64,000 bases of DNA from an uncultured Acidimicrobiales bacterium. GTDB lineage: Bacteria; Actinomycetota; Acidimicrobiia; Acidimicrobiales; SZUA-35. The stretch is taken from NCBI GenBank assembly GCA_938021675.1, contig CALIFY010000005.1, forward strand, positions 1 through 64,000, written 5' to 3'. Under the pieces are notes generated by a model that searched no databases, had not been told where the DNA came from, and saw nothing but the letters and a program-made list of their open reading frames with translations. This document shows, piece after piece, positions 1-64,000 of the stretch (within the stretch, counting starts at the first letter, position 1; every line of letters starts with the position of its first letter). The position numbers and the translations under genes are program-made.

Positions 1-1
1 G

Positions 2-760
2 TCATGCCAGCGGTGACCACTGTTGCTGCATGATGAGCAACTCGGAAAGAAGTTCTTCGGTCGCCGCTGCCACCGGCCCTCGGCGTTCCTGCGGATCGAG
101 TACGACTAACTCGGCGCCCGCACTGTCGACCACCGGCACCCCGGCCTCGGTACATATGAGGACAGCACCGAGGTAGTCCCAGATGCCGTGGGCTCGGTCA
201 ACGTCGACATAGCCATCGAACGAACCGGTCGCCACCGCGCACAAGTCCAGAGCCGCAGCCCCGAACGACCGGAACTGCCCCCACCCACCATGGCTTGGTG
301 GGAGCCCGGAAAAGGCGACCAACGCATCGCCAAGGGACGCACAACTCGATGGTTGAATTTCGACCTCGTCAGACTGGGCGCCCTCGCCCCGAATCGCCCT
401 GAACCGGTCACCGGTCGCCAAGTTGGCCACCAAAGCCACCGCGGGACCCTCGCTATCGACCGCGCAGAGGCTGCTGGCATACCACGGCAATGCCCGAGAC
501 CCGTTTGTCGAACCATCGACCGGGTCGACGACGACGATGATGTCTCCGTCGCCGACGAGGCCCGATTCTTCACTCAGAACCCCCATCCCCTCAGCCAACA
601 ATCGCTGGACAATAATTTCGTCGGCCACAACGTCGTGGTTGTACTGACTCTGACGGACCCCTGACGGACCCCAATCTTCAAGGTCGGAGAGTGCGCCGAC
701 CACGTCGTCTACCAATGCGTCAAAGAGATCGAGCAGCGAGTCGCCATCCACCCTCCGCAC
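2..760 (-). CDS. Inositol monophosphatase family protein
   Basis: Predicted Mg2+-dependent phosphatase of the inositol-monophosphatase/CysQ/FBPase superfamily, about 252 aa, the usual family size. Visible motifs are EES (metal ligand) around residue 65, DPVDGSTN (metal-binding motif A) around residue 80 and HGIWDYLGA (motif B, the WD pair) around residue 193. The substrate cannot be told from sequence: inositol-1-phosphate, histidinol phosphate and 3'-phosphoadenosine phosphate are all possible within the family. The reading frame stays open to 886 with an ATG at 832, but those starts would run into the divergent gene beginning at 816, and homology begins only near VDGDSLLDLF, so a GTG at 760 (or 751) is preferred. 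The gene ends just inside the left edge of the window. Confidence 0.8.
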   Translation of the reverse strand: MRRVDGDSLLDLFDALVDDVVGALSDLEDWGPSGVRQSQYNHDVVADEIIVQRLLAEGMGVLSEESGLVGDGDIIVVVDPVDGSTNGSRALPWYASSLCAVDSEGPAVALVANLATGDRFRAIRGEGAQSDEVEIQPSSCASLGDALVAFSGLPPSHGGWGQFRSFGAAALDLCAVATGSFDGYVDVDRAHGIWDYLGAVLICTEAGVPVVDSAGAELVVLDPQERRGPVAAATEELLSELLIMQQQWSPLA

Positions 761-802
761 TCTAGGGGCCAGGGTTGGAGCCGCGTCCCCGACCGGACTC
801 CC

Positions 803-808
803 TACACT
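803..808 (+). promoter_or_regulatory. Candidate -10 box (TACACT) for the gene at 816
   Basis: TACACT fits the actinobacterial -10 consensus TANNNT and ends 7 nt before the GTG at 816, with no Shine-Dalgarno sequence between. This spacing is typical of leaderless transcripts and supports the GTG start. No convincing -35 box at normal distance was seen. Confidence 0.35.
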
Positions 809-815
809 TCGGTTA

Positions 816-1379
816 GTGGCATTGATCGACATTCCGGGCTTCGTGGCGGACATCAAGGAGCATGCCACCGAGCACCAGTTCCACATTCATGACGAGCGTC
901 ACTTTGTGGAGACATACTCGATGCGTCAAGCGTGGGAGGTCGATCTCCACCCCGAACACGCCTGCGGCGGCCCTCTCGACCTTCACCTCTCGATCGACCT
1001 CGACCCTCGAACAGCGTTCAGCTTCGAAGACCAAGTCTTCGGTCTGCTCGAAGAGCAAGAACCAGATACTGGCCTGACGATTCCGCTCATGTTCACTTGG
1101 GCCCTCCCGCCGCTCAGCGACGCGCCAGACCTGCTCGTATTGGCCACCGAACTGGCCGGGGTTGGCGGAGCCGACCTTCCGCTGAGAGTCGCCGCAATCG
1201 ACTCAACCGCAGAGGTCACGGACGCTCCCGAGCGGACGCTATCGATCACCGCGTCTATAGCGCTCGGGCTCGACGATCTGTTCATGCGTCGCGAGTTTCT
1301 TTGCGACATTTTCGACCGCTGCTATGAAGTAAGCGAGTTCCTACTCGACCGCGCCCCGGTCTGGCTCGGCGACCTCTAA
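816..1379 (+). CDS. Hypothetical protein, upstream of hrpA
   Basis: A 187-residue soluble acidic protein that I do not recognise. It has no signal peptide, membrane segment or known catalytic motif. The N-terminal half carries a His-rich stretch (ATEHQFHIHDERHF) and the rest is rich in Asp, Leu and Ala. The GTG start sits 7 nt after a good -10 box. It ends 9 bp before the hrpA start, so the two are probably co-transcribed. Coding potential is supported by length, by absence of a better competing frame and by the tight junction with hrpA. Function unknown. Confidence 0.6.
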   Translation: MALIDIPGFVADIKEHATEHQFHIHDERHFVETYSMRQAWEVDLHPEHACGGPLDLHLSIDLDPRTAFSFEDQVFGLLEEQEPDTGLTIPLMFTWALPPLSDAPDLLVLATELAGVGGADLPLRVAAIDSTAEVTDAPERTLSITASIALGLDDLFMRREFLCDIFDRCYEVSEFLLDRAPVWLGDL

Positions 1380-1388
1380 CCATCCGCC

Positions 1389-4300
1389 ATGGTTACCGAT
1401 ATCGGTCTGCCGACCCTCGGCTACCCACCGGAGCTTCCGATCGTCGACCGGCGTGACGAGCTGGTCAAAGCCATTGCCGACAACCAGGTGCTCATCGTCG
1501 CCGGCGAGACGGGCTCTGGAAAGAGCACGCAACTACCAAAGATCTGCGTAGAAGCCGGCCGCGGCGTCGACAAGCTGATCGGACACACTCAGCCCCGACG
1601 CCTTGCCGCCCGGTCGATCGCGGAACGCATCGCAGCCGAAACCGAGACCGAGGTCGGGGGTGCGGTCGGCTTCGCGGTTCGATTCAACGATCGGGTCGGA
1701 TCTCAAACCCGAATTAAACTGATGACCGATGGGATCCTGCTAGCCGAGATCCAACGGGATCGCAGCCTTCGCCGCTACGACACACTGATCATCGACGAGG
1801 CGCACGAACGCAGCCTCAACATAGATTTCATCCTCGGCTACCTCCGACAACTCATCGACCGGCGACCCGACCTCCACCTCATCGTGACGTCGGCAACGAT
1901 CGATACCGATCGTTTCTCTACTCACTTCGGTGGCGCACCCATCATCGAAGTGTCAGGACGGACATACCCAGTCGACGTCCGATACCGGCCCATCGATGGC
2001 ACCGACCCCGCAGCGGGCCCCAACGAGCCTCTTAGCCAGCCGGACGCCATCGTCGACGCCGTGCGCGACCTCTCCCGAGAAGGTCCGGGTGACATGCTCG
2101 TGTTCCTCGCTGGTGAACGCGACATTCGCGAGACCGCCGATGCACTCCTCGACGCCAAATTGTCGAACACCGAAGTTTTTCCGTTGTACGCCAGGTTGTC
2201 GTCCGCTGAGCAACATCGGGTTTTCCAGGCCCACCGCGGTCGGCGAATCGTTCTCGCTACCAATGTGGCGGAGACATCCGTGACAGTCCCTGGCATCCGA
2301 TACGTCATCGATCCGGGCAACGCCCGCATCTCTCGCTACAACCTTCGAACCAAAGTGCAGCGGCTCCCTATCGAACCGGTCTCCCAAGCATCGGCGGACC
2401 AGCGGGCAGGACGATGTGGCCGCGTTGGCCCAGGTATCTGCCTCCGTCTGTACGCAGAAGATGACTACAACGCGAGGCCAGAGTTCACCGAGCCGGAGAT
2501 TCGACGCACGAACCTTGCATCGGTCATTCTCCAGATGGCGTCGCTTGGCCTTGGCGACATTTCATCTTTCCCGTTCGTTGAGCCGCCCGATGACCGCTCG
2601 ATCACCGACGGCATCCAACTCCTCGAGGAACTCGATGCGCTCGACCCTGAACGTCATGGGACGAACGAGTGGCTCACCCCTATGGGGCGGGAACTGGCTC
2701 AGCTCCCGGTCGACCCTCGGTTCGGTCGAATGCTTATCGAGGCGGCCGATCACGGAGCGCTCCGGGAAGTCTCGATAATCGTTGCTGGCCTGTCGATCAT
2801 CGATCCTCGTGAACGACCAACCGACCGACAACAAGAGGCCGACGAATCTCACCGTCGGTTCGTCGACGAGCGTTCGGATTTCCTTACCTTTCTCGAACTA
2901 TGGCGCTATCTCCAGCAAGCCCGCTCCGACAATTCGAGCGGCCAGTTCCGACGGCTCTGCCGACGCGAATTCCTCAACTACAACCGAGTACGAGAATGGG
3001 AAGACGTCCATACCCAACTCCGAAAAACCACAAAGCAACTCGGATACCGAGCAAGCGGCAACGATGCCGAAGCGGACACGATCCACCGGTGTGTTCTCGC
3101 CGGGTTGTTGTCTCACATTGGGATGAAGGAACCCGACCGCAAGGGTCGGCGTAACCAACAGGGAGGCAACGGGGGGCAACGACGAAAGCAGAATCGGGCC
3201 GAGTTCGTCGGCGCTCGCAACACAAAATTTGCCGTTGCGCCCGGATCGGCCTTGGCGAAGCGGGCACCGGCCTGGATTATGGCTGCCGAGCTTGTCGAGA
3301 CCAACCGAATGTGGGCCCGGTCAGCAGGGCCAATCGACCCCAGCTGGGCCGAAGACCTCGGCCACTACCTGGTAAAACGAAGCTACGGCGAGCCGACATG
3401 GGACGGCGTTAACGGGGTGGCCCGCACGACGGAACGAGTCACTTTGTACGGGCTACCACTGGTCGAAGGCCGGAAGATCAACGTAGGTCGTGTCGATCCG
3501 GCATTGGCCAGAGAACTGTTCATCCACCACGCCCTGGTCGAAGGAGACTGGGATGCCAGTCACGCCTTCATCGAGCACAACCGGACCGTGGTGGACGACG
3601 TTGAAGAGTTGCAACGACGAACGAGACGACGTGACCTGCTGGCCGACCATCAGATTCGTCACGACTTCTTCGACGCCCGGCTTCCAGACCATGTCCATTC
3701 CGGTCGCCACTTCGACCGATGGTGGAAAAAGGTAAAGGACGAGACCCCCGACCTGCTTTCGTTTTCGGTCGACGATTTACTCTCCTCCGAAGCCCACACG
3801 GTAGACGTGTCGCAGTTCCCCGACGTTTGGCGTCAAGGAGAACTCGAACTGGACCTGGCATACGAGTTTGATACCGACAGCCAAGTGGACGGCGTGAGCG
3901 TCCACGTGCCAGTCGAGTTGCTAAACCAACTCGATCCCCGAGGTTTCGAGTGGACGGTGCCTGGGTTCCGCTCTGAGCTGCTCAACAGCCTCATCCGATC
4001 GCTACCGAAGACCATCCGAAAACAACTGTTGCCCATAAGCGAGACGGTGGAGGCCATGGTGGCTGAACTCAACCCTCCGGACGGCATCTTGATCGAACGG
4101 CTTCGCACAGCCCTCGGGCGTCGAGCGGGCACGGTGATTCCCGCTGACGCATTCGCCATCGACCGAATCCCCCCTCACCTCCGCCCGACGTTCAGAGTCA
4201 TCAACGAACGATTCGAAGTGTTGGCTGAGGGCAAAGACCTTGGCGCTCTCGCCAAGTTGATGTCGACCCAAGTACGGGCCGCGTTATCAGAAGTTGCGTC

Positions 4301-5180
4301 GTCGACCAGCTTGGAACGCACGGGGCTGCGAACGTGGGAGGTCGACGAGATTCCGATGGTCGTCGACACACCCGGACCGTCTCACACCGTGCGGGCCTAT
4401 CCATCGTTGGTCGACGAGGAACAGTCGGTTGCCATACGGCTCCATCCGACCGAGGAAGAACAAGCCGACGCCATGTGGCTCGGCACTCGACGACTGATCC
4501 GGCTCCAACTCCCGAACCCGGTACGCCAGCTCGACGAGTTGCTCGACGACAGGACAAAGCTGCAGCTCGCGACGGCTCCTGTCCAATCGAAGGCTCAGTG
4601 GTACAACGACGGGATCGACTGCGCCATCGACGAGGCCATCGCCCAAGTGGGCGGGCCGGCTTGGACCCGACGCGATTTCGAGCGGTTACTCGAACAGGCG
4701 ACCACCGAAGTGCCCGTCAACCTGGCTCGGTTGGCTGAACTCATCACGGAACTGGTCCGTTCAATAACGACGATCGGAGCGCGGCTGAAGCCGACCGGTT
4801 CAACCGGAATCGATGCGTCGGTCCGCGATATCCAGGCCCATCTCGACCGTTTGGCATACCCCGGGTTCCTGGCCGGTGTTGGATTCGACCGTGTCGCTGA
4901 CGTCGCCCGCTACCTGGAAGCCATCGTCGTCCGTGTAGGGCAGTTGGCCGAACACCCCAGCCGCGACCTCACAGCCGCAGTTGCTTGCGTTGAGGTAGAG
5001 CAGCAACACGCCCGTCTCGTGGCCAAACTCGGCCTGACCCCTCAGCTAGAAGCGGTGACCTGGCAGCTCGAAGAACTCCGGGTGAATCAGTTTGCTCTGC
5101 ATCTTCGGGGAACAGGCAAAGTCAGCACCACCCGGATCGGGCGCAAACTGGCTGAGATCGAGAGAACGGCGACCAGCTGA
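1389..5180 (+). CDS. hrpA: ATP-dependent RNA helicase HrpA
   Basis: Large DEAH-box RNA helicase of 1263 aa, close to the about 1300 aa of E. coli HrpA, which acts on mRNA and stalled ribosomes. Motifs in order: Walker A GETGSGKSTQLP near residue 37, QPRRLAA (Ia), DEAHERS (motif II) near 136, SATID (III), LATNVAETSVTVPG (V) and QRAGRCGR (VI). These are followed by the helicase-associated region and the long C-terminal HrpA-specific domain (DUF3418-like). The start MVTDIG lies 9 bp after the preceding gene. The catalytic motifs are intact and I saw no frameshift. Confidence 0.95.
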   Translation: MVTDIGLPTLGYPPELPIVDRRDELVKAIADNQVLIVAGETGSGKSTQLPKICVEAGRGVDKLIGHTQPRRLAARSIAERIAAETETEVGGAVGFAVRFNDRVGSQTRIKLMTDGILLAEIQRDRSLRRYDTLIIDEAHERSLNIDFILGYLRQLIDRRPDLHLIVTSATIDTDRFSTHFGGAPIIEVSGRTYPVDVRYRPIDGTDPAAGPNEPLSQPDAIVDAVRDLSREGPGDMLVFLAGERDIRETADALLDAKLSNTEVFPLYARLSSAEQHRVFQAHRGRRIVLATNVAETSVTVPGIRYVIDPGNARISRYNLRTKVQRLPIEPVSQASADQRAGRCGRVGPGICLRLYAEDDYNARPEFTEPEIRRTNLASVILQMASLGLGDISSFPFVEPPDDRSITDGIQLLEELDALDPERHGTNEWLTPMGRELAQLPVDPRFGRMLIEAADHGALREVSIIVAGLSIIDPRERPTDRQQEADESHRRFVDERSDFLTFLELWRYLQQARSDNSSGQFRRLCRREFLNYNRVREWEDVHTQLRKTTKQLGYRASGNDAEADTIHRCVLAGLLSHIGMKEPDRKGRRNQQGGNGGQRRKQNRAEFVGARNTKFAVAPGSALAKRAPAWIMAAELVETNRMWARSAGPIDPSWAEDLGHYLVKRSYGEPTWDGVNGVARTTERVTLYGLPLVEGRKINVGRVDPALARELFIHHALVEGDWDASHAFIEHNRTVVDDVEELQRRTRRRDLLADHQIRHDFFDARLPDHVHSGRHFDRWWKKVKDETPDLLSFSVDDLLSSEAHTVDVSQFPDVWRQGELELDLAYEFDTDSQVDGVSVHVPVELLNQLDPRGFEWTVPGFRSELLNSLIRSLPKTIRKQLLPISETVEAMVAELNPPDGILIERLRTALGRRAGTVIPADAFAIDRIPPHLRPTFRVINERFEVLAEGKDLGALAKLMSTQVRAALSEVASSTSLERTGLRTWEVDEIPMVVDTPGPSHTVRAYPSLVDEEQSVAIRLHPTEEEQADAMWLGTRRLIRLQLPNPVRQLDELLDDRTKLQLATAPVQSKAQWYNDGIDCAIDEAIAQVGGPAWTRRDFERLLEQATTEVPVNLARLAELITELVRSITTIGARLKPTGSTGIDASVRDIQAHLDRLAYPGFLAGVGFDRVADVARYLEAIVVRVGQLAEHPSRDLTAAVACVEVEQQHARLVAKLGLTPQLEAVTWQLEELRVNQFALHLRGTGKVSTTRIGRKLAEIERTATS

Positions 5181-5228
5181 CGTTGACACTGGAGCGGCGC
5201 CGGCACCCCAGCGCAGGAAACGGAACGT

Positions 5229-5531
5229 TCAGTCGATTTGGAGACGGGCGAAGAGTTCGACTTTCGCCTCTTCGAAGTCCTCCTGGCTGATACTGCCAGC
5301 CTCGCGGCGCTTGTGAAGGTCTTCGATGAGCTTGAGCAGCTCTTCTGGCGAAGGCTCACCTTCACCGGCCACCATCGTCACCGCATCGGCGTTGTCGAGC
5401 TCGGTGTCGGCCCCCTCTTCGCCCTCTACGGCAGCACGTCGCTGCTGACGGTTGGCCCGCTTCATTGCGGCCCGTTCCTTCTTGGCTTTGTCCCGCTGTA
5501 GTTTGGCGAAGCTCGATCGTTGTTTGGCCAT
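5229..5531 (-). CDS. Small protein with basic coiled N-terminus and SHOCT-like C-terminus
   Basis: A protein of about 100 aa in two parts. The first 45 residues are very basic (AKQRSSFAKLQRDKAKKERA) and probably helical. After an acidic linker, the last 30 residues (LIEDLHKRREAGSISQEDFEE) match the short SHOCT pattern, a small oligomerisation or nucleic-acid-linked motif: Leu-rich helix, G-x-I/L-[ST]-x-E/D-E-F-E-x-x-K. The ATG at 5531 is preferred over one 9 codons earlier because GGAG lies 6 nt upstream of it. Precise function is unknown. Confidence 0.65.
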   Translation of the reverse strand: MAKQRSSFAKLQRDKAKKERAAMKRANRQQRRAAVEGEEGADTELDNADAVTMVAGEGEPSPEELLKLIEDLHKRREAGSISQEDFEEAKVELFARLQID

Positions 5532-5688
5532 GGCGAGCTCCTCAGTCAGACGAATCACATCTGCCGTCGCATCCGGCAGGCGGTCACTTAGGGTAGAGGG
5601 CTCTCCGAAGATTGCTACCTAACGTGACGGAATTGGCCCCAGATCTAGGGGATTTCACGAGAAGAAAACAACTTGGGGGCAAAAACAC

Positions 5689-7041
5689 CTATTCTCCTCG
5701 GAGTGGGATGAGAATCCCGTCAGCCGTCAACGAGCTAAGTGCCTCGGCCAACGCATCGACGAAACCGGCTCGTTGCTCAGCGGTCACGGCCAGCGACAAA
5801 GAGACAAATCCGCGCCGAGCGATGTAGTACCCGCGGTCGAGGAGCCGGTGAAACAGCAGCTCCCCGACCCGAGCGTCGACGCCAGCGAGATCGTGTGGTG
5901 CGGCGATGGGGCCGAGCGCGCCATGGATGGTCAACATCGAGCCCCACCCGGTCGCCATCATCGACAGTGGAGCGAGCTGCTCGTTTAGCCGAGCCCGGAA
6001 CGCCTCGCCATCGTCGAAGAGCCGGTCGAGGCGGTCGGCATCGAGTAACTGGGCGCAGGCCGCTATGCCCGCTGACATAGTCACAACGTTGTTGTTGAAC
6101 GTGCCGCCATGGGTCAGGGTGCCACCGCGAGCCGGGTCGAAAGCCGACATCAAGTCGGCCGATCCGCCGAACGCTCCGAAGGTCATTCCGCCGGCCAGGT
6201 ACTTCCCGAGGGTGGTCAGGTCCGGATCGAGTCCAAGTCGCTCCTGGGCACCGCCAGCAGACATGCGTGAGGTCATCACTTCGTCGAAGACCACTAGAAC
6301 GCCCGCAGCCCGACACCGTCGCAGCAGAAGCATCAAGAAATCCGATCGAGCGGGGATACACCCTCCCGCCCCGAGCATCGGTTCGACGACCGCGCAGGCG
6401 ATCTGCGGTCCGTGTTCGTTTAACGCCGCGGCCACAGACCCCAGATCGTTGTATCGGCAGCGAACGTAGTCGAAAGGTGCCTGGAGTGGGCTGCCTCCCG
6501 GACCGAAATGGAGGAGCCCGCCGTGGTATCCGCCATCGAAAACGAGCACCTTCTGCCGCCCGGTTTGGTGTCGGGCCAGGGAGATGGCCATCAAATTTGC
6601 TTCGGTTCCCGAGTTGGTAAACCGGATTTGGTCAACCGAAGGAAACCGTTGGCACAGCAGCTCAGCCAGTTCGTGTTCGGCATTGCTGAGGGCGCCAAGC
6701 GACCAACCACGGTCAAGGGCATCGACGACGGCCCGGCGGATGGCCGGCGGATTGTGCCCAAGTAGGGCGGCGGTGTAGTCCCCGAGAAAGTCCGTATACG
6801 TCAGGCCGTCGACATCGACCAGTTGGGCACCGTCTGCCGAAGCCACTCGGAACGGGAATGGATCGATGTCGAGAACCGAACGGGTCGAGCCTCCCGGCAG
6901 TACCCGACCGGCGACCTCCGCTTGCTTGGCACTTCGCGGCCGTTGTTGCCGGTAGCTGTGGTGAGCGGCGGTCACCGCCTCGTCCGCTGCCACACCATCG
7001 AGGTGGGCGAACCGTACAGAGGATTCTGGCGACTCGGTCAT
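5689..7041 (-). CDS. Glutamate-1-semialdehyde aminomutase-like class III aminotransferase
   Basis: PLP-dependent class III aminotransferase of about 450 aa, of the HemL type. Evidence: LPGGSTRSVLDIDPFPF near the N-terminus, FTNSGTEANLMAISLAR (cofactor phosphate region), VFDEVMTSR (PLP-ring Asp) and TLGKYLAGGM with the Schiff-base lysine near residue 279. HemL makes 5-aminolevulinate, but many secondary homologues act on other amino compounds, and no other haem genes are nearby, so the role in tetrapyrrole synthesis is open. The frame extends upstream to 7152, but the ATG at 7041 (MTESPESS) starts at the family boundary and leaves a promoter-sized gap to the divergent P450. Confidence 0.8.
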   Translation of the reverse strand: MTESPESSVRFAHLDGVAADEAVTAAHHSYRQQRPRSAKQAEVAGRVLPGGSTRSVLDIDPFPFRVASADGAQLVDVDGLTYTDFLGDYTAALLGHNPPAIRRAVVDALDRGWSLGALSNAEHELAELLCQRFPSVDQIRFTNSGTEANLMAISLARHQTGRQKVLVFDGGYHGGLLHFGPGGSPLQAPFDYVRCRYNDLGSVAAALNEHGPQIACAVVEPMLGAGGCIPARSDFLMLLLRRCRAAGVLVVFDEVMTSRMSAGGAQERLGLDPDLTTLGKYLAGGMTFGAFGGSADLMSAFDPARGGTLTHGGTFNNNVVTMSAGIAACAQLLDADRLDRLFDDGEAFRARLNEQLAPLSMMATGWGSMLTIHGALGPIAAPHDLAGVDARVGELLFHRLLDRGYYIARRGFVSLSLAVTAEQRAGFVDALAEALSSLTADGILIPLRGE

Positions 7042-7162
7042 GGCCAGAGTCTGCCAGCCGAAGGAGGCCGTAGCGAACCGTTCGAATGTGGACTCGCCTG
7101 CCCCATACTCACCGTCTGGTCTGTACCTCAGGGCGGAACTAGCCTCGCTCATTCTGGTCGGT

Positions 7163-7168
7163 TACTGT
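7163..7168 (+). promoter_or_regulatory. Candidate -10 box (TACTGT) for the P450 at 7175
   Basis: TACTGT ends 6 nt before the ATG at 7175 with no ribosome-binding site between, a leaderless arrangement. It supports the internal ATG at 7175 over the longer open frame that begins at 7040. Confidence 0.35.
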
Positions 7169-7174
7169 CCGTTG

Positions 7175-8437
7175 ATGAGCGACGTTACGACCGAGCTGCC
7201 GAATCCGATCGTGCCTGAATTCTGGGTCCGCTCAAGCGACGCCGTTGAACGTGACCTGACCGCCCTCCGCGACGCGGGAGGGGTCACGTTTCATCCAGAG
7301 CCAGAGGTTCCTCTAGAAATTCCGCTTCCTCAAGGCGTCGGAAGTTGGGTGTTGACCAATCACGCTGACATCTTGCATGTGTCAAAACACCCCGAGATAT
7401 TTAGCTCGGCCGACGGCGTCACAATCGCCGACACGCCACCGGAGTTCCGGGAGTTCTTCGGATCGATGATCGCTATGGACGACCCCCGCCATGCCCGGTT
7501 GCGTCGAATCGTCTCGGCCGGTTTCACGCCCCGCATGCTCGGTCGTCTGGAAGAGTCAGTGCAGGCCACCGCCACCGAAATTATTGAAGAAATACGCCCG
7601 AAGGGCGCTGTTGATTTTGTTGTTGATGTCGCTGCCGCCCTGCCGTTGAGAATCGTCTGCAACCTGATGGGGGTTCCCGCTAGCGAGTATCAGTTCGTAT
7701 TCGATCAAACCAATGTGATCCTGGGTGTAGCAGATCCAGAGTACGTGCCGGACAATAACGACATCGTTACTGCCTTGCTTACTGCCGGCGGCAAGTTGGC
7801 CGATTTGATGGCCGAAGTGGCTGAATCCAAGAAAGGAGAAAGCGGCGAAGATCTGACCTCGAAACTAGTTAACGCCGATCTCGGAGATCACCAGCTGACG
7901 CCGGCCGACCTGGCCAGTTTTTTCATCCTGTTGGTTGTAGCCGGCAATGAAACGACCCGCAACGCCATCAGCTGGGGTCTCACATACCTCACAGAGAACC
8001 CAGACCAACGCAAGATTTGGACCGATGATTTCGAGGGTGTCGCTCCGAGCGCGGTCGAAGAGATCGTTCGACTAGCCAGTCCCGTCACGTACATGCGGCG
8101 CACGGCGACCGCAGACACCGAGATCGGTGGTCAAGTCATCGCAGCCGGCGACAAAGTTGCCATGTTCTACCTGGCTGCCAACCGCGACCCAAAGGTGTTC
8201 ACCGACCCACTCCAATTCGATGTGCTTCGAGACCCAAACCCCCACGTAGGATTCGGTGGGCCCGGCCCGCATTACTGCCTCGGGGCTCACCTGGCTCGCC
8301 GAGAAACTACTGTGCTGTTTCGCGAACTATTCCGCCGCATTCCAGACATCGAATCGACCGGACCGCCCGACTTACTTCAGAGCAGTTTTATCCACGGCAT
8401 CAAACACCTACCGGCCAGCTTCACCGCTGTCAGTTGA
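7175..8437 (+). CDS. Cytochrome P450, CYP124/CYP125/CYP142-like
   Basis: Soluble bacterial P450 of 420 aa. It shows the I-helix AGNETTR (acid-alcohol pair present), the K-helix ExxR (EIVR) and the haem loop FGGPGPHYCLGAHLARRE with the cysteine ligand. The N-terminal part (WVLTNHADILHVSKHPEIFSS) resembles actinobacterial CYP124/125/142 enzymes, which hydroxylate sterol side chains or branched lipids. The substrate here is an inference. No ferredoxin or reductase gene is adjacent. It is divergent from the HemL-like gene and convergent with the peroxiredoxin. Confidence 0.88.
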   Translation: MSDVTTELPNPIVPEFWVRSSDAVERDLTALRDAGGVTFHPEPEVPLEIPLPQGVGSWVLTNHADILHVSKHPEIFSSADGVTIADTPPEFREFFGSMIAMDDPRHARLRRIVSAGFTPRMLGRLEESVQATATEIIEEIRPKGAVDFVVDVAAALPLRIVCNLMGVPASEYQFVFDQTNVILGVADPEYVPDNNDIVTALLTAGGKLADLMAEVAESKKGESGEDLTSKLVNADLGDHQLTPADLASFFILLVVAGNETTRNAISWGLTYLTENPDQRKIWTDDFEGVAPSAVEEIVRLASPVTYMRRTATADTEIGGQVIAAGDKVAMFYLAANRDPKVFTDPLQFDVLRDPNPHVGFGGPGPHYCLGAHLARRETTVLFRELFRRIPDIESTGPPDLLQSSFIHGIKHLPASFTAVS

Positions 8438-8478
8438 ACGGCGTTCGACACGTTGGCCTCGGCGGCCCAACCGGCCTG

Positions 8479-8934
8479 CTACGCGGCTCGGCTTCGAAGG
8501 AGCGCCAATGCCTCGTCGGCATGGGATGCCATATTGGTCTCGCTGGTGTTTGCTGCCAACACGGTCGAGTCTGAACCGATCACGAACGTTGCCCGTTTGA
8601 CCGGTAGCGGCCCAAACCGCTTCACCCCAAAGATCCCGGCTACCGATTTGTCGGGATCTGAGAGCAACGGAAAGCCGAGCTCGTTCGCTTCATCGAATGC
8701 CTTTTGCCGATCTGACCGATCAGGCGACACTCCTACGATCTTGGCGTTGAGTTCTGCGAACTCGGCGCTTAGATCACGGAAGTGCTTGCTCTCAATCGTT
8801 CAACCAGGCGTCATGGCCTTTATATAGAAATAGACGACCAACGGACCGGTAGCGAGCAGCGAAGACAGCGTCACCTGGTTCCCGTGTTGATCGTCCAGCG
8901 TGAACTCTTCAACAGTATCTCCGACTTTCAGCAC
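8479..8934 (-). CDS. bcp: Bcp-type peroxiredoxin with in-frame TGA at the catalytic cysteine (candidate selenoprotein)
   Basis: Reading through one TGA (8802-8800) gives a 151-residue thiol-peroxidase of the AhpC/TSA Bcp/PrxQ type, the normal family length. The frame upstream of the TGA reads VLKVGDTVEEFTLDD and ends YFYIKAMTPG; downstream it reads TIESKHFRDLSAEF. Family members have TPGCT at this place, so the TGA replaces the peroxidatic cysteine exactly (codon 45; Cys45 in E. coli Bcp). The usual resolving-cysteine position (codon 50) is lysine, so this would be a 1-Sec enzyme. The GTG start at 8934 has AGGAG 5 nt upstream and lies 24 nt after valS. The remainder is intact with no other stop. 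The alternative is a pseudogene made by one TGC/TGT-to-TGA change. Confidence 0.75.
8749..8763 (-). promoter_or_regulatory. Hairpin downstream of the TGA codon, weak SECIS candidate
   Basis: GAGTTC-TGC-GAACTC is a perfect 6-bp inverted repeat; the RNA reads GAGUUC-GCA-GAACUC with a loop starting in G. The loop begins about 42 nt after the TGA, slightly further than bacterial SECIS loops usually lie (roughly 16-37 nt), so support is weak. No better stem was found closer by eye. Confidence 0.25.
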
Positions 8935-8958
8935 CGGTTGCTCCTCATTGCCGCAACT

Positions 8959-11900
8959 CTAGTTCGTCAGCGCGGTCAGCGCGGCCTCCGCCGCTCGGAG
9001 ATCGTTTCTCGTGGTCTCCAAACGCTCACGAGTTTCAGCTACTACTTCGGGTTTGGCGTTGGTCACATACCCAGGGTTGGCCAGCCGCTGCTCAAAGCCA
9101 CGCACCTGCGTGGCTTTGGCCTCAATCAGCTTCTGTAACCGGGCTCGCTCGGCATCGAAGTCGAGTTCGTCGACCAGGCCTGAGACAAGCACCTCGACCC
9201 CTTCGAACGGCAGTGGGCTGGCCGCAGGCGGCCGGTCGTCGCCAGCCGCGAAATCAACGACGTCTCCAACGCCGGCCAAGGTCTCAATCATGCCATCGGA
9301 GGCGGCGATGAGTTCCCGGACCGAGGCCGGCACATGAAGGGTCACCCGCTGTTTCGGCTTGACGTTGCGCGAGGAGCGGAGAGTCCTGATGGCCCCAACC
9401 AGCCGGTCCGCTCGGTCGAAAGTGTCGACGACAAGCCCAGCCGAAGCCAGAGGCTCGACGACCGGCCAACGAGCTGAGGCCGCCAGCTCCGATGGCGGCA
9501 ACGCAACCCCGACGATCTCGCCTGTCCGAACCGCGGCGACATGCGGCCACAATGCTTCGGTCACGAACGGGCAGACCGGATGAAGAATCCGAAGTACGGC
9601 ATCGAGCACCGCACCGAGCACCGCTTGTTGATCGGCGTTGCCATCGATGGTCGGTTTCACCGCCTCGAGGTATCGGTCGCAAACGTCCCGCCAGATGAAG
9701 TCGTAGAGCGTGTCTGCGTAGACGTTGAACTGGTAGTTGGCGAGTGCCTCTTCTATGACTCCCAACGACTGGGCTAACCGGGCGATGATCCACTGGTCGG
9801 CGAACGTCGTCGAGCCATCTGCCGAGGATGGATCTACCGTGATGCTCGGAGCGTGGCCAGGATCGATACGACTCAAAGCGAACCGCGTAGCGTTCCAGAC
9901 TTTGTTGGCGAAATTGCGTCCAAGGTCGAACTTCGAAGACGTGTTCCTTGCCAGCGGCACGTCGGTGGTTGCGGTCACGGCTCCGGTGGCGACCCCGTAG
10001 GCGCTAACCATCGACTTCGTCGGTTCGTTTGGGGACGTCTGGGTCGGGGCCGCCACAACGTGACCGGCCGACGTGGTGATGAACTCCGGCGTGAACATTT
10101 CGCCGGTGTGGGGGCAGATCAAGTCGACCGGCATTCGAACGTCCTGGGTGTCGGTCGTCATCTGCACCAGCGTGAAGCGAAGGGCATCTGCGCCGTGAGT
10201 GTGAATGATGTCCCGAGGGTCAACGCCGTTGCCAAGGCTCTTTGACATCTTCTGGCCATGCCCATCCTGGATCATGGCGTGGATGAACACGTCGTCGAAT
10301 GGGAGTTGGCCCTGGCGGAAATAGCGGTTGAACATCGTCATCCGGCTGACCCACAAAGTGATGATCTCCCGAGCGGTCATGAGCACCGACGTCGGGTTGA
10401 ACGACTCCAACAGGCCGACGGTCTCGGGGAAGTCTTCCGGCCACGGCCAACCCATCGTCGACAACGGCCACAAGCCTGACGAGAACCACGTGTCGAGAAC
10501 GTCAGGATCCTGAACAAACCCATCGGTTTCGATAGCGGCGATTAGCGCCGCCTCGTCCATTGTCGAATCGGTGCGGTCGAGCCGTCGTAAGCTCGACCCG
10601 GGCGGAACACAAACCGCCTCCTCGACCTCGGTCTCGGTCACCTTGCGAGCGAGGTGGGCGGCTCCGGCCGCGACCCATCGGCTCTCGATAAAAACCGGCT
10701 CGTCAACCGCGGCGTCGGCAACCGCAGCCCCGATCTCTGGACCGGCGTCTTCGATCGGCTGCAGCCGGACCCACACCGGAATCCGGTGGCCCCACCAAAG
10801 CTGACGGGAGATACACCAATCGCGGATGCCGGCATGCCAGGCGTGATACGTGCGGGCGTAACGATCGGGGTGGAAGGTCATCGCCCCGTCGCCTGGCGCG
10901 TCGGTTCGGTGCCCGGCATCATCGGGCAACGCCGGACTCTGGGTTGGGTTCTGTGCCCGCAACGCCGAACCCCGAAGACGGTCGTCGGTCACCGCCACAT
11001 ACCACTGGTCAGACAGCCACGGCTCTATCGGCACGTGACTTCGGTACGAGTGCCCAACGGAGTGGGTGTACGCCCTGACTTCCTCCAACAGGCCGCGCTC
11101 GTCAAACCAGGCGACGATGGCCGAACGCGCCTCTTCACGGCTAAGTCCAACGAACTCTTGGGCCTCCGAAGAGGTGTCTTCCCACCCGTGTTCCGAGCTG
11201 ATCGAACCATCGGGGCCCATGACGTTGATGACCGGCAACTCATGGCGAAGCCCGATTTCCCAGTCGTTGGGATCGTGAGCGGGAGTGACTTTGAGGAAAC
11301 CGGTCGCGTACTTCGCCTTACCGTCCGACGAATCAGGGTCGGCCATCACGACGTAGTCATCTTCGACGATCGGAATGACCCGGTCGACGATCGGAAGCAG
11401 AACCGACTTGTTGCGCAACGCCCTGGCTCGCGGGTCGGCCGGATTGATTGCAACGGCGGTGTCGCCCAGCATCGTCTCCGGTCGGGTGGTCGCCACGGTG
11501 ACATGACCAGAACCGTCGGAAAGGGGATACCGGAGGTACCACATGTGGCCCTCGATCTCCTCCATCTCAACCTCGTCGTCGGACAACGCGGTGCGAGTCA
11601 CCGGATCCCAGTTGACGAGACGCTTTCCCCGATAGATCAGCCCATCTTGGAAGAGCGTGTAGAACGCATGACGAACCGCGGTGACGCACATTTCGTCCAT
11701 CGTGAATCGCGTTCGTTCCCAATCACACGAGGCGCCCATGGCCAGGAGCTGCTCGATGATTACCGCCTCGTACTCGTCCTTCCAGTCCTGGGTCTTGGCC
11801 AGGAAAGCATCGCGACCCATCTCCAGTCGTTTTACCCCCTCGCTCAGCAACCGCTTCTCGACGACCGTTTGCGTGGCGATTCCGGCGTGATCGGTACCTG

Positions 11901-12189
11901 GCATCCAGAGGGTGCGGTGACCGAGCATCCGGTGATAGCGGATGAGAACATCTTGGAGCGTATTGTTCAGCGCGTGGCCGAGATGGAGCGCGGCGGTCAC
12001 GTTCGGCGGTGGGATAACGATCGAATACGTTGGGGTTTGGTCGTCGCCGGTCCGCGGTTCTGCGGCGAATACCCCGGCGGTAGTCCACCTCTTCGTTACC
12101 TCCTCTTCGGTTTCGGAGGGGTCGTAGGCCTTTGGAATAGCGGCGGTGAGAGGGCCGGGGTCGGCTGGGGTGGTCGAAGTCATCGCCAA
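8959..12189 (-). CDS. valS: Valyl-tRNA synthetase
   Basis: Class I aminoacyl-tRNA synthetase that charges tRNA-Val. It shows the HIGH motif (PPPNVTAALHLGHAL, residues 60-74), the KMSKS motif (QKMSKSLGNG), ISRQLWWGHRIPVW before the editing/catalytic junction, DVLDTWFSSGLWP, and a C-terminal coiled arm with the pattern ERARLQKLIEAKATQVRGFEQRLANP that is characteristic of ValRS. At 1076 aa it is longer than the usual 880 or so. The extra length includes a segment between the WGHRIPVW motif and DTWFSSG and another (about 45 aa) after the KMSKS loop before the anticodon-binding domain. The peroxiredoxin follows 24 nt downstream, so the two probably share a transcript. Confidence 0.95.
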   Translation of the reverse strand: MAMTSTTPADPGPLTAAIPKAYDPSETEEEVTKRWTTAGVFAAEPRTGDDQTPTYSIVIPPPNVTAALHLGHALNNTLQDVLIRYHRMLGHRTLWMPGTDHAGIATQTVVEKRLLSEGVKRLEMGRDAFLAKTQDWKDEYEAVIIEQLLAMGASCDWERTRFTMDEMCVTAVRHAFYTLFQDGLIYRGKRLVNWDPVTRTALSDDEVEMEEIEGHMWYLRYPLSDGSGHVTVATTRPETMLGDTAVAINPADPRARALRNKSVLLPIVDRVIPIVEDDYVVMADPDSSDGKAKYATGFLKVTPAHDPNDWEIGLRHELPVINVMGPDGSISSEHGWEDTSSEAQEFVGLSREEARSAIVAWFDERGLLEEVRAYTHSVGHSYRSHVPIEPWLSDQWYVAVTDDRLRGSALRAQNPTQSPALPDDAGHRTDAPGDGAMTFHPDRYARTYHAWHAGIRDWCISRQLWWGHRIPVWVRLQPIEDAGPEIGAAVADAAVDEPVFIESRWVAAGAAHLARKVTETEVEEAVCVPPGSSLRRLDRTDSTMDEAALIAAIETDGFVQDPDVLDTWFSSGLWPLSTMGWPWPEDFPETVGLLESFNPTSVLMTAREIITLWVSRMTMFNRYFRQGQLPFDDVFIHAMIQDGHGQKMSKSLGNGVDPRDIIHTHGADALRFTLVQMTTDTQDVRMPVDLICPHTGEMFTPEFITTSAGHVVAAPTQTSPNEPTKSMVSAYGVATGAVTATTDVPLARNTSSKFDLGRNFANKVWNATRFALSRIDPGHAPSITVDPSSADGSTTFADQWIIARLAQSLGVIEEALANYQFNVYADTLYDFIWRDVCDRYLEAVKPTIDGNADQQAVLGAVLDAVLRILHPVCPFVTEALWPHVAAVRTGEIVGVALPPSELAASARWPVVEPLASAGLVVDTFDRADRLVGAIRTLRSSRNVKPKQRVTLHVPASVRELIAASDGMIETLAGVGDVVDFAAGDDRPPAASPLPFEGVEVLVSGLVDELDFDAERARLQKLIEAKATQVRGFEQRLANPGYVTNAKPEVVAETRERLETTRNDLRAAEAALTALTN

Positions 12190-12263
12190 CCAAGGCTAGT
12201 GGCCAAATCCACGTCGGGAACGAGACTTTCACTGTCGGAAGATCGAGCCCCTGTCCCGGTTTT

Positions 12264-12293
12264 TTGTGGTGGAAGAAGACGGTTGCGTACTCT
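12264..12293 (+). promoter_or_regulatory. Candidate promoter of the cfa-like gene
   Basis: TTGTGG (12264-12269) and TACTCT (12288-12293) are separated by 18 bp, a good fit to a housekeeping -35/-10 pair, and lie about 40 bp before the ATG at 12335, which has its own Shine-Dalgarno sequence (GGAGG). Confidence 0.45.
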
Positions 12294-12334
12294 GAGCCTG
12301 TGGCGAGTCGCTAGCGAGATGCGGGAGGAACACC

Positions 12335-13729
12335 ATGTCGCTCCAGGCCATTTCTGAGGAGTTTCTCGGTAGAAACACGCGGGTACGGTTCGTTGACTGG
12401 CGGGGCCAGACGTGGGGGCCGACCGATGCGCCGGTAACCGTCCGGTTCAACAGCGCCGACGCAGTCAAGTACTTCGTCCGTTCGCCTGGTGAACTTGGAT
12501 TGGGGCGAGCCTACGTTTCTGGCGCCATGGATATCGACGGTGACATTTGGTCACTGCTCGACCTGGAGCGAAACCTTGGTGGCATACGTTTTACTCCCCG
12601 TCAGATTCGGGCGCTAGCCAAGTTGGTCGGCGTCTCAGCCTGGACTACCCCACCACCGGTTCCGGCCGAGGAGATAGGGGCTCGCAGCCGCCTGACCGCC
12701 CACAGCCGCAAACGAGACCGCACGGCAATCGATCACCACTACAACGTGTCGAATGACTTCTACCGACTGATACTCGGACCTTCGATGGTCTACTCCTGTG
12801 GGGTCTTTGAACAGCCGAGCGACACCCTCCAACGGGCCCAGTCGAACAAACTGGAATTGATCTGCCGAAAGCTTGGGCTTGAGCCGGGAATGCGGCTTCT
12901 CGACGTTGGCTGTGGTTGGGGCGGGATGGTGATCCACGCCGCGAAACACTATGGGGTTGAAGCGGTCGGCATCACGATCTCTGAGAGCCAGGCTGCATTA
13001 GCCCGCGAGCGAGTTGCCGAAGCTGGTCTGTCCGATCAGGTGACTATCCGGCTTCAGGACTACCGCGATCTCGAAGACGGGCCCTTTGACGCCATCAGCT
13101 CGATCGGCATGTTTGAACATGTCGGCCTGGCCCATCTCTCCGAGTATTTTCGTATTCTCCGTCGGCTGTTGCCCCACGGCGGACGTCTGCTCAACCATCA
13201 GATCGGTCGGACCCCGTTCCGGACCCGGGTCCTCCGCCGGGAACGGGTTGCCGTCGCCCGCCATGGATTTATCCAACGCTATGTCTTCCCCGACGGCGAA
13301 CTGCATGAGATCGGCGACGTGGTTGGTGCCATTCAACGGGCCAACTTCGAGGCACGGCATATGGAGAGTATTCGGGAACACTACGCCCTTACGCTGCGGC
13401 ACTGGGTTTCGAACCTGGAAGCCAACTGGGATGAGGCCGTGGCCGAAATAGGCGAGGGACGAGCCAGAGTATGGCGGCTCTACATGGCGGCGACATCGGT
13501 CAACTTCGCCATTGGCAAAAGCCAAGTCCACCAGGTCCTCGCCGTCAATACGTCATCCTCGGGACAGAACATGGGCCGAAGCTGTATGCCGCTTCGACCA
13601 CGCTGGGATTCCGACCTTGCGGCCACCGGGGTCGCCCGTCGGGCCAAGCGACCCATGGTGCCGGTAGACGGCCGGTCTGAACCGACAGCTCCTAGCCAGG
13701 ACGGCCCACTGACGGCGACCGGTACGTAG
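12335..13729 (+). CDS. cfa: Cyclopropane-fatty-acyl-phospholipid synthase family methyltransferase
   Basis: SAM-dependent enzyme that adds a methylene or methyl group to unsaturated membrane lipid chains; 464 aa. The N-terminal lipid-binding domain is followed by HHYNVSNDFY, YSCGVFE (the conserved Cys near 152), the SAM-binding motif DVGCGWGG near 190, IGMFEHVG (catalytic Glu), LLNHQIGR (His) and REHYALTLRHW (Tyr), all residues used by E. coli Cfa for bicarbonate and substrate binding. The last 60 or so residues are low-complexity and not part of the family core. The start ATG is preceded by GGAGG. In actinobacteria such enzymes may also make 10-methyl or mycolic modifications, so the exact product is not certain. 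Confidence 0.88.
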   Translation: MSLQAISEEFLGRNTRVRFVDWRGQTWGPTDAPVTVRFNSADAVKYFVRSPGELGLGRAYVSGAMDIDGDIWSLLDLERNLGGIRFTPRQIRALAKLVGVSAWTTPPPVPAEEIGARSRLTAHSRKRDRTAIDHHYNVSNDFYRLILGPSMVYSCGVFEQPSDTLQRAQSNKLELICRKLGLEPGMRLLDVGCGWGGMVIHAAKHYGVEAVGITISESQAALARERVAEAGLSDQVTIRLQDYRDLEDGPFDAISSIGMFEHVGLAHLSEYFRILRRLLPHGGRLLNHQIGRTPFRTRVLRRERVAVARHGFIQRYVFPDGELHEIGDVVGAIQRANFEARHMESIREHYALTLRHWVSNLEANWDEAVAEIGEGRARVWRLYMAATSVNFAIGKSQVHQVLAVNTSSSGQNMGRSCMPLRPRWDSDLAATGVARRAKRPMVPVDGRSEPTAPSQDGPLTATGT

Positions 13730-13759
13730 ATACAACCTCGACGGCCCGGACCGGATCGA

Positions 13760-13765
13760 TAGGCT
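13760..13765 (+). promoter_or_regulatory. Candidate -10 box (TAGGCT) for the cobalamin genes
   Basis: TAGGCT fits TANNNT and ends 6 nt before a GTG at 13772 that opens a 9-codon mini-cistron overlapping the cobC-like start. Only this box was seen; the -35 is not clear. Confidence 0.3.
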
Positions 13766-13771
13766 TCCGGT

Positions 13772-13801
13772 GTGATCTACGAGTTCAGCGGGCTTCGATG
13801 A
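13772..13801 (+). other. Possible 9-codon leader cistron coupled to cobC
   Basis: A GTG at 13772 starts VIYEFSGLR followed by TGA at 13799-13801. The stop overlaps the ATG of the aminotransferase (13798) in an ATGA arrangement. With a -10 box 6 nt upstream, the transcript may begin at this GTG, so translating the mini-cistron could deliver ribosomes to cobC, which has no Shine-Dalgarno of its own. Speculative. Confidence 0.25.
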
Positions 13802-14742
13802 CCCTTTCTACCCAGCTTGTACCGCCTGCCGGTACCCACGGTGGTGACGGCGTTGCCGTTGCCACCGCGCTCGGCATCGACCCCGATGATGTTGTCGATC
13901 TATCGCAGACGCTCAACCCGTTCGGGCCAGACGTTGCCGCCCTCATCGACCGCCATGCCGGATCGGTGCGCCGATACCCAGATCCAGCCGTTGCCACCCG
14001 GCTTCTGGCCGACCTGCTCGGTATCGACAGCGAGCGCCTGTTGTTGACCAACGGGGGTAGCGAAGCCATAGCCCTCGTGGCCGCCGAACTGGGTGGTCGG
14101 CCTCGCTCGGAGCCGGATTTCGCCCTGTACCCCCGCCGGTCTTCAGGTCCGGTATGGCGGAGCGACCCTCACAGTCCAACCGGTGACCTTGCCGATCCGG
14201 ATGAACACGCCGACATCTGGGACGAAGCGTTTTACCCTTTGACCACCGCACGGTGGACGGCCGCCCGCCCCGGGGTCACCGTCGGCAGCTTGACGAAACT
14301 GTTCGCCTGCCCCGGCTTACGCCTCGGATACCTGGTGGCCGATGACGTGGCCCGATTCGCCCGCCACCAGCCAGCCTGGGCGGTCAGCACACTGGCGTTG
14401 GAGGTGCTGCCTGACCTGCTGGCGGCCGCCGATCTCACCGGTTGGGTCCGTCGAATAGGTGACGCAAAGGAGACGTTGGCCACGGCGTGTCGCCAGCGGA
14501 ACTTCACGGTTCACGTTCCCGCCGCGCCGTGGGTCCTCGTCGACGCACCGGGACTTCGAGATGCGTTGGCGCCACTCGGTGTCGTCATCCGGGACTGTGC
14601 CAGCTTTGGGATGCCGGGAACGATGCGGATTGCGGTACCAGCCGAAGACTGGTTGAACCGGTTGTCCGCCGCCCTCGACCGGGTCGTCGAACAAGGCGTT
14701 GAACGAGGCGTCGATGCCATTCCCGCTGCTGGTGGCCGATGA
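13798..14742 (+). CDS. cobC: CobC-like PLP aminotransferase / threonine-phosphate decarboxylase
   Basis: Fold-type I PLP enzyme of 314 aa. Motifs are LSQTLNPFGPDVAAL near the N-terminus (typical of the CobC/CobD branch), LTNGGSEAIALVA, DPHSPTGDLA (NPxNPTG-like), WDEAFYPL and the lysine in SLTKLFACPGLRLGYL. L-threonine-O-3-phosphate decarboxylase makes (R)-1-amino-2-propanol phosphate for the nucleotide loop of cobalamin. Assignment rests on these motifs plus its neighbours cobQ (overlap ATGA) and cbiB, which use or attach that aminopropanol. It is somewhat shorter than classical CobC, as in the mycobacterial homologue type. A histidinol-phosphate-aminotransferase activity cannot be excluded. 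Confidence 0.78.
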   Translation: MTLSTQLVPPAGTHGGDGVAVATALGIDPDDVVDLSQTLNPFGPDVAALIDRHAGSVRRYPDPAVATRLLADLLGIDSERLLLTNGGSEAIALVAAELGGRPRSEPDFALYPRRSSGPVWRSDPHSPTGDLADPDEHADIWDEAFYPLTTARWTAARPGVTVGSLTKLFACPGLRLGYLVADDVARFARHQPAWAVSTLALEVLPDLLAAADLTGWVRRIGDAKETLATACRQRNFTVHVPAAPWVLVDAPGLRDALAPLGVVIRDCASFGMPGTMRIAVPAEDWLNRLSAALDRVVEQGVERGVDAIPAAGGR

Positions 14743-16310
14743 CCGTTCCGTCGACCAAACCCGGCGACGGCGGGGCGATTCTCGTGGCCGGAGCAACGAG
14801 TGGTGCCGGCAAGTCAACGGTTGCGGCCGCGCTGTGCCGAGCCTTGGCTCGAACCGGTCGTTCGGTCGCTCCGTTCAAGGCGCAAAACATGTCGAACCAT
14901 GCGGCGGTAACCGCCGACGGAGGCGAGATAGGCAGAGCCCAAGCCATGCAAGCTGCCGCCGCCGGTGTCGAACCGGAACGACGCATGAATCCGGTCCTGC
15001 TCAAGCCAAACCCCGATGGACGGAGCCATGTGGTCGTCCTCGGCGATGAGCGGCAGACCACCGATGCCGCCTCGTACGGAGCTACCACCGACGGGCTCAA
15101 GCCGCTCGTTCTCGACGCCATGAACTCACTTCGGCGAGACCATGATTGGGTTGTTGCCGAAGGGGCCGGCGGCGCGGCGGAGATCAACCTTTTCGATCGG
15201 GATCTCGTGAACCTGCCGTTGGCTCACGCCGCCTCAATCCCGGCGATCGTTGTCGTCGACATCGACCGAGGCGGCGCGTTTGCCGCCGCCCATGGAACCA
15301 TCGACCTCCTACCCCCCGACCTTCGTGCCACCGTGGCCGGGGTGGTCTTCAACCAGTTCCGAGGAGACTCGACGCTTCTCGTCGACGGCATTCGTCAGAT
15401 CGAAAAGCGAACCGGGGTCCCCGTGCTCGGGGTTCTCCCCCACCTTGGCCTCGAGCCGATGCTCGGTGTCGAGGACTCTCTCGATCTCGACGCCGACCTA
15501 GAGGTGATGCAAGACAACGCCTCCGAAGCGGGAACGAGCCTATCGTGTTCCGACAAACCGGTGCGGGTGGCGGTGATCCGCTTCCCGACGCTGGCGAATC
15601 CGTCCGATTTCGATCCGCTGGTTGTCGAGCCGGACGTGACGCTTCGGTGGGTCCGGCGCCCCGATGAACTCGTCGACGCCGACCTCATCGTGTTGCCCGG
15701 TAGCCGAGCGACGGTACGGGACCTGGCGTGGCTCCGACGCAGTGGCCTCGCCGACGCAGTGATCTCTATCGCCCGTCGTGGTACGACCCGAATCGTCGGA
15801 CTCTGTGCCGGCTACCAGATGCTGGGTCGCACCATCGATGATCCGGTGGAATCGGGCGACGGACACGTCGACGGCCTGGGACTTCTCGACGTTCATACAA
15901 AGTTCGCCTGTCCGAAGATCGTTCGGCTGTCCACCGGCTCAGCCGATGGCGTGGCGATCGGTGGATATCAAATCCGGTTCGGCCGCCCCGAGCCGATTGC
16001 CACCGACCGGCAGACTACGCCGTGGCTGGTCGTCGATGGCGACGCCGAGGGTTCGACCGACCCATCGGGGCGGGTATCGGGTAGCAGCTTGCATGGACTG
16101 TTCGACGGGGACGCCTTTCGCTCCACGTTGTTGGCCGAAGCGGCCGGCCAACGGAACCGCCGATTCCAGCCCTCACCACGGCCGTTTACGGCGATGATCG
16201 AACGTCAACACGATCGCCTCGCCGATTGGCTTGAGGCCAACGTCGGTCTCGACCCACTGCTCGACATCGCCAGAACTGCTGGTGCGCCGGGTCAAGGCCC
16301 CGGGTGGTGA
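14739..16310 (+). CDS. cobQ: Cobyric acid synthase
   Basis: Glutamine amidotransferase that amidates adenosylcobyrinic acid a,c-diamide at four side chains; 523 aa, near the family norm of about 490-510. The N-terminal synthetase domain shows the P-loop GATSGAGKSTVAAALCRAL, FKAQNMSNHAAVT and VVVDIDRGGAFA. The C-terminal glutaminase domain shows VLPGSRATVRDLAWLR, GLCAGYQMLGR with the nucleophile Cys near 355 and GSSLHGLF with the His near 452. Its ATG overlaps the stop of the cobC-like gene, indicating translational coupling within a cobalamin operon. Confidence 0.93.
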   Translation: MTVPSTKPGDGGAILVAGATSGAGKSTVAAALCRALARTGRSVAPFKAQNMSNHAAVTADGGEIGRAQAMQAAAAGVEPERRMNPVLLKPNPDGRSHVVVLGDERQTTDAASYGATTDGLKPLVLDAMNSLRRDHDWVVAEGAGGAAEINLFDRDLVNLPLAHAASIPAIVVVDIDRGGAFAAAHGTIDLLPPDLRATVAGVVFNQFRGDSTLLVDGIRQIEKRTGVPVLGVLPHLGLEPMLGVEDSLDLDADLEVMQDNASEAGTSLSCSDKPVRVAVIRFPTLANPSDFDPLVVEPDVTLRWVRRPDELVDADLIVLPGSRATVRDLAWLRRSGLADAVISIARRGTTRIVGLCAGYQMLGRTIDDPVESGDGHVDGLGLLDVHTKFACPKIVRLSTGSADGVAIGGYQIRFGRPEPIATDRQTTPWLVVDGDAEGSTDPSGRVSGSSLHGLFDGDAFRSTLLAEAAGQRNRRFQPSPRPFTAMIERQHDRLADWLEANVGLDPLLDIARTAGAPGQGPGW

Positions 16311-16315
16311 AGACC

Positions 16316-16363
16316 TAGTGAACGAACTAGTGAACGAAGTAGCGATCGAAAATAGTGAACGAA
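16316..16363 (+). repeat. Four tandem 12-bp repeats (TAGTGAACGAA-type)
   Basis: TAGTGAACGAA occurs at 16316, 16328 and 16353, with a degenerate copy TAGCGATCGAA at 16340, giving a 12-13 bp period. It lies in the 138-bp gap between cobQ and cbiB. Each unit contains TAG and TGA stops. Role unknown. Confidence 0.6.
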
Positions 16364-16370
16364 GACGAGA

Positions 16371-16390
16371 GCGGGGCCGCCGATCCCCGC
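16371..16390 (+). other. GC-rich hairpin between cobQ and cbiB
   Basis: GCGGGG and CCCCGC form a perfect 6-bp stem around an 8-nt loop. There is no U-tract, so it may be an mRNA-processing or attenuating structure rather than a canonical terminator. Confidence 0.3.
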
Positions 16391-16448
16391 GGCCGGACAT
16401 GACTCAACGGCGCCCACTGTCGATCTGGCGCGACCGCGCCGGCGACCG

Positions 16449-17351
16449 GTGAGTGCCACCGGTCGCCGTTGCGGTGCGGTAGCTATCGGTCTACTACTCG
16501 ACCGATGGCTCGGGGAGCCGCCAACCGCAGCTCACCCGGTCGCCTGGTTTGGGTCGGTTATGACCGGGTTGGAGCGACGGCGATGGGCCGACCAAAAAGT
16601 TGCCGGCGTCGTGTATGCCGCGGTGGGGTGCGGAATCGGGTTGGTGTCCGGCTCACTGATCAGATCTACCGCGGCCGCCATCGGGATCTCCTCGGCCGGT
16701 CGGGAACTTCGCAGGGTCGCGTCGAGCGTCGGCGATGCGTTAACCGACGGCGACCTGGTTCTGGCCCGAGACCGGCTGCCGTCGCTCGTCGGTCGCGATC
16801 CGAGCCAGCTCGACGACCGAGCAATCGCCGCCGCAGTCATCGAGTCGCTAGCCGAGAACTCGGTCGATGCGGTGGTTGCTCCGGCGTTCTGGGCTATCGT
16901 CGCCGGCGCGCCGGGAGCGGTCGCCTATCGAGCGGTCAATACAATGGACGCCATGGTCGGGCACCGCACCGACCGCTACCGACGATTCGGGTGGGCGGCC
17001 GCCAGGCTCGACGATGCGGCGAACTATCTTCCGGCACGGTGTTTCGCCGCCATCGTCGCCGCCACCCACCCAACCAAAGGGGCCGTAGTCGCCGCGTTGG
17101 TCCGCCGCGACGCTCCGGCCCATCCATCGCCGAACGCCGGGGTAGCAGAAACCGCGATGGCGGCGGTGCTCGAACGCCAACTCGGTGGCCCGTTGCGCTA
17201 CGGAGACCAGCTTGAGAATCGCCCCACGCTGGGAGACGGACCGAGGCCGGAGGTTGCCGACATAGGTCGAGCGGTAGCGATCAGCGATCAGATCGAGCTG
17301 GCCATGGTCGCGGGGTTTGCGATGGTATGGCTCGTCGACCGTTTTCGCTGA
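16449..17351 (+). CDS. cbiB: Adenosylcobinamide-phosphate synthase (CbiB/CobD family)
   Basis: Integral membrane protein of 300 aa that attaches aminopropanol (phosphate) to adenosylcobyric acid. Characteristic sequence includes LLDRWLGEPPTAAHPVAWFG at the N-terminus, ESLAENSVDAVVAPAFWA, AYRAVNTMDAMVGHRTDRYRRFGWAAARLDD and the C-terminal GGPLRYGDQLENRPTLG. Several hydrophobic segments are visible. It completes a set with the cobC-like and cobQ genes just upstream. The start is a GTG at 16449 after a 138-bp gap that holds short repeats and a hairpin. Confidence 0.92.
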   Translation: MSATGRRCGAVAIGLLLDRWLGEPPTAAHPVAWFGSVMTGLERRRWADQKVAGVVYAAVGCGIGLVSGSLIRSTAAAIGISSAGRELRRVASSVGDALTDGDLVLARDRLPSLVGRDPSQLDDRAIAAAVIESLAENSVDAVVAPAFWAIVAGAPGAVAYRAVNTMDAMVGHRTDRYRRFGWAAARLDDAANYLPARCFAAIVAATHPTKGAVVAALVRRDAPAHPSPNAGVAETAMAAVLERQLGGPLRYGDQLENRPTLGDGPRPEVADIGRAVAISDQIELAMVAGFAMVWLVDRFR

Positions 17352-17356
17352 TGCCG

Positions 17357-17425
17357 GGGCAGTGTCTCGCTGCCCAGAAGGGCAGTGCCTTGCTGCCCAC
17401 TAGGGCAGTGCCTTGCTGCCCAGAA
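17357..17425. repeat. Three tandem 23-bp hairpin-forming repeats
   Basis: Units start at 17357, 17380 and 17403. Each contains GGGCAG, a 7-nt loop, then CTGCCC, so each can fold into a 6-bp hairpin on either strand; AGAA or ACTA separates them. The array fills the gap between the convergent cbiB and EamA genes. A role as a bidirectional transcription barrier or in mRNA stability is possible; there is no U-tract. Confidence 0.75.
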
Positions 17426-17497
17426 GGTGAGGTCTCTAGGTCGTCGGCCTTTGCGGAGAGCCAGCGGGTCAGGCCGTAGACCCGATCTACTGCTGGT

Positions 17498-18358
17498 TCA
17501 CACGAGGTTGGCGTGAGGTTCTCGGTGGAGTGCGACGCCCGCAATGACGAGTGCGACCGCGACGAGTTCGATCGGTTCAGGAATCTGGGCGAGCACGATG
17601 ACACCGACAACAACCGCGGTTGCGGGGAGCAGGGCGACGAAGAGCGCGTAGGTGGACCTTGGAAGGCGGGCCATGGCGAACTGGTCGAAGACGTAAGGGA
17701 TGACCGAGGAGCTGATGCCGACGCCGATCCCTGCTGCTAAGGCGATCGGGTTGGTGAGCGCGTCGGTTGCGCCGCTGATGCCGAGCGGGGTGATTGCGAT
17801 CCCTGCGACGATCATCGACGCACCGAGTCGGTCGATCGGGCTCGTGTCGTTGTCGGCTCGTGAGATGCGGTGGGCGAGCACGATGTAGAGGGTGAACAGT
17901 GCAGCGTTGGCGAAGGCCCAGCCGAACGCTGCAGCCCCGCCTTCGATCCGGACGTCGGTGAGGAGGTAGACGCCGCCGACTGCGAGCAGGAGTGCGGTGA
18001 GGTTGCGGCCGGTTCGGCTTCCGGCGAGGGCGAGCAGGATCGGCCCGACGAACTCGATGGCGGCGACAGTGCCGAGCGGGAGCTGATCGATGGCGATGTA
18101 GAAGCTGTAGTTCATCAGCGCGAACACCGCTCCGAGCGCGACTATCAGCCGTTGCACTTCAGGTGTGGCGGCAAAGAACACACGCCAGGGGCGTCGCCAG
18201 ATGGCGAAGACCAGCGCTGCGGACACGATCCGGAACCATGCGACGCCTCCGACCGCAACGGTGGCGAAGAGCAACACGGCGAAGGATGGTCCGAGGTAGT
18301 GAAAGATCGCGCTCCCAACGAACCACAGGTGTGGAGGGACCCAATCAGTGGTCCGCAC
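17498..18358 (-). CDS. EamA/DMT-family transporter
   Basis: Inner-membrane exporter of the drug/metabolite transporter superfamily, 286 aa with about ten hydrophobic segments and the two-repeat EamA layout. The first repeat includes WFRIVSAALVFAIWRRPW and FVGPILLALAG; the second includes ASSSVIPYVFDQFAMARLPRSTYAL-like sequence (residues about 210-240), the classic EamA pattern. Homologues export amino acids or small metabolites such as threonine/homoserine (RhtA), but the substrate is not shown. The start is a GTG. It is divergent from a CGNR zinc-finger regulator, with two matching dyads between them, so it is probably controlled by that regulator. Confidence 0.88.
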   Translation of the reverse strand: MRTTDWVPPHLWFVGSAIFHYLGPSFAVLLFATVAVGGVAWFRIVSAALVFAIWRRPWRVFFAATPEVQRLIVALGAVFALMNYSFYIAIDQLPLGTVAAIEFVGPILLALAGSRTGRNLTALLLAVGGVYLLTDVRIEGGAAAFGWAFANAALFTLYIVLAHRISRADNDTSPIDRLGASMIVAGIAITPLGISGATDALTNPIALAAGIGVGISSSVIPYVFDQFAMARLPRSTYALFVALLPATAVVVGVIVLAQIPEPIELVAVALVIAGVALHREPHANLV

Positions 18359-18375
18359 CGTTGCCGATGGGACCT

Positions 18376-18402
18376 CACCATCTAATAAGTCAATGATGGT
18401 AA
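18376..18402. promoter_or_regulatory. Candidate operator copy 1
   Basis: CACCATCTA, 11 nt, then ATGGTAA. The arms ACCAT and ATGGT are inverted repeats with a 14-nt spacer. The copy lies 18 bp upstream of the EamA start codon. An identical arrangement recurs 41 bp away. Confidence 0.55.
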
Positions 18403-18416
18403 GAGTAGCATGCTCA

Positions 18417-18443
18417 CACCATCTACTTGGAGTTGAATGGTAA
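18417..18443. promoter_or_regulatory. Candidate operator copy 2, overlapping a -10 box
   Basis: CACCATCTA, 11 nt, then ATGGTAA, with the same spacing as copy 1. TAAAGT at 18441-18446 is a TANNNT -10 box ending 6 nt before the CGNR-protein ATG, so a protein bound here would block that promoter (autoregulation). Confidence 0.55.
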
Positions 18444-18452
18444 AGTGCGCTG

Positions 18453-19028
18453 ATGGAGGCACTCGATCTGGACTCTGCGGGCTATCCGGGCACATACAAG
18501 CTCATCGGTGGCCGGGTGTCGCTGAACTTCATCAACACGGTCAGCTGGCCGTTGACCGATCGACGCCACGATTGGCTCTCCTCGGTCACCAACGTCCACC
18601 GTTGGGCCACCGCTGTCGATCTTGATGCGCACGGAATCCGACCGGGAGAGATCGACTCGATCCAGGCCACACGAGCCACAATCACCGACCTTCTCAGCCC
18701 GCTCGCTCACGGCCAGCAGCCAGCGAAGCCGGCAATCGAGGAATTCAACGACATGCTGAGCTCGTCGAACGCCAGACGGTCACTCGACTCAACAACGCTC
18801 GCATGGATATGGCGAGACCAGACGCCGCAACAGACACTCCTCGACCCCATCATCGTTGACGCTGCAGACCTCGCAAGCCGTCGAGACCGGAGCCGCCTCA
18901 GGCACTGCCCAGCGTGCGACTGGACCTTCTACGACGAGACGCGCAACGGGCGAAGGCGTTGGTGCGACATGGCTGACTGCGGAAGCCGCGCTAAGTCTCG
19001 CCGCTACTACGAACGCACCAAAGCCTGA
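18453..19028 (+). CDS. CGNR zinc-finger (ABATE-domain) transcriptional regulator
   Basis: A 191-residue protein with an N-terminal ABATE-like stress domain (YKLIGGRVSLNFINTVSWPL) and a C-terminal CGNR-type zinc finger: CPACDWTFYDETRNGRRRWCDM followed by DCGSRAKSRRYYERT. Cysteines at CPAC, WC and DC supply the zinc ligands. The usual CGNR tetrad reads CGSR here, with Ser in place of Asn. The family is thought to bind DNA and regulate neighbouring genes. Its position divergent from an EamA exporter, with duplicated dyads in the 94-bp gap, supports local control of the exporter and of itself. Confidence 0.88.
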   Translation: MEALDLDSAGYPGTYKLIGGRVSLNFINTVSWPLTDRRHDWLSSVTNVHRWATAVDLDAHGIRPGEIDSIQATRATITDLLSPLAHGQQPAKPAIEEFNDMLSSSNARRSLDSTTLAWIWRDQTPQQTLLDPIIVDAADLASRRDRSRLRHCPACDWTFYDETRNGRRRWCDMADCGSRAKSRRYYERTKA

Positions 19029-19089
19029 CCGAAAGGGCCGTCAACCAGCATGACGTGCGTGGGTTGTCAGCCATATTTGAACGGTGGCC

Positions 19090-19095
19090 TAGGAT
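19090..19095 (+). promoter_or_regulatory. Candidate -10 box (TAGGAT) for the PaaI thioesterase
   Basis: TAGGAT ends 7 nt before the ATG at 19103 with no Shine-Dalgarno sequence, again a leaderless arrangement. It supports the start at 19103 over the longer frame from 19055. Confidence 0.35.
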
Positions 19096-19102
19096 GCCGT
19101 CG

Positions 19103-19555
19103 ATGACCGATCACGAGAATGTCGAGTTGTTGTCCGACCTCTTCGCCAACGACAGCTTGGCCGAAACGCTCGGTGTCCAGCTGACCGAGTGGTCATCAGG
19201 TTCGGCCACCGCCACCGCCGTCCCGGGGCCGGAACACGCCAACTTCAACGGATCGATCCACGGAGGCTTCCTGTTCTCAGGAGCCGACATCGTCGTATCG
19301 GTCGCCTCCAACTCGTGGGGTCGAGTCGCGGTGGCGGTATCGATAGATATCGAATATTTGAAACCGGTTCGAGTCGGTGACCAGCTGACGTTTCGCGCCG
19401 ACGAGGCTGGCCGGAGCCGAAGTCTCGGGACATACCGTGTCGACGTACGCCGGGCCGATGCGTTGGTAGCTATCGCCACCGCAACCACCTTTCGCACCGC
19501 CGACTGGCATTTCGGAGCGGATGCCTGGTCACCGGAATGGCGATCAGCAAATTAG
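19103..19555 (+). CDS. PaaI-family hotdog-fold thioesterase
   Basis: A 150-residue hotdog-fold acyl-CoA thioesterase. The hallmark HGGFLFSGADIVVSVASNS (central helix with the HGG(x)4-5 D/S pattern) and the following strands SIDIEYLKPVRVGDQLTFRA are typical of PaaI proteins, which hydrolyse phenylacetyl-CoA-type or other aryl/acyl-CoA esters and form tetramers. A phenylacetate pathway is not present nearby, so the substrate is open. The start is chosen at 19103 because of the -10 box just upstream and because the family core begins soon after. Confidence 0.82.
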   Translation: MTDHENVELLSDLFANDSLAETLGVQLTEWSSGSATATAVPGPEHANFNGSIHGGFLFSGADIVVSVASNSWGRVAVAVSIDIEYLKPVRVGDQLTFRADEAGRSRSLGTYRVDVRRADALVAIATATTFRTADWHFGADAWSPEWRSAN

Positions 19556-19696
19556 CGTCGCCGTCCGGTCGCTAGTAGAAGTCACTCCCATCGCCCGCCG
19601 TTCGACACTTTGGTCCGGACCTTGGAATCCGGGTAGGCAGCGGTCCGGGGTCTCGAACCTGGCACAGTCAATCGCCGGCGATTGGGCGACCGGGCG

Positions 19697-20152
19697 CTAG
19701 TCCAACCCCGATGGAAGATCGGCAATATCGGCCGATAGCGGGCGTTGTCGGTAACCGATCTCGTCATTGGTGATAGTCACGACATGTTGTGCGGTGTTGA
19801 TCGCTGCTCCCCTGGCGGCCGTGCCAATCGAGATCTCTGGGCCCTCGTAGCCTGCGTCGGCGTGCCGCCAGTAGGAGTCGTCGTGGTCGAAGTAGTACCA
19901 GCGCCACCGTCCGTCGCCATTGTCGTAGTACAGGGTGGTCTCGAACCCCTCGATGCCGACGAACTCCTGCACGAGACGTACTCGTGGGCCGTCGGGGTGG
20001 TCCAGGCCAGCAACCACGTGTGGATCTCGAACGGTTAGGTACAACGCACAGGCGGCCACGGTGATGCATGTAGCGACGAGCGCCAGACCAGCGAGCGGTC
20101 GCTTCTTGTTTCTCACTCGCACCAGAAACTCTTGGATGCCTTGCCAAACCAT
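19697..20152 (-). CDS. Hypothetical membrane-anchored small protein
   Basis: A 151-residue protein with a short basic N-terminus (VRNKKRP), one hydrophobic segment around residues 20-42 (LAGLALVATCITVAACALYL, possible signal anchor or lipoprotein-like AAC) and a Tyr/Trp/Asp-rich extracellular part (YYDNGDGRWRWYYFDHDDSYW). I do not recognise the family. The C-terminal segment SIGTAARGAAINTAQHVV is small-residue rich. It is divergent from the IclR gene with about 135 bp between them. Function unknown. Confidence 0.55.
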   Translation of the reverse strand: MVWQGIQEFLVRVRNKKRPLAGLALVATCITVAACALYLTVRDPHVVAGLDHPDGPRVRLVQEFVGIEGFETTLYYDNGDGRWRWYYFDHDDSYWRHADAGYEGPEISIGTAARGAAINTAQHVVTITNDEIGYRQRPLSADIADLPSGLD

Positions 20153-20249
20153 GAGAACAGGTTACTAACACGAACTTTTCGGCGCCGAGCGATCGGTGCA
20201 AGTTCTCGCTTAGCCGCCCACCAGGTGTTCGTTCGATATATGAACCTCA

Positions 20250-20279
20250 TTGTTCTCCACCGGAACTCTCGTGTACTCT
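20250..20279 (+). promoter_or_regulatory. Candidate promoter of the IclR-P450-lig operon
   Basis: TTGTTC (20250-20255) and TACTCT (20274-20279) are spaced by 18 bp, and the -10 ends 9 nt before the ATG at 20289. This is the best -35/-10 pair seen in the left part of the window. Confidence 0.45.
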
Positions 20280-20288
20280 TCGCGAACC

Positions 20289-20984
20289 ATGTCGATGAGC
20301 CAGACGCTGTCACGCGGACTTACTGCCCTGGAGATGATCGCCCAGGCGGTGACGCCACCGTCAATCGAAACCGTGGCCGACGACCTTGGTGTGCATCGAT
20401 CGATTGCCTACCGAATAGTGCGGACCCTCGAACACCATGGACTGATCGAACGGGCAAGCGACGGTGCTTGTCTGCCCGCCGCTGGCCTGGCCGTACTAGC
20501 CCGGTCGGTGGCCGGCGAACTTCACGCCGCCTCCATAGAAGAACTGACCGCACTGGCCAACACCGTTGGGTTGACCGCCTTCCTGGTCGTCCGCAACCGA
20601 AACGAGGCGGTTACGGTCGAAAGTGTCGAACCGGTCGGTCCCCTCGTCAACGTGAGCTACAAACCTGGGGTGCGCCATCCCGTCGATCGGGGTGGCCCTG
20701 GAATCGCCATCCTCGCCGCCGATCCCCCAAACGTTGACGAACGACCCGAAGTAACCGCGGCCCGCACACGGGGCTGGGCCGAGTCAACCGGCGAAGTCAT
20801 CCCCGGAATGGCGTCGGTGGCGGCGCCGCTGGTCGGCGAGGCAGCAGCGATTTCGGTAGTTCATCTCGCCGCCGACGGCCGAGACCATTCCGAGCTCGCC
20901 ATCCATGTCATACACGCCGCCACCCGAATTGAGCGTCGACTCGCTGCGTGGCGAGACCAACGGGCCCACGCCGTGGAGACCTGA
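20289..20984 (+). CDS. IclR-family transcriptional regulator
   Basis: A 231-residue regulator with an N-terminal winged helix-turn-helix (SRGLTALEMIAQAVTPPSIETVADDLGVHRSIAYRIVRTLEHHGL read in pieces over residues 8-55) and a C-terminal IclR effector domain (SVEPVGPLVNVSYKPGVRHP, then MASVAAPLVGE). IclR proteins commonly control aromatic-acid catabolic operons, binding the pathway substrate. The stop overlaps the start of the P450 gene (TGATG), so it is co-transcribed with the P450-LigA-LigB genes it probably regulates. A second ATG two codons later is equally possible. Confidence 0.88.
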   Translation: MSMSQTLSRGLTALEMIAQAVTPPSIETVADDLGVHRSIAYRIVRTLEHHGLIERASDGACLPAAGLAVLARSVAGELHAASIEELTALANTVGLTAFLVVRNRNEAVTVESVEPVGPLVNVSYKPGVRHPVDRGGPGIAILAADPPNVDERPEVTAARTRGWAESTGEVIPGMASVAAPLVGEAAAISVVHLAADGRDHSELAIHVIHAATRIERRLAAWRDQRAHAVET

Positions 20985-22303
20985 TGACCACAAGCGGGAA
21001 CACCTACCATCGAGCGCCAGACTCGGTTGCCGAAGCACCGGTAGGTTGCCCTGTCAATCGCACCTGGTCGCCGTTGAACGACGACTATCTGAACGACCCC
21101 TATCCGATAGCTCACCAGCTACGAGAGCAACACCCGGTGTTTTGGTCAGAGGCGTTGGGACATGTCGTCGTCACCGAAATGTCCGATATCGAATACGTCT
21201 TCACGAACCCCGAGCTCTTCGCGTCGACCAACGTGCAGGACCCGATCTATCCGCTTTGCGCTCAGGCGACCGAACTCCTCGGCGCACCGGATTTCGACCC
21301 GGTCGCGGTGATGTCGAACCGGCCCGAACCCGACCACGCCCGAATACGGGTGTACACCCGCAGGGGCTTCAGTAAACGTCGCCTCCAGAGCCTCGAGAGC
21401 TATATGCAAGCTCGTGCCGCCAGGCTCTTGGATCAGATGATCGCCGCTGGGTCGCCGGCGGAATATGTGGGAGCGGTGGCCTTTCCGTTACCGGCCGAGA
21501 TCGTTTTTCGTCTCATCGGCTTCCCGAAGTCTGACGATGCGATGATCAAACGGTGGTGTGTCAACAGGCGGGCATTCTCTTGGGGCAAGCCCTCTGACGC
21601 TGAACAGGTCCAGATTGCCAAAGGCATGCTCGACTACTGGCGGTACTGCCGGCGGTTTGTTGCATCGCGGCGCGAGGAACGGGGCGACGACTTCACGTCC
21701 GAACTCCTGGACGCCTGGGAGGTCGATCCAGGCCCCGAACGAGACCCGGGTGCCACGACTGGGATCTCTTACCGCGAAGTGGAATCGGTCGTCTACGGGA
21801 TCAGTTTCGCCGGACACGACCCGGTGACCGCTCTGTTGTGCAACACCCTGCGATGCTTGCTACCTCGACGGGATCAGTGGCGAGCGGTGGTTGACGATCC
21901 ATCTCTCGCCGCACAGGCGATAGACGAAACGAGCCGTTTCGAGTCGAGTCAAATCTCTTGGCGCCGGGTGACAACGAAGGACACCACCCTCGGGGGCGTC
22001 GACCTGCCTGCGGGCACGACGTTGTTTCTGAACTTTGCCTCGGCGAACCGGCAACCCGAGCGCTTCGCAGACCCCGACACGTTTGACATCAACCGAAGCG
22101 GAGTGAACCAGAACATCAGCTTCGGCAAAGGCATTCATTTCTGCCTCGGGGCCGGGTTGGCCAAGATGGAAGCGCGGATTGCTCTTGAGCTGCTCGTCGA
22201 ACGGATCCCCTCGCTGCGGCTCGTCGACGGACAGGAGTTCAGTTACTTTCCAAACATTACGTTCCGCGGGCCCGATGCGGTACATATCGAGTGGGATGAT
22301 TGA
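20984..22303 (+). CDS. Cytochrome P450 linked to aromatic ring-cleavage genes
   Basis: P450 of 439 aa. The haem loop is FGKGIHFCLGAGLAKME with the Cys ligand, ExxR is present as ETSR, and the I-helix reads FAGHDPVTALL: the usual Thr after the acidic residue is Pro, so proton delivery may differ from the textbook enzyme. It is translationally coupled to the IclR gene and followed 9 nt later by LigA, so a role in preparing an aromatic acid for ring cleavage, such as O-demethylation or hydroxylation of a methoxylated benzoate, is a reasonable inference. No redox partner is encoded next to it. Confidence 0.88.
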   Translation: MTTSGNTYHRAPDSVAEAPVGCPVNRTWSPLNDDYLNDPYPIAHQLREQHPVFWSEALGHVVVTEMSDIEYVFTNPELFASTNVQDPIYPLCAQATELLGAPDFDPVAVMSNRPEPDHARIRVYTRRGFSKRRLQSLESYMQARAARLLDQMIAAGSPAEYVGAVAFPLPAEIVFRLIGFPKSDDAMIKRWCVNRRAFSWGKPSDAEQVQIAKGMLDYWRYCRRFVASRREERGDDFTSELLDAWEVDPGPERDPGATTGISYREVESVVYGISFAGHDPVTALLCNTLRCLLPRRDQWRAVVDDPSLAAQAIDETSRFESSQISWRRVTTKDTTLGGVDLPAGTTLFLNFASANRQPERFADPDTFDINRSGVNQNISFGKGIHFCLGAGLAKMEARIALELLVERIPSLRLVDGQEFSYFPNITFRGPDAVHIEWDD

Positions 22304-22312
22304 GGTCAGCAG

Positions 22313-22690
22313 ATGTCGCTCTACTACGTGCAAAAATTTCTCTATCAGCTCAACCGCAGTCCGTCGATGCAATCTTCGTACCGGGAAGACCAGCACACCG
22401 TGTTAGCGCCGTACGAACTTACCGAAGAGGAAATCGAAGCACTGACCGCTCCCGATGTCGGGAAGCTCTTTCACTTAGGGGTGAACGGTCAGATCCTGAT
22501 GCACTTTGCGGCGTTCAACAAGATCGAATGGCAGGACTACCTCCAGCGGCTTCGGGACGGGATCGCAGTCCACGGTCCGGTTCGCGAAGGCGTGTACGCC
22601 ATGACCACCGGTGTCGACGAAATCGTTGCCTCCGCCGATGCATCCTCGGCCGATACCGGTCATCGTGGACCCGAGAACGGAGTCGATTGA
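22313..22690 (+). CDS. ligA: Protocatechuate 4,5-dioxygenase alpha-subunit-like protein (LigA)
   Basis: Small LigA-type subunit of class III extradiol dioxygenases, 125 aa. The helical segment LYYVQKFLYQLNRSPSMQ and the later DVGKLFHLGVNGQILMHFA are typical of LigA, which caps the active site of the catalytic LigB subunit. It starts 9 nt after the P450 stop and is followed after 1 nt by the LigB-like gene, so the two subunits are made together. Substrate candidates are protocatechuate, gallate or 3-O-methylgallate. Confidence 0.85.
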   Translation: MSLYYVQKFLYQLNRSPSMQSSYREDQHTVLAPYELTEEEIEALTAPDVGKLFHLGVNGQILMHFAAFNKIEWQDYLQRLRDGIAVHGPVREGVYAMTTGVDEIVASADASSADTGHRGPENGVD

Positions 22691-22691
22691 A

Positions 22692-23525
22692 ATGCCGCTC
22701 GTCTTCGCCGGAGTTTGCTCACATGCCCCTGGTATCACCGGCCGCTCGGATATGGCCGATCCTGACGTTCGCCACCGTTTCTACGAAGCCTTCGCCCAGA
22801 TGGGGGCCGATCTCAAGGCAACCAAACCGGAGGCGATCGTAGTCGTCGCCGCTGAGCACTTCGCCAACTTCTTCATGGACAACATGCCGTCGTTCGCTAT
22901 CGGCATGGCCGACCACTACGAGGGGCCGATCGAAGACCCCGACTGGCTCGGCATCGCACGCCAGCGAGTGCCCGGTGACCGTGAACTTTCCGAACGGTTC
23001 ATCACCGAGGTCATGAACGGCTCCGACGTTGCCTACGCCGAGGAATGGAAATTCGACCACGGGATTATGGTGCCGCTCCACTTCCTAACCCCTGAATACG
23101 ATGTGCCGATCGTTCCGGTCAACATCAACTGCCAAGGACCGCCCCTCGCTCCGCTACACCGAGCGTGGACGTTCGGTGAATCGATTCGGGCTGCCTGCGA
23201 TGCGCTCCCCCACCGAATCGCCGTCATCGGCACTGGCGGAATCTCGCACTGGCCGGCTACTCCTGACTCGGGAAAGATCAATGTTGAGTGGGATCTCGAC
23301 TTCATGGACCGGTGGTGTCGCAACGACCGTGACGCCTTGCTCGACTACGACGATCGGTCGACGTACCTCGAGGCCGGGCAGGGCGCATTCGAGATACGTA
23401 CCTTCCTCACGATTTCGGCGGCCGCAGCTGGAGCGGCCGGGACGGTGCACTTCTGCGAACCGATCCCGATCTTCGCCGTCAGCTGCACCATCGCCACCTA
23501 CGATCTCGATACCGGCGCGCGTTAG
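22692..23525 (+). CDS. ligB: Extradiol ring-cleavage dioxygenase beta subunit (LigB)
   Basis: Catalytic class III extradiol dioxygenase of 277 aa, using Fe(II) to open catechol-type rings. The N-terminal VFAGVCSHAPGI supplies the first iron-ligand His and GTGGISHWPATPDSGKINVEWD contains the conserved GTGG(I/L)SHWP motif with an active-site His. LDFMDRW and the C-terminal EPIPIFAVSCTIATYDL match LigB proteins. The ATG at 22692 (MPLVFAGV) is preferred over an upstream in-frame start because it begins at the family N-terminus, 1 nt after the LigA stop. No downstream pathway genes (LigC, LigI, LigJ) follow in this window. Confidence 0.88.
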   Translation: MPLVFAGVCSHAPGITGRSDMADPDVRHRFYEAFAQMGADLKATKPEAIVVVAAEHFANFFMDNMPSFAIGMADHYEGPIEDPDWLGIARQRVPGDRELSERFITEVMNGSDVAYAEEWKFDHGIMVPLHFLTPEYDVPIVPVNINCQGPPLAPLHRAWTFGESIRAACDALPHRIAVIGTGGISHWPATPDSGKINVEWDLDFMDRWCRNDRDALLDYDDRSTYLEAGQGAFEIRTFLTISAAAAGAAGTVHFCEPIPIFAVSCTIATYDLDTGAR

Positions 23526-23883
23526 CCGGACAAGCGCCGATCGATGGCTGAATGTGCCGGCTATCTACGGCATGTTCTCGGGCCCGAGGGACGTCGGAAA
23601 AGACATGGGGCGGGGGTGTCCTGTCGTCCGGTGACCCCCGTTGCAGGAGTTGCGGTGAGCTCGGCCCGCTCCCGCAACGTCGCCGAAACGAAGGCAATCG
23701 CCAACGCACCCAGGACCGTCCGACGTGTCGAGTCGCTGGAGTTGTCCAAGTCGGTAGCTGCATTGGACGGCAAGATGCCTCCTACGGGTTGGAGCAGTGT
23801 CTACAGTGGCAATGTTCGGATGACGAGACGTTGTTCCTCAATTCGCCGAAACGACACATAGAAGACTGTTGGTCGGATTCTGG
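23526..23883. other. 358-bp region without a confident gene
   Basis: No convincing gene. Short open frames exist on both strands. One of 70 codons on the minus strand (23773-23561) contains STRRTVLGALAIAF, which weakly resembles a Tat leader, but the rest has no recognisable domain, so it is not called. It separates the LigB gene from the converging ATP-grasp gene and the biosynthetic cluster. Confidence 0.4.
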
Positions 23884-25185
23884 TCAGCTCGTTGTCGTGG
23901 CCATCGAATGAGACGTGAACTTGCCGTCGTACCCGAGGAACCGGCCTTGGTCGAGTTCGATCGACAGTTCTAACTGGCGGGTAAGCGCGACGGCGGGCGC
24001 CTCGCCCGACTGATCGGTAACGAACGTGACGGCCTCTGCGTACTGACGAGCCCGACTAGCGGCAACCTCAGCTGTCTTACCGACCGTGATGACAAAGCCC
24101 GGGCGGTCGGGGCCCCACCGAACAGGGGGGACGATATCACCGACCTTGAAGTTGATGTTGAGGAGACGTACGTCGTCCGCTTCCTCGATCCCTTGAAGAC
24201 CCTCAACCGCCAGAAGTCGGCCGGGTTCGGCGGCGAAAAAGGCGATCGCCGCGCCCCCACTGGCCGTCGGCGACCGATCGATCGCCGACGCCTGGCCAGC
24301 TGCCCAACGAAGGCTCAGCGCCTCGACGTCGATGCCGTATACCTCGGCCACTAGCTCGTTTATATTGTCTCCACCGATTCGGTTGTGTCCTTCGACCACA
24401 CGGGGGCCGTTCGGGGTGAGCTTGACCTCGACGTGACAGGGTCCATCGGTAAGGCCGACGGTGTCGAGAAAGCGTCGGACGGTATCGGCCACATTCGCCG
24501 TAGTCGATTCGTCGAGGGTGGCTGGAACGAGGTGGCCCATCTCGATGAATGAATCGCCAACACTCTTTCCGGTGAAGGTCAGAATTACATGCTCGCCGTT
24601 GAAGCTGAACGTCTCGACGCTGATCTCGTCGCCTACGAGAAACTCCTCGACGAGCACGGCGGCGCGCCCCGCTGAGGCGAGTTCGTGGGCCACAGACGGA
24701 ATCGCTTGCGCCGTATCGATCTTCAGAACACCAAAGCTGGAGGACGCAGCGACCGGCTTGGCGATAAACGGGAACCCATGGTCCAAACCAAACTGTTCTA
24801 GGTCCGTCTCGTCGGTGGCCAGCCGGGCCGCTACTGGACTGACGCCGGCGTCGTTGAGCGCGCATCGCATCGCCCACTTGTCGACCAAGAGGCGTACGGT
24901 CTCCACCGAGGCTCCAGGAAGACCCAGGGCTCGGTTGAGGTGGGCGGCTCCAAGCAAGCCATCCTCATGTACAGCCAGCGCACAGGCGAACGGCCTTCTG
25001 CTGTAGGCCGCCGAACCTCGTTCGACCACCTCGTTTGGATCCAGTGCGTCGCACTGCACCGAGATAATCCGCTGGTCGGATCCGTTCGGTGGGAGCCCAG
25101 TCCGCAAATGAATCGGCTGGAAGCCGAGATCAGCAACTTTGGAGGGATAGGAGTTCTCTCCACCTACGACTGCAACAGGTATCAA
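23884..25185 (-). CDS. ATP-grasp ligase at the cluster edge
   Basis: ATP-grasp enzyme of 433 aa, related to carnosine-synthase/L-amino-acid-ligase-like proteins and to the PurK/BacD group. The core includes LLVDKWAMRCALNDAGV (pre-grasp), FPFIAKPVAASSSFGVLKI (ATP-binding lysine and flexible loop), VLVEEFLVGDEISVETF, HVEVKLTPNGPRVVEGHNR (Mg-binding Glu and Asn/Arg) and a C-terminal domain with GRLLAVEGLQGIEEADDV typical of the family. Such enzymes form an amide from a carboxylate and an amine via acyl phosphate. It is divergent from the amino acid:[carrier protein] ligase, so it may tailor the cluster's product, but this is inferred from position. The start is a TTG, 9 nt after a TAAGGT box. 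Confidence 0.82.
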   Translation of the reverse strand: MIPVAVVGGENSYPSKVADLGFQPIHLRTGLPPNGSDQRIISVQCDALDPNEVVERGSAAYSRRPFACALAVHEDGLLGAAHLNRALGLPGASVETVRLLVDKWAMRCALNDAGVSPVAARLATDETDLEQFGLDHGFPFIAKPVAASSSFGVLKIDTAQAIPSVAHELASAGRAAVLVEEFLVGDEISVETFSFNGEHVILTFTGKSVGDSFIEMGHLVPATLDESTTANVADTVRRFLDTVGLTDGPCHVEVKLTPNGPRVVEGHNRIGGDNINELVAEVYGIDVEALSLRWAAGQASAIDRSPTASGGAAIAFFAAEPGRLLAVEGLQGIEEADDVRLLNINFKVGDIVPPVRWGPDRPGFVITVGKTAEVAASRARQYAEAVTFVTDQSGEAPAVALTRQLELSIELDQGRFLGYDGKFTSHSMATTTS

Positions 25186-25194
25186 CGTTGGCCT

Positions 25195-25200
25195 ACCTTA
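25195..25200 (-). promoter_or_regulatory. Candidate -10 box (TAAGGT) for the ATP-grasp gene
   Basis: On the minus strand TAAGGT ends 9 nt before the TTG start at 25185, with no clear Shine-Dalgarno sequence between. No -35 box was recognised. Confidence 0.3.
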
Positions 25201-25273
25201 TTACGGGCTACTCAACCTATCCGTTATTTGAGGGGTAATTCCAGCGCGAACCGGAAGTTCCCGCGGCCGTGAT

Positions 25274-25289
25274 TGTGACAAATCTCACC
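25274..25289. promoter_or_regulatory. CRP/FNR-family-like operator
   Basis: TGTGA-CAAATC-TCACC matches the TGTGA-N6-TCACA pattern of CRP/GlxR-type regulators at nine of ten arm positions. It lies in the 219-bp divergent region between the ATP-grasp gene and the amino acid:[carrier protein] ligase, so it could control one or both sides of the cluster. Confidence 0.4.
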
Positions 25290-25404
25290 TACATCGCCGC
25301 GATCGACAGAAAGGCTAGCCAGTGCGCTTCCACTGTCGACCGCAGTGATGTACGTTAGCCGACAGTGATCTCCACAGCAGGTGTTTTTCGCATCGTGAGG
25401 GTTA

Positions 25405-26607
25405 ATGAATTGGACAGAAGTAACACTCAATACGCCGATCAGTGTCGACTATGAAGAGGAGTTGGTTCGGCGGGTATACTTTGCGTCCGAAGCCATCACC
25501 GACTTTAAGATCGTTAAAACAGAGCAACAGATTACTGGGGTATCAATCAAAGTACCCACTGCGCACGATGGCGAAAAGGCCAAGTCGACTCTTATTGCAC
25601 TAGTAGAGACCGACCTCGCGAACCATCCGATTCTGCCTCAGAAGATCACCTGGCACTCCCGCCATAAGCCAACAACAACCGGAACTGTATTCGAAGAGCT
25701 GGAAGCGATGGGCGAGGCAACCGAAATGGGGAAGGGTCTCATCGCTATCGGTTGTCTGGTGATGCAGCTCCAAGACCGTCTCGACCAACTCTTGCAATCG
25801 ATCGCTGTCGATGAGTTCGGAGCGATGGAGTACCGCTACCCAACACTCATCGCAACGGAGACGCTTAGACGAGCCGACTACTTCTCCTCGTTCCCACAGT
25901 TTCTCATGTTCGTTACCCGGCTCCACAACGACACGCGAACGTACCAGGCGTTTCAAAAACAGCAGGCCAGCGGCGGTGCAACCAATCAAGAAATCCTCGA
26001 CCACTGCTTCAATTTGGACTATTGCCTCCCTCCCACGATGTGTTATCACACGTTTCAGCAGCTGGAGGGTTCACGAGTGGCCGACGCTGGGTCGTCGGTG
26101 GTCACCTCGGTCGGCAAGTCATTCCGTTTCGAGTCCAGGTATGCCAAGACGCTCGAACGACTCTGGGATTTCACCATCCGAGAGATCGTGTTCCTCGGCG
26201 ACCAAGCAGACGTCCTGGCTTCCCGGGAGGCGTTCATGAAACGATCGTTCCAGCTCATCGAAGATCTCGGCTTAGCCGGGCACTGCGAGGCAGCGAACGA
26301 TCCCTTCTTCTGTTCTGGCGATGCAGCATCGAAAGTGTTTTCTCAGCGGCTCATGGAACTCAAGTACGAACTACGGTTGCCGATCGATTCCGACCAAACA
26401 ATCGCCGCAGCGTCGTTCAACTACCACTCAGATCACTTTGGTTCATGTTTCGAAATTACGGAAAACGCAGGCCAGACAGCCCAGGCAGCCCATACTGCAT
26501 GCGTCGGCTTCGGCCTCGAACGTTTAACGTTCGCCGTGCTTTCCCAACATGGTACGGATCGAAACGACTGGCCCGATATCCTTCGTAGCGAGGTGACCAG
26601 CCGGTAG
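25405..26607 (+). CDS. Amino acid:[carrier protein] ligase-like (SerRS-like class II synthetase homologue)
   Basis: A 400-residue protein resembling the truncated seryl-tRNA-synthetase homologues that load amino acids onto carrier-protein phosphopantetheine arms instead of tRNA. Signs: EYRYPTLIATETLRRADYFSSFPQF (compare the RFPPVMPR..YFKSFPHL signature), CYHTFQQLEGSRV, a motif-2-like region FRFESRYAKTLERLWDFTIREIVFLG, DPFFCSGD and the motif-3-like GFGLERLTFAVL with the conserved Arg. No tRNA-binding arm is present. Cysteines at 213, 221-type positions and in FFCSGD may be zinc ligands as in family members. It starts a plus-strand operon inside the NRPS-PKS cluster; a free carrier protein is encoded at 63417-63677. 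The amino acid is unknown. Confidence 0.75.
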   Translation: MNWTEVTLNTPISVDYEEELVRRVYFASEAITDFKIVKTEQQITGVSIKVPTAHDGEKAKSTLIALVETDLANHPILPQKITWHSRHKPTTTGTVFEELEAMGEATEMGKGLIAIGCLVMQLQDRLDQLLQSIAVDEFGAMEYRYPTLIATETLRRADYFSSFPQFLMFVTRLHNDTRTYQAFQKQQASGGATNQEILDHCFNLDYCLPPTMCYHTFQQLEGSRVADAGSSVVTSVGKSFRFESRYAKTLERLWDFTIREIVFLGDQADVLASREAFMKRSFQLIEDLGLAGHCEAANDPFFCSGDAASKVFSQRLMELKYELRLPIDSDQTIAAASFNYHSDHFGSCFEITENAGQTAQAAHTACVGFGLERLTFAVLSQHGTDRNDWPDILRSEVTSR

Positions 26608-26617
26608 CTGTTTCACG

Positions 26618-27481
26618 ATGTCGAGACTCCTCGCAATCAGCGATATTCATATTAACCATGTGGCAAACCAGGAAGCCGTCGCTTCGCTTGGCAACTACCG
26701 AGACGACTGGTTGATTCTGGCCGGCGACATAGGCAACGGACCGGATGATCTCCGAACTTGCCTTGAGTCACTCAGCCCCCGTTTTGCCCAGATCGTGTGG
26801 GCACCAGGCAACCACGATCTGTGGACACTGCCCGCCGACCGCGAGCGGGGTGAGCCGGTGGGAGTCGCACGTTACGAACAGCTGGTCAGTCTGTGCCGTC
26901 GTTTTGGCGTTCTTACTCCAGAGGACCCGTTTGCCACGTGGACCGATGGCAGTGACTCGGCCATCGTCGCCCCATTGTTCACGCTGTACGACTACTCGTT
27001 TCGTCCTCGTTCGGTGGCTGCCGGTGATGCATTGCAGTGGGCGGCCGACGCCGGAATCGTTTGTGCCGATGAACACTTCCTCTCGTCAGCCCCGTTTCCG
27101 ACACTCCCGGATTGGTGCCATCAACGGATCCGCTACAGCGAACAGCGGCTTGATGAGGTAACTCCAACCGATGGCCAACAACTCGTCTTGGTCAACCACT
27201 ACCCACTAGTCGAACAACTGGTTCGGCTCCCCCGAATCCCTCGATTCTCGTTGTGGTGTGGAACGCTACGAACCTCGCAATGGCATACCCAATATGACGT
27301 CGACGCCGTCGTCTACGGGCACCTGCACATCCGCTCGTCCGACATCGTCGACGGCGTCCGGTTCGAGGAGGTCTCGTTCGGTTATCCCAATCAGCGGCGA
27401 TCCGGCCGCACTATCGACAGCTACCTCGTTCAGATCAAGCCAAACCCGGTACCTGCCGACCGCTGTAAAGGTGCATCGTGA
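26618..27481 (+). CDS. Metallophosphoesterase in the cluster
   Basis: Calcineurin-like phosphoesterase of 287 aa. All five metal-binding motifs are visible: SDIHIN (D-x-H), GDIGNGPDD, GNHDLW, VNHYPL and YGHLHIRSSD. It is soluble and cytoplasmic by sequence. It begins 10 bp after the carrier-protein ligase and its stop overlaps the type II thioesterase start (GTGA), so it belongs to the biosynthetic operon. It may remove phosphate from a phosphorylated intermediate or act on the phosphopantetheine arm; neither role is shown by sequence. Confidence 0.85.
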   Translation: MSRLLAISDIHINHVANQEAVASLGNYRDDWLILAGDIGNGPDDLRTCLESLSPRFAQIVWAPGNHDLWTLPADRERGEPVGVARYEQLVSLCRRFGVLTPEDPFATWTDGSDSAIVAPLFTLYDYSFRPRSVAAGDALQWAADAGIVCADEHFLSSAPFPTLPDWCHQRIRYSEQRLDEVTPTDGQQLVLVNHYPLVEQLVRLPRIPRFSLWCGTLRTSQWHTQYDVDAVVYGHLHIRSSDIVDGVRFEEVSFGYPNQRRSGRTIDSYLVQIKPNPVPADRCKGAS

Positions 27482-28227
27482 CCCCGTCCGCCAGCTCTCC
27501 CCTCGTCCAGTTAACCGCCCCTGAAGAGGTCGCGTCACGACTTTTTCTCTTTCCGTGGGCTGGTGGCGGGCCGTCCGGCTACCGGCGTTGGACCGAGGCA
27601 ATTCCCCGGCGAACCGAAGCTTGGGCGGTTCAACCGCCCGGCCGCGAAGCGCGGCTTGACACCGCCGCCTACGCCGACCTGTCGTCCCATGTCGAGGAGT
27701 TCGTAGGTAACGCCACGTCGATCCTCGACCGGCCATACGTTATGTTCGGTCACAGCATGGGGGCCATGGTGGCGTGGGAAAGTGCCAGGGCCTTGCAACG
27801 AAACAGCCTTCCCCCGCCGACGACGGTGTTCCTGTCGGGCTGCACACCACTCCACCAGATCGAACGCGACGGCCCGGACGTCAGCGCGCTCCCAACGGAG
27901 CAGTTCAAAAAGGTGGTTGGTGCACTCGGCGGCACTCCCGCCGAGCTACTCGAAAACGAGGAGGTAATGCAGTTGTTCCTACCAACGTTGCGTGCCGACT
28001 TCAGCGCCGTCCATCACTACACCTACCGCGACGGCCCACCGGTCGACGCCGACCTGGTCGTGCTCGGTGGCGCCTCCGACTCCGAGGCGTCTGCGGTCCA
28101 ACTGGTCGGCTGGCAAGAACTAACCACCGGACGTACCGAGATCACAATGTTCCCCGGAAATCACTTCTTCATCGACGAGACGTATCCGTCCATCGTCGAC
28201 ATGATCCACGATCGGCTACCAGTATGA
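27478..28227 (+). CDS. Type II thioesterase
   Basis: Alpha/beta-hydrolase of 249 aa of the NRPS/PKS editing type. FLFPWAGGGPSGYRRW (oxyanion region), VQPPGREARLD, the nucleophile elbow GHSMGAMVAWE (Ser) and the C-terminal PGNHFFIDE (His) are all present, with the catalytic Asp in LGGASDSEAS. Such enzymes remove misprimed groups from carrier proteins. Because no integrated terminal thioesterase exists in the megasynthases here, it could also take part in product release. The GTG start overlaps the stop of the metallophosphoesterase gene by 4 nt. Confidence 0.9.
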   Translation: MTPSASSPLVQLTAPEEVASRLFLFPWAGGGPSGYRRWTEAIPRRTEAWAVQPPGREARLDTAAYADLSSHVEEFVGNATSILDRPYVMFGHSMGAMVAWESARALQRNSLPPPTTVFLSGCTPLHQIERDGPDVSALPTEQFKKVVGALGGTPAELLENEEVMQLFLPTLRADFSAVHHYTYRDGPPVDADLVVLGGASDSEASAVQLVGWQELTTGRTEITMFPGNHFFIDETYPSIVDMIHDRLPV

Positions 28228-28267
28228 AACGTCACCCCAGTACCACCACACAGCGACCTCCGAATGG

Positions 28268-28284
28268 CCTCCTCGATTTGGAGG
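28268..28284 (+). promoter_or_regulatory. Hairpin that could mask the ribosome-binding site of the acyl-CoA dehydrogenase gene
   Basis: CCTCC and GGAGG are perfectly complementary around a 7-nt loop. GGAGG is the only good Shine-Dalgarno sequence for the ATG at 28295 (10 nt away), so folding would hide it. Confidence 0.35.
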
Positions 28285-28294
28285 GGCGGCGGTC

Positions 28295-29401
28295 ATGAGC
28301 CTCGACCGAGAACAACTCGTCGAGTTCGGTCGATCGGTGCTGGCCCCGTCGGCCGACTCGACCGATCGGGAAGAATCGTTTCCGCCGTCGGTCATCACCG
28401 AGCTTGCCAAGGCCGGCTACATCGGCTCAACCCTGCCCGACGGCCAAAGACTCTCCATGGCCGACTACGGCGAACTGAGCGAAGAAATCGGACGCCACTG
28501 CGGATCGGCAAGGAACTTCGTGGCCGTCGCCGACATGGTGGCCGGCTCTATCGCTCGCTGGGGCACGAAGGACCAAAGAGACACCTGGCTCGCCCGGATC
28601 ATCAACGGTGAGATTGTCGCCGCCTTTGCCCTTACCGAACCGAACGTCGGTAGCGACGCGGCCGCCATCGAGACCACGGCCGAAGTCCGGGCCGGACAAC
28701 TAACGCTGAACGGTGCGAAGCAGTGGATCAGTTTCGCCGAGGTCGCCGATCTCTTCCTCGTGTTTGCCAACCTCGACGGCAACCCGGTGGCGGTACTGAT
28801 CGAGCGAGACCGTCCAGGACTGACAATCGAGCCCATCCGCGACCTGCTCGGACTCCGAGGGTCCAACCTGGCCGCCGTCACGCTCACCGACTGCGTCGTC
28901 CCCGACCACCACATCGTCGGTCGACCGGGGTTCGGTATCACCATGGTCGCCTCGACCGCGCTTGACCTTGGTCGCTACAGCACGGCGTGGGGTAGTGCGG
29001 GGATCGCCCGAGCCGCCCTTGAAGCGGCGACGCAACGAGCGGCGACCCGACACCAACAAGGAACGGCTATCAAAGACCATCAGCTGGTGCGGGGACTGTT
29101 GACCGACATTCTGGCCGACGCTGAGACCGCCCGCCTGGTCTGCCAAGAAGCAGGTCGAGCGCGCGACGCAAAAGAGCCCGATGCTCTGAACGCCACGCTG
29201 TTAGCCAAGTTGGTGGCGTCTCGGAACGCGTTCCGGGCGGCCAGCAACGCGGTGCAGGTCCACGGGGCGGCAGGGATAGCCGGCGCCGGCGGAGTCGCTC
29301 GACATCTGCGGGACGCCAAGGTCATGGAGATCATCGAGGGGACGACCCAAATCCAACAGCACCTGCTCGCTGACCATGCCATCCGTCTGGGCCGCCACTA
29401 A
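28295..29401 (+). CDS. Acyl-CoA dehydrogenase family protein, FkbI-like
   Basis: FAD-dependent acyl-CoA/acyl-ACP dehydrogenase of 368 aa. FALTEPNVGSDAAAIET and GAKQWISFAEVADLFLVFA are the flavin and substrate signature regions, and the C-terminal VMEIIEGTTQIQQHLLADHA holds the catalytic Glu region. In NRPS-PKS clusters such enzymes (FkbI, ZmaI, AsmD types) oxidise a carrier-protein-bound 3-oxo-acid precursor to methoxy-, hydroxy- or aminomalonyl-ACP. A carrier protein and an FkbK-like dehydrogenase at the right edge of the window make that role attractive. An ordinary dehydrogenation of the product chain is the alternative. Confidence 0.85.
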   Translation: MSLDREQLVEFGRSVLAPSADSTDREESFPPSVITELAKAGYIGSTLPDGQRLSMADYGELSEEIGRHCGSARNFVAVADMVAGSIARWGTKDQRDTWLARIINGEIVAAFALTEPNVGSDAAAIETTAEVRAGQLTLNGAKQWISFAEVADLFLVFANLDGNPVAVLIERDRPGLTIEPIRDLLGLRGSNLAAVTLTDCVVPDHHIVGRPGFGITMVASTALDLGRYSTAWGSAGIARAALEAATQRAATRHQQGTAIKDHQLVRGLLTDILADAETARLVCQEAGRARDAKEPDALNATLLAKLVASRNAFRAASNAVQVHGAAGIAGAGGVARHLRDAKVMEIIEGTTQIQQHLLADHAIRLGRH

Positions 29402-29410
29402 CGGCTACTG

Positions 29411-29441
29411 ACCGGGCACATCCGGTGGCAGGATTGGCCTG
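29411..29441. terminator. Pair of small hairpins between convergent operons
   Basis: ACCGG-GCACAT-CCGGT (29411-29426) and CAGG-ATTGG-CCTG (29429-29441) sit in the 60-bp gap where the plus-strand tailoring operon meets the minus-strand megasynthase operon. They may serve as a bidirectional terminator, though no U-tract follows. Confidence 0.35.
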
Positions 29442-29461
29442 CTCACGGTTCGATTACCCGC

Positions 29462-32400
29462 CTATGGTTCGAGGGTAGGTCTGCGTCGGTCGGGACGGGA
29501 TGTCCGTCGGCGGCCGCGGTGCTCGGCCCGGCGCTTTGCCCGTTCTCGCCGATCCTCTAACGCCGCTCGATCAAGTTCCGGGCTGGTGGTGACTTGGCGA
29601 TCAGCAGCCATCTGCCGGATAGTTGACGTCTCATAGAGACCAGCCACCGTGAATCCACCGTCGGTGTCACGATTGAGACGGTCGATCAGTTGGATGGCGA
29701 TGAGGGAGCTGCCACCGAGGTCGAAGAAGTTGTCGTTCACGCCAACCTCGTCGATGCCGAGCGTCTGCTGCCACGCTTCACAGAGCTGGGTCTCCAGCTT
29801 CGATTCCGGTTGGATCAACTCGCCGGTTAACCCTCGGGCTCGCGTCTCCCCTCCACCGATAGTGGCCAGTCGCTCGTCGCCGTCGGGACCCGCCGAGCGG
29901 AGCGAGAAGGCGTTGGCGAACAGCACGTCGAGCCGGGTCGGCGAGACCACTACCTGCGGGGCGCCAGGCACAGCGAGGATTCTTCCCAACGCATCGAGCC
30001 CGCTTTCGGGAGACATTCCTCGGACCGCGAGATCCTGGATCCTGGTCTCCCGTAGCTGCTCGGGAACGTCGGTGGTCACCGACATGCCGATCTCCTGCCA
30101 CGGTCCCCAGTCGATCGTCACGACCGGAAATCGATCCGCCCGAGAATGGGCATAGGCGTCGAGGAAACAGTTGGCGGCACAGTAGTCGATCTGGCCGAAG
30201 TCTCCGACGTTTGCCGCATTGGAACCAAACAGCACAAACCAGTCGAGCTCGTCGGCTCTGACCAATCCGTCCAACACCAGGGTGCCGTCCACTTTTGGCC
30301 GCAGCACGGCCCGGGCGTCATCGAGTTGCTTGAGTTGAGCCAGCCCGCCACCGGCCACCCCGGCGGCATGGACGACGCCCCGCAACCGCCCCCATCGATT
30401 TCTCGCTCGCTCGACCAGTTCGGTCATCGCCACCCGGTCGGCGACGTCGGCTTGCTCGACTACCACCTCGGCCCCAGACGTCCGTAACTGTTCGACGGCG
30501 AGACGGCGCTGGCCATCGTCGGCATCGAGGGATGATCGACCGGTCAGTACCAGCCGAGCTCCGGTCGATGCCAGCCATCCAGCGACCGCCAGTCCAACGC
30601 CCCCCAAACCGCCGGTGACTAGATACCACCCGTCGGGCCCGACGGCGACCGGTCCGTCCACGCGGTCAGCCCCGGGCAGGGGCCATGGGCGGAAGCTGCG
30701 AACCCAACGGCGACCACGTCTATAGGCGACCGGTTCTCTCTTCGGCTTCATCCCAAGCTCGGCCACGAGATCGTGCGACCAAGTCGCCGGTTGCTCGGGG
30801 TCCAAATCGACCGAGCAGGCGTCGAGAGCCGGATGCTCGCGAGGTAACACCGCGCAGGGGCCAAGCACCGTGGCCCACTCCGGCCGCAGCGATTCGCCTC
30901 CAACAACGTCATGGATTCCGGCTGTCGCCACCCAAAGCCGTTGATCATCGGGACCATGTGACGACAGGGCCTGACCTAGCAGCAGCAGACTTTCGAACCC
31001 CAAGATACGAGCTCGGTCGACCGGCGATCCAAGATCGGTAGGTCCGGGCGGTTCATCATCGCCGTCAGGAAGGGCCCAGGCATGAACGATCCGGATCGGG
31101 TCAGGGCCGACGGAGGCCACCAGATCGCAGTAATGGCTGGCTTCGGTCGGGTCGATCGTAACCCGGTTGGTTCCCAAGCCGTCGAGGTCGTTCCCGTACA
31201 CGACGATCGTCGGTGTCCGCCCCGACGCCAGCATCGACTCCGCGAGCGACTCGGCGTGGCTTTCATCGACCAGTAACAGCCAGGACCCACCGGTTGTGAC
31301 CGTCTCGGCAGCCGGTGGTACTCGGTCCCAGCTCGGCAGCGAGAACCAGTCGGCGATGTTGGCCTGTCGCCCTTCGCTATCGGTGGCCCGCCGCGACCCG
31401 GCCTGAGGATCCGGTTCCAGCCAGTGTCGCGCCCGGGCAAAGGGGGTGGCCGGGAGGGCGATCCGGCGTCGCCGTTCGTTACCGAAATAGCTAGGCCAGT
31501 CGAGTTCCACCCCCACAGTCCACAGCTGGCCTGCGGCCCGTTGCATGCTTTCGGTATCCGTTCGAGGATCGCGAGGATGAGACAGCGACGAGGTGATCAT
31601 CGTGGCCCCCGACGATCCGAGCGCCCGCCGAGCCATTCCCGCCATGTGCTGGCCAGGCCCGATCTCCACCAGCGCCCCAGGTTCGGCCGCCAACTGTCGC
31701 AGGCAGGTGTCGAACTCAACCGGCACCCGGGCCTGACGACCCCAATAGGCCGGGTCGACCGCATCGTCGTCGCCAATCCACGTCCCCGTCACATTGGACA
31801 GGAAGGGAACGGCGGGGCGCGACCGTGGAACCGAGGCCACAACGGCCTCCATCTCGTCGATCATGGGCTGCATCGCCGGCGAATGAAAGGCGTGCGACGT
31901 CTCGACGTCACGGGTGGTGACCGTGCGCCGAGCGGCCTCTGCCGCCAACAACTGCAGCTGGTCGAGCGGGCCCGAAACCACACAGTCCGTCGGGCCGTTG
32001 TGGGCAGCCACTACCAGCGGAGGCACCAACATCTCTTCGACGGTCATCCGATCAGCCGACACGCTCAGCATCCCACCCCCGGACGGGAGAGATTGCATCA
32101 ATCGGCCTCGCTCGGCGATCAAGGCCAAGGCATCGGGGAGATCGAACACGCCAGCCATCGTGGCGGCAACCAGCTCGCCAACGCTGTGGCCGACCATTCG
32201 ATCGGGAACCAATCCCCAGGAACGCCAAACCGCGGCCAACGCATACTCGATGACGAACAACGCCGGCTGGGCCATCGCCGTCTGTTTCAGGTCGAGGCCG
32301 GGCGGATGCTCACCTTCGGGCCACATCACCGCACGGATATCGACGCCGAGCAGCGGGGTCAAGATGGACGCGCAGGTATCGACCTGGTCTCGGAACAACG

Positions 32401-34063
32401 GCTCGACGGCGTACAACTGGCGACCCATGTGTGGGTACTGGGTCCCCTGGCCAGCGAAAACGAACGTGGTCGGCCGGACCACGCCGTCGCTCGTCCCACT
32501 CACCACCGTTGAACGGTCAAGACGTTCGAGAGCCTCCGCCGCGCCCGAGGTGTCGGAAGCCACCACCGCCCGACGATTCTCGGCCTGTTGCCGTCCGAGG
32601 GCCAACGTGTACGCCGTATCCGACAGTTCAGGGTCGATTCTTCGAAGGTGAGCGCTGAGGTCGCTCGATACGTGGTCCAACCCTTCGGGGGTTCGGGCCG
32701 ATAGGAGCAGAAGTTGTGAAGGTCGACTGCTCGACGTAGCAGGAAGCGGGGGGCTCTCCTCGACGATGACATGGGCGTTGGTTCCGCCAAATCCGAATGC
32801 GCTCACCGCCGCTCGTCTCGGTCCGTCGCCATCCCAATCGATGGGCTCGGTCGGTACTCGGAACGGGCTGGAACCGAGTTCGGTGGCCGGATTGGCCCGC
32901 TCGAAATTGAGCGACGGTGGGATCTGTCGGTTGTGCATAGCCAAGATCACCTTGATCAACCCGGCGATACCTGATGCCGCGTCGAGATGGCCGAGGTTCG
33001 ACTTGATCGACCCGATCCAGCAATACGCAGCGCGATCGGTGTGCTGACGGTATGCCTGGGTCAGTGCCTGGATCTCGATCGGGTCGCCCAACGGGGTGCC
33101 GGTGCCATGGGCCTCGACGTACGAAATGGTCTCAGGTTTGACGTCGGCTGCAGCCATCGCATCGGTGATCACCGCCCGCTGTCCGGACTGGCTAGGAGCG
33201 GTGAACCCGACCTTGAGGCCGCCATCGTTGTTCACCGCAGACCCTTTGACCACGGCGTACACGGTGTCGCCGTCGTCGATGGCAACCCGTAGCGGCTTGA
33301 CGACTACCGCCCCTGCTCCACTGTTGAACGTCGTCCCCTGGGCTGCGGCGTCGAAGGGCCGACAATGCCCGTCCGGACTGAGAAATCCTCCCGCCTGATA
33401 GCGGTAGCCGGCCCGGAATTCAGTGTTGACAAACACGCCGCCGGCAAGAGCCAGATCGGCTTCCCCATCGGCCAGGCTCCGGCATGCCTGATGGAGCGCA
33501 GTCAACGCGGTGGAACACGCCGTTCTCAGCGAAACGCTCGGACCGATCAGATCAAGCTTGTACGAGACGCGTGAAGCCAGGAAGCCGATCTCGTTGCCGA
33601 CGAGGATCTGGGTTCGGCCGGCCAGCTCCACGATCGATGGGTTGGAGTAGACGTTATAGAGGTACCCGTTTGCGCCGGCTCCAGCGAAGACGGCAACCCG
33701 TCGTGCCCCTTCCTCGCCCGGGGCATAGCCGGCGTGCTCGATGGCATGCCAGGACGTCTCCAGGAATACCCGATGCTGAGGGTCCATGATGTCGGCCTCG
33801 CGGGGCGAGTAGCCGAAAAAGGAGGCGTCGAACTCGTCGATTCCGGCGACCTTTGTCCCGCGGCGAACATAGTCGGTATGGGCCCGTTCCTCGGCGCTCA
33901 CCCCGGCGGCGTCGAGGTCGGCGTCGCTCAAGTCCACGACCGCCTCGACACCTCCGACCAGGTTTGACCAAAGCTCATCGATCGAAGCCGCTCCGGGGAA
34001 CCGACCAGCGAGGCCGATGATGGCCATCGGTTCGAAACCAGAAGGCGAAGTCGGTTCGCTCAT
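29462..34063 (-). CDS. Type I polyketide synthase, KS-AT-KR-ACP (last gene of the operon)
   Basis: Monomodular PKS of 1533 aa. KS at about 10-435 with Cys183 (TACSTALTA), His319 (EAHGTGT) and His359 (NLGHL). AT at about 530-830 with Ser627 (GHSVGELVA) and HAFH at 724-727, predicting malonyl. KR from about 1150 with TGGLGGVGLAVAGWLA and the active-site Tyr in DYCAANCFLDAY. ACP near 1455 with LGGSSLIAIQL. No DH or ER is present, so the unit adds a C2 group and reduces the keto group to a hydroxyl. The protein ends in an Arg-rich tail and lacks a thioesterase although it is the last megasynthase in the operon. Its start overlaps the previous stop by 4 nt. Confidence 0.93.
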   Translation of the reverse strand: MSEPTSPSGFEPMAIIGLAGRFPGAASIDELWSNLVGGVEAVVDLSDADLDAAGVSAEERAHTDYVRRGTKVAGIDEFDASFFGYSPREADIMDPQHRVFLETSWHAIEHAGYAPGEEGARRVAVFAGAGANGYLYNVYSNPSIVELAGRTQILVGNEIGFLASRVSYKLDLIGPSVSLRTACSTALTALHQACRSLADGEADLALAGGVFVNTEFRAGYRYQAGGFLSPDGHCRPFDAAAQGTTFNSGAGAVVVKPLRVAIDDGDTVYAVVKGSAVNNDGGLKVGFTAPSQSGQRAVITDAMAAADVKPETISYVEAHGTGTPLGDPIEIQALTQAYRQHTDRAAYCWIGSIKSNLGHLDAASGIAGLIKVILAMHNRQIPPSLNFERANPATELGSSPFRVPTEPIDWDGDGPRRAAVSAFGFGGTNAHVIVEESPPLPATSSSRPSQLLLLSARTPEGLDHVSSDLSAHLRRIDPELSDTAYTLALGRQQAENRRAVVASDTSGAAEALERLDRSTVVSGTSDGVVRPTTFVFAGQGTQYPHMGRQLYAVEPLFRDQVDTCASILTPLLGVDIRAVMWPEGEHPPGLDLKQTAMAQPALFVIEYALAAVWRSWGLVPDRMVGHSVGELVAATMAGVFDLPDALALIAERGRLMQSLPSGGGMLSVSADRMTVEEMLVPPLVVAAHNGPTDCVVSGPLDQLQLLAAEAARRTVTTRDVETSHAFHSPAMQPMIDEMEAVVASVPRSRPAVPFLSNVTGTWIGDDDAVDPAYWGRQARVPVEFDTCLRQLAAEPGALVEIGPGQHMAGMARRALGSSGATMITSSLSHPRDPRTDTESMQRAAGQLWTVGVELDWPSYFGNERRRRIALPATPFARARHWLEPDPQAGSRRATDSEGRQANIADWFSLPSWDRVPPAAETVTTGGSWLLLVDESHAESLAESMLASGRTPTIVVYGNDLDGLGTNRVTIDPTEASHYCDLVASVGPDPIRIVHAWALPDGDDEPPGPTDLGSPVDRARILGFESLLLLGQALSSHGPDDQRLWVATAGIHDVVGGESLRPEWATVLGPCAVLPREHPALDACSVDLDPEQPATWSHDLVAELGMKPKREPVAYRRGRRWVRSFRPWPLPGADRVDGPVAVGPDGWYLVTGGLGGVGLAVAGWLASTGARLVLTGRSSLDADDGQRRLAVEQLRTSGAEVVVEQADVADRVAMTELVERARNRWGRLRGVVHAAGVAGGGLAQLKQLDDARAVLRPKVDGTLVLDGLVRADELDWFVLFGSNAANVGDFGQIDYCAANCFLDAYAHSRADRFPVVTIDWGPWQEIGMSVTTDVPEQLRETRIQDLAVRGMSPESGLDALGRILAVPGAPQVVVSPTRLDVLFANAFSLRSAGPDGDERLATIGGGETRARGLTGELIQPESKLETQLCEAWQQTLGIDEVGVNDNFFDLGGSSLIAIQLIDRLNRDTDGGFTVAGLYETSTIRQMAADRQVTTSPELDRAALEDRRERAKRRAEHRGRRRTSRPDRRRPTLEP

Positions 34064-37000
34064 CGGTTCTCGCCGTTGGGTTGATCGGTGATCGAAGGTT
34101 CATCATCCCGGAGTAGATCGGCTAACGCAGCCACCGTCGGCCCCTCGTACACCACGGTGAGCGGGAGCGCACGTTCCAACCTTTTTCGAAGCTGATGGAC
34201 CACCTGAATGCCGACGAGGGAACTGCCACCTAGTTCGAAGAAGTTGTCGTTGACACCGATCTGGTCGACTCCGAGCAACTCCTCCCACACGGTGGCGATT
34301 CGCCGTTCGAGGTCATCGCGAGGCGGCACTACGGCGTTGCTCAGGGCAGGGCGAGGATGTCGTTCAATCGCCACGCTGACCTGGGTTGGGTCTGCCCAAC
34401 GGGCCGACCGTCGGGTGATATCGGACGTCGAGACGATGATCTGCCCGGCATGGGGAGTGGTCAGGATTCGCTCGAAGGTGGCGGCACCCTCGGCTGGCAG
34501 CAGGGCGAACTCTTGAATTTCGGCTCCGACGCCGGCGCTGAGATCCTCGTAGTCGGGGAACCGCCACGCCTCCCAATCGACCGAGATCCAATTGTCGCCC
34601 TCCTGCTGGCGCTGGCAGGCGAAGCTGTCCATGAAGGCGTTGGCTGCGGCGTAACTACCGAACCCGATGCCGCCGATGACGGCCGCAACCGACGAACACA
34701 GCAGCACGAAATCGGGGCGCTCATCGACCAGGGCCCGATGAAGGTTGATCACCCCAGCCACCTTTGGCCCGAAGTGAGCGGCGATCTGTTCCGCCTCGAT
34801 GTCATCCAGACTGCAGTGGGCTTGTCGGCCCACGGTTCCGGCAGCATGGACGACCCCATCGATAGGGCCAAGCCTGGCTCGAGTGAAACGGACCGCTTCG
34901 GACAGGTCGTCTTCATCAGCCACGTCCGCCTTGATGACCAGCACCTCGGCTCCCAGCCGTTCAAGCTCGGCAACAAAGGTCCCCCTGGACTGGTGATCGT
35001 CATCACCGTTGGTTCCAGCTTCGTCGACCAGGGAGCGGCGACCGACGAGGGCCAGCTTGGCTGCTCCCTGTTCCACCAGACGACGAGCAAGGCAACGACC
35101 GATGTTTCCAAGGCCGCCGGTGATCAGGTACACCCCGCCGGGTCGGAACGGAGGTGGCGTGGCAGCAGTCGAAACCGACTCAAAGCGGGGCGACCAGCGA
35201 TAGTTCCCCCGGTGGGCAATCACCGGCCCGTCGTCATGGCCCAGCTCGGCCAACAACCGGTCGGCGGCGCGGTCCGGGTCGGCCACCAGTTGACCGCCGA
35301 GGTCGACCTGACGACATCGCATGCCCGGGAACTCCTGGGGCGCAACCCGAAGGACCCCTTGCACCGTCGCCCCCCAGGGATCTACGTCTTCAGATCCGGT
35401 GACGGTCACGGCGTCACTCGTCACGAGGTCCCAACGTTGGAGGGCCGGGTCGGCCGTGCCGCCACAGGCCTGTATCAGATGAACGATCGGAGCGAATGAA
35501 CCGGCGACGGTAGCCGCTGGGGAGGGCGGGACCTCGGAGTCCAGTGGCCACAAGGCGACCACGCGACTGGGCGGATTGGTGCCGATCCAGTTCAGCAGCC
35601 GCTGGTACTGGGATGGGTCGGCCGGATCCAACGTTACCGACCGGGCATCCTCATCGGCGACCCACCCCTGCCCCTTGTGGACCGACACGACGGAGGCTCC
35701 CGCCGCCGTCAACCGTCGACTGAGCGCAGCCCCAACGCCGGCCCCATCTTCGAGTACCAACCAATGATCGGTATCAACGTCGAAATCGGAACTCAACACC
35801 GGTCCTTGCGACCAGGACGGAACCGAGAGCCAACGGGTTGGGTCCAGCCGTTGGTCGCCCGATGACGCCGGTTGGTGACCTTCGGGCGGTGGGTCCAACC
35901 AATACCGGGTTTGCTCGAACGGGTACGGCGGGAGCGTGACCTTTTTCCGGGGTCGACCGTGATGGATTTCGGTCCAGTCGAGCTCGACGCCAGCGGTCCA
36001 CATGTGAGCCAAGGCATCGAGGAACATGGCGTCATCGGACCCCACGTCGATCCGACCGGGTGTGGTGGCGACCACCACCCGCCGCTCCGCCTCCCGGGCA
36101 GCCGGGTGTTGGAGCGCCGCGCTGACCAGAGAATTCCCCGGTCCCAGCTCCGCCATGATCAGGTCTGGGGTTTGCCACAACGTTTCCAGCCCGTCGCCGA
36201 GGCGAACGGTTCGACGCAAATGCTCGCTCCAGTATGAGCGACTGGTGGCCTGCTCGTCGGTGATCCAATGACCGGTCACGTTTGACACGAACGGCTGGCG
36301 AGGAGCCGTCAGCTCAACCTCGTCGATGAGCTGACGGTACGGGTCGAGAATCCCATCGACCAGGGATGAATGGAACCCCCAGCGGTTCGACACCCGACGG
36401 AACGCCACCGCCTGAGCTTCGAGATCGTTTGCCACGGTATTGATCGGCATCGATCGACCCGAAAGTACGACAGCGTGGGGACCGAGCACTACCGCTATCG
36501 ACACGTCGTCGTCGACGTAACGCGCCGCCTCTTGTTCCGACAGAGGAACGGCCAACATAGAACCCGTTGGTGCATCGGCCATCAGCCGTGCTCGTTCTAA
36601 CGTGAGCCGCAGCCCATCGGAAAGGGAGAAGACACCGCTGAGGCAGGCCGCCACGTGTTCTCCGAGGCTGCTTCCGATCAGCACGTCGGGCCTGATTCCC
36701 ACGGTCTCTAGTAGCTGGGCCATGGCGTACTGGTGAGCAAAGGTGACGACGTAGCCATGGACGATGTCGTCCACCAGATGATCCCCGCCCGGATCGGCGA
36801 ACAACCGATGAAGGCTCGGCCCGGCACGGTCGGGACCGGTCGGAGCATCATCGTCGAACAGGGAGCCGAGTAGGCCGCCCGGCAGGTCGGCGCCCAGGAT
36901 GGAATCACACTCGTCGAGCGCGTCGGCGTATGCCTTGTGGAAGTGATAGAGGGTCCGCCCCAGGTTTGGATATTGCTCACCGAACCCGGTCAACAGAAAG

Positions 37001-38637
37001 CCGATCCTCGGCGCCAATGAACCGGTGTTGCCAACCCGAAGCCGCCCGACGTCGTCGTCGGCCAACACGTTGGCCGCATCGGTGACGGTGGAGGCCACCA
37101 TCGCCGCTCGATGGCGGTGAGCTCGGCGCCCGACCTGAGACGTCCAGGCCACGTCGGCCAGGGATTGGTCTCCGGACGTCCCAAGATGATCACGGATTCG
37201 TTCGGTCATAGCCTCGAGGGAGATCGCCGATGCTGCCGACCACACGAGTAGTTGCCGGCCATCATCAACTGAATCGGGTCCCGCCGACCCGGTGACCCCG
37301 TTGGCTGACGTTGGTGCCGGCGGTTCTTCCAGCACAACGTGAGCATTGGTGCCGCCCAGTCCGAACGAACTAATGGCCGCCCGGCGAGGGCCCCGATCTT
37401 GGGGCCAATCGATGAGTGAGGTATTCACGAAGAACGGGCCGTCGTCAAGCGGCGCTTTCGGCGTCGGGGTGTCGTAGTGCAGGGTCGGCGGGATCTGGCC
37501 GTGCTCCACGCACAGGGCAGCCTTGATCAGACCGGCGACACCGGACGCCGCGTCGAGGTGTCCGATATTGGTCTTTACCGAGCCGAGGGCGGTGCTCCGC
37601 GGTGCGGCGCCGTCGACGCGGTAGGCGTCCATAAGCGCATTGAGTTCAATGGGGTCGCCAAGGGCGGTCCCCGTCCCATGCCCTTCGACGTATCCGACGG
37701 TACAGGGATCGATCCCACCGGCGGCCAACGAGGTCGTGATGACCATCGCCTGGCCCTCCCGGCTCGGTGCGGTGAACCCCATTCGGCCTGAACCGTCGTT
37801 GTTGACGGCGAAGCCTTTCACCACCGCATGGACCCTGTCTCCGTCGGCCAACGCGTCTTCCAGCCGCTTGAGTACGACCAGTCCGGCCCCGCTTCCGCCG
37901 ACGGTGCCCGTTGCCGAGGCGTCATAGGCTCGACACAACCCGTCGCGAGCGAAGAGTCCATCGTCTTGGTGGAAGTAGCCGAAACGGTTTGCCACATCTA
38001 TGGCCACCCCTCCGGCCAGGGCCACATCGCATTGAAATGAGAGAAGGTCTTGGCAGGCATAGACCACCGATACCAGCGATGTCGAGCAGGCGGTCTGTAC
38101 CGTAACGCTTGGCCCTTCGGCCCCGAGTTTGTATGAGATGCGAGAGGCCAGGAAGTCGTTGATGTTGGCGATCTCTACCTGTTTCGATCCGAGCTGGGCC
38201 AGAGCGTCGCGGTTTGGGAGCACATGGTTGACCAGGTAGCCGGGTGCTCCGCCGCCGGCGTACACGCCGATGAGCGCGTTCGTTCTGGTTGGATCGATGG
38301 CCGCCGAGTCGAGGGCGTGGACCGCACATTGGAGGAGAATCCGATGCTGGGGGTCCATCACCGCCGCCTCCCGCGGAGAGAAACCGAAGTAGGCGGCGTC
38401 GAAGTGCTCGATGTCTTCGAGCCCAGCGGCGACCGGCACGAAGTTCTTGGCCGTCCGAAGCGCCTCAGGGACCCCTCCCTCCTGCAATTCCTCGTCGGAG
38501 AACTTCCGCATCGCGTGTCGCCCCTGGCAAAGATTGGCCCAGAACGTGTCGACGTCAGGGGCTTGAGGGAACCGCCCGCTCATCCCGATGATGGCGACAT
38601 CGAGCGAGTCGGGTTCGTTGTGGGAGGTACCGCTCAC
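34060..38637 (-). CDS. Type I polyketide synthase, KS-AT-KR-ACP with atypical AT
   Basis: Monomodular PKS of 1525 aa. KS has Cys184 (TACSTSLVS), His320 (EGHGTGT) and NIGHL. The AT departs from the norm: the entry motif is TGFGEQYPNLG rather than xGQGxQ, the nucleophile motif is GSSLGEH (Ser657; usual GHSxGE) and the specificity tetrad is WGFH (753-756) instead of HAFH or YASH. This suggests an unusual extender, possibly the amino-, hydroxy- or methoxymalonyl unit implied by other genes in the cluster; this is an inference. KR (TGGLGNIGRCLARRL; Tyr in YAAANAFMDSF) and ACP (LGGSSLVGIQV) look active. No DH or ER. Four-nt overlaps join it to both neighbours. Confidence 0.93.
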   Translation of the reverse strand: MSGTSHNEPDSLDVAIIGMSGRFPQAPDVDTFWANLCQGRHAMRKFSDEELQEGGVPEALRTAKNFVPVAAGLEDIEHFDAAYFGFSPREAAVMDPQHRILLQCAVHALDSAAIDPTRTNALIGVYAGGGAPGYLVNHVLPNRDALAQLGSKQVEIANINDFLASRISYKLGAEGPSVTVQTACSTSLVSVVYACQDLLSFQCDVALAGGVAIDVANRFGYFHQDDGLFARDGLCRAYDASATGTVGGSGAGLVVLKRLEDALADGDRVHAVVKGFAVNNDGSGRMGFTAPSREGQAMVITTSLAAGGIDPCTVGYVEGHGTGTALGDPIELNALMDAYRVDGAAPRSTALGSVKTNIGHLDAASGVAGLIKAALCVEHGQIPPTLHYDTPTPKAPLDDGPFFVNTSLIDWPQDRGPRRAAISSFGLGGTNAHVVLEEPPAPTSANGVTGSAGPDSVDDGRQLLVWSAASAISLEAMTERIRDHLGTSGDQSLADVAWTSQVGRRAHRHRAAMVASTVTDAANVLADDDVGRLRVGNTGSLAPRIGFLLTGFGEQYPNLGRTLYHFHKAYADALDECDSILGADLPGGLLGSLFDDDAPTGPDRAGPSLHRLFADPGGDHLVDDIVHGYVVTFAHQYAMAQLLETVGIRPDVLIGSSLGEHVAACLSGVFSLSDGLRLTLERARLMADAPTGSMLAVPLSEQEAARYVDDDVSIAVVLGPHAVVLSGRSMPINTVANDLEAQAVAFRRVSNRWGFHSSLVDGILDPYRQLIDEVELTAPRQPFVSNVTGHWITDEQATSRSYWSEHLRRTVRLGDGLETLWQTPDLIMAELGPGNSLVSAALQHPAAREAERRVVVATTPGRIDVGSDDAMFLDALAHMWTAGVELDWTEIHHGRPRKKVTLPPYPFEQTRYWLDPPPEGHQPASSGDQRLDPTRWLSVPSWSQGPVLSSDFDVDTDHWLVLEDGAGVGAALSRRLTAAGASVVSVHKGQGWVADEDARSVTLDPADPSQYQRLLNWIGTNPPSRVVALWPLDSEVPPSPAATVAGSFAPIVHLIQACGGTADPALQRWDLVTSDAVTVTGSEDVDPWGATVQGVLRVAPQEFPGMRCRQVDLGGQLVADPDRAADRLLAELGHDDGPVIAHRGNYRWSPRFESVSTAATPPPFRPGGVYLITGGLGNIGRCLARRLVEQGAAKLALVGRRSLVDEAGTNGDDDHQSRGTFVAELERLGAEVLVIKADVADEDDLSEAVRFTRARLGPIDGVVHAAGTVGRQAHCSLDDIEAEQIAAHFGPKVAGVINLHRALVDERPDFVLLCSSVAAVIGGIGFGSYAAANAFMDSFACQRQQEGDNWISVDWEAWRFPDYEDLSAGVGAEIQEFALLPAEGAATFERILTTPHAGQIIVSTSDITRRSARWADPTQVSVAIERHPRPALSNAVVPPRDDLERRIATVWEELLGVDQIGVNDNFFELGGSSLVGIQVVHQLRKRLERALPLTVVYEGPTVAALADLLRDDEPSITDQPNGENR

Positions 38638-41600
38638 CCGTCCCGCCTCCGGTTGCGATTTCGACTCCGATTCAAATTTCGACCCTGACTCGGGTTCTGG
38701 CTCGCGGCCCGAGCCCGCCTGGCTCGACGTCGCTCATTCTGGCGCCGACCCCGGTCTACACCTTGTTCGGTCGAACGAGGCTCAAGTACGCCCCCTAAGT
38801 GCATGGCCTGACTCCGTATGGTCGTGTATGTGAACAGATCGACCAGATCGATGTCGATCGCAAGCTCGGCCTCTAGCGCCGCGTGCAAGCGCAACACCAG
38901 GATCGAGTGGCCGCCAACGTCGAAGAAATTGTCGTCAGCTCCGACCTCGGGCCGATCGAGGCAGGTCGTCCACACCGACAGGATCTGGCGTTCGATCGAG
39001 CCAACAGCCGTCGCGTGACGTTGGGGTGTCGCCACCGGCCCGAGTTCGTCGAGGGCGCGCAGGTCGACCTTACCGTGAGCGGTCCGGGGCAGTTCGGCCA
39101 CCACGACGACAATGGTCGGAACCATCACCGCCGGGAGCCGCTGCCGCAGCCCTGTTCGGAGTTGGCCCTCCAACTCGATGTCGTCAACCGTTCCGGCGAC
39201 GACGAGGGCCAGTTCATCGACCCCCCTCTTCGCCCGGACCCGGGCCCTGGCTTCGTCGACAAGGCCGGTGTCCAACGCCGCTCGTTCGATCTCGGCCAGC
39301 TCGACCCGCACGCCGCGGACCTTTACCTGACCGTCGTCACGGCCAAGAAAGTGCAGCGAACCACCGTCGCAGAGTTGGGCCCGGTCGCCGGTTCGGTACA
39401 TTCGAGCTCCGCCCGACCGGAACGGGTCGGGCACGAAGCTTCCCGCCGTCAACTCCGGCCTACCGATATACCCCCGGGCGACGTTGGCCCCACCGATGTA
39501 CAGCTCACCGACTACGCCGATGGGTGTCGGGCGGAGATATCGGTCGAGGACGTAGGCGTTCGTGCCGGGCAAAGCCATTCCAATCGGCGCCACAGGACCC
39601 CGACCGCAACACGGCGAGCATGAGCCACCGACATGCTGGCTGGTCACACCGACGGTGGTCTCGGTCGGGCCATAATGATTGTGTACGGCCGGTCCGTCTG
39701 GGCGGTCGGCCAACCGGTCCAACCACTCCCGGTCGGAACCTTCCCCTCCAACTATCAACGCCGTCTGGGGCAACGGGATCCCGTCGCCGTCGGGACCGAG
39801 CAAGGCCTGAAGATGGGAAGGAGCGATCTTGAGGTAGTCGTATGGCGACTGTTGATAGCGTTCTCGAAACGATCGGGCATTCAGAGCGTCTGACCGATCC
39901 AAAAGGTCGAGCCGGCCACCGGTTGTAAGAGCGCCGAACAGCATCGTGACCGACGAGTCGACATGGGCCGGTTGGGCCATGACGAAGCTGGCATCAGCGG
40001 CGAATCCGATCCGTTCGGCATAGCCATCGAGGTAGGCCAACACGTTGCGGTGCTCGACTACCACTCCCTTCGGGCGCCCGCTCGAACCAGAGGTGAACAA
40101 GACGTAGGCCGCCTGGTCGTATCCGATCTCCAGATCAAGGTTGTCAGCTTCGGGGGCGTCCGGGCCCGGCGTTCTAGCATCGATCGAGATGACATCGATG
40201 CCAGCCGACGTCGAAGGTGCCAACTCCTCCCCTGGTCTGGTCAGCACCATCGATACATCGGCGTCGTCGATCATCGAACGATGTCTGCTGGCCGGCGCGT
40301 CGAGGTCGAACGGCATGTACGCGCCCCCGGCTTTGAGCACCGCCAATATCGAGATCACCAACTCCGGCGAAGACGGAAGTAACAGTCCCACCCGGTCTTC
40401 CCGACGAAGGCCAACGGTGAGCAACGTCCGTGCTAGAGCATTCGCCGACCGGTTCACGTCGCCGTAGGTCAACCGGATCTGACCGAAGACCACCGCCGTC
40501 GCGTCGGGTGTCTCAGCCGCTATCGCCTCAAATCGGTGGTGAAGGCCCCGTGGTACGGCAGCGGGACGGTCATGGCTGGACGTCGCGTACGTCTCGCTCC
40601 CACCATCGAGCGTTCGATCTGGGCCCATCGCAACATCGGCGTCCGGTGCCGCCCCGCGCTGGTCGGCTATAAGTCGCCGTTCGTCGTCGACAAGAACGCC
40701 GTGGGCCCGAACCGGCGCCCTCGGGTTGGCGGTCACCGCCCGAGCTAGCTCCAAGAAGTGGGCAACCATTCGATCCATCGTCGACGGCTGGAAGGCGTCC
40801 AGGCTGACTTCCAGTTCGCCATGCAGATGGTCACCGTGGTCCACGAGGTGAAGGGTCAAGTCTCGCTTGGCCGTCCCGTTGTGGTGTGGTTCATAGGTGG
40901 CGACTACATCATCGTCGAGCCGGAACGGCTCGGGCGCAGCCCGATAGGAGAACAAGACTTGAGGAAAGCCTCGGCTAGACCCCGGTTCAAGGTCTTCGAC
41001 TACCTCGGCCAGTCGCTCGATCGGCAACCCTTGATGGTCGAGTGCATCGACCACCCGTTCTTTGGACTCATCGAGAATCTCGGCGAACGGCTTACTAGGG
41101 TCGACGGCCAACCGAAGCGGCAACGTGTCGACAAAAAAGCCGACGGAATCGCCGACGTCGGGGTGGTGCCGCCCCTCGACCGGGGTAGCGACCAGGAGGT
41201 CCGCCGCTCCGCTGTATCGCTCAAGAAGTATCGAGAACACAGCCAGGGTCGTCATGAACATGGTGGCGTTGGCCGCTCGGCTGAGCGCATCGAGACCGGC
41301 CCGCAGCTCACCGTCGACCTGGAACTGTACGACATCACCCCGGAACGATGGTTGGCGGGGCCGTTGGCGGTCGGTCGGCAGCTCGATGGTTGCCGGTGCA
41401 CCGGCCAACTGGTTCGACCACCACGCCAACAACGAGTCCAGTTCGCCGTCGTCTCGGCGCTGTCGCTCCCATCGGGCCCAATCGGCGAAGCTCGGTCGCC
41501 GCCGTTGATCCAACCGGTGGCCGCGATAGTGGGCGACGAGGTCGCCGATTAACACATCCCAGCTGCGGGCGTCGACCACGATGTGATGGGCGTTACAGAT

Positions 41601-42098
41601 AAGAAGGTGCTCATCGTCGGCGACGACAATGATCGACAACCGGACCAGTCGACCGCTCGCCAAGTCGAACGGCTCGGCAAGGGTTTCTGCCACCAGAGCG
41701 GTCGCCTCGGCATCGGCGTGAGAACCGGCCCGGCCGCGGAGGTCATGGACGACCGGCTCGATCGGCTTGGCCGCACCGACCCGCTGAGTAGGGAGGCCGC
41801 CCACGCTCTCGAAGACCGTTGCCAGCGCGGGGTGACGCTCCCCAACGACCGTTATGGCTTCCAGCAACCGATCCCGATTCAGCGGCCCCCGGAGCCGGAG
41901 CACAGCCGGCATGTTATAGGCAGCCGACCCCGGCGCCAGCTGGTCGAACAGCCACAGCCGCTGCTGGGAAAGCGTGAGCGGGGCCGGTTCGGTGTCGTTC
42001 CCCTGGGGTATCGCCGGGACCGTCGATGCTTGCAGCCCTCGTTCGGTCAGCTTGCGTTGGAGCAGTAACCGTCGCCGTTCCTGGGATCCGGCCGTCAT
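38634..42098 (-). CDS. NRPS module C-A-PCP, predicted aspartate
   Basis: Monomodular NRPS of 1154 aa. Condensation domain at about 35-460 with LSQQRLWLFDQ and HHIVVDARS (catalytic His near 171). Adenylation domain at about 500-1000 with LFTSGSSGRPKGVVVEH, YGPTETT and VKVRGVRVELAEIE. Carrier domain with DVGGHSILVLR near 1064. Reading the Stachelhaus positions by alignment to PheA gives D-S-T-K-I-G-H-V-G-K, nearest to the published aspartate code DLTKVGHIGK, so Asp or a close analogue is predicted. No epimerase. The C-terminus is a long Arg/Asn-rich tail (RRQNERRRARRARAA). It accepts from the beta-alanine module and passes to the first downstream KS. Confidence 0.93.
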   Translation of the reverse strand: MTAGSQERRRLLLQRKLTERGLQASTVPAIPQGNDTEPAPLTLSQQRLWLFDQLAPGSAAYNMPAVLRLRGPLNRDRLLEAITVVGERHPALATVFESVGGLPTQRVGAAKPIEPVVHDLRGRAGSHADAEATALVAETLAEPFDLASGRLVRLSIIVVADDEHLLICNAHHIVVDARSWDVLIGDLVAHYRGHRLDQRRRPSFADWARWERQRRDDGELDSLLAWWSNQLAGAPATIELPTDRQRPRQPSFRGDVVQFQVDGELRAGLDALSRAANATMFMTTLAVFSILLERYSGAADLLVATPVEGRHHPDVGDSVGFFVDTLPLRLAVDPSKPFAEILDESKERVVDALDHQGLPIERLAEVVEDLEPGSSRGFPQVLFSYRAAPEPFRLDDDVVATYEPHHNGTAKRDLTLHLVDHGDHLHGELEVSLDAFQPSTMDRMVAHFLELARAVTANPRAPVRAHGVLVDDERRLIADQRGAAPDADVAMGPDRTLDGGSETYATSSHDRPAAVPRGLHHRFEAIAAETPDATAVVFGQIRLTYGDVNRSANALARTLLTVGLRREDRVGLLLPSSPELVISILAVLKAGGAYMPFDLDAPASRHRSMIDDADVSMVLTRPGEELAPSTSAGIDVISIDARTPGPDAPEADNLDLEIGYDQAAYVLFTSGSSGRPKGVVVEHRNVLAYLDGYAERIGFAADASFVMAQPAHVDSSVTMLFGALTTGGRLDLLDRSDALNARSFRERYQQSPYDYLKIAPSHLQALLGPDGDGIPLPQTALIVGGEGSDREWLDRLADRPDGPAVHNHYGPTETTVGVTSQHVGGSCSPCCGRGPVAPIGMALPGTNAYVLDRYLRPTPIGVVGELYIGGANVARGYIGRPELTAGSFVPDPFRSGGARMYRTGDRAQLCDGGSLHFLGRDDGQVKVRGVRVELAEIERAALDTGLVDEARARVRAKRGVDELALVVAGTVDDIELEGQLRTGLRQRLPAVMVPTIVVVVAELPRTAHGKVDLRALDELGPVATPQRHATAVGSIERQILSVWTTCLDRPEVGADDNFFDVGGHSILVLRLHAALEAELAIDIDLVDLFTYTTIRSQAMHLGGVLEPRSTEQGVDRGRRQNERRRARRARAASQNPSQGRNLNRSRNRNRRRDG

Positions 42099-45000
42099 CG
42101 CTGCCCCATACCCAGCCGCTCGTCTGCTGAGGCCGGGCTGTCCAGCTCGGCCTCGACCTCGTCATCGCTGAGAGCGGTTACCTCGATGAACAGTTCGGCC
42201 CGTTCCCACAACTCGTCGACACGGTTGGCGGCGGCCTCCAAGCGATCGGAGATTCCGGCCACCGTCGGATCCATAAACAACTCTTTCAACGGAAGTTCGA
42301 CACCGAGGATCTCCCGGAGTTGCGTCACCAGACCGGCGGCCAACAGCGAATGTCCCCCGACGACAAAGAAGTCGTCGTGAATGCCGACCTGTTCCAAGTC
42401 GAGCGCTGAGCGCCACAGCTCGGCAACCGCTGTGTCGACCGCCGAGCGGGGTTGGCCGTCCACGGTTTGTCCCGCCTCGACCGTCCCGAGTGTCGGCAAA
42501 GACCGGCGGTCCAGTTTCCCGCTCGGAGTACGAGGAAGCTGTTCGAGAAAAACGTACGCGCTGGGCACCATGAAGTCGGGCAGCAGGTTGGCGGTGTGGG
42601 CTCGGAGGTCCTCGGATCGAACGACATCATCGACTCCCATCCCGTCTTCGGCGATCACACCGTATGCCACCAGCCGGTCAGGTCCGGCGTGCACGGCCAC
42701 ATCGGCCAGCCCAGGGTGGGTACGGAGTGCGTTCTCGACCTCGCCGAGTTCCACCCTGAACCCCCGTACCTTTACCTGATGGTCGGATCGCCCGGCGTAC
42801 TGGAGCTGGCCTTGTTCGTCGAAGCGAGCCAAATCGCCGGTGCGGTACAGGCGGCCGCCGGGGTTGCTATAGGGGTCGGGAACGAACCGCTCAGCGGTAA
42901 GACCCGGACGGTCGCCGTAGCCACGAGCCAGTCCGACTCCGCCGACGTAGAGCTCACCGGTAACCCCGGGCCCCACCAGTTGCATACGATCATCGAGTAC
43001 GAGACAGACGGTGTTGTCGATCGGACGACCGAGCGGCAGATCGCTCCGTTCGACCTCGGCCGTCGTTATCTCGGCCACCGTTACGTCGGCAGATAGCTCG
43101 GACGATCCGTATAGGTTGAGGAGCCGACAGCCGGGACGGGCCCGGAGGAATCGGGCGGCAACCTCGGAGCGAAGCGCTTCACCGCTAGTGACGCACACCC
43201 TGAGCTGATGCAGCGATGCGACTTCATCGGGCGCATTGTCGAGCATGGCTTGGAGCAGAGACGGGACGACGACGATGCGTGACACCTCGTGTTGGGCCAA
43301 GGCGTCGACGAACCGTCTGGGGTCCGAGACGACGTCATCGTCGAACACCACCAAGGGAACGCCGCAGCACAGAGGACCGAAGATCTCCCAGAACGAATCG
43401 AGGAAGCTGAGCGACGTTTTCTGGCACGCCACCTCGCCGTCGTTGAACGGGTATGCCTGCCACATCCAGGCCAGGCGGTTCACCATTCCTCCGTGGAGCC
43501 CGACCACGCCCTTAGGCTCCCCGGTAGAACCGGACGTATAGATCACATACGCGGCGTCATCGGCGTCGACGGTCACCCCGATCGGGGTTGACGGCACCCG
43601 CTCGGCTTCGTCGAGCAGCTGGGCCAGCTCGACACAGATCGACCCATCACCGCCAACACCGCTCCCATCGGGTTGACTTCGGCCGGGAGGAGCCCCGTCA
43701 GGTCCGGTGACGACGATGGCCGGTCGAGCATCGTCGATGATGAAGGTTTGGCGAACCGTTGGATAACCCGGATCGATCGGGACGTAGGCCGCACCGGCGC
43801 GGAGCACGGCGATGACCAGAGCCACGACCTGAGGCGACCGGCGGACGTTGAGACCCACAAGGGAACCGGGACGTACGCCGCGGTCGATGAGTACCACCGC
43901 CAGCTTCGTTGCCAACTCATCCAGCTGGGCGAACGACAACGTCTCGCCGTCGGTTCCCATCACGGCGCTCCGGTCGGGGTACTCGGCTGCTACCCGGGTT
44001 AACCGGTCGGTCAAGGATTCATCGCTCAACGGGCGCTCGCCACCCCGGGACCAGCTATCCAACAGCGTTGTCCGCTGATCGTCAGACATCGTCGGCAGGT
44101 CCGACAGGGACCGGTTAGGTTCGGCGGCCACCGCCTCGAGTACTAGCCGATATCTGTCAGCCAATCGCTCGATCGTGGTTCGATCGTACAGGTCGGTCGA
44201 GTATTCGATCTTACCGATGGCCCCGTCTTCGGTTTCCCGGAGCATCAGCATCAGGTCGAAGATCGAACTCTTCGACGCTGGGCTCGTCAGCTCGATGTCA
44301 AGGTCGCCGAGGGTCAAGTCCGGCAGCGGGGCGTTCTGCAACACGAGGGCCACCTGAAACACCGGATTGTGGCTCAGGTCCCGGTCGGGTTTTATCGTTT
44401 CCACCAGCAGCTCGAAAGGGAGATCCTGATTGGCGTACGCCCCCAACGTTGTCGCTTTCACATCGGCGAGCAGCCGGTCGAATGACGCTGTTTCGCCGAT
44501 CTGGACCCGCAGCGGAACCATGTTCACGAAGGTGCCGATCAATGGCTCGATCTCTGCCGTGGTCCGGCCGGCAATCGGTGAGCCAATCACCACGTCGTCA
44601 ACGGCGGTGGACTGGGCCAGCACGGTGCCAAAGGCGGCCAGCATGGTCATGAACAAGGTGCAGCCATTGTCGGCGCTGATCCTGTGGAGCCCGGCCAGCA
44701 GTTGGCGGTCGAGGTCGAACCCGATGGAGTCACCGACGAAGGTCTGGACCGTTGGCCGCTCCCGGTCGGTTGGCAGCGTGGTTAGTGGAGGGGCACCCTC
44801 TAACGCCTCCCGCCAGTGGGAGCGGAGTTGGTTCAGCCGGTCGCCACTAAGACGTTCACTCTGCCAGGCGGCGAAGTCGGCGTACTGCACATCGAGCGGT
44901 TGCAGGGGCGATGTCCGGCCCCGTGCGAACGCACGATAGAGCTGAGCCAGTTCGGTGATAAACACCCCGACAGACCAGGCATCGGACACGATGTGGTGCA

Positions 45001-48000
45001 TGGTCACGAACAGCGACCACTCTTCGACACCGGTCCGCACCACGGTCACCCGCAGCAACGGGCCTTCGGCCAGGTCGAACGGTTTGCTCTGCTCGGCTGC
45101 AGCCAGTTCGGCAACACCCGACGATCGATCTCGATCACCCAGGTTCCCGAGATCGATCTTGGTGATTGGGACCGACTGCTCATCAAGCAGTGTTTGCACG
45201 GGCTCACCGTCGCGTTCGTCAAAGGTGGTTCGGAGCGCCTCATGACGACCGACTATCGCGTCGATGGCCTGCTGCAGGGCTTCGAGGTTGAGGACACCTC
45301 GAAGATTGACAACGTCGGCCACGTTGTAGAAGGGATTGCCCGGAGCCAGCCGATCGAGGAACCAGAACCGCCGTTGGGCGTAGGACAGTGGGACCGGACC
45401 GGTCCTAGTGCGGGGCCGGGGTCGGGAGCGTTCCTCTTCTGACGCTCCCGACGTTGTCTCCCGAATTCGCGCTGAGACGGCGGCCACCGTCGGTGTACCG
45501 AACAAACTCAGCAGGTCGAGATCGGTTCCTAGTTCGGCCCGCAGCCGAACCACGATCTGAGTGGCCAACAACGAGTGACCGCCAAGGGCGAAGAAGTCGT
45601 CGTCCCGACCGATCTGGTCGACCCACAGCAAGTCGGTCCAAACATCGGCCACCCGGCGCTCAAGGGTGTCGGCCGGCTCGACGAATGGGGTGTCGAGCTC
45701 GGGTCGGGGGCTTCGCTGAGCGTCGGCCTGACGACGATCGGAGGTTCGGTGATCCCAGGGTCGATGGACCCAGCGGTCGAGCCGTGATGCAAGGTCATCG
45801 GTGAAAATCGCTGCCGACGAAAGCCGTCGTTCATCCAGGATTCGTTCGATCGAGGTCATAGCTTCGACCGGGGTGACCCCGTACTGGCTGAAGCTGGACC
45901 GCATCTGGCTTTCCCCGTCGTCGCTCAGCCACTCCTCCACGTTGACGCTCAACCAACGGGTCGAGCGTTGGCCCTGTGCCCAAGCATCCAACATCAAATG
46001 GCCAGCGGTGTAGCCGGTCATACCAACGCCGCCCAGGATGGCGGCATTCGATGAGATCAGGCAGACAAAGTCGGGACGATGGTCGAGATTATCCACCGCG
46101 TGATCGAGGGCCCGACAGCCAAAGAGCTTCGGCCCGGCCGCTAGCGCAAAGGCCGGGGGTGAGAGGTCGTCGAGCTGGGCGAACACGTCGACACCGGCTC
46201 CGCCGGCGGCGTGGAATACCCCGGCGATCGGTCCGTGCTGCGACTCGACTCGACGTAGCACGCCGGTCAGGTCGGTGCCGTCTGCGGGATCAACTTCAAC
46301 GACGGCTACCGATTCGGCGGTGGCCGCCAGTCGTTGGTACTCGGTCGTCTGAGCGGCAGCGTTGGCCCGATCGCCATCACGGGTCGTCAACACCACGTCG
46401 GCCTTCAAGTTGTCGGCCAGGTAGTTGGCGATGTCCAGTCCTACCCGACCGAGGCCGCCGACGATGACGTAGCGTCCGCCGGGGACGAGGGTCCGTCGCT
46501 GCTCGATGTCGGATTCGACGTCGGCTCGTCGCCATTCGGTAGACCACAGGGAACCGTCTCTGAGGGCCAGGAGGCGGTCGACGCTCCGTCTCGCACCTAC
46601 GGCGTTCAAGATGCCGGCGGCCAGATCATCGACGTCGGCGTCGCGCTCTACATCGAGCAGGTAGGGGACGATCCCTTCCACCTCCTGAGGGAGGCACAAG
46701 ACTCCGGCCCGGAGGGCTGACACGACGGGGTCGATCTCGTCGCTGTCACCGACCCGAACTGCGCCGGACGCCAACAGCCAAAGGTCGACGTGGACTGACG
46801 GCTCGGCCATCGATACGTCCAAAGCCAGATCGATGATGGCGCGGAGCATGCCGAAACCTAGAGCGTCGTCGGGGGCGGGCCCGGCGAGGCTCGGACCATA
46901 TACGACGACGATCCTCTCACCGATACTGCGGTCAGGACTGAGGACCGAGGCCGGATCGGTTCCCGGTGAGAGCCTGACGACATCGGCGTCGCTATAGGTG
47001 AGCCGTTTGGCCAGGTTTTCGATCACTCCCATCTCGTCTTCGATGAGTACCCAGGTGCCGGACGGAACCGAATGGGCGCCGCTGGGGTGTGACCTCCACC
47101 CGAGTTCGTGAAGCCATTCGGCCGACGGCTCGACGGCGGCCGAAACATCGGGCCGAGTCGGTTCGCTGCTGGGCTCCACCCAACAGCGACGACGTTCGAA
47201 CGGGTATGTGGGTAGGGGGACTCGTCGCCGACGGTCGCGGCCGTCCAGCCGATCCCAGTCGACGTCTACTCCGGTGGCCCACGCTCGCCCGATGGCGGCA
47301 ACAAACATGTCGTCATCCGCTTTTCGACGGTCGTGGGCTGTTGGAAGGGTCGGAATGGCCCGCTGCACGGTTCTCGGGTCGCCGCACGCCGCCTCGACGG
47401 CCAGCGAGGTGAGGGCGTTGCCCGGTCCAACCTCGAGCATCGTCATGTCGTGGCCGCTGATTAACTCGGCGAGGCCGGCGGCGAAGGCGACGGGGGTCAC
47501 GACGTGTTCGGCCCAGTACCGAGGGCTGACCGCCTCGGCTGGATTGAGCCATGTGCCCGTCCGATTGGAGATCAACGGGACCGACGGCGGCGAAAGCCGA
47601 ACTCCGTTCAGGACGGCCTCGAGCGGATCCACGACCGAAGCCAACATCGGGGAGTGGAATGCGTGGTTGGCCGACAGCGGGCGGTTGGCCACACCTCGCT
47701 CCTCCAGTCGTTGGGCGTAGGCCGCGACCGCCGTCGGCGGGCCACCGATCACGGTGAGGCTTGGCCCGTTCAGCAAAGAAATCGACAGGTCGGCATCGAG
47801 GTGTTCGGCAACCTCGTCGGCCGACAACGCCACCGACAACATGGCTCCCGCCGGCTGCTCCTCGATGAGGCGAGCCCGCTCGGCCACCACCACCAACGCA
47901 TCGTCGAGGTCGAATACACCGGCCACCGTTGCCGCCACCAACTCTCCGAGACTATGCCCCAAGAGGGCGTCGGGGGTGATCCCGAGGTGGGCCAGTTGTG

Positions 48001-49906
48001 CCGCTAGTGCCATCCCGATCACGAAGGTGGCGGGTTGGGCCACCGCTGTTATCGCGGACTCCGCCGGATCACCTCGACCGACCATGGCTGTGAGGTCGAG
48101 CGTACCGACGGGCGGCCTGGTCGATGGTCCGTCGCTTTCCGGTAATAGGTATGGCCTGAGATCGAGTCCGACCGCTGAACGGAGGCGACCGATGCAGTGT
48201 TCTACGGTGTGCCGGAACGGTTCCTCTCCGAGGAGATCCGAGCCCATGTGTCGGTAGTGGTCGCCGAGTCCGGTGCAGAGAAACGCCACGCGGCCTGGAC
48301 CGTCGACCGTCCGGGCCGTCCACGCACCGTCGGAGCCCTCCCGGCCAAACGCCTCGGCTGTCCCCGTCGCCGATCGACCGACCGCCACCCGGCGGTACTC
48401 GTGGCCCACCCGGCCGGCCTGACTGGTCCATGCCACGTCATCAAAGCCTTGCTCGGTGGACGCCAGGTGCCGAACCATGTCGCCGGTTGCGTCGTCGAGG
48501 GCGGTCGGGCTTCGAGCAGATACCGCAACGAGCCGGGGTCGACCGGTCGGCGGCTCATCGGCACTCGGCAACGACGGGGCCGCTTCCAACACCATATGAG
48601 CGTTGGTGCCACCGAAGCCGAACGCACTCACGCCGGCACGTCGGGGTCCGGAGCTCCCGATCCAGTCCTGACGGCGGTGGGCGATGTAGAACGGGCTGCC
48701 GTCCAGTTCGAGCTGAGGGTTGGGCGTGACGAAGTTGACCAGTGGTGGGATCTCCCGGTGATGGAGGGCCAGCACGGTCTTCAACAGCCCGGCGATACCG
48801 GCGGCCGCGTCGAGGTGTCCGATGTTGGCCTTGACCGAGCCGAGACCGCAGAAACCGACCTCGTCGGTGGTCTGACGGAAGGCCCGAGTCAGAGCGGCCA
48901 CCTCCATCGGGTCGCCGAGCCTGGTGGCCGTGCCATGGGTTTCGACGTAGTCGATGGAATCAGCGTCGACTCCAGCCACCCCGAGGGCCCGGACGATTAC
49001 CTCGCTCTGACCCTCGATACTCGGAGCGGTAAAGCCGGCTTTTTGAGATCCGTCGTTATTGAGGGCCGAGCCTCGGATTACCGCGTAGATCGTGTCGCCG
49101 TCATCTACCGCGTCGGCGAGACGGCGGAGCACCAACGCACCGGCGCCGCTACCGAACAGGGTGCCGTCGGCGTCGGCATCAAAGGGGCGGCAATGGCCAT
49201 CGGCCGAGGCGGTGCCGCCTTCAGCGTGGAGGTAGCCGTATCGTTGGGGCACCATCACGGTGGAGCCACCGACGAGGGCGACATCGCACTGGTGGCTGAG
49301 GAGGCCGTCGCAGGCCATATGGGCCGCCACCAATCCGGTGGAACACCCAGACTGGACGGTCACGCTTGGCCCTGTCAGCCCGAGGTGGTATGCGGTCCGG
49401 GTGCACAGAAAGTCTTTGTCGTTGCCGAGCATGGCCAAGGTCTGCTCGTGTGGGGCGAGATCGGGGTTGGTGGCGAGGTGAAAAAGTAGGTACGTGCTTA
49501 GACCCATTCCGCCATACACGCCGACCAGGCCATCGATGCCGGCCGGGTCGTGACCGGCGTGTTCGAACGCCTCGGTCGCCACTTCGAGGAACACCCGTTG
49601 CTGGGGATCGATGAGCGACGCTTCCCGAGGCGAGTATCCCCAGTAGCGGTCGTCGAACCGGTCGGTCTGGTCAAGTACCGGCGCGGCCGGTACGAAACTT
49701 GGGTGCCGGACCAACTCGGGGTCAACCCCGAGTCCGATCAGCTCATCGGGCTCGAATCGACGGATGGATTCCACGCCGTCTCGGAGGTTTGTCCAGAAGC
49801 GGGCCGGATCGGAAGCGCCAGGGAACCGGCACGAGAACCCGATAACCGCCACGTCGGTGTCGTTGCCGATGTCGGAACTCTGGGGAGCATCCTGGGTTGT
49901 TGTCAC
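42095..49906 (-). CDS. Hybrid PKS-NRPS, KS-AT-KR-ACP-C-A-PCP, predicted beta-alanine
   Basis: Bimodular megasynthase of 2603 aa. KS with Cys188 (SGCSTGLVA) and ETHGTAT; AT with GHSLGELVA and HAFH (malonyl type); KR from about 1150 with GGLGRVGLDIANYL but with YTAGH, where His replaces the usual Asn; ACP near 1442. Then C (HHIVSDAWS near 1635), A (YTSGSTGEPKGVV near 2128) and PCP (VGGHSLLAAG near 2517). The A-domain code reads L-D-W-V-V-S-L-A-D-K. The missing Asp235 and the rest closely match the published beta-alanine code VDWVISLADK, so a beta-amino acid, probably beta-alanine, is predicted. GTG start overlapping the upstream stop by 4 nt. Confidence 0.93.
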   Translation of the reverse strand: MTTTQDAPQSSDIGNDTDVAVIGFSCRFPGASDPARFWTNLRDGVESIRRFEPDELIGLGVDPELVRHPSFVPAAPVLDQTDRFDDRYWGYSPREASLIDPQQRVFLEVATEAFEHAGHDPAGIDGLVGVYGGMGLSTYLLFHLATNPDLAPHEQTLAMLGNDKDFLCTRTAYHLGLTGPSVTVQSGCSTGLVAAHMACDGLLSHQCDVALVGGSTVMVPQRYGYLHAEGGTASADGHCRPFDADADGTLFGSGAGALVLRRLADAVDDGDTIYAVIRGSALNNDGSQKAGFTAPSIEGQSEVIVRALGVAGVDADSIDYVETHGTATRLGDPMEVAALTRAFRQTTDEVGFCGLGSVKANIGHLDAAAGIAGLLKTVLALHHREIPPLVNFVTPNPQLELDGSPFYIAHRRQDWIGSSGPRRAGVSAFGFGGTNAHMVLEAAPSLPSADEPPTGRPRLVAVSARSPTALDDATGDMVRHLASTEQGFDDVAWTSQAGRVGHEYRRVAVGRSATGTAEAFGREGSDGAWTARTVDGPGRVAFLCTGLGDHYRHMGSDLLGEEPFRHTVEHCIGRLRSAVGLDLRPYLLPESDGPSTRPPVGTLDLTAMVGRGDPAESAITAVAQPATFVIGMALAAQLAHLGITPDALLGHSLGELVAATVAGVFDLDDALVVVAERARLIEEQPAGAMLSVALSADEVAEHLDADLSISLLNGPSLTVIGGPPTAVAAYAQRLEERGVANRPLSANHAFHSPMLASVVDPLEAVLNGVRLSPPSVPLISNRTGTWLNPAEAVSPRYWAEHVVTPVAFAAGLAELISGHDMTMLEVGPGNALTSLAVEAACGDPRTVQRAIPTLPTAHDRRKADDDMFVAAIGRAWATGVDVDWDRLDGRDRRRRVPLPTYPFERRRCWVEPSSEPTRPDVSAAVEPSAEWLHELGWRSHPSGAHSVPSGTWVLIEDEMGVIENLAKRLTYSDADVVRLSPGTDPASVLSPDRSIGERIVVVYGPSLAGPAPDDALGFGMLRAIIDLALDVSMAEPSVHVDLWLLASGAVRVGDSDEIDPVVSALRAGVLCLPQEVEGIVPYLLDVERDADVDDLAAGILNAVGARRSVDRLLALRDGSLWSTEWRRADVESDIEQRRTLVPGGRYVIVGGLGRVGLDIANYLADNLKADVVLTTRDGDRANAAAQTTEYQRLAATAESVAVVEVDPADGTDLTGVLRRVESQHGPIAGVFHAAGGAGVDVFAQLDDLSPPAFALAAGPKLFGCRALDHAVDNLDHRPDFVCLISSNAAILGGVGMTGYTAGHLMLDAWAQGQRSTRWLSVNVEEWLSDDGESQMRSSFSQYGVTPVEAMTSIERILDERRLSSAAIFTDDLASRLDRWVHRPWDHRTSDRRQADAQRSPRPELDTPFVEPADTLERRVADVWTDLLWVDQIGRDDDFFALGGHSLLATQIVVRLRAELGTDLDLLSLFGTPTVAAVSARIRETTSGASEEERSRPRPRTRTGPVPLSYAQRRFWFLDRLAPGNPFYNVADVVNLRGVLNLEALQQAIDAIVGRHEALRTTFDERDGEPVQTLLDEQSVPITKIDLGNLGDRDRSSGVAELAAAEQSKPFDLAEGPLLRVTVVRTGVEEWSLFVTMHHIVSDAWSVGVFITELAQLYRAFARGRTSPLQPLDVQYADFAAWQSERLSGDRLNQLRSHWREALEGAPPLTTLPTDRERPTVQTFVGDSIGFDLDRQLLAGLHRISADNGCTLFMTMLAAFGTVLAQSTAVDDVVIGSPIAGRTTAEIEPLIGTFVNMVPLRVQIGETASFDRLLADVKATTLGAYANQDLPFELLVETIKPDRDLSHNPVFQVALVLQNAPLPDLTLGDLDIELTSPASKSSIFDLMLMLRETEDGAIGKIEYSTDLYDRTTIERLADRYRLVLEAVAAEPNRSLSDLPTMSDDQRTTLLDSWSRGGERPLSDESLTDRLTRVAAEYPDRSAVMGTDGETLSFAQLDELATKLAVVLIDRGVRPGSLVGLNVRRSPQVVALVIAVLRAGAAYVPIDPGYPTVRQTFIIDDARPAIVVTGPDGAPPGRSQPDGSGVGGDGSICVELAQLLDEAERVPSTPIGVTVDADDAAYVIYTSGSTGEPKGVVGLHGGMVNRLAWMWQAYPFNDGEVACQKTSLSFLDSFWEIFGPLCCGVPLVVFDDDVVSDPRRFVDALAQHEVSRIVVVPSLLQAMLDNAPDEVASLHQLRVCVTSGEALRSEVAARFLRARPGCRLLNLYGSSELSADVTVAEITTAEVERSDLPLGRPIDNTVCLVLDDRMQLVGPGVTGELYVGGVGLARGYGDRPGLTAERFVPDPYSNPGGRLYRTGDLARFDEQGQLQYAGRSDHQVKVRGFRVELGEVENALRTHPGLADVAVHAGPDRLVAYGVIAEDGMGVDDVVRSEDLRAHTANLLPDFMVPSAYVFLEQLPRTPSGKLDRRSLPTLGTVEAGQTVDGQPRSAVDTAVAELWRSALDLEQVGIHDDFFVVGGHSLLAAGLVTQLREILGVELPLKELFMDPTVAGISDRLEAAANRVDELWERAELFIEVTALSDDEVEAELDSPASADERLGMGQR

Positions 49907-52900
49907 GATGTCGGCCTTCCCGTCGGCGCCCGGTGAAAGGACCGGCGTTTCGCTCGCTGACGCTGTGCTCGGTTGTGGGTGGCATCGAAGCGTTGGCTGT
50001 TCTCACCCTCGAGGTGGGCGGCCAGTGACTGGATGGTGGGATACTCCAATAGCCGAATCAGGGGAATCTGTCGTTCCAATTCGGTCTCCAGGCGTAGCTG
50101 GACCTCTGCCATGAGCAAGGAATGGCCCCCGCAATCGAAGAAATTGTCGGAGCGCCCGACGTCGGATGCACCGAGTACCGCTCGCCACACGTCAGCGATC
50201 ACAGTTTCCAGCCCGTCACCGGGTGGTTCGACCGCCGACCCCTCCGGGCGCCGCCGCTCCGGGACCTCCAGCCCACTCCGTTCAACCTTTCCACTGGGGG
50301 TAAGCGGGATGGCCTCGATAACCAGAAGCCGATCGGGATGGACCGCCTCGGGGAGTCGGGCCCGCAGTTCCTCGGCCAGCTGGGACTCCGATGGGGGGTC
50401 ACGAGGGTCGGTAGGTACCACGTAGCCGATCAGGCGGGCATGTTCGCCTTCGGTCACCAACCGGGCCGCGGCCGACGCCACCCCGTTGCAGCTTCGCAGC
50501 GCATGCTCGACCTCGCCCAGTTCCACTCGGTGGCCTCGCAGCTTCACCTGGTCGTCCCGGCGACCGAGGAACGACAAGCTACCGTCGGGTCGATGCCGCA
50601 CCTGGTCGCCGGTTCGGTACATCCGAGCCCCCGGTTCGCCCCGGTACGGATCGGGGACGAAAGACGTGGCCGTAGCTCCCGGCATGCCGTCGTACCCCCG
50701 GGTGACCCCCGGACCACCGATGACCAGTTCTCCCATCATGCCCGGGGCGACCGGTTGCAGTCTTTGGTCGAGTACGTAGGCCGTCGTCCCGGCGATGGGT
50801 CGTCCGATGGGAGGGGCTTGGTCAGAGGCGTCGCCGATCTCGTGAGACGTCGACCAGATCGTGGTCTCCGTCGGCCCATACATATTGTGCACAGTGCCTC
50901 TCAGCGCTGTGCCACCCAGCGCTGTGCCTCTCAGCGCTGGGCCGACCACGGCGGCGAGGTCGGCGGGAAATGTCTCGCCACCGACCAAAAGGCGGCGAAG
51001 CCCGCTCAGTTCATCAGCCGACCCGAGCTGGGCGAGAACCAGACGCAACACCGACGGGGTGGCTTGCATCATCGTTGGCTGGTGACGGGCGACCAACTCG
51101 GCCACCGCGCCGAGTGATCGGGCCGGTGGCGCCATGAGCCGTTGGCGGAGCTCAGCCAACCGAGGCAAAAAGCCGAGGACGGCGTCAACCTCGACACCGA
51201 AATCGATGAGGCAGGCGATCTCGTCAACGCCGATCTCGGTGATGTCGCGCACCGTCCGCTCGGCCGTGTCGACCGTTCCAAACAGGGCGCCGGACCGGCT
51301 GTAGCGGTCGAAACTCGCCGCCAGCAGGGCGTCCCGGTCGGTGTCGCGCATCTCGTCAAAGTCGAGTTGCATTCCTAGCTCGGTGGCCAGGCCGGCCATG
51401 AGCCCTGCCGACGATCGGAGGTAGGCCAGAAAGGGCTGGCGGACCTGGCGCCGAGCGGCCTCGGTACTTTCGTCGAGAAAGGTGTGGACCATCAGCGTGA
51501 CCGTGCCGGCGTCGGGGTCGTGGCCGTTCGCCTCCCGCGCTCGACGGTACCGGTCGATCTTGGTTCCCAGTTCGGCCAGAGATTGGCCGAGTAGGTGGGT
51601 GAGAACATTCTCCCCTCGGGCCCCGGCCTGCTCGAACGTGTCGACCGACCCGCCAGAGGTAACCCACGTCGGTAATTCGGTCTGCACCGGCGATGGGTGC
51701 ACCACCACATCAACCGATTGGCCGGTCCCGTCGACCCTGGTCACCGAACCCCCTCGCCACAGGTGGTGGACCTCGTCGACCGCGGCGTAAAGCCCCTGCC
51801 GCCGGTCGGCATAGCGATCGGGAAAGAACACAAAGTCCTGAGAATGCCAACCGGAAGCGAACGCCACCCCAACTCGGCCGCCCGATAACTGGTCGACGAG
51901 GGCCCACTCTTCAGCTACCCGTATCGTGTCGTGGAGCGGGAGGACTACGCTGCCGGCCCGGAGCGATACCCGGCTGGTGCGAGCGGCCAACGCCGCCGTC
52001 AACACCGACGGGTTTGGAAACGGGGCGCCGAAGTCGTGGAAATGCCGTTCCGGGGTCCAAACAGCCTCGAACCCGTGCTCGTCGGCAAACGTTGCTCCCT
52101 CCAGCACCAACCGATAGGCATCGGCCGGCCCGTCACCGCTGGTGCTGGCGAAGTACATGAGGCTCAACGCCGGGGCTGTACTGGCCGGCGTTGGCCTCTG
52201 GTCACTCGATTGGCCCGTAACGTCGGCCAGGACGACGGTCGCGCCCCGGGCCAGGGTCCAGAGCAATTCCAGAACGGAGATGTCGAACGAGGTGCTGGTG
52301 AGCGCCAACATGGTGTCGTCTTCACCGCATCCAATCCGCTCATCCATTCCAGCGAAAAAGCTGGTGACGTTGTCGTGGGTGACCACAACGCCTTTTGGTC
52401 GCCCGGTGGATCCCGACGTGTACAACAGGTAGGCGGCCGATTGCGGACCGACGAATGGACGCGATGGTGCCGACCCGCCGGCGCCGACATCGTCGACGGG
52501 CAACGGTTCGTCGATCAGGATCATCCGGGCCGCTCGACCGTCGACCCGATGGGCGGTTGGGGGGTGGGCCACGATCAGTTCGATACCGGCGTCGGCAATG
52601 ATCTGGTCGAATCGAGCCGTCGGGAGCCCAGGGTCGATCGGCACGTACGTTCCGCCGCCGGCCAACACCGCCAGCATGGCGACGGGGAAATCGTGGTCGC
52701 GGTGAAGACAGAGTCCAACTCTCGACTCCGGTTTCATCCCCGAGGTTTGGAGTCGACGGCTTAAGGCCATCGCCCGCTGGGCGAACTCGGCGTAGCTCAG
52801 CGACCGATCGCCGGCCTCGAGGGCGGTCGCCTCCGGTGTGCGGTTGGCTTGAGAAAAGATCTGGTCGTGGACAAGCGACGACCGGGCCGAAGTCGACAGC

Positions 52901-55900
52901 TCGGGCCCCCGAATCACGGTGTCGTGGCCGTCAATCCCGAGAGGGAGCAGCCCGACCGGTCGATCGGGATCTTCTACGATCGCCTCCAACAGCTGCCGGT
53001 AGCCGACGGCGAGCGGTTCCACCGTGGCCCGGTCGAACAGGTCGGTGGCATAGCCCAACGTGGCGAGGAACTGGCCGTCCCATGGAGCGATGGCCATGGT
53101 CAAGTCAAACGGTGCCGGATGGTGATCGACGGCGATCGTTTGCCCTTCGAACGCTCCGGCGGTGAAAGGCAAACCGGAGCGACCAACGGCGGCGCCGACC
53201 AACCCCTCCAGATCGCGGCCCGGTACCTGTTGAAGAGTGAACAACGTCTGAAAAACCGGGCTCCGGGTCGGGTCCCGGCGGAGATCCAGCCGGTCGACGA
53301 CGGTGGCGAACGGTACATCGTCGTGGCGGAGCGCCTCGTTGACCTCTCGTGCTTGCCGGGTGAGTACATCGTTGAACGAACCCGCCGGGTCGATCCGAGC
53401 CCGGATCGCCACCGGATTGATCAGATAGCCGACGGTGGAGGCGAAGCGCTCCTCCCCTCGACCGGCCGACGGCGTGCCGACGACAACCTCGTCTTGACCG
53501 GTGACCCGGGCCAGCAGCGCGTGGAAGGCGGTGAGAAGGACAGCGAAGGGACTGGTGCCGGTGGCGACCGCCAACCGGCGAACGCCGGCGGCGGTGCGGT
53601 GATCGATATCGATCTCTATCGTTTCCCCCCGATAGGTCGGGACAGAGGGTCGGGGCCGGTCGGTCGGGAGATCGAGCACCGGCAACTCGCCGGCCAGTGT
53701 TCGCTCCCAATACCTCAAGGAGTCCGACCCATCCACCGAGGCCATGAGACGTTGTTGCGATCGCTGGTGATCTAACAACGACGGTCCGGCGGGAGGAAGA
53801 TCGGGGGCGTCAGAGCCGGCCAGCTCAGCCAACTCCCGGACGAGGAGCACCAATGACCAAAAGTCGACCACGATGTGATGAGCTACCAACAGCAGGACAA
53901 GACCGCCGTCCGCTTCGTCCCATACGTGAAGGCGGACCAGCGGACTCCGAGTCAGATCGAACGGCTCGGCGGCGACGTCGTGGAGCTGACGTGTGAGCAG
54001 ATCGGACTCGGGAGGAGTCGGACCCATATCGACAACCGGCAGCGACGGGGGCGCCAGCACATGCACCAGCTGTCCGTCTTCGGCCACAGCCGAGACATGC
54101 AATGCGTCGTGGCGGTTGGCGAGCTCGGCTGCGGCTTCTTCCAACCTCGACCGATCGATCGGGCCACTCAACCGGACCGCGCCTGCCACGTTGTACGGTG
54201 CCGTGCCACCGCTCATCTGCTCGATGTACCACAACGCCTGCTGGCCGGACCCCAGCGGCACCGGTTGACCGAGGTCGGGTTCGGCGGCTGCTCCCCCATC
54301 GGATGCGGGTTGATCGACCACGATCTTGAGTAGTGGTTCGACGGCATCAGTCAGGCGGTCCCCCCGCAGAAGGTGACCGTCTACGGCAACCCCGAGATCT
54401 CGCTGAATTTGATGTTGAGCCTCGATCACTCCGAGCGAGTCGAGCCCGACAGCGAAGATCGATTTTGCTAGGTCTACCTCGTCTTGGGGTGGGCCACCAT
54501 TGGCGGCCACCGCCCGGCGAATGACCGACCGAATGAGCGCCGAACGATCGTCGGGGTGCGCCCGATGCACCTGCTGGCCAACGCTGACGGGATCGGAGCT
54601 CGACGCCGACTCAACGGTCTTTGCCGCTCCATCGGACGCCCGGCCATCGATATGTAGGCCGGCGAGTTCGCCGGCTAGATACTGCCGCTTCGCCTCATGG
54701 CGTTGGATCTTGCCGCTGCTGGTCTTTGGCACGGTGCCCCGACCGAGCACGATGACGGCGCTGGTCGACACGTCGCTGGTGGCGGACAGCTCGGCCCGAA
54801 CCGCGGCGGCCGCCTCTGGGGCCACAGCCGGTTCGGCGGTTCGGCGCAGTTCAACCGCAACGATCAGTTCCCCGCCCACAGTCCCGTCGACGACAAAGGC
54901 GGCGGCCGCGTCGGGCTGCAGATCGGGGTGGGCTCGACAAGCCATCAGCTCTAGGTCTTGCGGGTAGTGATTTATTCCGTTGATGATGATGAGATCCTTC
55001 TGTCGACCGGTGACGTGCAGCTCTCCGCCGGAGACGAAGCCGAGATCGCCGGTTCGAACGAAAGTTTCGGTGCCACCATCTACCTGGACGCCGAACGACT
55101 CATCATCGGACCTGCCCCAGTACCCCTGGGCCACGCTCGGTCCGCTGACCCAAATCTCACCTTCCTCATCGTCGGGTCGTGGTATACGGGTCTCTGGATT
55201 TACTACCAGCACCCGCTCGCCGGGGTGCCAGCGCCCACAGGAAACCGGGCCGTCGGGGTCGGCGCCCGAACGCCGCCGAGGTCTGCCCCCGCTCACAAAC
55301 AGGGTGACTTCGGCCAGGCCATAGCACGAATAGAAGGCATCGAATCGGAACCCGGCCGGCTCGAACCGCTCGGCGAAACGCTCCAGGGTGTCGTAGCGAA
55401 TCGGCTCGGCCCCATTGAACGCCACCGTCCAGGAGCTCAAGTCGAGATCGGCCAGCTCGGCGTCGGTCACCTTCCGGGTGCAGAGATCGAAGGCGAAGTT
55501 TGGCCCGCCGCTTGTCGTTATTCGATAGTCGGAGATGGATCGGAGCCATCGCACCGGGTCGGTGATCAGGTCGACGGGTGACATCAGCACCACCGGAAAC
55601 CCCGTGTAGATCGGCTGCAGAATCCCGCCGATCAATCCCATATCGTGGTACGGGGGCAACCAGATCGAAGTACTCGATTCGGACGTCAACCCGAAACCGT
55701 CCTCAATATGGGCGGCGTTGGTGAGGAGATTGCGGTGGGTGACCATCACCCCTTTTGGGGTGGACGTCGACCCAGAGGTGTATTGAAGGAAGGCGAGGTC
55801 ATCGGGGGCGGGCCGATGGGCCTCGACCAGACCTGTTTCACCGTGGCGATCTCCATCGGACGCAACCCAAACCAAGCGCTGGAGACTGGGCACCATGTCG

Positions 55901-56289
55901 ACTACGAACGGCACGAACTCCAATAGTTCGGTGGTGGTCAACGCGATCGCCGCGTCGGCGTCGAGGGCGATGGCTTCCAGCCGGGGCAGGGAGCGTTCGG
56001 GGCGACCGGGGTCTGGCGGGTATGCCGGGACTGGCACCATCCCGGCGTAGAGGCAGGCGATGAATGCCTGCACGTAGCCGAGGCCGGGTGGGTGGACGAG
56101 GACAACCCGGTCGCCCGGTCCGCCGACGTCGAGCAGCGCGGCAGCCAGTCGCCGCGCTGCGGTGTCAAGCTCGCCGTAGGTCAGGTGCTGGGGGCCATCG
56201 TCGGTGAGGAAGGTGAACGGTGGCCGTCGATGATTCTCGGCGGCCCGCCGCTCAATCAGTTCGACATACGATGTCTCGGTGACCTTCAT
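49903..56289 (-). CDS. NRPS FAAL-ACP-C-A(luciferase-like monooxygenase insert)-PCP, predicted glycine
   Basis: Loading and first elongation protein of 2128 aa. Residues about 1-585 form a fatty acyl-AMP ligase (TYGELDTAARRLAAALL, YTSGSTSTPKGVMVTH, WLPPYHDMGLIGGILQP), feeding an ACP near 616 (VGLDSLGVIE). C domain with HHIVVDFWS near 805. The A domain carries YTSGSTGRPKGVVVTH near 1290 and is interrupted between motifs A4 and A5 by a luciferase-like FMN monooxygenase (about 1370-1715; LSLMYFAS, VWTPERHFHDFGA, GVAFASGWH) of the MupA/Atu3671 type. The code D-I-L-Q-L-G-M-I-W-K is close to glycine DILQLGLIWK. PCP near 2055. Basic C-terminal tail. The chain probably starts with a fatty acid amide-linked to an oxidised glycine. 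Confidence 0.93.
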   Translation of the reverse strand: MKVTETSYVELIERRAAENHRRPPFTFLTDDGPQHLTYGELDTAARRLAAALLDVGGPGDRVVLVHPPGLGYVQAFIACLYAGMVPVPAYPPDPGRPERSLPRLEAIALDADAAIALTTTELLEFVPFVVDMVPSLQRLVWVASDGDRHGETGLVEAHRPAPDDLAFLQYTSGSTSTPKGVMVTHRNLLTNAAHIEDGFGLTSESSTSIWLPPYHDMGLIGGILQPIYTGFPVVLMSPVDLITDPVRWLRSISDYRITTSGGPNFAFDLCTRKVTDAELADLDLSSWTVAFNGAEPIRYDTLERFAERFEPAGFRFDAFYSCYGLAEVTLFVSGGRPRRRSGADPDGPVSCGRWHPGERVLVVNPETRIPRPDDEEGEIWVSGPSVAQGYWGRSDDESFGVQVDGGTETFVRTGDLGFVSGGELHVTGRQKDLIIINGINHYPQDLELMACRAHPDLQPDAAAAFVVDGTVGGELIVAVELRRTAEPAVAPEAAAAVRAELSATSDVSTSAVIVLGRGTVPKTSSGKIQRHEAKRQYLAGELAGLHIDGRASDGAAKTVESASSSDPVSVGQQVHRAHPDDRSALIRSVIRRAVAANGGPPQDEVDLAKSIFAVGLDSLGVIEAQHQIQRDLGVAVDGHLLRGDRLTDAVEPLLKIVVDQPASDGGAAAEPDLGQPVPLGSGQQALWYIEQMSGGTAPYNVAGAVRLSGPIDRSRLEEAAAELANRHDALHVSAVAEDGQLVHVLAPPSLPVVDMGPTPPESDLLTRQLHDVAAEPFDLTRSPLVRLHVWDEADGGLVLLLVAHHIVVDFWSLVLLVRELAELAGSDAPDLPPAGPSLLDHQRSQQRLMASVDGSDSLRYWERTLAGELPVLDLPTDRPRPSVPTYRGETIEIDIDHRTAAGVRRLAVATGTSPFAVLLTAFHALLARVTGQDEVVVGTPSAGRGEERFASTVGYLINPVAIRARIDPAGSFNDVLTRQAREVNEALRHDDVPFATVVDRLDLRRDPTRSPVFQTLFTLQQVPGRDLEGLVGAAVGRSGLPFTAGAFEGQTIAVDHHPAPFDLTMAIAPWDGQFLATLGYATDLFDRATVEPLAVGYRQLLEAIVEDPDRPVGLLPLGIDGHDTVIRGPELSTSARSSLVHDQIFSQANRTPEATALEAGDRSLSYAEFAQRAMALSRRLQTSGMKPESRVGLCLHRDHDFPVAMLAVLAGGGTYVPIDPGLPTARFDQIIADAGIELIVAHPPTAHRVDGRAARMILIDEPLPVDDVGAGGSAPSRPFVGPQSAAYLLYTSGSTGRPKGVVVTHDNVTSFFAGMDERIGCGEDDTMLALTSTSFDISVLELLWTLARGATVVLADVTGQSSDQRPTPASTAPALSLMYFASTSGDGPADAYRLVLEGATFADEHGFEAVWTPERHFHDFGAPFPNPSVLTAALAARTSRVSLRAGSVVLPLHDTIRVAEEWALVDQLSGGRVGVAFASGWHSQDFVFFPDRYADRRQGLYAAVDEVHHLWRGGSVTRVDGTGQSVDVVVHPSPVQTELPTWVTSGGSVDTFEQAGARGENVLTHLLGQSLAELGTKIDRYRRAREANGHDPDAGTVTLMVHTFLDESTEAARRQVRQPFLAYLRSSAGLMAGLATELGMQLDFDEMRDTDRDALLAASFDRYSRSGALFGTVDTAERTVRDITEIGVDEIACLIDFGVEVDAVLGFLPRLAELRQRLMAPPARSLGAVAELVARHQPTMMQATPSVLRLVLAQLGSADELSGLRRLLVGGETFPADLAAVVGPALRGTALGGTALRGTVHNMYGPTETTIWSTSHEIGDASDQAPPIGRPIAGTTAYVLDQRLQPVAPGMMGELVIGGPGVTRGYDGMPGATATSFVPDPYRGEPGARMYRTGDQVRHRPDGSLSFLGRRDDQVKLRGHRVELGEVEHALRSCNGVASAAARLVTEGEHARLIGYVVPTDPRDPPSESQLAEELRARLPEAVHPDRLLVIEAIPLTPSGKVERSGLEVPERRRPEGSAVEPPGDGLETVIADVWRAVLGASDVGRSDNFFDCGGHSLLMAEVQLRLETELERQIPLIRLLEYPTIQSLAAHLEGENSQRFDATHNRAQRQRAKRRSFHRAPTGRPTS
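50894..50938 (-). repeat. Three tandem 15-bp units inside the adenylation domain
   Basis: In-frame units at 50894, 50909 and 50924 encode Ala-Leu-(Arg/Gly)-Gly-Thr repeats just before the A5 motif. The first and third units are identical and the middle one differs at two or three bases. The repeat lengthens a surface loop without breaking the frame. Confidence 0.75.
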
Positions 56290-56374
56290 GCCACCCCTCC
56301 CGGCGTACAGTCGGCTCGAATCGGGCCCTGAACCAGGTCGTGATTCAGATCGTGGGTCAGGGTTGCCGGCGATG

Positions 56375-58237
56375 TCATCGGCCGTTGCCTTCGGTAGCGA
56401 CGACCGGCAATACGACCCGGCTTGGAAAGTTGGGGCCGTGGTGGACGACGAGCTCCGGTGGCGACGTTGTGATAACCGTTTCGGCGTTGTCGCGGTCGCA
56501 GCCGGCGATGGTCAACCGGACTCGACGCCCAGCCCGAACCACGTTCGATGTCGGCTGGAAATCGAACCATAGTTCCATCGGGTCCCGCTCTATCGCCAGC
56601 AGCGATGCGGCGTCGCTCGGGTGGTGGGGAAGGCCCAACTTGTCGTACGGCGCCGGCCCGGTGGCCCGATGGGACGCCCGCAGATTGCCCTCGGTGATGT
56701 AGTGGGGGCGGCCGATTTCGTCCACCTCTTCCAGGTAGGCGAATACGTCGACGTCGTCGCCCGACGATGAAACCCAAAGGTAGGCAACCGGGTGGCCGGT
56801 TATCTCCAAGTCGGAGGTGAGCCGGTCGCCGGTGAAGGTCAGGCTCCTGATGTCGTTGCGTTCCAAGTCGTAGTGAAACGACGCCCCATAGACGTGAGCC
56901 CATCGGCTCGTCCGGCCACTGCTTGCCGTGTAGTCGACCACCAGACGAGATTCTGATGAGACTCCATTATCGGTCGCCCCATCATCGGAGCGTTCCACCA
57001 GACGGCCGTCGTTACAAGACGCCACCGTCCCGCTCGGTCCCGGCCCGAGAAAGAGGGGTGCCGACGTGGCTGGAGGGGGCCAAGAGGTGGCGTGTCGCCA
57101 TTCGCTGCCGGCCGGGGCGCTCATCGTGAAGTAGCGAACTGGAGGTTCGTCGACGCTCGGATCTTCGTGGCCTTTGAGCCAGCGGTCGTACCACCGGACG
57201 TGTTCTGCCCCGAGATCGAACCCGGCTCTGCCATCGTGGGACCAGCCCCCGACCACCAGCTTGTGCGGCCCGTCCAAGTTAGCGAACCACAACACGACGT
57301 CGCGGGCGAAGCTGTCGTACCAGCCGCCGAGAAGGTAGACGGCGACCCCGGATGCGTTGACTGCGTCGAGCAGACTCGACGGCGAGTGGTCGACCCAAGG
57401 CCGTACTCCTCGCTCGTCGATGCCATCCCGCAACGGGACACGGCTGACGATGTCGAACATCTCGGTGTTGTCCCGATGGGCGGTAAGCGCCGCATCGAGG
57501 GCGACCTGGTCTCCACCGACGGGTGCGACGCCATGGTCGACATCGAGCTTGGCCGTCTCCGCCGACCACCGTCGAGCGAAGTCGTCCCTGAATATGCCGC
57601 CGTTGTAGAGAAAGTCGTAGAGGTCAAACAACGGCATCTGGGGAAAGATGGCTCGCAACGATGGTGGAGCACTTGCGGCACAGACCAGCTGGGTCAGGCC
57701 CCGGTAGGAGTCGCCGAACATCCCGACCGCTCCGGTGCTCCACTCTTGGGCGGCCAGCCATTCGGTAACCGTCCATGAGTCCGATTGTTCGGCCGGACCG
57801 AGTTCGGCGGGACGCGACCCTTCCGATGCCCCGGTACCTCGGGCATCGACCACCGCCACCACGTAGCCGGCTTCGATTACCTGACGCAACCACGGCTGAG
57901 CATCGAGCTTGGTTGTCAGGCGGTTGCCATCCATTTCCGAACGCCGGTATCGCTCGTGACACCACACCACCGGCAGCGTCGTATCGGTCAACCCCGGAGG
58001 GAAGAACAGGTCGACGGCGAGCCCGACGCCATCTTTCATCGGAATAAAGGTGGTCTCCGGCAACAACCGCTGACTGCGCCGAAGAAACCCGACGATCTCT
58101 TCCCGACGCTCGGCGATCGCTGTTCGGATGTCTGCGGTCATGGCCCCGGACGGAGCGTCGAATCGGAGCGAGCCGCCGGTATACGACAGCTCAATACCCC
58201 GTTGACGGAGTTCGAGGAGGTAGTCGGCGATGCTCAC
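56375..58237 (-). CDS. CocE/NonD-family hydrolase with N-terminal TubC-type docking domain
   Basis: A 620-residue serine hydrolase. Residues about 2-50 (SIADYLLELRQRGIELSYTG, then AIAERREEIVGFLR) match the TubC_N docking fold used by NRPS/PKS subunits to bind a partner's C-terminal peptide. The rest is CocE/NonD: PMKDGVGLAVDLFFP, VDARGTGASEG, the elbow GMFGDSYRGLTQ (Ser), GGWSHDGRAG (His) and a C-terminal jelly-roll. CocE enzymes cut esters or peptides. A docking domain implies it acts on a carrier-bound or nascent product, for release or trimming. GTG start (58237) overlaps the stop of the upstream NRPS by 4 nt (GTGA), giving a start at the docking domain. Confidence 0.85.
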   Translation of the reverse strand: MSIADYLLELRQRGIELSYTGGSLRFDAPSGAMTADIRTAIAERREEIVGFLRRSQRLLPETTFIPMKDGVGLAVDLFFPPGLTDTTLPVVWCHERYRRSEMDGNRLTTKLDAQPWLRQVIEAGYVVAVVDARGTGASEGSRPAELGPAEQSDSWTVTEWLAAQEWSTGAVGMFGDSYRGLTQLVCAASAPPSLRAIFPQMPLFDLYDFLYNGGIFRDDFARRWSAETAKLDVDHGVAPVGGDQVALDAALTAHRDNTEMFDIVSRVPLRDGIDERGVRPWVDHSPSSLLDAVNASGVAVYLLGGWYDSFARDVVLWFANLDGPHKLVVGGWSHDGRAGFDLGAEHVRWYDRWLKGHEDPSVDEPPVRYFTMSAPAGSEWRHATSWPPPATSAPLFLGPGPSGTVASCNDGRLVERSDDGATDNGVSSESRLVVDYTASSGRTSRWAHVYGASFHYDLERNDIRSLTFTGDRLTSDLEITGHPVAYLWVSSSGDDVDVFAYLEEVDEIGRPHYITEGNLRASHRATGPAPYDKLGLPHHPSDAASLLAIERDPMELWFDFQPTSNVVRAGRRVRLTIAGCDRDNAETVITTSPPELVVHHGPNFPSRVVLPVVATEGNGR

Positions 58238-61200
58238 AGTTCCCCGACCTCGCGTTCGCCGTCGTCGGCGCCCACATTGGTTGGCGAACCGGATTGCCAA
58301 CGCAACAGCTCCAGCTCGTTTGCCAGACTGGCGATGGTCGGGTACGCCAACACCGTCGTCGGCCGAACGTCGAGATCGAGCTCACGACCGATGACTCCAG
58401 CCAGATGTACCGCGTCGAGCGAGCTTCCACCAAGAACGAAGAGGTCGGTGTGAATATCGACCCGGTCGAGACCGAGGGTCGAACCCCAATGCCGAGCCAA
58501 TAGTTGCTCGGCCGACGACCTCGCCTCTTCGACCTCCGACGCCAGTTCGACCGCTTCCAACTGCAGGAGTGCGTTGGAATCGACCTTGCCACTCGGCGTA
58601 AGGGGAAAACGATCGACGACCAGCAGCCGGGCCGGCACCATATAGCGGGGAAGTTTCGAGGCCAGCGCAGACCGGATGGCTGTCCCGGTCGGCGGTTTCT
58701 CCCCACTGACCATGACGTTGCCAACCAGTCGGTCCCGGGTGTGATGCTGGTCGAGGAGGACGACAGCATCGTCGACCTCGGGAATGGAACGCAGCACGGC
58801 CTCGATCTCGCCAAGCTCGATCCGCATGCCCCCGAGTTTCACCTGGCGATCGCCTCGTCCGAGGTAGCGGATGGTCCCGTCTTCGAGCCATCGCACAAGG
58901 TCGCCGGTGCGGTATGCACGACCGGTGGGTTCCCCGCCCCCCGGCACGAACTGCTCGGCCGTCGCGCTCGGTCGGCCGAGGTAGCCGCGGCTAACGCAGC
59001 TTCCGTCGATGACCAGCTCGCCGACAGCCCCGATGGCTTGCAGGTGACCGGCGCTGTCCAAGACCCGGCATCGAGCGTCGGCCACCGGTTTGCCGATCGA
59101 TACCACACCGCAAGGAGAATCCAGTTCCAATCGCCGGTGATCGACCCGGCTGGCGGTCTGCACCACCGTGCACTCCGTCGGACCGTACACATTCCAGATG
59201 ACGCATTCATCGCCGGCCAGTTCGACGCAACGGCGTGCCAGGTCGGTCGACAGAGCCTCGCCGCCGATAACCAAGAGCTGGAGACCGGAAAGCGATCTCT
59301 CGGGGGCGGTCAATAGCTGGACATGAGACGGCGTCAGACACATGCGGGTCGGCTGGTTCTCGTCGATGAGGTCGACCATGGCCTCCGGGTCGAGGACGAT
59401 CTCGTTGGGGACCGGCACGACCGTGGCTCCCTGCATCAACGGCACGAAGAGGTCGATCAGCGAGACGTCGAACGATGGCGCCACGGTCTGAAGCCAGATG
59501 TCGCCGACGTCCATCGGCATCTCGGCCCTCGCCCACTCCAGCAAGGGGACGATGTTCCGGTGCTCCACTTGAACACCTTTGGGTGTCCCGGTCGATCCCG
59601 AGGTATAGATGACGTAAGCCAAATCGCGGGGTGACAGCGCCGGCCTCGGCCCGGTCGTCTTCGGAGGCTCACCGTTTGGATCTGCGATGGCGATCCGCCG
59701 CACCCATGTGGGGAGCCGGTCTTCGCCAAACCGGGAACGGGTCACGACCGCCGACACGCCACCGTCGGCCAGGATCTGATCGAGCCGAGCCGCCGGGGAA
59801 GCCGGATCGAGAGGGAGGTATGCGGCCCCGGACTGCATGATCCCGAGCACGGCCACCACCAAGGCCCAGCCGCGTTCCTCGTGGACCGCCACCAGGTCGC
59901 CTCGCCCGATGCCATCGTGAGCGAGCTGCTCGGCCACCGCCGAGGCCTGCTGGACAAGGTTCGCGTAGGTCAACGTCGTCTCTTCGTGGCGCACGGCCAC
60001 GGCATCCGGATGAAGCTTGGCCTGCGTTTCGACGAGGCCGTGGAGGGTCGTATCGGTAGGGGCGCCGATCGACGACGTCGGAGCCGACCATGATTCGAGC
60101 AGCGCCACCTCGTCATCGGACAAGATCGTCGGTTCCGATAGGCGAGCCGTCGGGTCGTTGGCCAGGTGTCGGGCCATCGACACGATGTGGCCCAGGAGCC
60201 GTTCGGCGGCATCGACGGTGAACAGATCGGTACTAAATTCGAGCTCGAGCTTCACCTCGCCTCCCGATTCCGAGCCCAGCAGCGTCAGGTCGTAACGGCT
60301 CACCCCGGCTTCCAGGTCCAACGGCGTAGCCGTCAACCCCGTGACCTGCGCCTTCGCCGGAATTTCCCGGTAGGCGAACATCACGTTGAACATCCCTCGC
60401 CCGGTCCGCCGTTCGCCCAAGACGGCCTCGCCGACCATGGCAAAGGGGGCCGACTGGTGGGCCAACGCCCCGAGCGACGTGGCCCGAACCCGTTGCAGGA
60501 GCTCGTCCAAACGGGGATCTCCGCTGAGGTCGAACCGGAGGGCCAAGGTATTGACGAGGAAGCCAATCACCCGGTTCAACTCGGACCGCTGCCGATTGGC
60601 GGCAACCGATCCGATCACCATGTCCTGCTGCCCGCTGTGGCGGTGCAGGGCGCCCAGCAGCGAGGCCATCAGGGCCATATATAAGGTGCAGCCTTGGCTG
60701 TTGCTGTAGTCCCGAAGTTGAGCTACCAAGTCCGCCGGCAACCGAACGGCGACCGTGGTCCCGCGCCCGCTCCGCTGAGCGCCGGGGAGGACATCGGTCG
60801 GGAGCTCGACATAGGTCGGCGCTTCGACCAACTCGGACCGCCAATAGTCGAGTTCGGTCTCCAACACCTCGGGGGTTACCTGTTCGTGCTGCCAGGTCGT
60901 GAAATCGGCATACTGCACCGGCACCGGCGGCAACTCGGGGACCCGACCCTGCTGGTAGCCGGTGTAGGCCTCGAGCAACTCGTCCATCAGTACGTCAAGC
61001 GATCGCCCATCGGTAATCAGATGGTGGAGGTTGAGTACGACCACGTGAGAGTTCGAGTCCATCTGAAGCACATCGAGGCAAAAGAGCGGACCAGCAGCCA
61101 CGTCGAACTGCTGGCGGGCCGCGTCGAGTACATGATCGAGGGCAGCGGTTTCGCGCTGTTGGGGTGGAAACTGCTCTAAGTCGATAACCCTAAACGGCAC

Positions 61201-63420
61201 ATCGATCCGCTGATGTACCACCTGGACGAGCAAACGCTCCTGCTGTTCAAAGGTGGTCCGAAGGCCTTCGTGCCGCTCGACCAGCAGATCTGTGGCCTGA
61301 CGGAGGGCATCGACGTCGAGCGGGCCGTCGATCTCCATGGCCCCGGCCACGTTGTAGGCCCCGGTTACATCCTGCAGCGTGTCGGCCAACCAGAGTTGGG
61401 TCTGAGCCAGCGACGCCGGGACTTGGAATGTCTCTCCGTTCTTTCGGAGGTTGTCGGCGTGACTGGCGATGTCGGAACCCGAGCCGGGCTGTTCGGCGGT
61501 GTCGTCGAGGTAGCGGGCCAGCTCGTCAATGGTCAGATAGTCGTAGAGAACGGCGGTGTCCAAGTTGACCCCGGTCGACTCATGGATCAGCTCAGCCACT
61601 CTGGTCAGCCCGAACGAGGTGCCGCCGAGATTAAAGAATCCGGCGTCAAGCGGAGGTTCGTCCACTTCAAGCACCTCGGCCCAGGCTTTGGCCACGAGGG
61701 TCTCCATCGGAGTCCGTGACTGGGCATGTGGTTCGAATGCGCCAGCCGGGAACCATTGGGTGAGGGCCGCTTCTTTCATCCGGTGGGCGGCCAAGAGTTG
61801 TGATCGGTCGACCTTGCCGTTGGCCGTCATAGGGAACGAGGCCATGTCGTAACACGCCGACGGCATGGCATAGGTTGGGAGCCGGGTTCGTAGCCCATCC
61901 TCCCAGCCAGCGTGGACATCGGGGCCTTGGGAGCAAACGGTGAATGCAACGATGGCGTTCTCGGTCTCCGGGTCGACCACGACGGCGGCGTCTTGAACTC
62001 CCGGCAGTTGCAAAAGCGCCGAGCGGATTTCACCAAGCTCCATCCGGTGACCCCGAACCTTGACTTGGTCATCGGCTCTGCCGAGGAACTCAAGCAGCCC
62101 ATCAGCGCTCCAGCGAGCCAGGTCGCCGGTGGCGTACATCCGACTACCGCCAATAGGGCTAAACGGGTCGGGGACAAATTGGCTAGCGGTCGCTGCCGGG
62201 TTGTCGAGATACCCACGGGCTAGGCAGTCGCCGGCAATATACAGGTCGCCGGCCCGACCGACGGGAACAGGGTCGAGCCGGTTGTCGAGCACGTGGTAGC
62301 GAACGTTCTGCATCGGTATTCCGTACGGAACGCTCGACCAACCATCGAGTAACGCGTCGACTCGGTGGTGGTTCGACCAGACCGTCGCCTCGGTGGCACC
62401 GCCAAGGGCGACGAGTCCGGCACCCGGGTACTGAGCCCACAGGTCTTCCACGGTGGCCAGCGGTACCCAGTCTCCACTGAGGAACACCAGCCGCAGGGAG
62501 GCGGACCCGGCGTCGGGCGACGGGGTGCCGAGAACTGCGGCCAGTGCTTGGGGCGCTGAATCCCAGAATGTGATCGGCTCTTGATCGATGACAGCCCGGA
62601 CTCGTTCAGGGAGCCGAAGCACCTCGTCGGGCAACATTCGGATCGATGCGCCCGCGGCAAGAATCCCGAACATGTCGTAGACCGACAAGTCGAAGGCGAA
62701 CGATGTGACGAAGAGCAGCCGATCGCTCTCGACGACGGCGTGTTCGCGGTTGACCCAGTCGATCAGATTCACCACCGACCGATGTTCGACCGCTACGCCT
62801 TTTGGTCGACCGGTGGAGCCGGAGGTGAAGATGACGTAGGCCAGGTCTGATGGCGTGACCGATACAGGGAGCGGCGTTGACTGCCGTTGGTCAAGCTCGG
62901 CCCGACCGATCAGGGTGAGAGCCGGTCCGGCTCCGTCGGGTGACGGAGCCCGTAACGGAGCCGCTGGTAGGTCTGGCACCATCAACACCGTGAGGCTGGT
63001 CGATCGATCAGCCAGGCTGAGGGCTCGACCGAGACGGTCTCGGCTAACCACGAGCACCTCGATGGCAAGCTCATCGATGAGCGACGCGATCCGGCTGTCA
63101 GGCCACCGGTGATCGAATGGCACATAGGCGGCACCGGACTTCATGATGCCGAGCAGGCTGGGCACCGCCTCGACGACGTGGTCGCTGAGTAACCCGACGA
63201 AACCGCCGGGCCCAACTCCGCTCTCGGCCAATGTTCGGGCTACCCGGTTGCTGAGATCAGCGACGTCGCGGTGCGACATCGTGTTGTCGTTTCCCACCAC
63301 CGCAGGGGCATCGCCGCGCCGGTCGGCAGCTCGATCGACCAAGTCGGTGATGAGCACGTCATCGCGATAGGGACGGTCGGTCTTGTTGACCTCGTCTGGG
63401 GTCAGGTCGGTCGTCGTCAT
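58234..63420 (-). CDS. NRPS A-PCP-C-A-PCP (two modules, no N-terminal condensation domain)
   Basis: Dimodular NRPS of 1728 aa. A1 (FTSGSTGRPKGVAVEH near 200; GGATEATVWS; VKVRGHRMELGEI), PCP1 (LGGTSFGLTRV near 600), C (HHLITDGRS near 800), A2 (YTSGSTGTPKGVQVEH near 1277; YGPTECTV), PCP2 (LGGSSLDAVH near 1665). The A1 code reads D-L-Y-D-F-S-L-V-W-K and belongs to the cysteine-like group (DLYNLSLIWK) but with Asp at position 278, so the substrate is uncertain. The A2 code D-V-I-C-V-G-V-V-V-K matches nothing I know. Beginning with A, it is an initiating protein. Its acidic C-terminus (GADDGEREVGEL) may be the peptide bound by the docking domain of the next protein. Confidence 0.92.
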   Translation of the reverse strand: MTTTDLTPDEVNKTDRPYRDDVLITDLVDRAADRRGDAPAVVGNDNTMSHRDVADLSNRVARTLAESGVGPGGFVGLLSDHVVEAVPSLLGIMKSGAAYVPFDHRWPDSRIASLIDELAIEVLVVSRDRLGRALSLADRSTSLTVLMVPDLPAAPLRAPSPDGAGPALTLIGRAELDQRQSTPLPVSVTPSDLAYVIFTSGSTGRPKGVAVEHRSVVNLIDWVNREHAVVESDRLLFVTSFAFDLSVYDMFGILAAGASIRMLPDEVLRLPERVRAVIDQEPITFWDSAPQALAAVLGTPSPDAGSASLRLVFLSGDWVPLATVEDLWAQYPGAGLVALGGATEATVWSNHHRVDALLDGWSSVPYGIPMQNVRYHVLDNRLDPVPVGRAGDLYIAGDCLARGYLDNPAATASQFVPDPFSPIGGSRMYATGDLARWSADGLLEFLGRADDQVKVRGHRMELGEIRSALLQLPGVQDAAVVVDPETENAIVAFTVCSQGPDVHAGWEDGLRTRLPTYAMPSACYDMASFPMTANGKVDRSQLLAAHRMKEAALTQWFPAGAFEPHAQSRTPMETLVAKAWAEVLEVDEPPLDAGFFNLGGTSFGLTRVAELIHESTGVNLDTAVLYDYLTIDELARYLDDTAEQPGSGSDIASHADNLRKNGETFQVPASLAQTQLWLADTLQDVTGAYNVAGAMEIDGPLDVDALRQATDLLVERHEGLRTTFEQQERLLVQVVHQRIDVPFRVIDLEQFPPQQRETAALDHVLDAARQQFDVAAGPLFCLDVLQMDSNSHVVVLNLHHLITDGRSLDVLMDELLEAYTGYQQGRVPELPPVPVQYADFTTWQHEQVTPEVLETELDYWRSELVEAPTYVELPTDVLPGAQRSGRGTTVAVRLPADLVAQLRDYSNSQGCTLYMALMASLLGALHRHSGQQDMVIGSVAANRQRSELNRVIGFLVNTLALRFDLSGDPRLDELLQRVRATSLGALAHQSAPFAMVGEAVLGERRTGRGMFNVMFAYREIPAKAQVTGLTATPLDLEAGVSRYDLTLLGSESGGEVKLELEFSTDLFTVDAAERLLGHIVSMARHLANDPTARLSEPTILSDDEVALLESWSAPTSSIGAPTDTTLHGLVETQAKLHPDAVAVRHEETTLTYANLVQQASAVAEQLAHDGIGRGDLVAVHEERGWALVVAVLGIMQSGAAYLPLDPASPAARLDQILADGGVSAVVTRSRFGEDRLPTWVRRIAIADPNGEPPKTTGPRPALSPRDLAYVIYTSGSTGTPKGVQVEHRNIVPLLEWARAEMPMDVGDIWLQTVAPSFDVSLIDLFVPLMQGATVVPVPNEIVLDPEAMVDLIDENQPTRMCLTPSHVQLLTAPERSLSGLQLLVIGGEALSTDLARRCVELAGDECVIWNVYGPTECTVVQTASRVDHRRLELDSPCGVVSIGKPVADARCRVLDSAGHLQAIGAVGELVIDGSCVSRGYLGRPSATAEQFVPGGGEPTGRAYRTGDLVRWLEDGTIRYLGRGDRQVKLGGMRIELGEIEAVLRSIPEVDDAVVLLDQHHTRDRLVGNVMVSGEKPPTGTAIRSALASKLPRYMVPARLLVVDRFPLTPSGKVDSNALLQLEAVELASEVEEARSSAEQLLARHWGSTLGLDRVDIHTDLFVLGGSSLDAVHLAGVIGRELDLDVRPTTVLAYPTIASLANELELLRWQSGSPTNVGADDGEREVGEL

Positions 63421-63677
63421 TGGGCGCTTGGGCGGGCGGCCAGCTTGGATTCGACGAGGGCCCCGATCGCTTCGACCGTTCGAAAATTGTCGAACTCGAG
63501 ATCCTCGTTTTCCATCTGCACCCCGAACTCCGACTCTACGAAGAGCACCAGCTGCATCATGAACAAGGAGTTCACGAAGCCGAGAGCAAAGATGTCCTCA
63601 TCCGGTCGCAACTCGTGTCCGTTCAGGTTCGGGGCGATGTAGCCCACCACCCGTTCTTGTACCGATGGCTCAGCCAT
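63417..63677 (-). CDS. Free-standing acyl carrier protein, FkbJ-like
   Basis: Carrier protein of 86 aa. The phosphopantetheine site is in [19 protein letters not shown] (Ser in GFVNSL). The GFVNSL sequence plus the acidic [22 protein letters not shown] is typical of ACPs that carry glyceryl/seryl-derived methoxymalonyl, hydroxymalonyl or aminomalonyl units (FkbJ, AsmE, ZmaH types). The ATG at 63677 (MAEPSV) overlaps the end of the dehydrogenase gene by 8 nt, and its stop overlaps the NRPS start by 4 nt. Likely cognate partner of the amino acid:[carrier protein] ligase at 25405 and the dehydrogenases, by inference. Confidence 0.88.
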
Positions 63678-64000
63678 GGGTCGACTCCTCTCCATTCGTG
63701 GCCTGTAACTCGTAGTGATAAAAGCCCTGGCCTGATTTGCGTCCAAGTTGACCGGCGTCGACGAGCTTCTTCAGCAGCGGTGCCGGTCGGTATTTCGAAT
63801 CGTTGAAACTCTCGTGGAGCACCATGATCGAGTTGACGATGGTGTCGAGGCCGATGAGGTCGGCGGTTTCCAGCGGACCCATAGGGTGACCGAAGCACCC
63901 CTTGAAGATGCGATCGACATCGGATGCCGAGCAGACTTGATCCTGCACGCAGTAGGCCGCTTCGTTGATGGTGAGCATGAGCACTCGGTTCGTCACGAAC
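63670..64000 (-). CDS. 3-hydroxyacyl-CoA dehydrogenase-like protein, FkbK-like, C-terminal part
   Basis: C-terminal helical domain of a 3-hydroxyacyl-CoA dehydrogenase. [34 protein letters not shown] and [11 protein letters not shown] are classic for HbdA/FkbK proteins. The N-terminal NAD-binding Rossmann domain lies beyond the right edge, so the gene is incomplete here; the GTG at 63996 is an internal Val, not the start. FkbK-type enzymes oxidise the 3-hydroxyl of glyceryl- or seryl-ACP on the route to methoxymalonyl or aminomalonyl-ACP. It overlaps the carrier protein gene by 8 nt. Confidence 0.88.

Follow-up and report, generated by a model that had tools for sequence, protein, structure and literature searches.

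The gene studied here lies on the minus strand of the window, by which we mean the whole stretch of 64,000 nucleotides that was analysed. Read from 8934 to 8479, its frame comprises 44 codons including the GTG start, a TGA as codon 45, 106 sense codons and a TAG stop (Table 1). Scanning of this frame revealed no frameshift and no internal stop besides TGA45. Six bases separate the AGGAG motif (8945-8941) from the GTG. An earlier sequence-only reading of the locus had described an intact frame around one TGA at 8802-8800, a length of 151 codons, a GTG start and an AGGAG site, and all of these were recovered on the minus strand. Under the standard code (table 11), the sole ORF listed at the locus encodes 83 residues (8479..8730, minus strand), again as that reading had it; a standard-code annotation would thus retain an 83-codon fragment and an antioxidant enzyme would be overlooked. 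The valine--tRNA ligase and peroxiredoxin genes may possibly share a common transcript. On the plus strand, a cytochrome P450-like gene (7040-8437 of the window) is convergent with the peroxiredoxin gene and lies 41 bases from its end.

Table 1. Features of the peroxiredoxin locus, with positions in the window
Feature	Position	Strand	Basis or remark
Bcp/PrxQ peroxiredoxin gene including TGA read-through	8479..8934	-	151 residues, GTG start, TAG stop; profile matches, predicted fold
TGA codon 45, peroxidatic position, inferred selenocysteine	8800..8802	-	frame and homologue alignment
Codon 38, ATA (Ile)	8821..8823	-	Pro in 89/89 Cys rows
Codon 50, AAG (Lys)	8785..8787	-	resolving-Cys position in 89/89 Cys rows
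AGGAG, likely ribosome-binding site	8941..8945	-	sequence
Post-TGA stretch, expected place of a bacterial SECIS	8755..8799	-	folds and alignments: no conserved stem found
Valine--tRNA ligase, upstream neighbour	8959..12189	-	ORF list; ends 24 bases ahead of the peroxiredoxin GTG

The read-through product was compared with protein families. The Pfam AhpC-TSA profile runs over the TGA, from residue 4 to residue 125 (E 3.7e-31, 108.1 bits for a cut-off of 26). The best NCBIfam match is PRK09437, thioredoxin-dependent thiol peroxidase, with E 6.3e-29 and a score of 100.9 bits that stays below the cut-off of 140. Codon 45, in the context T42-P-G-TGA45, aligns with the Cys of the homologues, so that the TGA indeed replaces the peroxidatic cysteine as first proposed; this residue presumably corresponds to Cys45 of E. 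coli Bcp. TGA45 aside, the read-through protein contains no Cys residue. The sequence-only reading was right about lysine (AAG) at the resolving position, residue 50, and overlooked both Ile38 and the total absence of other Cys. An AlphaFold model calculated with a 14-row alignment, Cys standing for Sec, reached a pLDDT of 90.9 and a pTM of 0.88. In this model, residue 45 opens a helix spanning residues 45-54. PrxQ/Bcp structures ranked first in a Foldseek search, the best solved one being 5epf, BcpB from Mycobacterium tuberculosis. 5epf resembles the model closely (TM 0.93, 52% identity as given by Foldseek), with equal length and the same motif surroundings. It carries however Cys45, Cys50 and Pro where the query has inferred Sec45, Lys50 and Ile38.

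Homologues were then examined at codon 45. When 395 genomes from the class were searched with the protein, 204 gave matches (E up to 1e-20). The codon was read at 49 loci, namely the best matches and the listed rows with an internal stop, and every TGA row among the matches listed was included. TGA was found at 25 of these loci and TGC or TGT at 24, which makes 26 TGA loci when the query is counted. In a second scan, of named genomes, the top 80 out of 587 confirmed stretches contained 12 TGA and 68 Cys codons at this position; the closest of these 80 (L074, Acidimicrobiales MAG Ww635) is 76% identical to the query and carries TGA. Counting distinct rows among the matches listed, 35 have TGA (query counted) and 89 have TGC or TGT. 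This row set leaves out a peroxiredoxin of another type (L024), two distant Bcp rows (L058 and L072, both with Cys45, Cys50 and Pro38) and four rows duplicating the 90-base stretch of another row around codon 45. Searching 396 genomes from the phylum added 26 further loci, all with Cys45, Pro38 and Cys50, some of which may correspond to species counted before. Since 34 further distinct rows also have TGA at this codon, chance does not explain it. The earlier judgement that a random nonsense mutation at this very codon was unlikely is thereby borne out, and the alignment of homologues, by which it was to be checked, shows that TGA45 is not unique to this gene.

TAG and TAA codons had also been flagged inside homologues as other possible Sec codons; they fall at query positions 145-150 and are simply gene ends. 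Three rows from family f15 of the same order (L059, L068 and L069) form a separate, distant Bcp lineage with TGA45, Cys50 lost and Pro38 retained; they are counted within the 35 TGA rows and stand outside the sets used for SECIS searches. Two titles do not fit the placement of their rows in the tree. L083 (DUCH01000534.1, titled Myxococcales MAG) is a TGA Bcp found amid Acidimicrobiia rows, reflecting gene transfer or a misassigned contig, and L108 (CAMDFY010000026.1, titled Bifidobacterium breve MAG) is a Bcp found amid mycobacterial rows, the contig of which may be misbinned.

In order to evaluate decoding of the TGA, the genome was searched for the selenocysteine machinery, a check already proposed in the sequence-only reading. 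The window lies on contig 5 of a draft assembly of 4.45 Mb (99 contigs), for which completeness is 95.26% and contamination 2.51%. Its selA, selB, selD and tRNA-Sec were all found. The selA (402.9 bits) and selB (266 bits) genes, both above cut-off, are neighbours on contig 28. That contig also carries a tRNA-Sec gene scoring 67.3 bits, which ARAGORN reports as tRNA-SeC with a TCA anticodon. The next tRNA-Sec match above the gathering score is a tRNA-Ser according to ARAGORN, showing that this score by itself is unspecific. The selD gene (373.2 bits; L020, G000:C65:22154-23071, minus strand) has itself an in-frame TGA within GAG-U-GCK, and SelD is probably a selenoprotein too. Similarly, an FdhA-like gene (L186, G000:C82:11781-13655, plus strand; 639.9 bits, below the cut-off of 666.25) has an in-frame TGA within CNRT-U-HAPSV, its product being probably a third selenoprotein. 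We take these two motifs to be those in which SelD and FdhF classically carry Sec. A Cys-type Bcp copy was sought in the same genome and none was found (E up to 0.01); the sole other match at this threshold is a peroxiredoxin with a PVCTTE motif, 28% identical to the query. As the genome is a draft, window and Sec machinery could in principle come from separate organisms.

The distribution of the machinery among related genomes was compared with the identity of codon 45. By-eye reading of the matches listed selA in 25 of 26 TGA genomes as compared to 8 of 23 Cys genomes (Fisher p 5e-6), and selB exceeded its cut-off in 24 of 25 TGA genomes (own genome excluded) as compared to 7 of 23, all these being kin genomes with a non-random Cys set, so that the trials are not independent. 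In one TGA genome, G292, selA and selB were sought and neither was found. G292 nevertheless has a 77-bit tRNA-Sec resembling that of its congener G176, and this suggests an assembly gap. The eight Cys genomes with selA are selenium users with a Cys Bcp, which would be expected if the two forms are interchangeable.

Selection past the TGA was estimated from pairwise comparisons. Between the query and L074, dN/dS was 0.112/0.963, about 0.12, over the 38 codons before the TGA and 0.176/1.264, about 0.14, over the 94 codons after it. Six more comparisons gave post-TGA values of 0.11 to 0.29, with dS high or saturated; in the comparison with L075, the pre-TGA part seems indel-shifted. The part of the gene that follows the TGA is under purifying selection, about as strict, as judged against L074, as the part that precedes it.

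We also looked for a SECIS element after the TGA. Neither single-sequence folds nor alignments of 32 TGA rows gave a consensus stem. With RNAalifold, applied to the 32 TGA rows and the 89 Cys rows over six stretches, no structure was obtained apart from a weak one of -1.22 kcal/mol in one TGA stretch. Set against synonymous-codon shuffles, the TGA rows showed no gain in folding (mean z 0.11 and 0.34). A stem drawn by hand over codons 50-54 was discarded: it is complete in 18 of 32 TGA rows, and 18.0 are expected with shuffled partners. Some differences in codon choice were observed, kinship being ignored. TGT rather than TGC is used at codon 50 in 16/24 TGA rows and 18/89 Cys rows, and Ser49 is encoded by AGY in 30/31 TGA rows and 32/42 Cys rows; with kinship uncorrected, these differences do not prove a SECIS. 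Bacterial SECIS elements vary, so that the missing consensus stem is weak evidence against Sec.

Two residues of the active site distinguish the TGA rows. Among the matches listed, Cys50 is missing in 11 of 35 TGA rows and in none of 89 Cys rows (Fisher p 2.5e-7, kinship ignored), while Pro38 is missing in 21 of 35 and none of 89, respectively (p 8e-15, kinship ignored). Thus, two positions that are invariant in the 89 Cys rows vary in the TGA rows. When columns 38, 45 and 50 were masked, a quick tree built from 126 rows called for a minimum of five Sec/Cys changes, five Cys50 changes and four Pro38 changes. With column 38 unmasked, the minimum was five Sec/Cys and four Cys50 changes, on a tree in which 61 of 123 inner branches are open and gain and loss are indistinguishable. 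Too few pairs were available for any signal when loss of Cys50 or of Pro38 was tested against Sec by independent pairs. The association of Sec with residue loss is therefore striking by rows and thin by events, with few independent branches. In the eight-row clade of the query, residue 38 is Ile in all eight rows, and residue 50 is Lys in three rows and Cys in two, with Asn, Ala and Gln occurring once each. Pro38 is treated here as a conserved trait of Sec peroxiredoxins and not as a defining one, as it is absent from 20 other TGA rows too. Tentatively, and with somewhat less than even confidence, we suggest that Sec45 relaxes the constraint on the site, making Cys50 and Pro38 dispensable, and that their loss gave a Cys-free 1-Sec PrxQ in these Acidimicrobiales, served by an outside thiol, possibly mycothiol. 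The effect of Sec on active-site constraint is open to direct test with paired Sec and Cys proteins, and the mixture of TGA and Cys homologues in kin genomes is a natural experiment on the benefit of Sec to a peroxidase.

The same losses could mean a weakened or changed enzyme. A Sec protein that has given up the peroxidase role for another redox function, such as that of a thiol/selenol transferase or a sensor, would fit with losses of Pro38 and Cys50 confined, among the matches listed, to TGA rows, and with the variety at residue 50 and the uniform Ile38 in the clade of the query. However, Thr42 and Thr46 are kept in 35/35 TGA rows and Gly44 in 33/35, and the PrxQ fold is predicted to be retained; we consider such a change of role improbable. 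Recoding of TGA in another manner, by general reassignment or by read-through with another amino acid, is much less probable still. Near-cognate tRNAs are known to allow bacterial read-through of TGA and nothing specific speaks for it here, whereas the genome encodes a tRNA-Sec with a TCA anticodon together with selA and selB, and TGA serves as terminal stop in some relatives (L052 and L066, for instance). In addition, codon 45 is Cys in 24/24 non-TGA loci of the first set and in 68/68 of the second (best 80 of 587), so that Cys or Sec is expected at this position. Least probable of all is a pseudogene or a sequencing error, in which TGC mutated or was misread to TGA, leaving a dead gene or an ordinary Cys enzyme: the genome is a draft, table 11 yields a fragment, and Pro38 and Cys50 are altered as well, but TGA stands on the same codon in 34 more distinct rows, which come from other assemblies, selection past the TGA is strict and the genome has the Sec machinery.

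The intact frame, the position and recurrence of the TGA, the machinery, purifying selection, the predicted fold and the lack of any other Cys argue, at the level of sequence, that the gene very probably encodes a selenocysteine-containing Bcp/PrxQ peroxiredoxin, which would work through a 1-Sec cycle with an outside thiol. The selenoprotein first put forward as a candidate is thus supported, as the genome has the Sec machinery and the TGA is not restricted to this gene. In the proposed mechanism, TGA45 would be decoded as Sec45 by SelB and tRNA-Sec. The selenolate of Sec45, the residue that opens the first active-site helix, would attack and reduce H2O2 or organic hydroperoxides, a step taken from general knowledge of the family. 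Since the protein has no second Cys, the resulting selenenic acid could not be resolved within it. An outside thiol would convert the selenenic acid to a selenenylsulfide, from which a thioredoxin- or mycoredoxin-type reductant may free the enzyme. An MshC-like protein encoded in the genome (429.8 bits, below the cut-off of 485.1) tentatively hints at mycothiol.

Such a cycle can be compared with those of known peroxiredoxins. Atypical 2-Cys PrxQ enzymes have a resolving Cys at +5, whereas the query has Lys50 and no other Cys. The 1-Cys enzyme AhpE (1xxu, 4x1u) has, as proposed for the query, a lone catalytic chalcogen and an outside reductant; it is reduced via mycothiol and mycoredoxin. AhpE is however only 28% identical to the query and uses Cys, not Sec, and the query is a PrxQ/Bcp by sequence.

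Sec peroxiredoxins of this type have been described. In the table of PMC9312934, Peroxiredoxin (Prx), COG1225 (Bcp), with TxxU, is placed ahead of the rows marked 'Predicted'. PMC1088965 (2005) gives 43 Prx COG1225 sequences with TXXU from the Sargasso Sea, PMC1794560 gives 12 Prx selenoproteins and five Cys-to-Sec conversions, and PMC5029168 gives 91 Prx selenoproteins across 78 organisms. The remark in the sequence-only reading that peroxidatic Sec is known in other peroxiredoxins agrees with the COG1225 TxxU family of PMC1088965 and PMC9312934. The published proteins share with the query the Bcp type and the peroxidatic TxxU context, which in the query is T42-P-G-U45. Within the open-licence literature, to the extent that its text was covered by the search, nothing was found on Sec peroxiredoxins of Acidimicrobiia or on loss of Pro38 or Cys50. 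A PxxxTxxU motif is termed highly conserved in PMC13188914; the query differs from it by Ile in place of Pro and is also devoid of any Cys. The gene belongs to the published Sec-Prx family, and the departure of its active site from the published motif is the less expected part.
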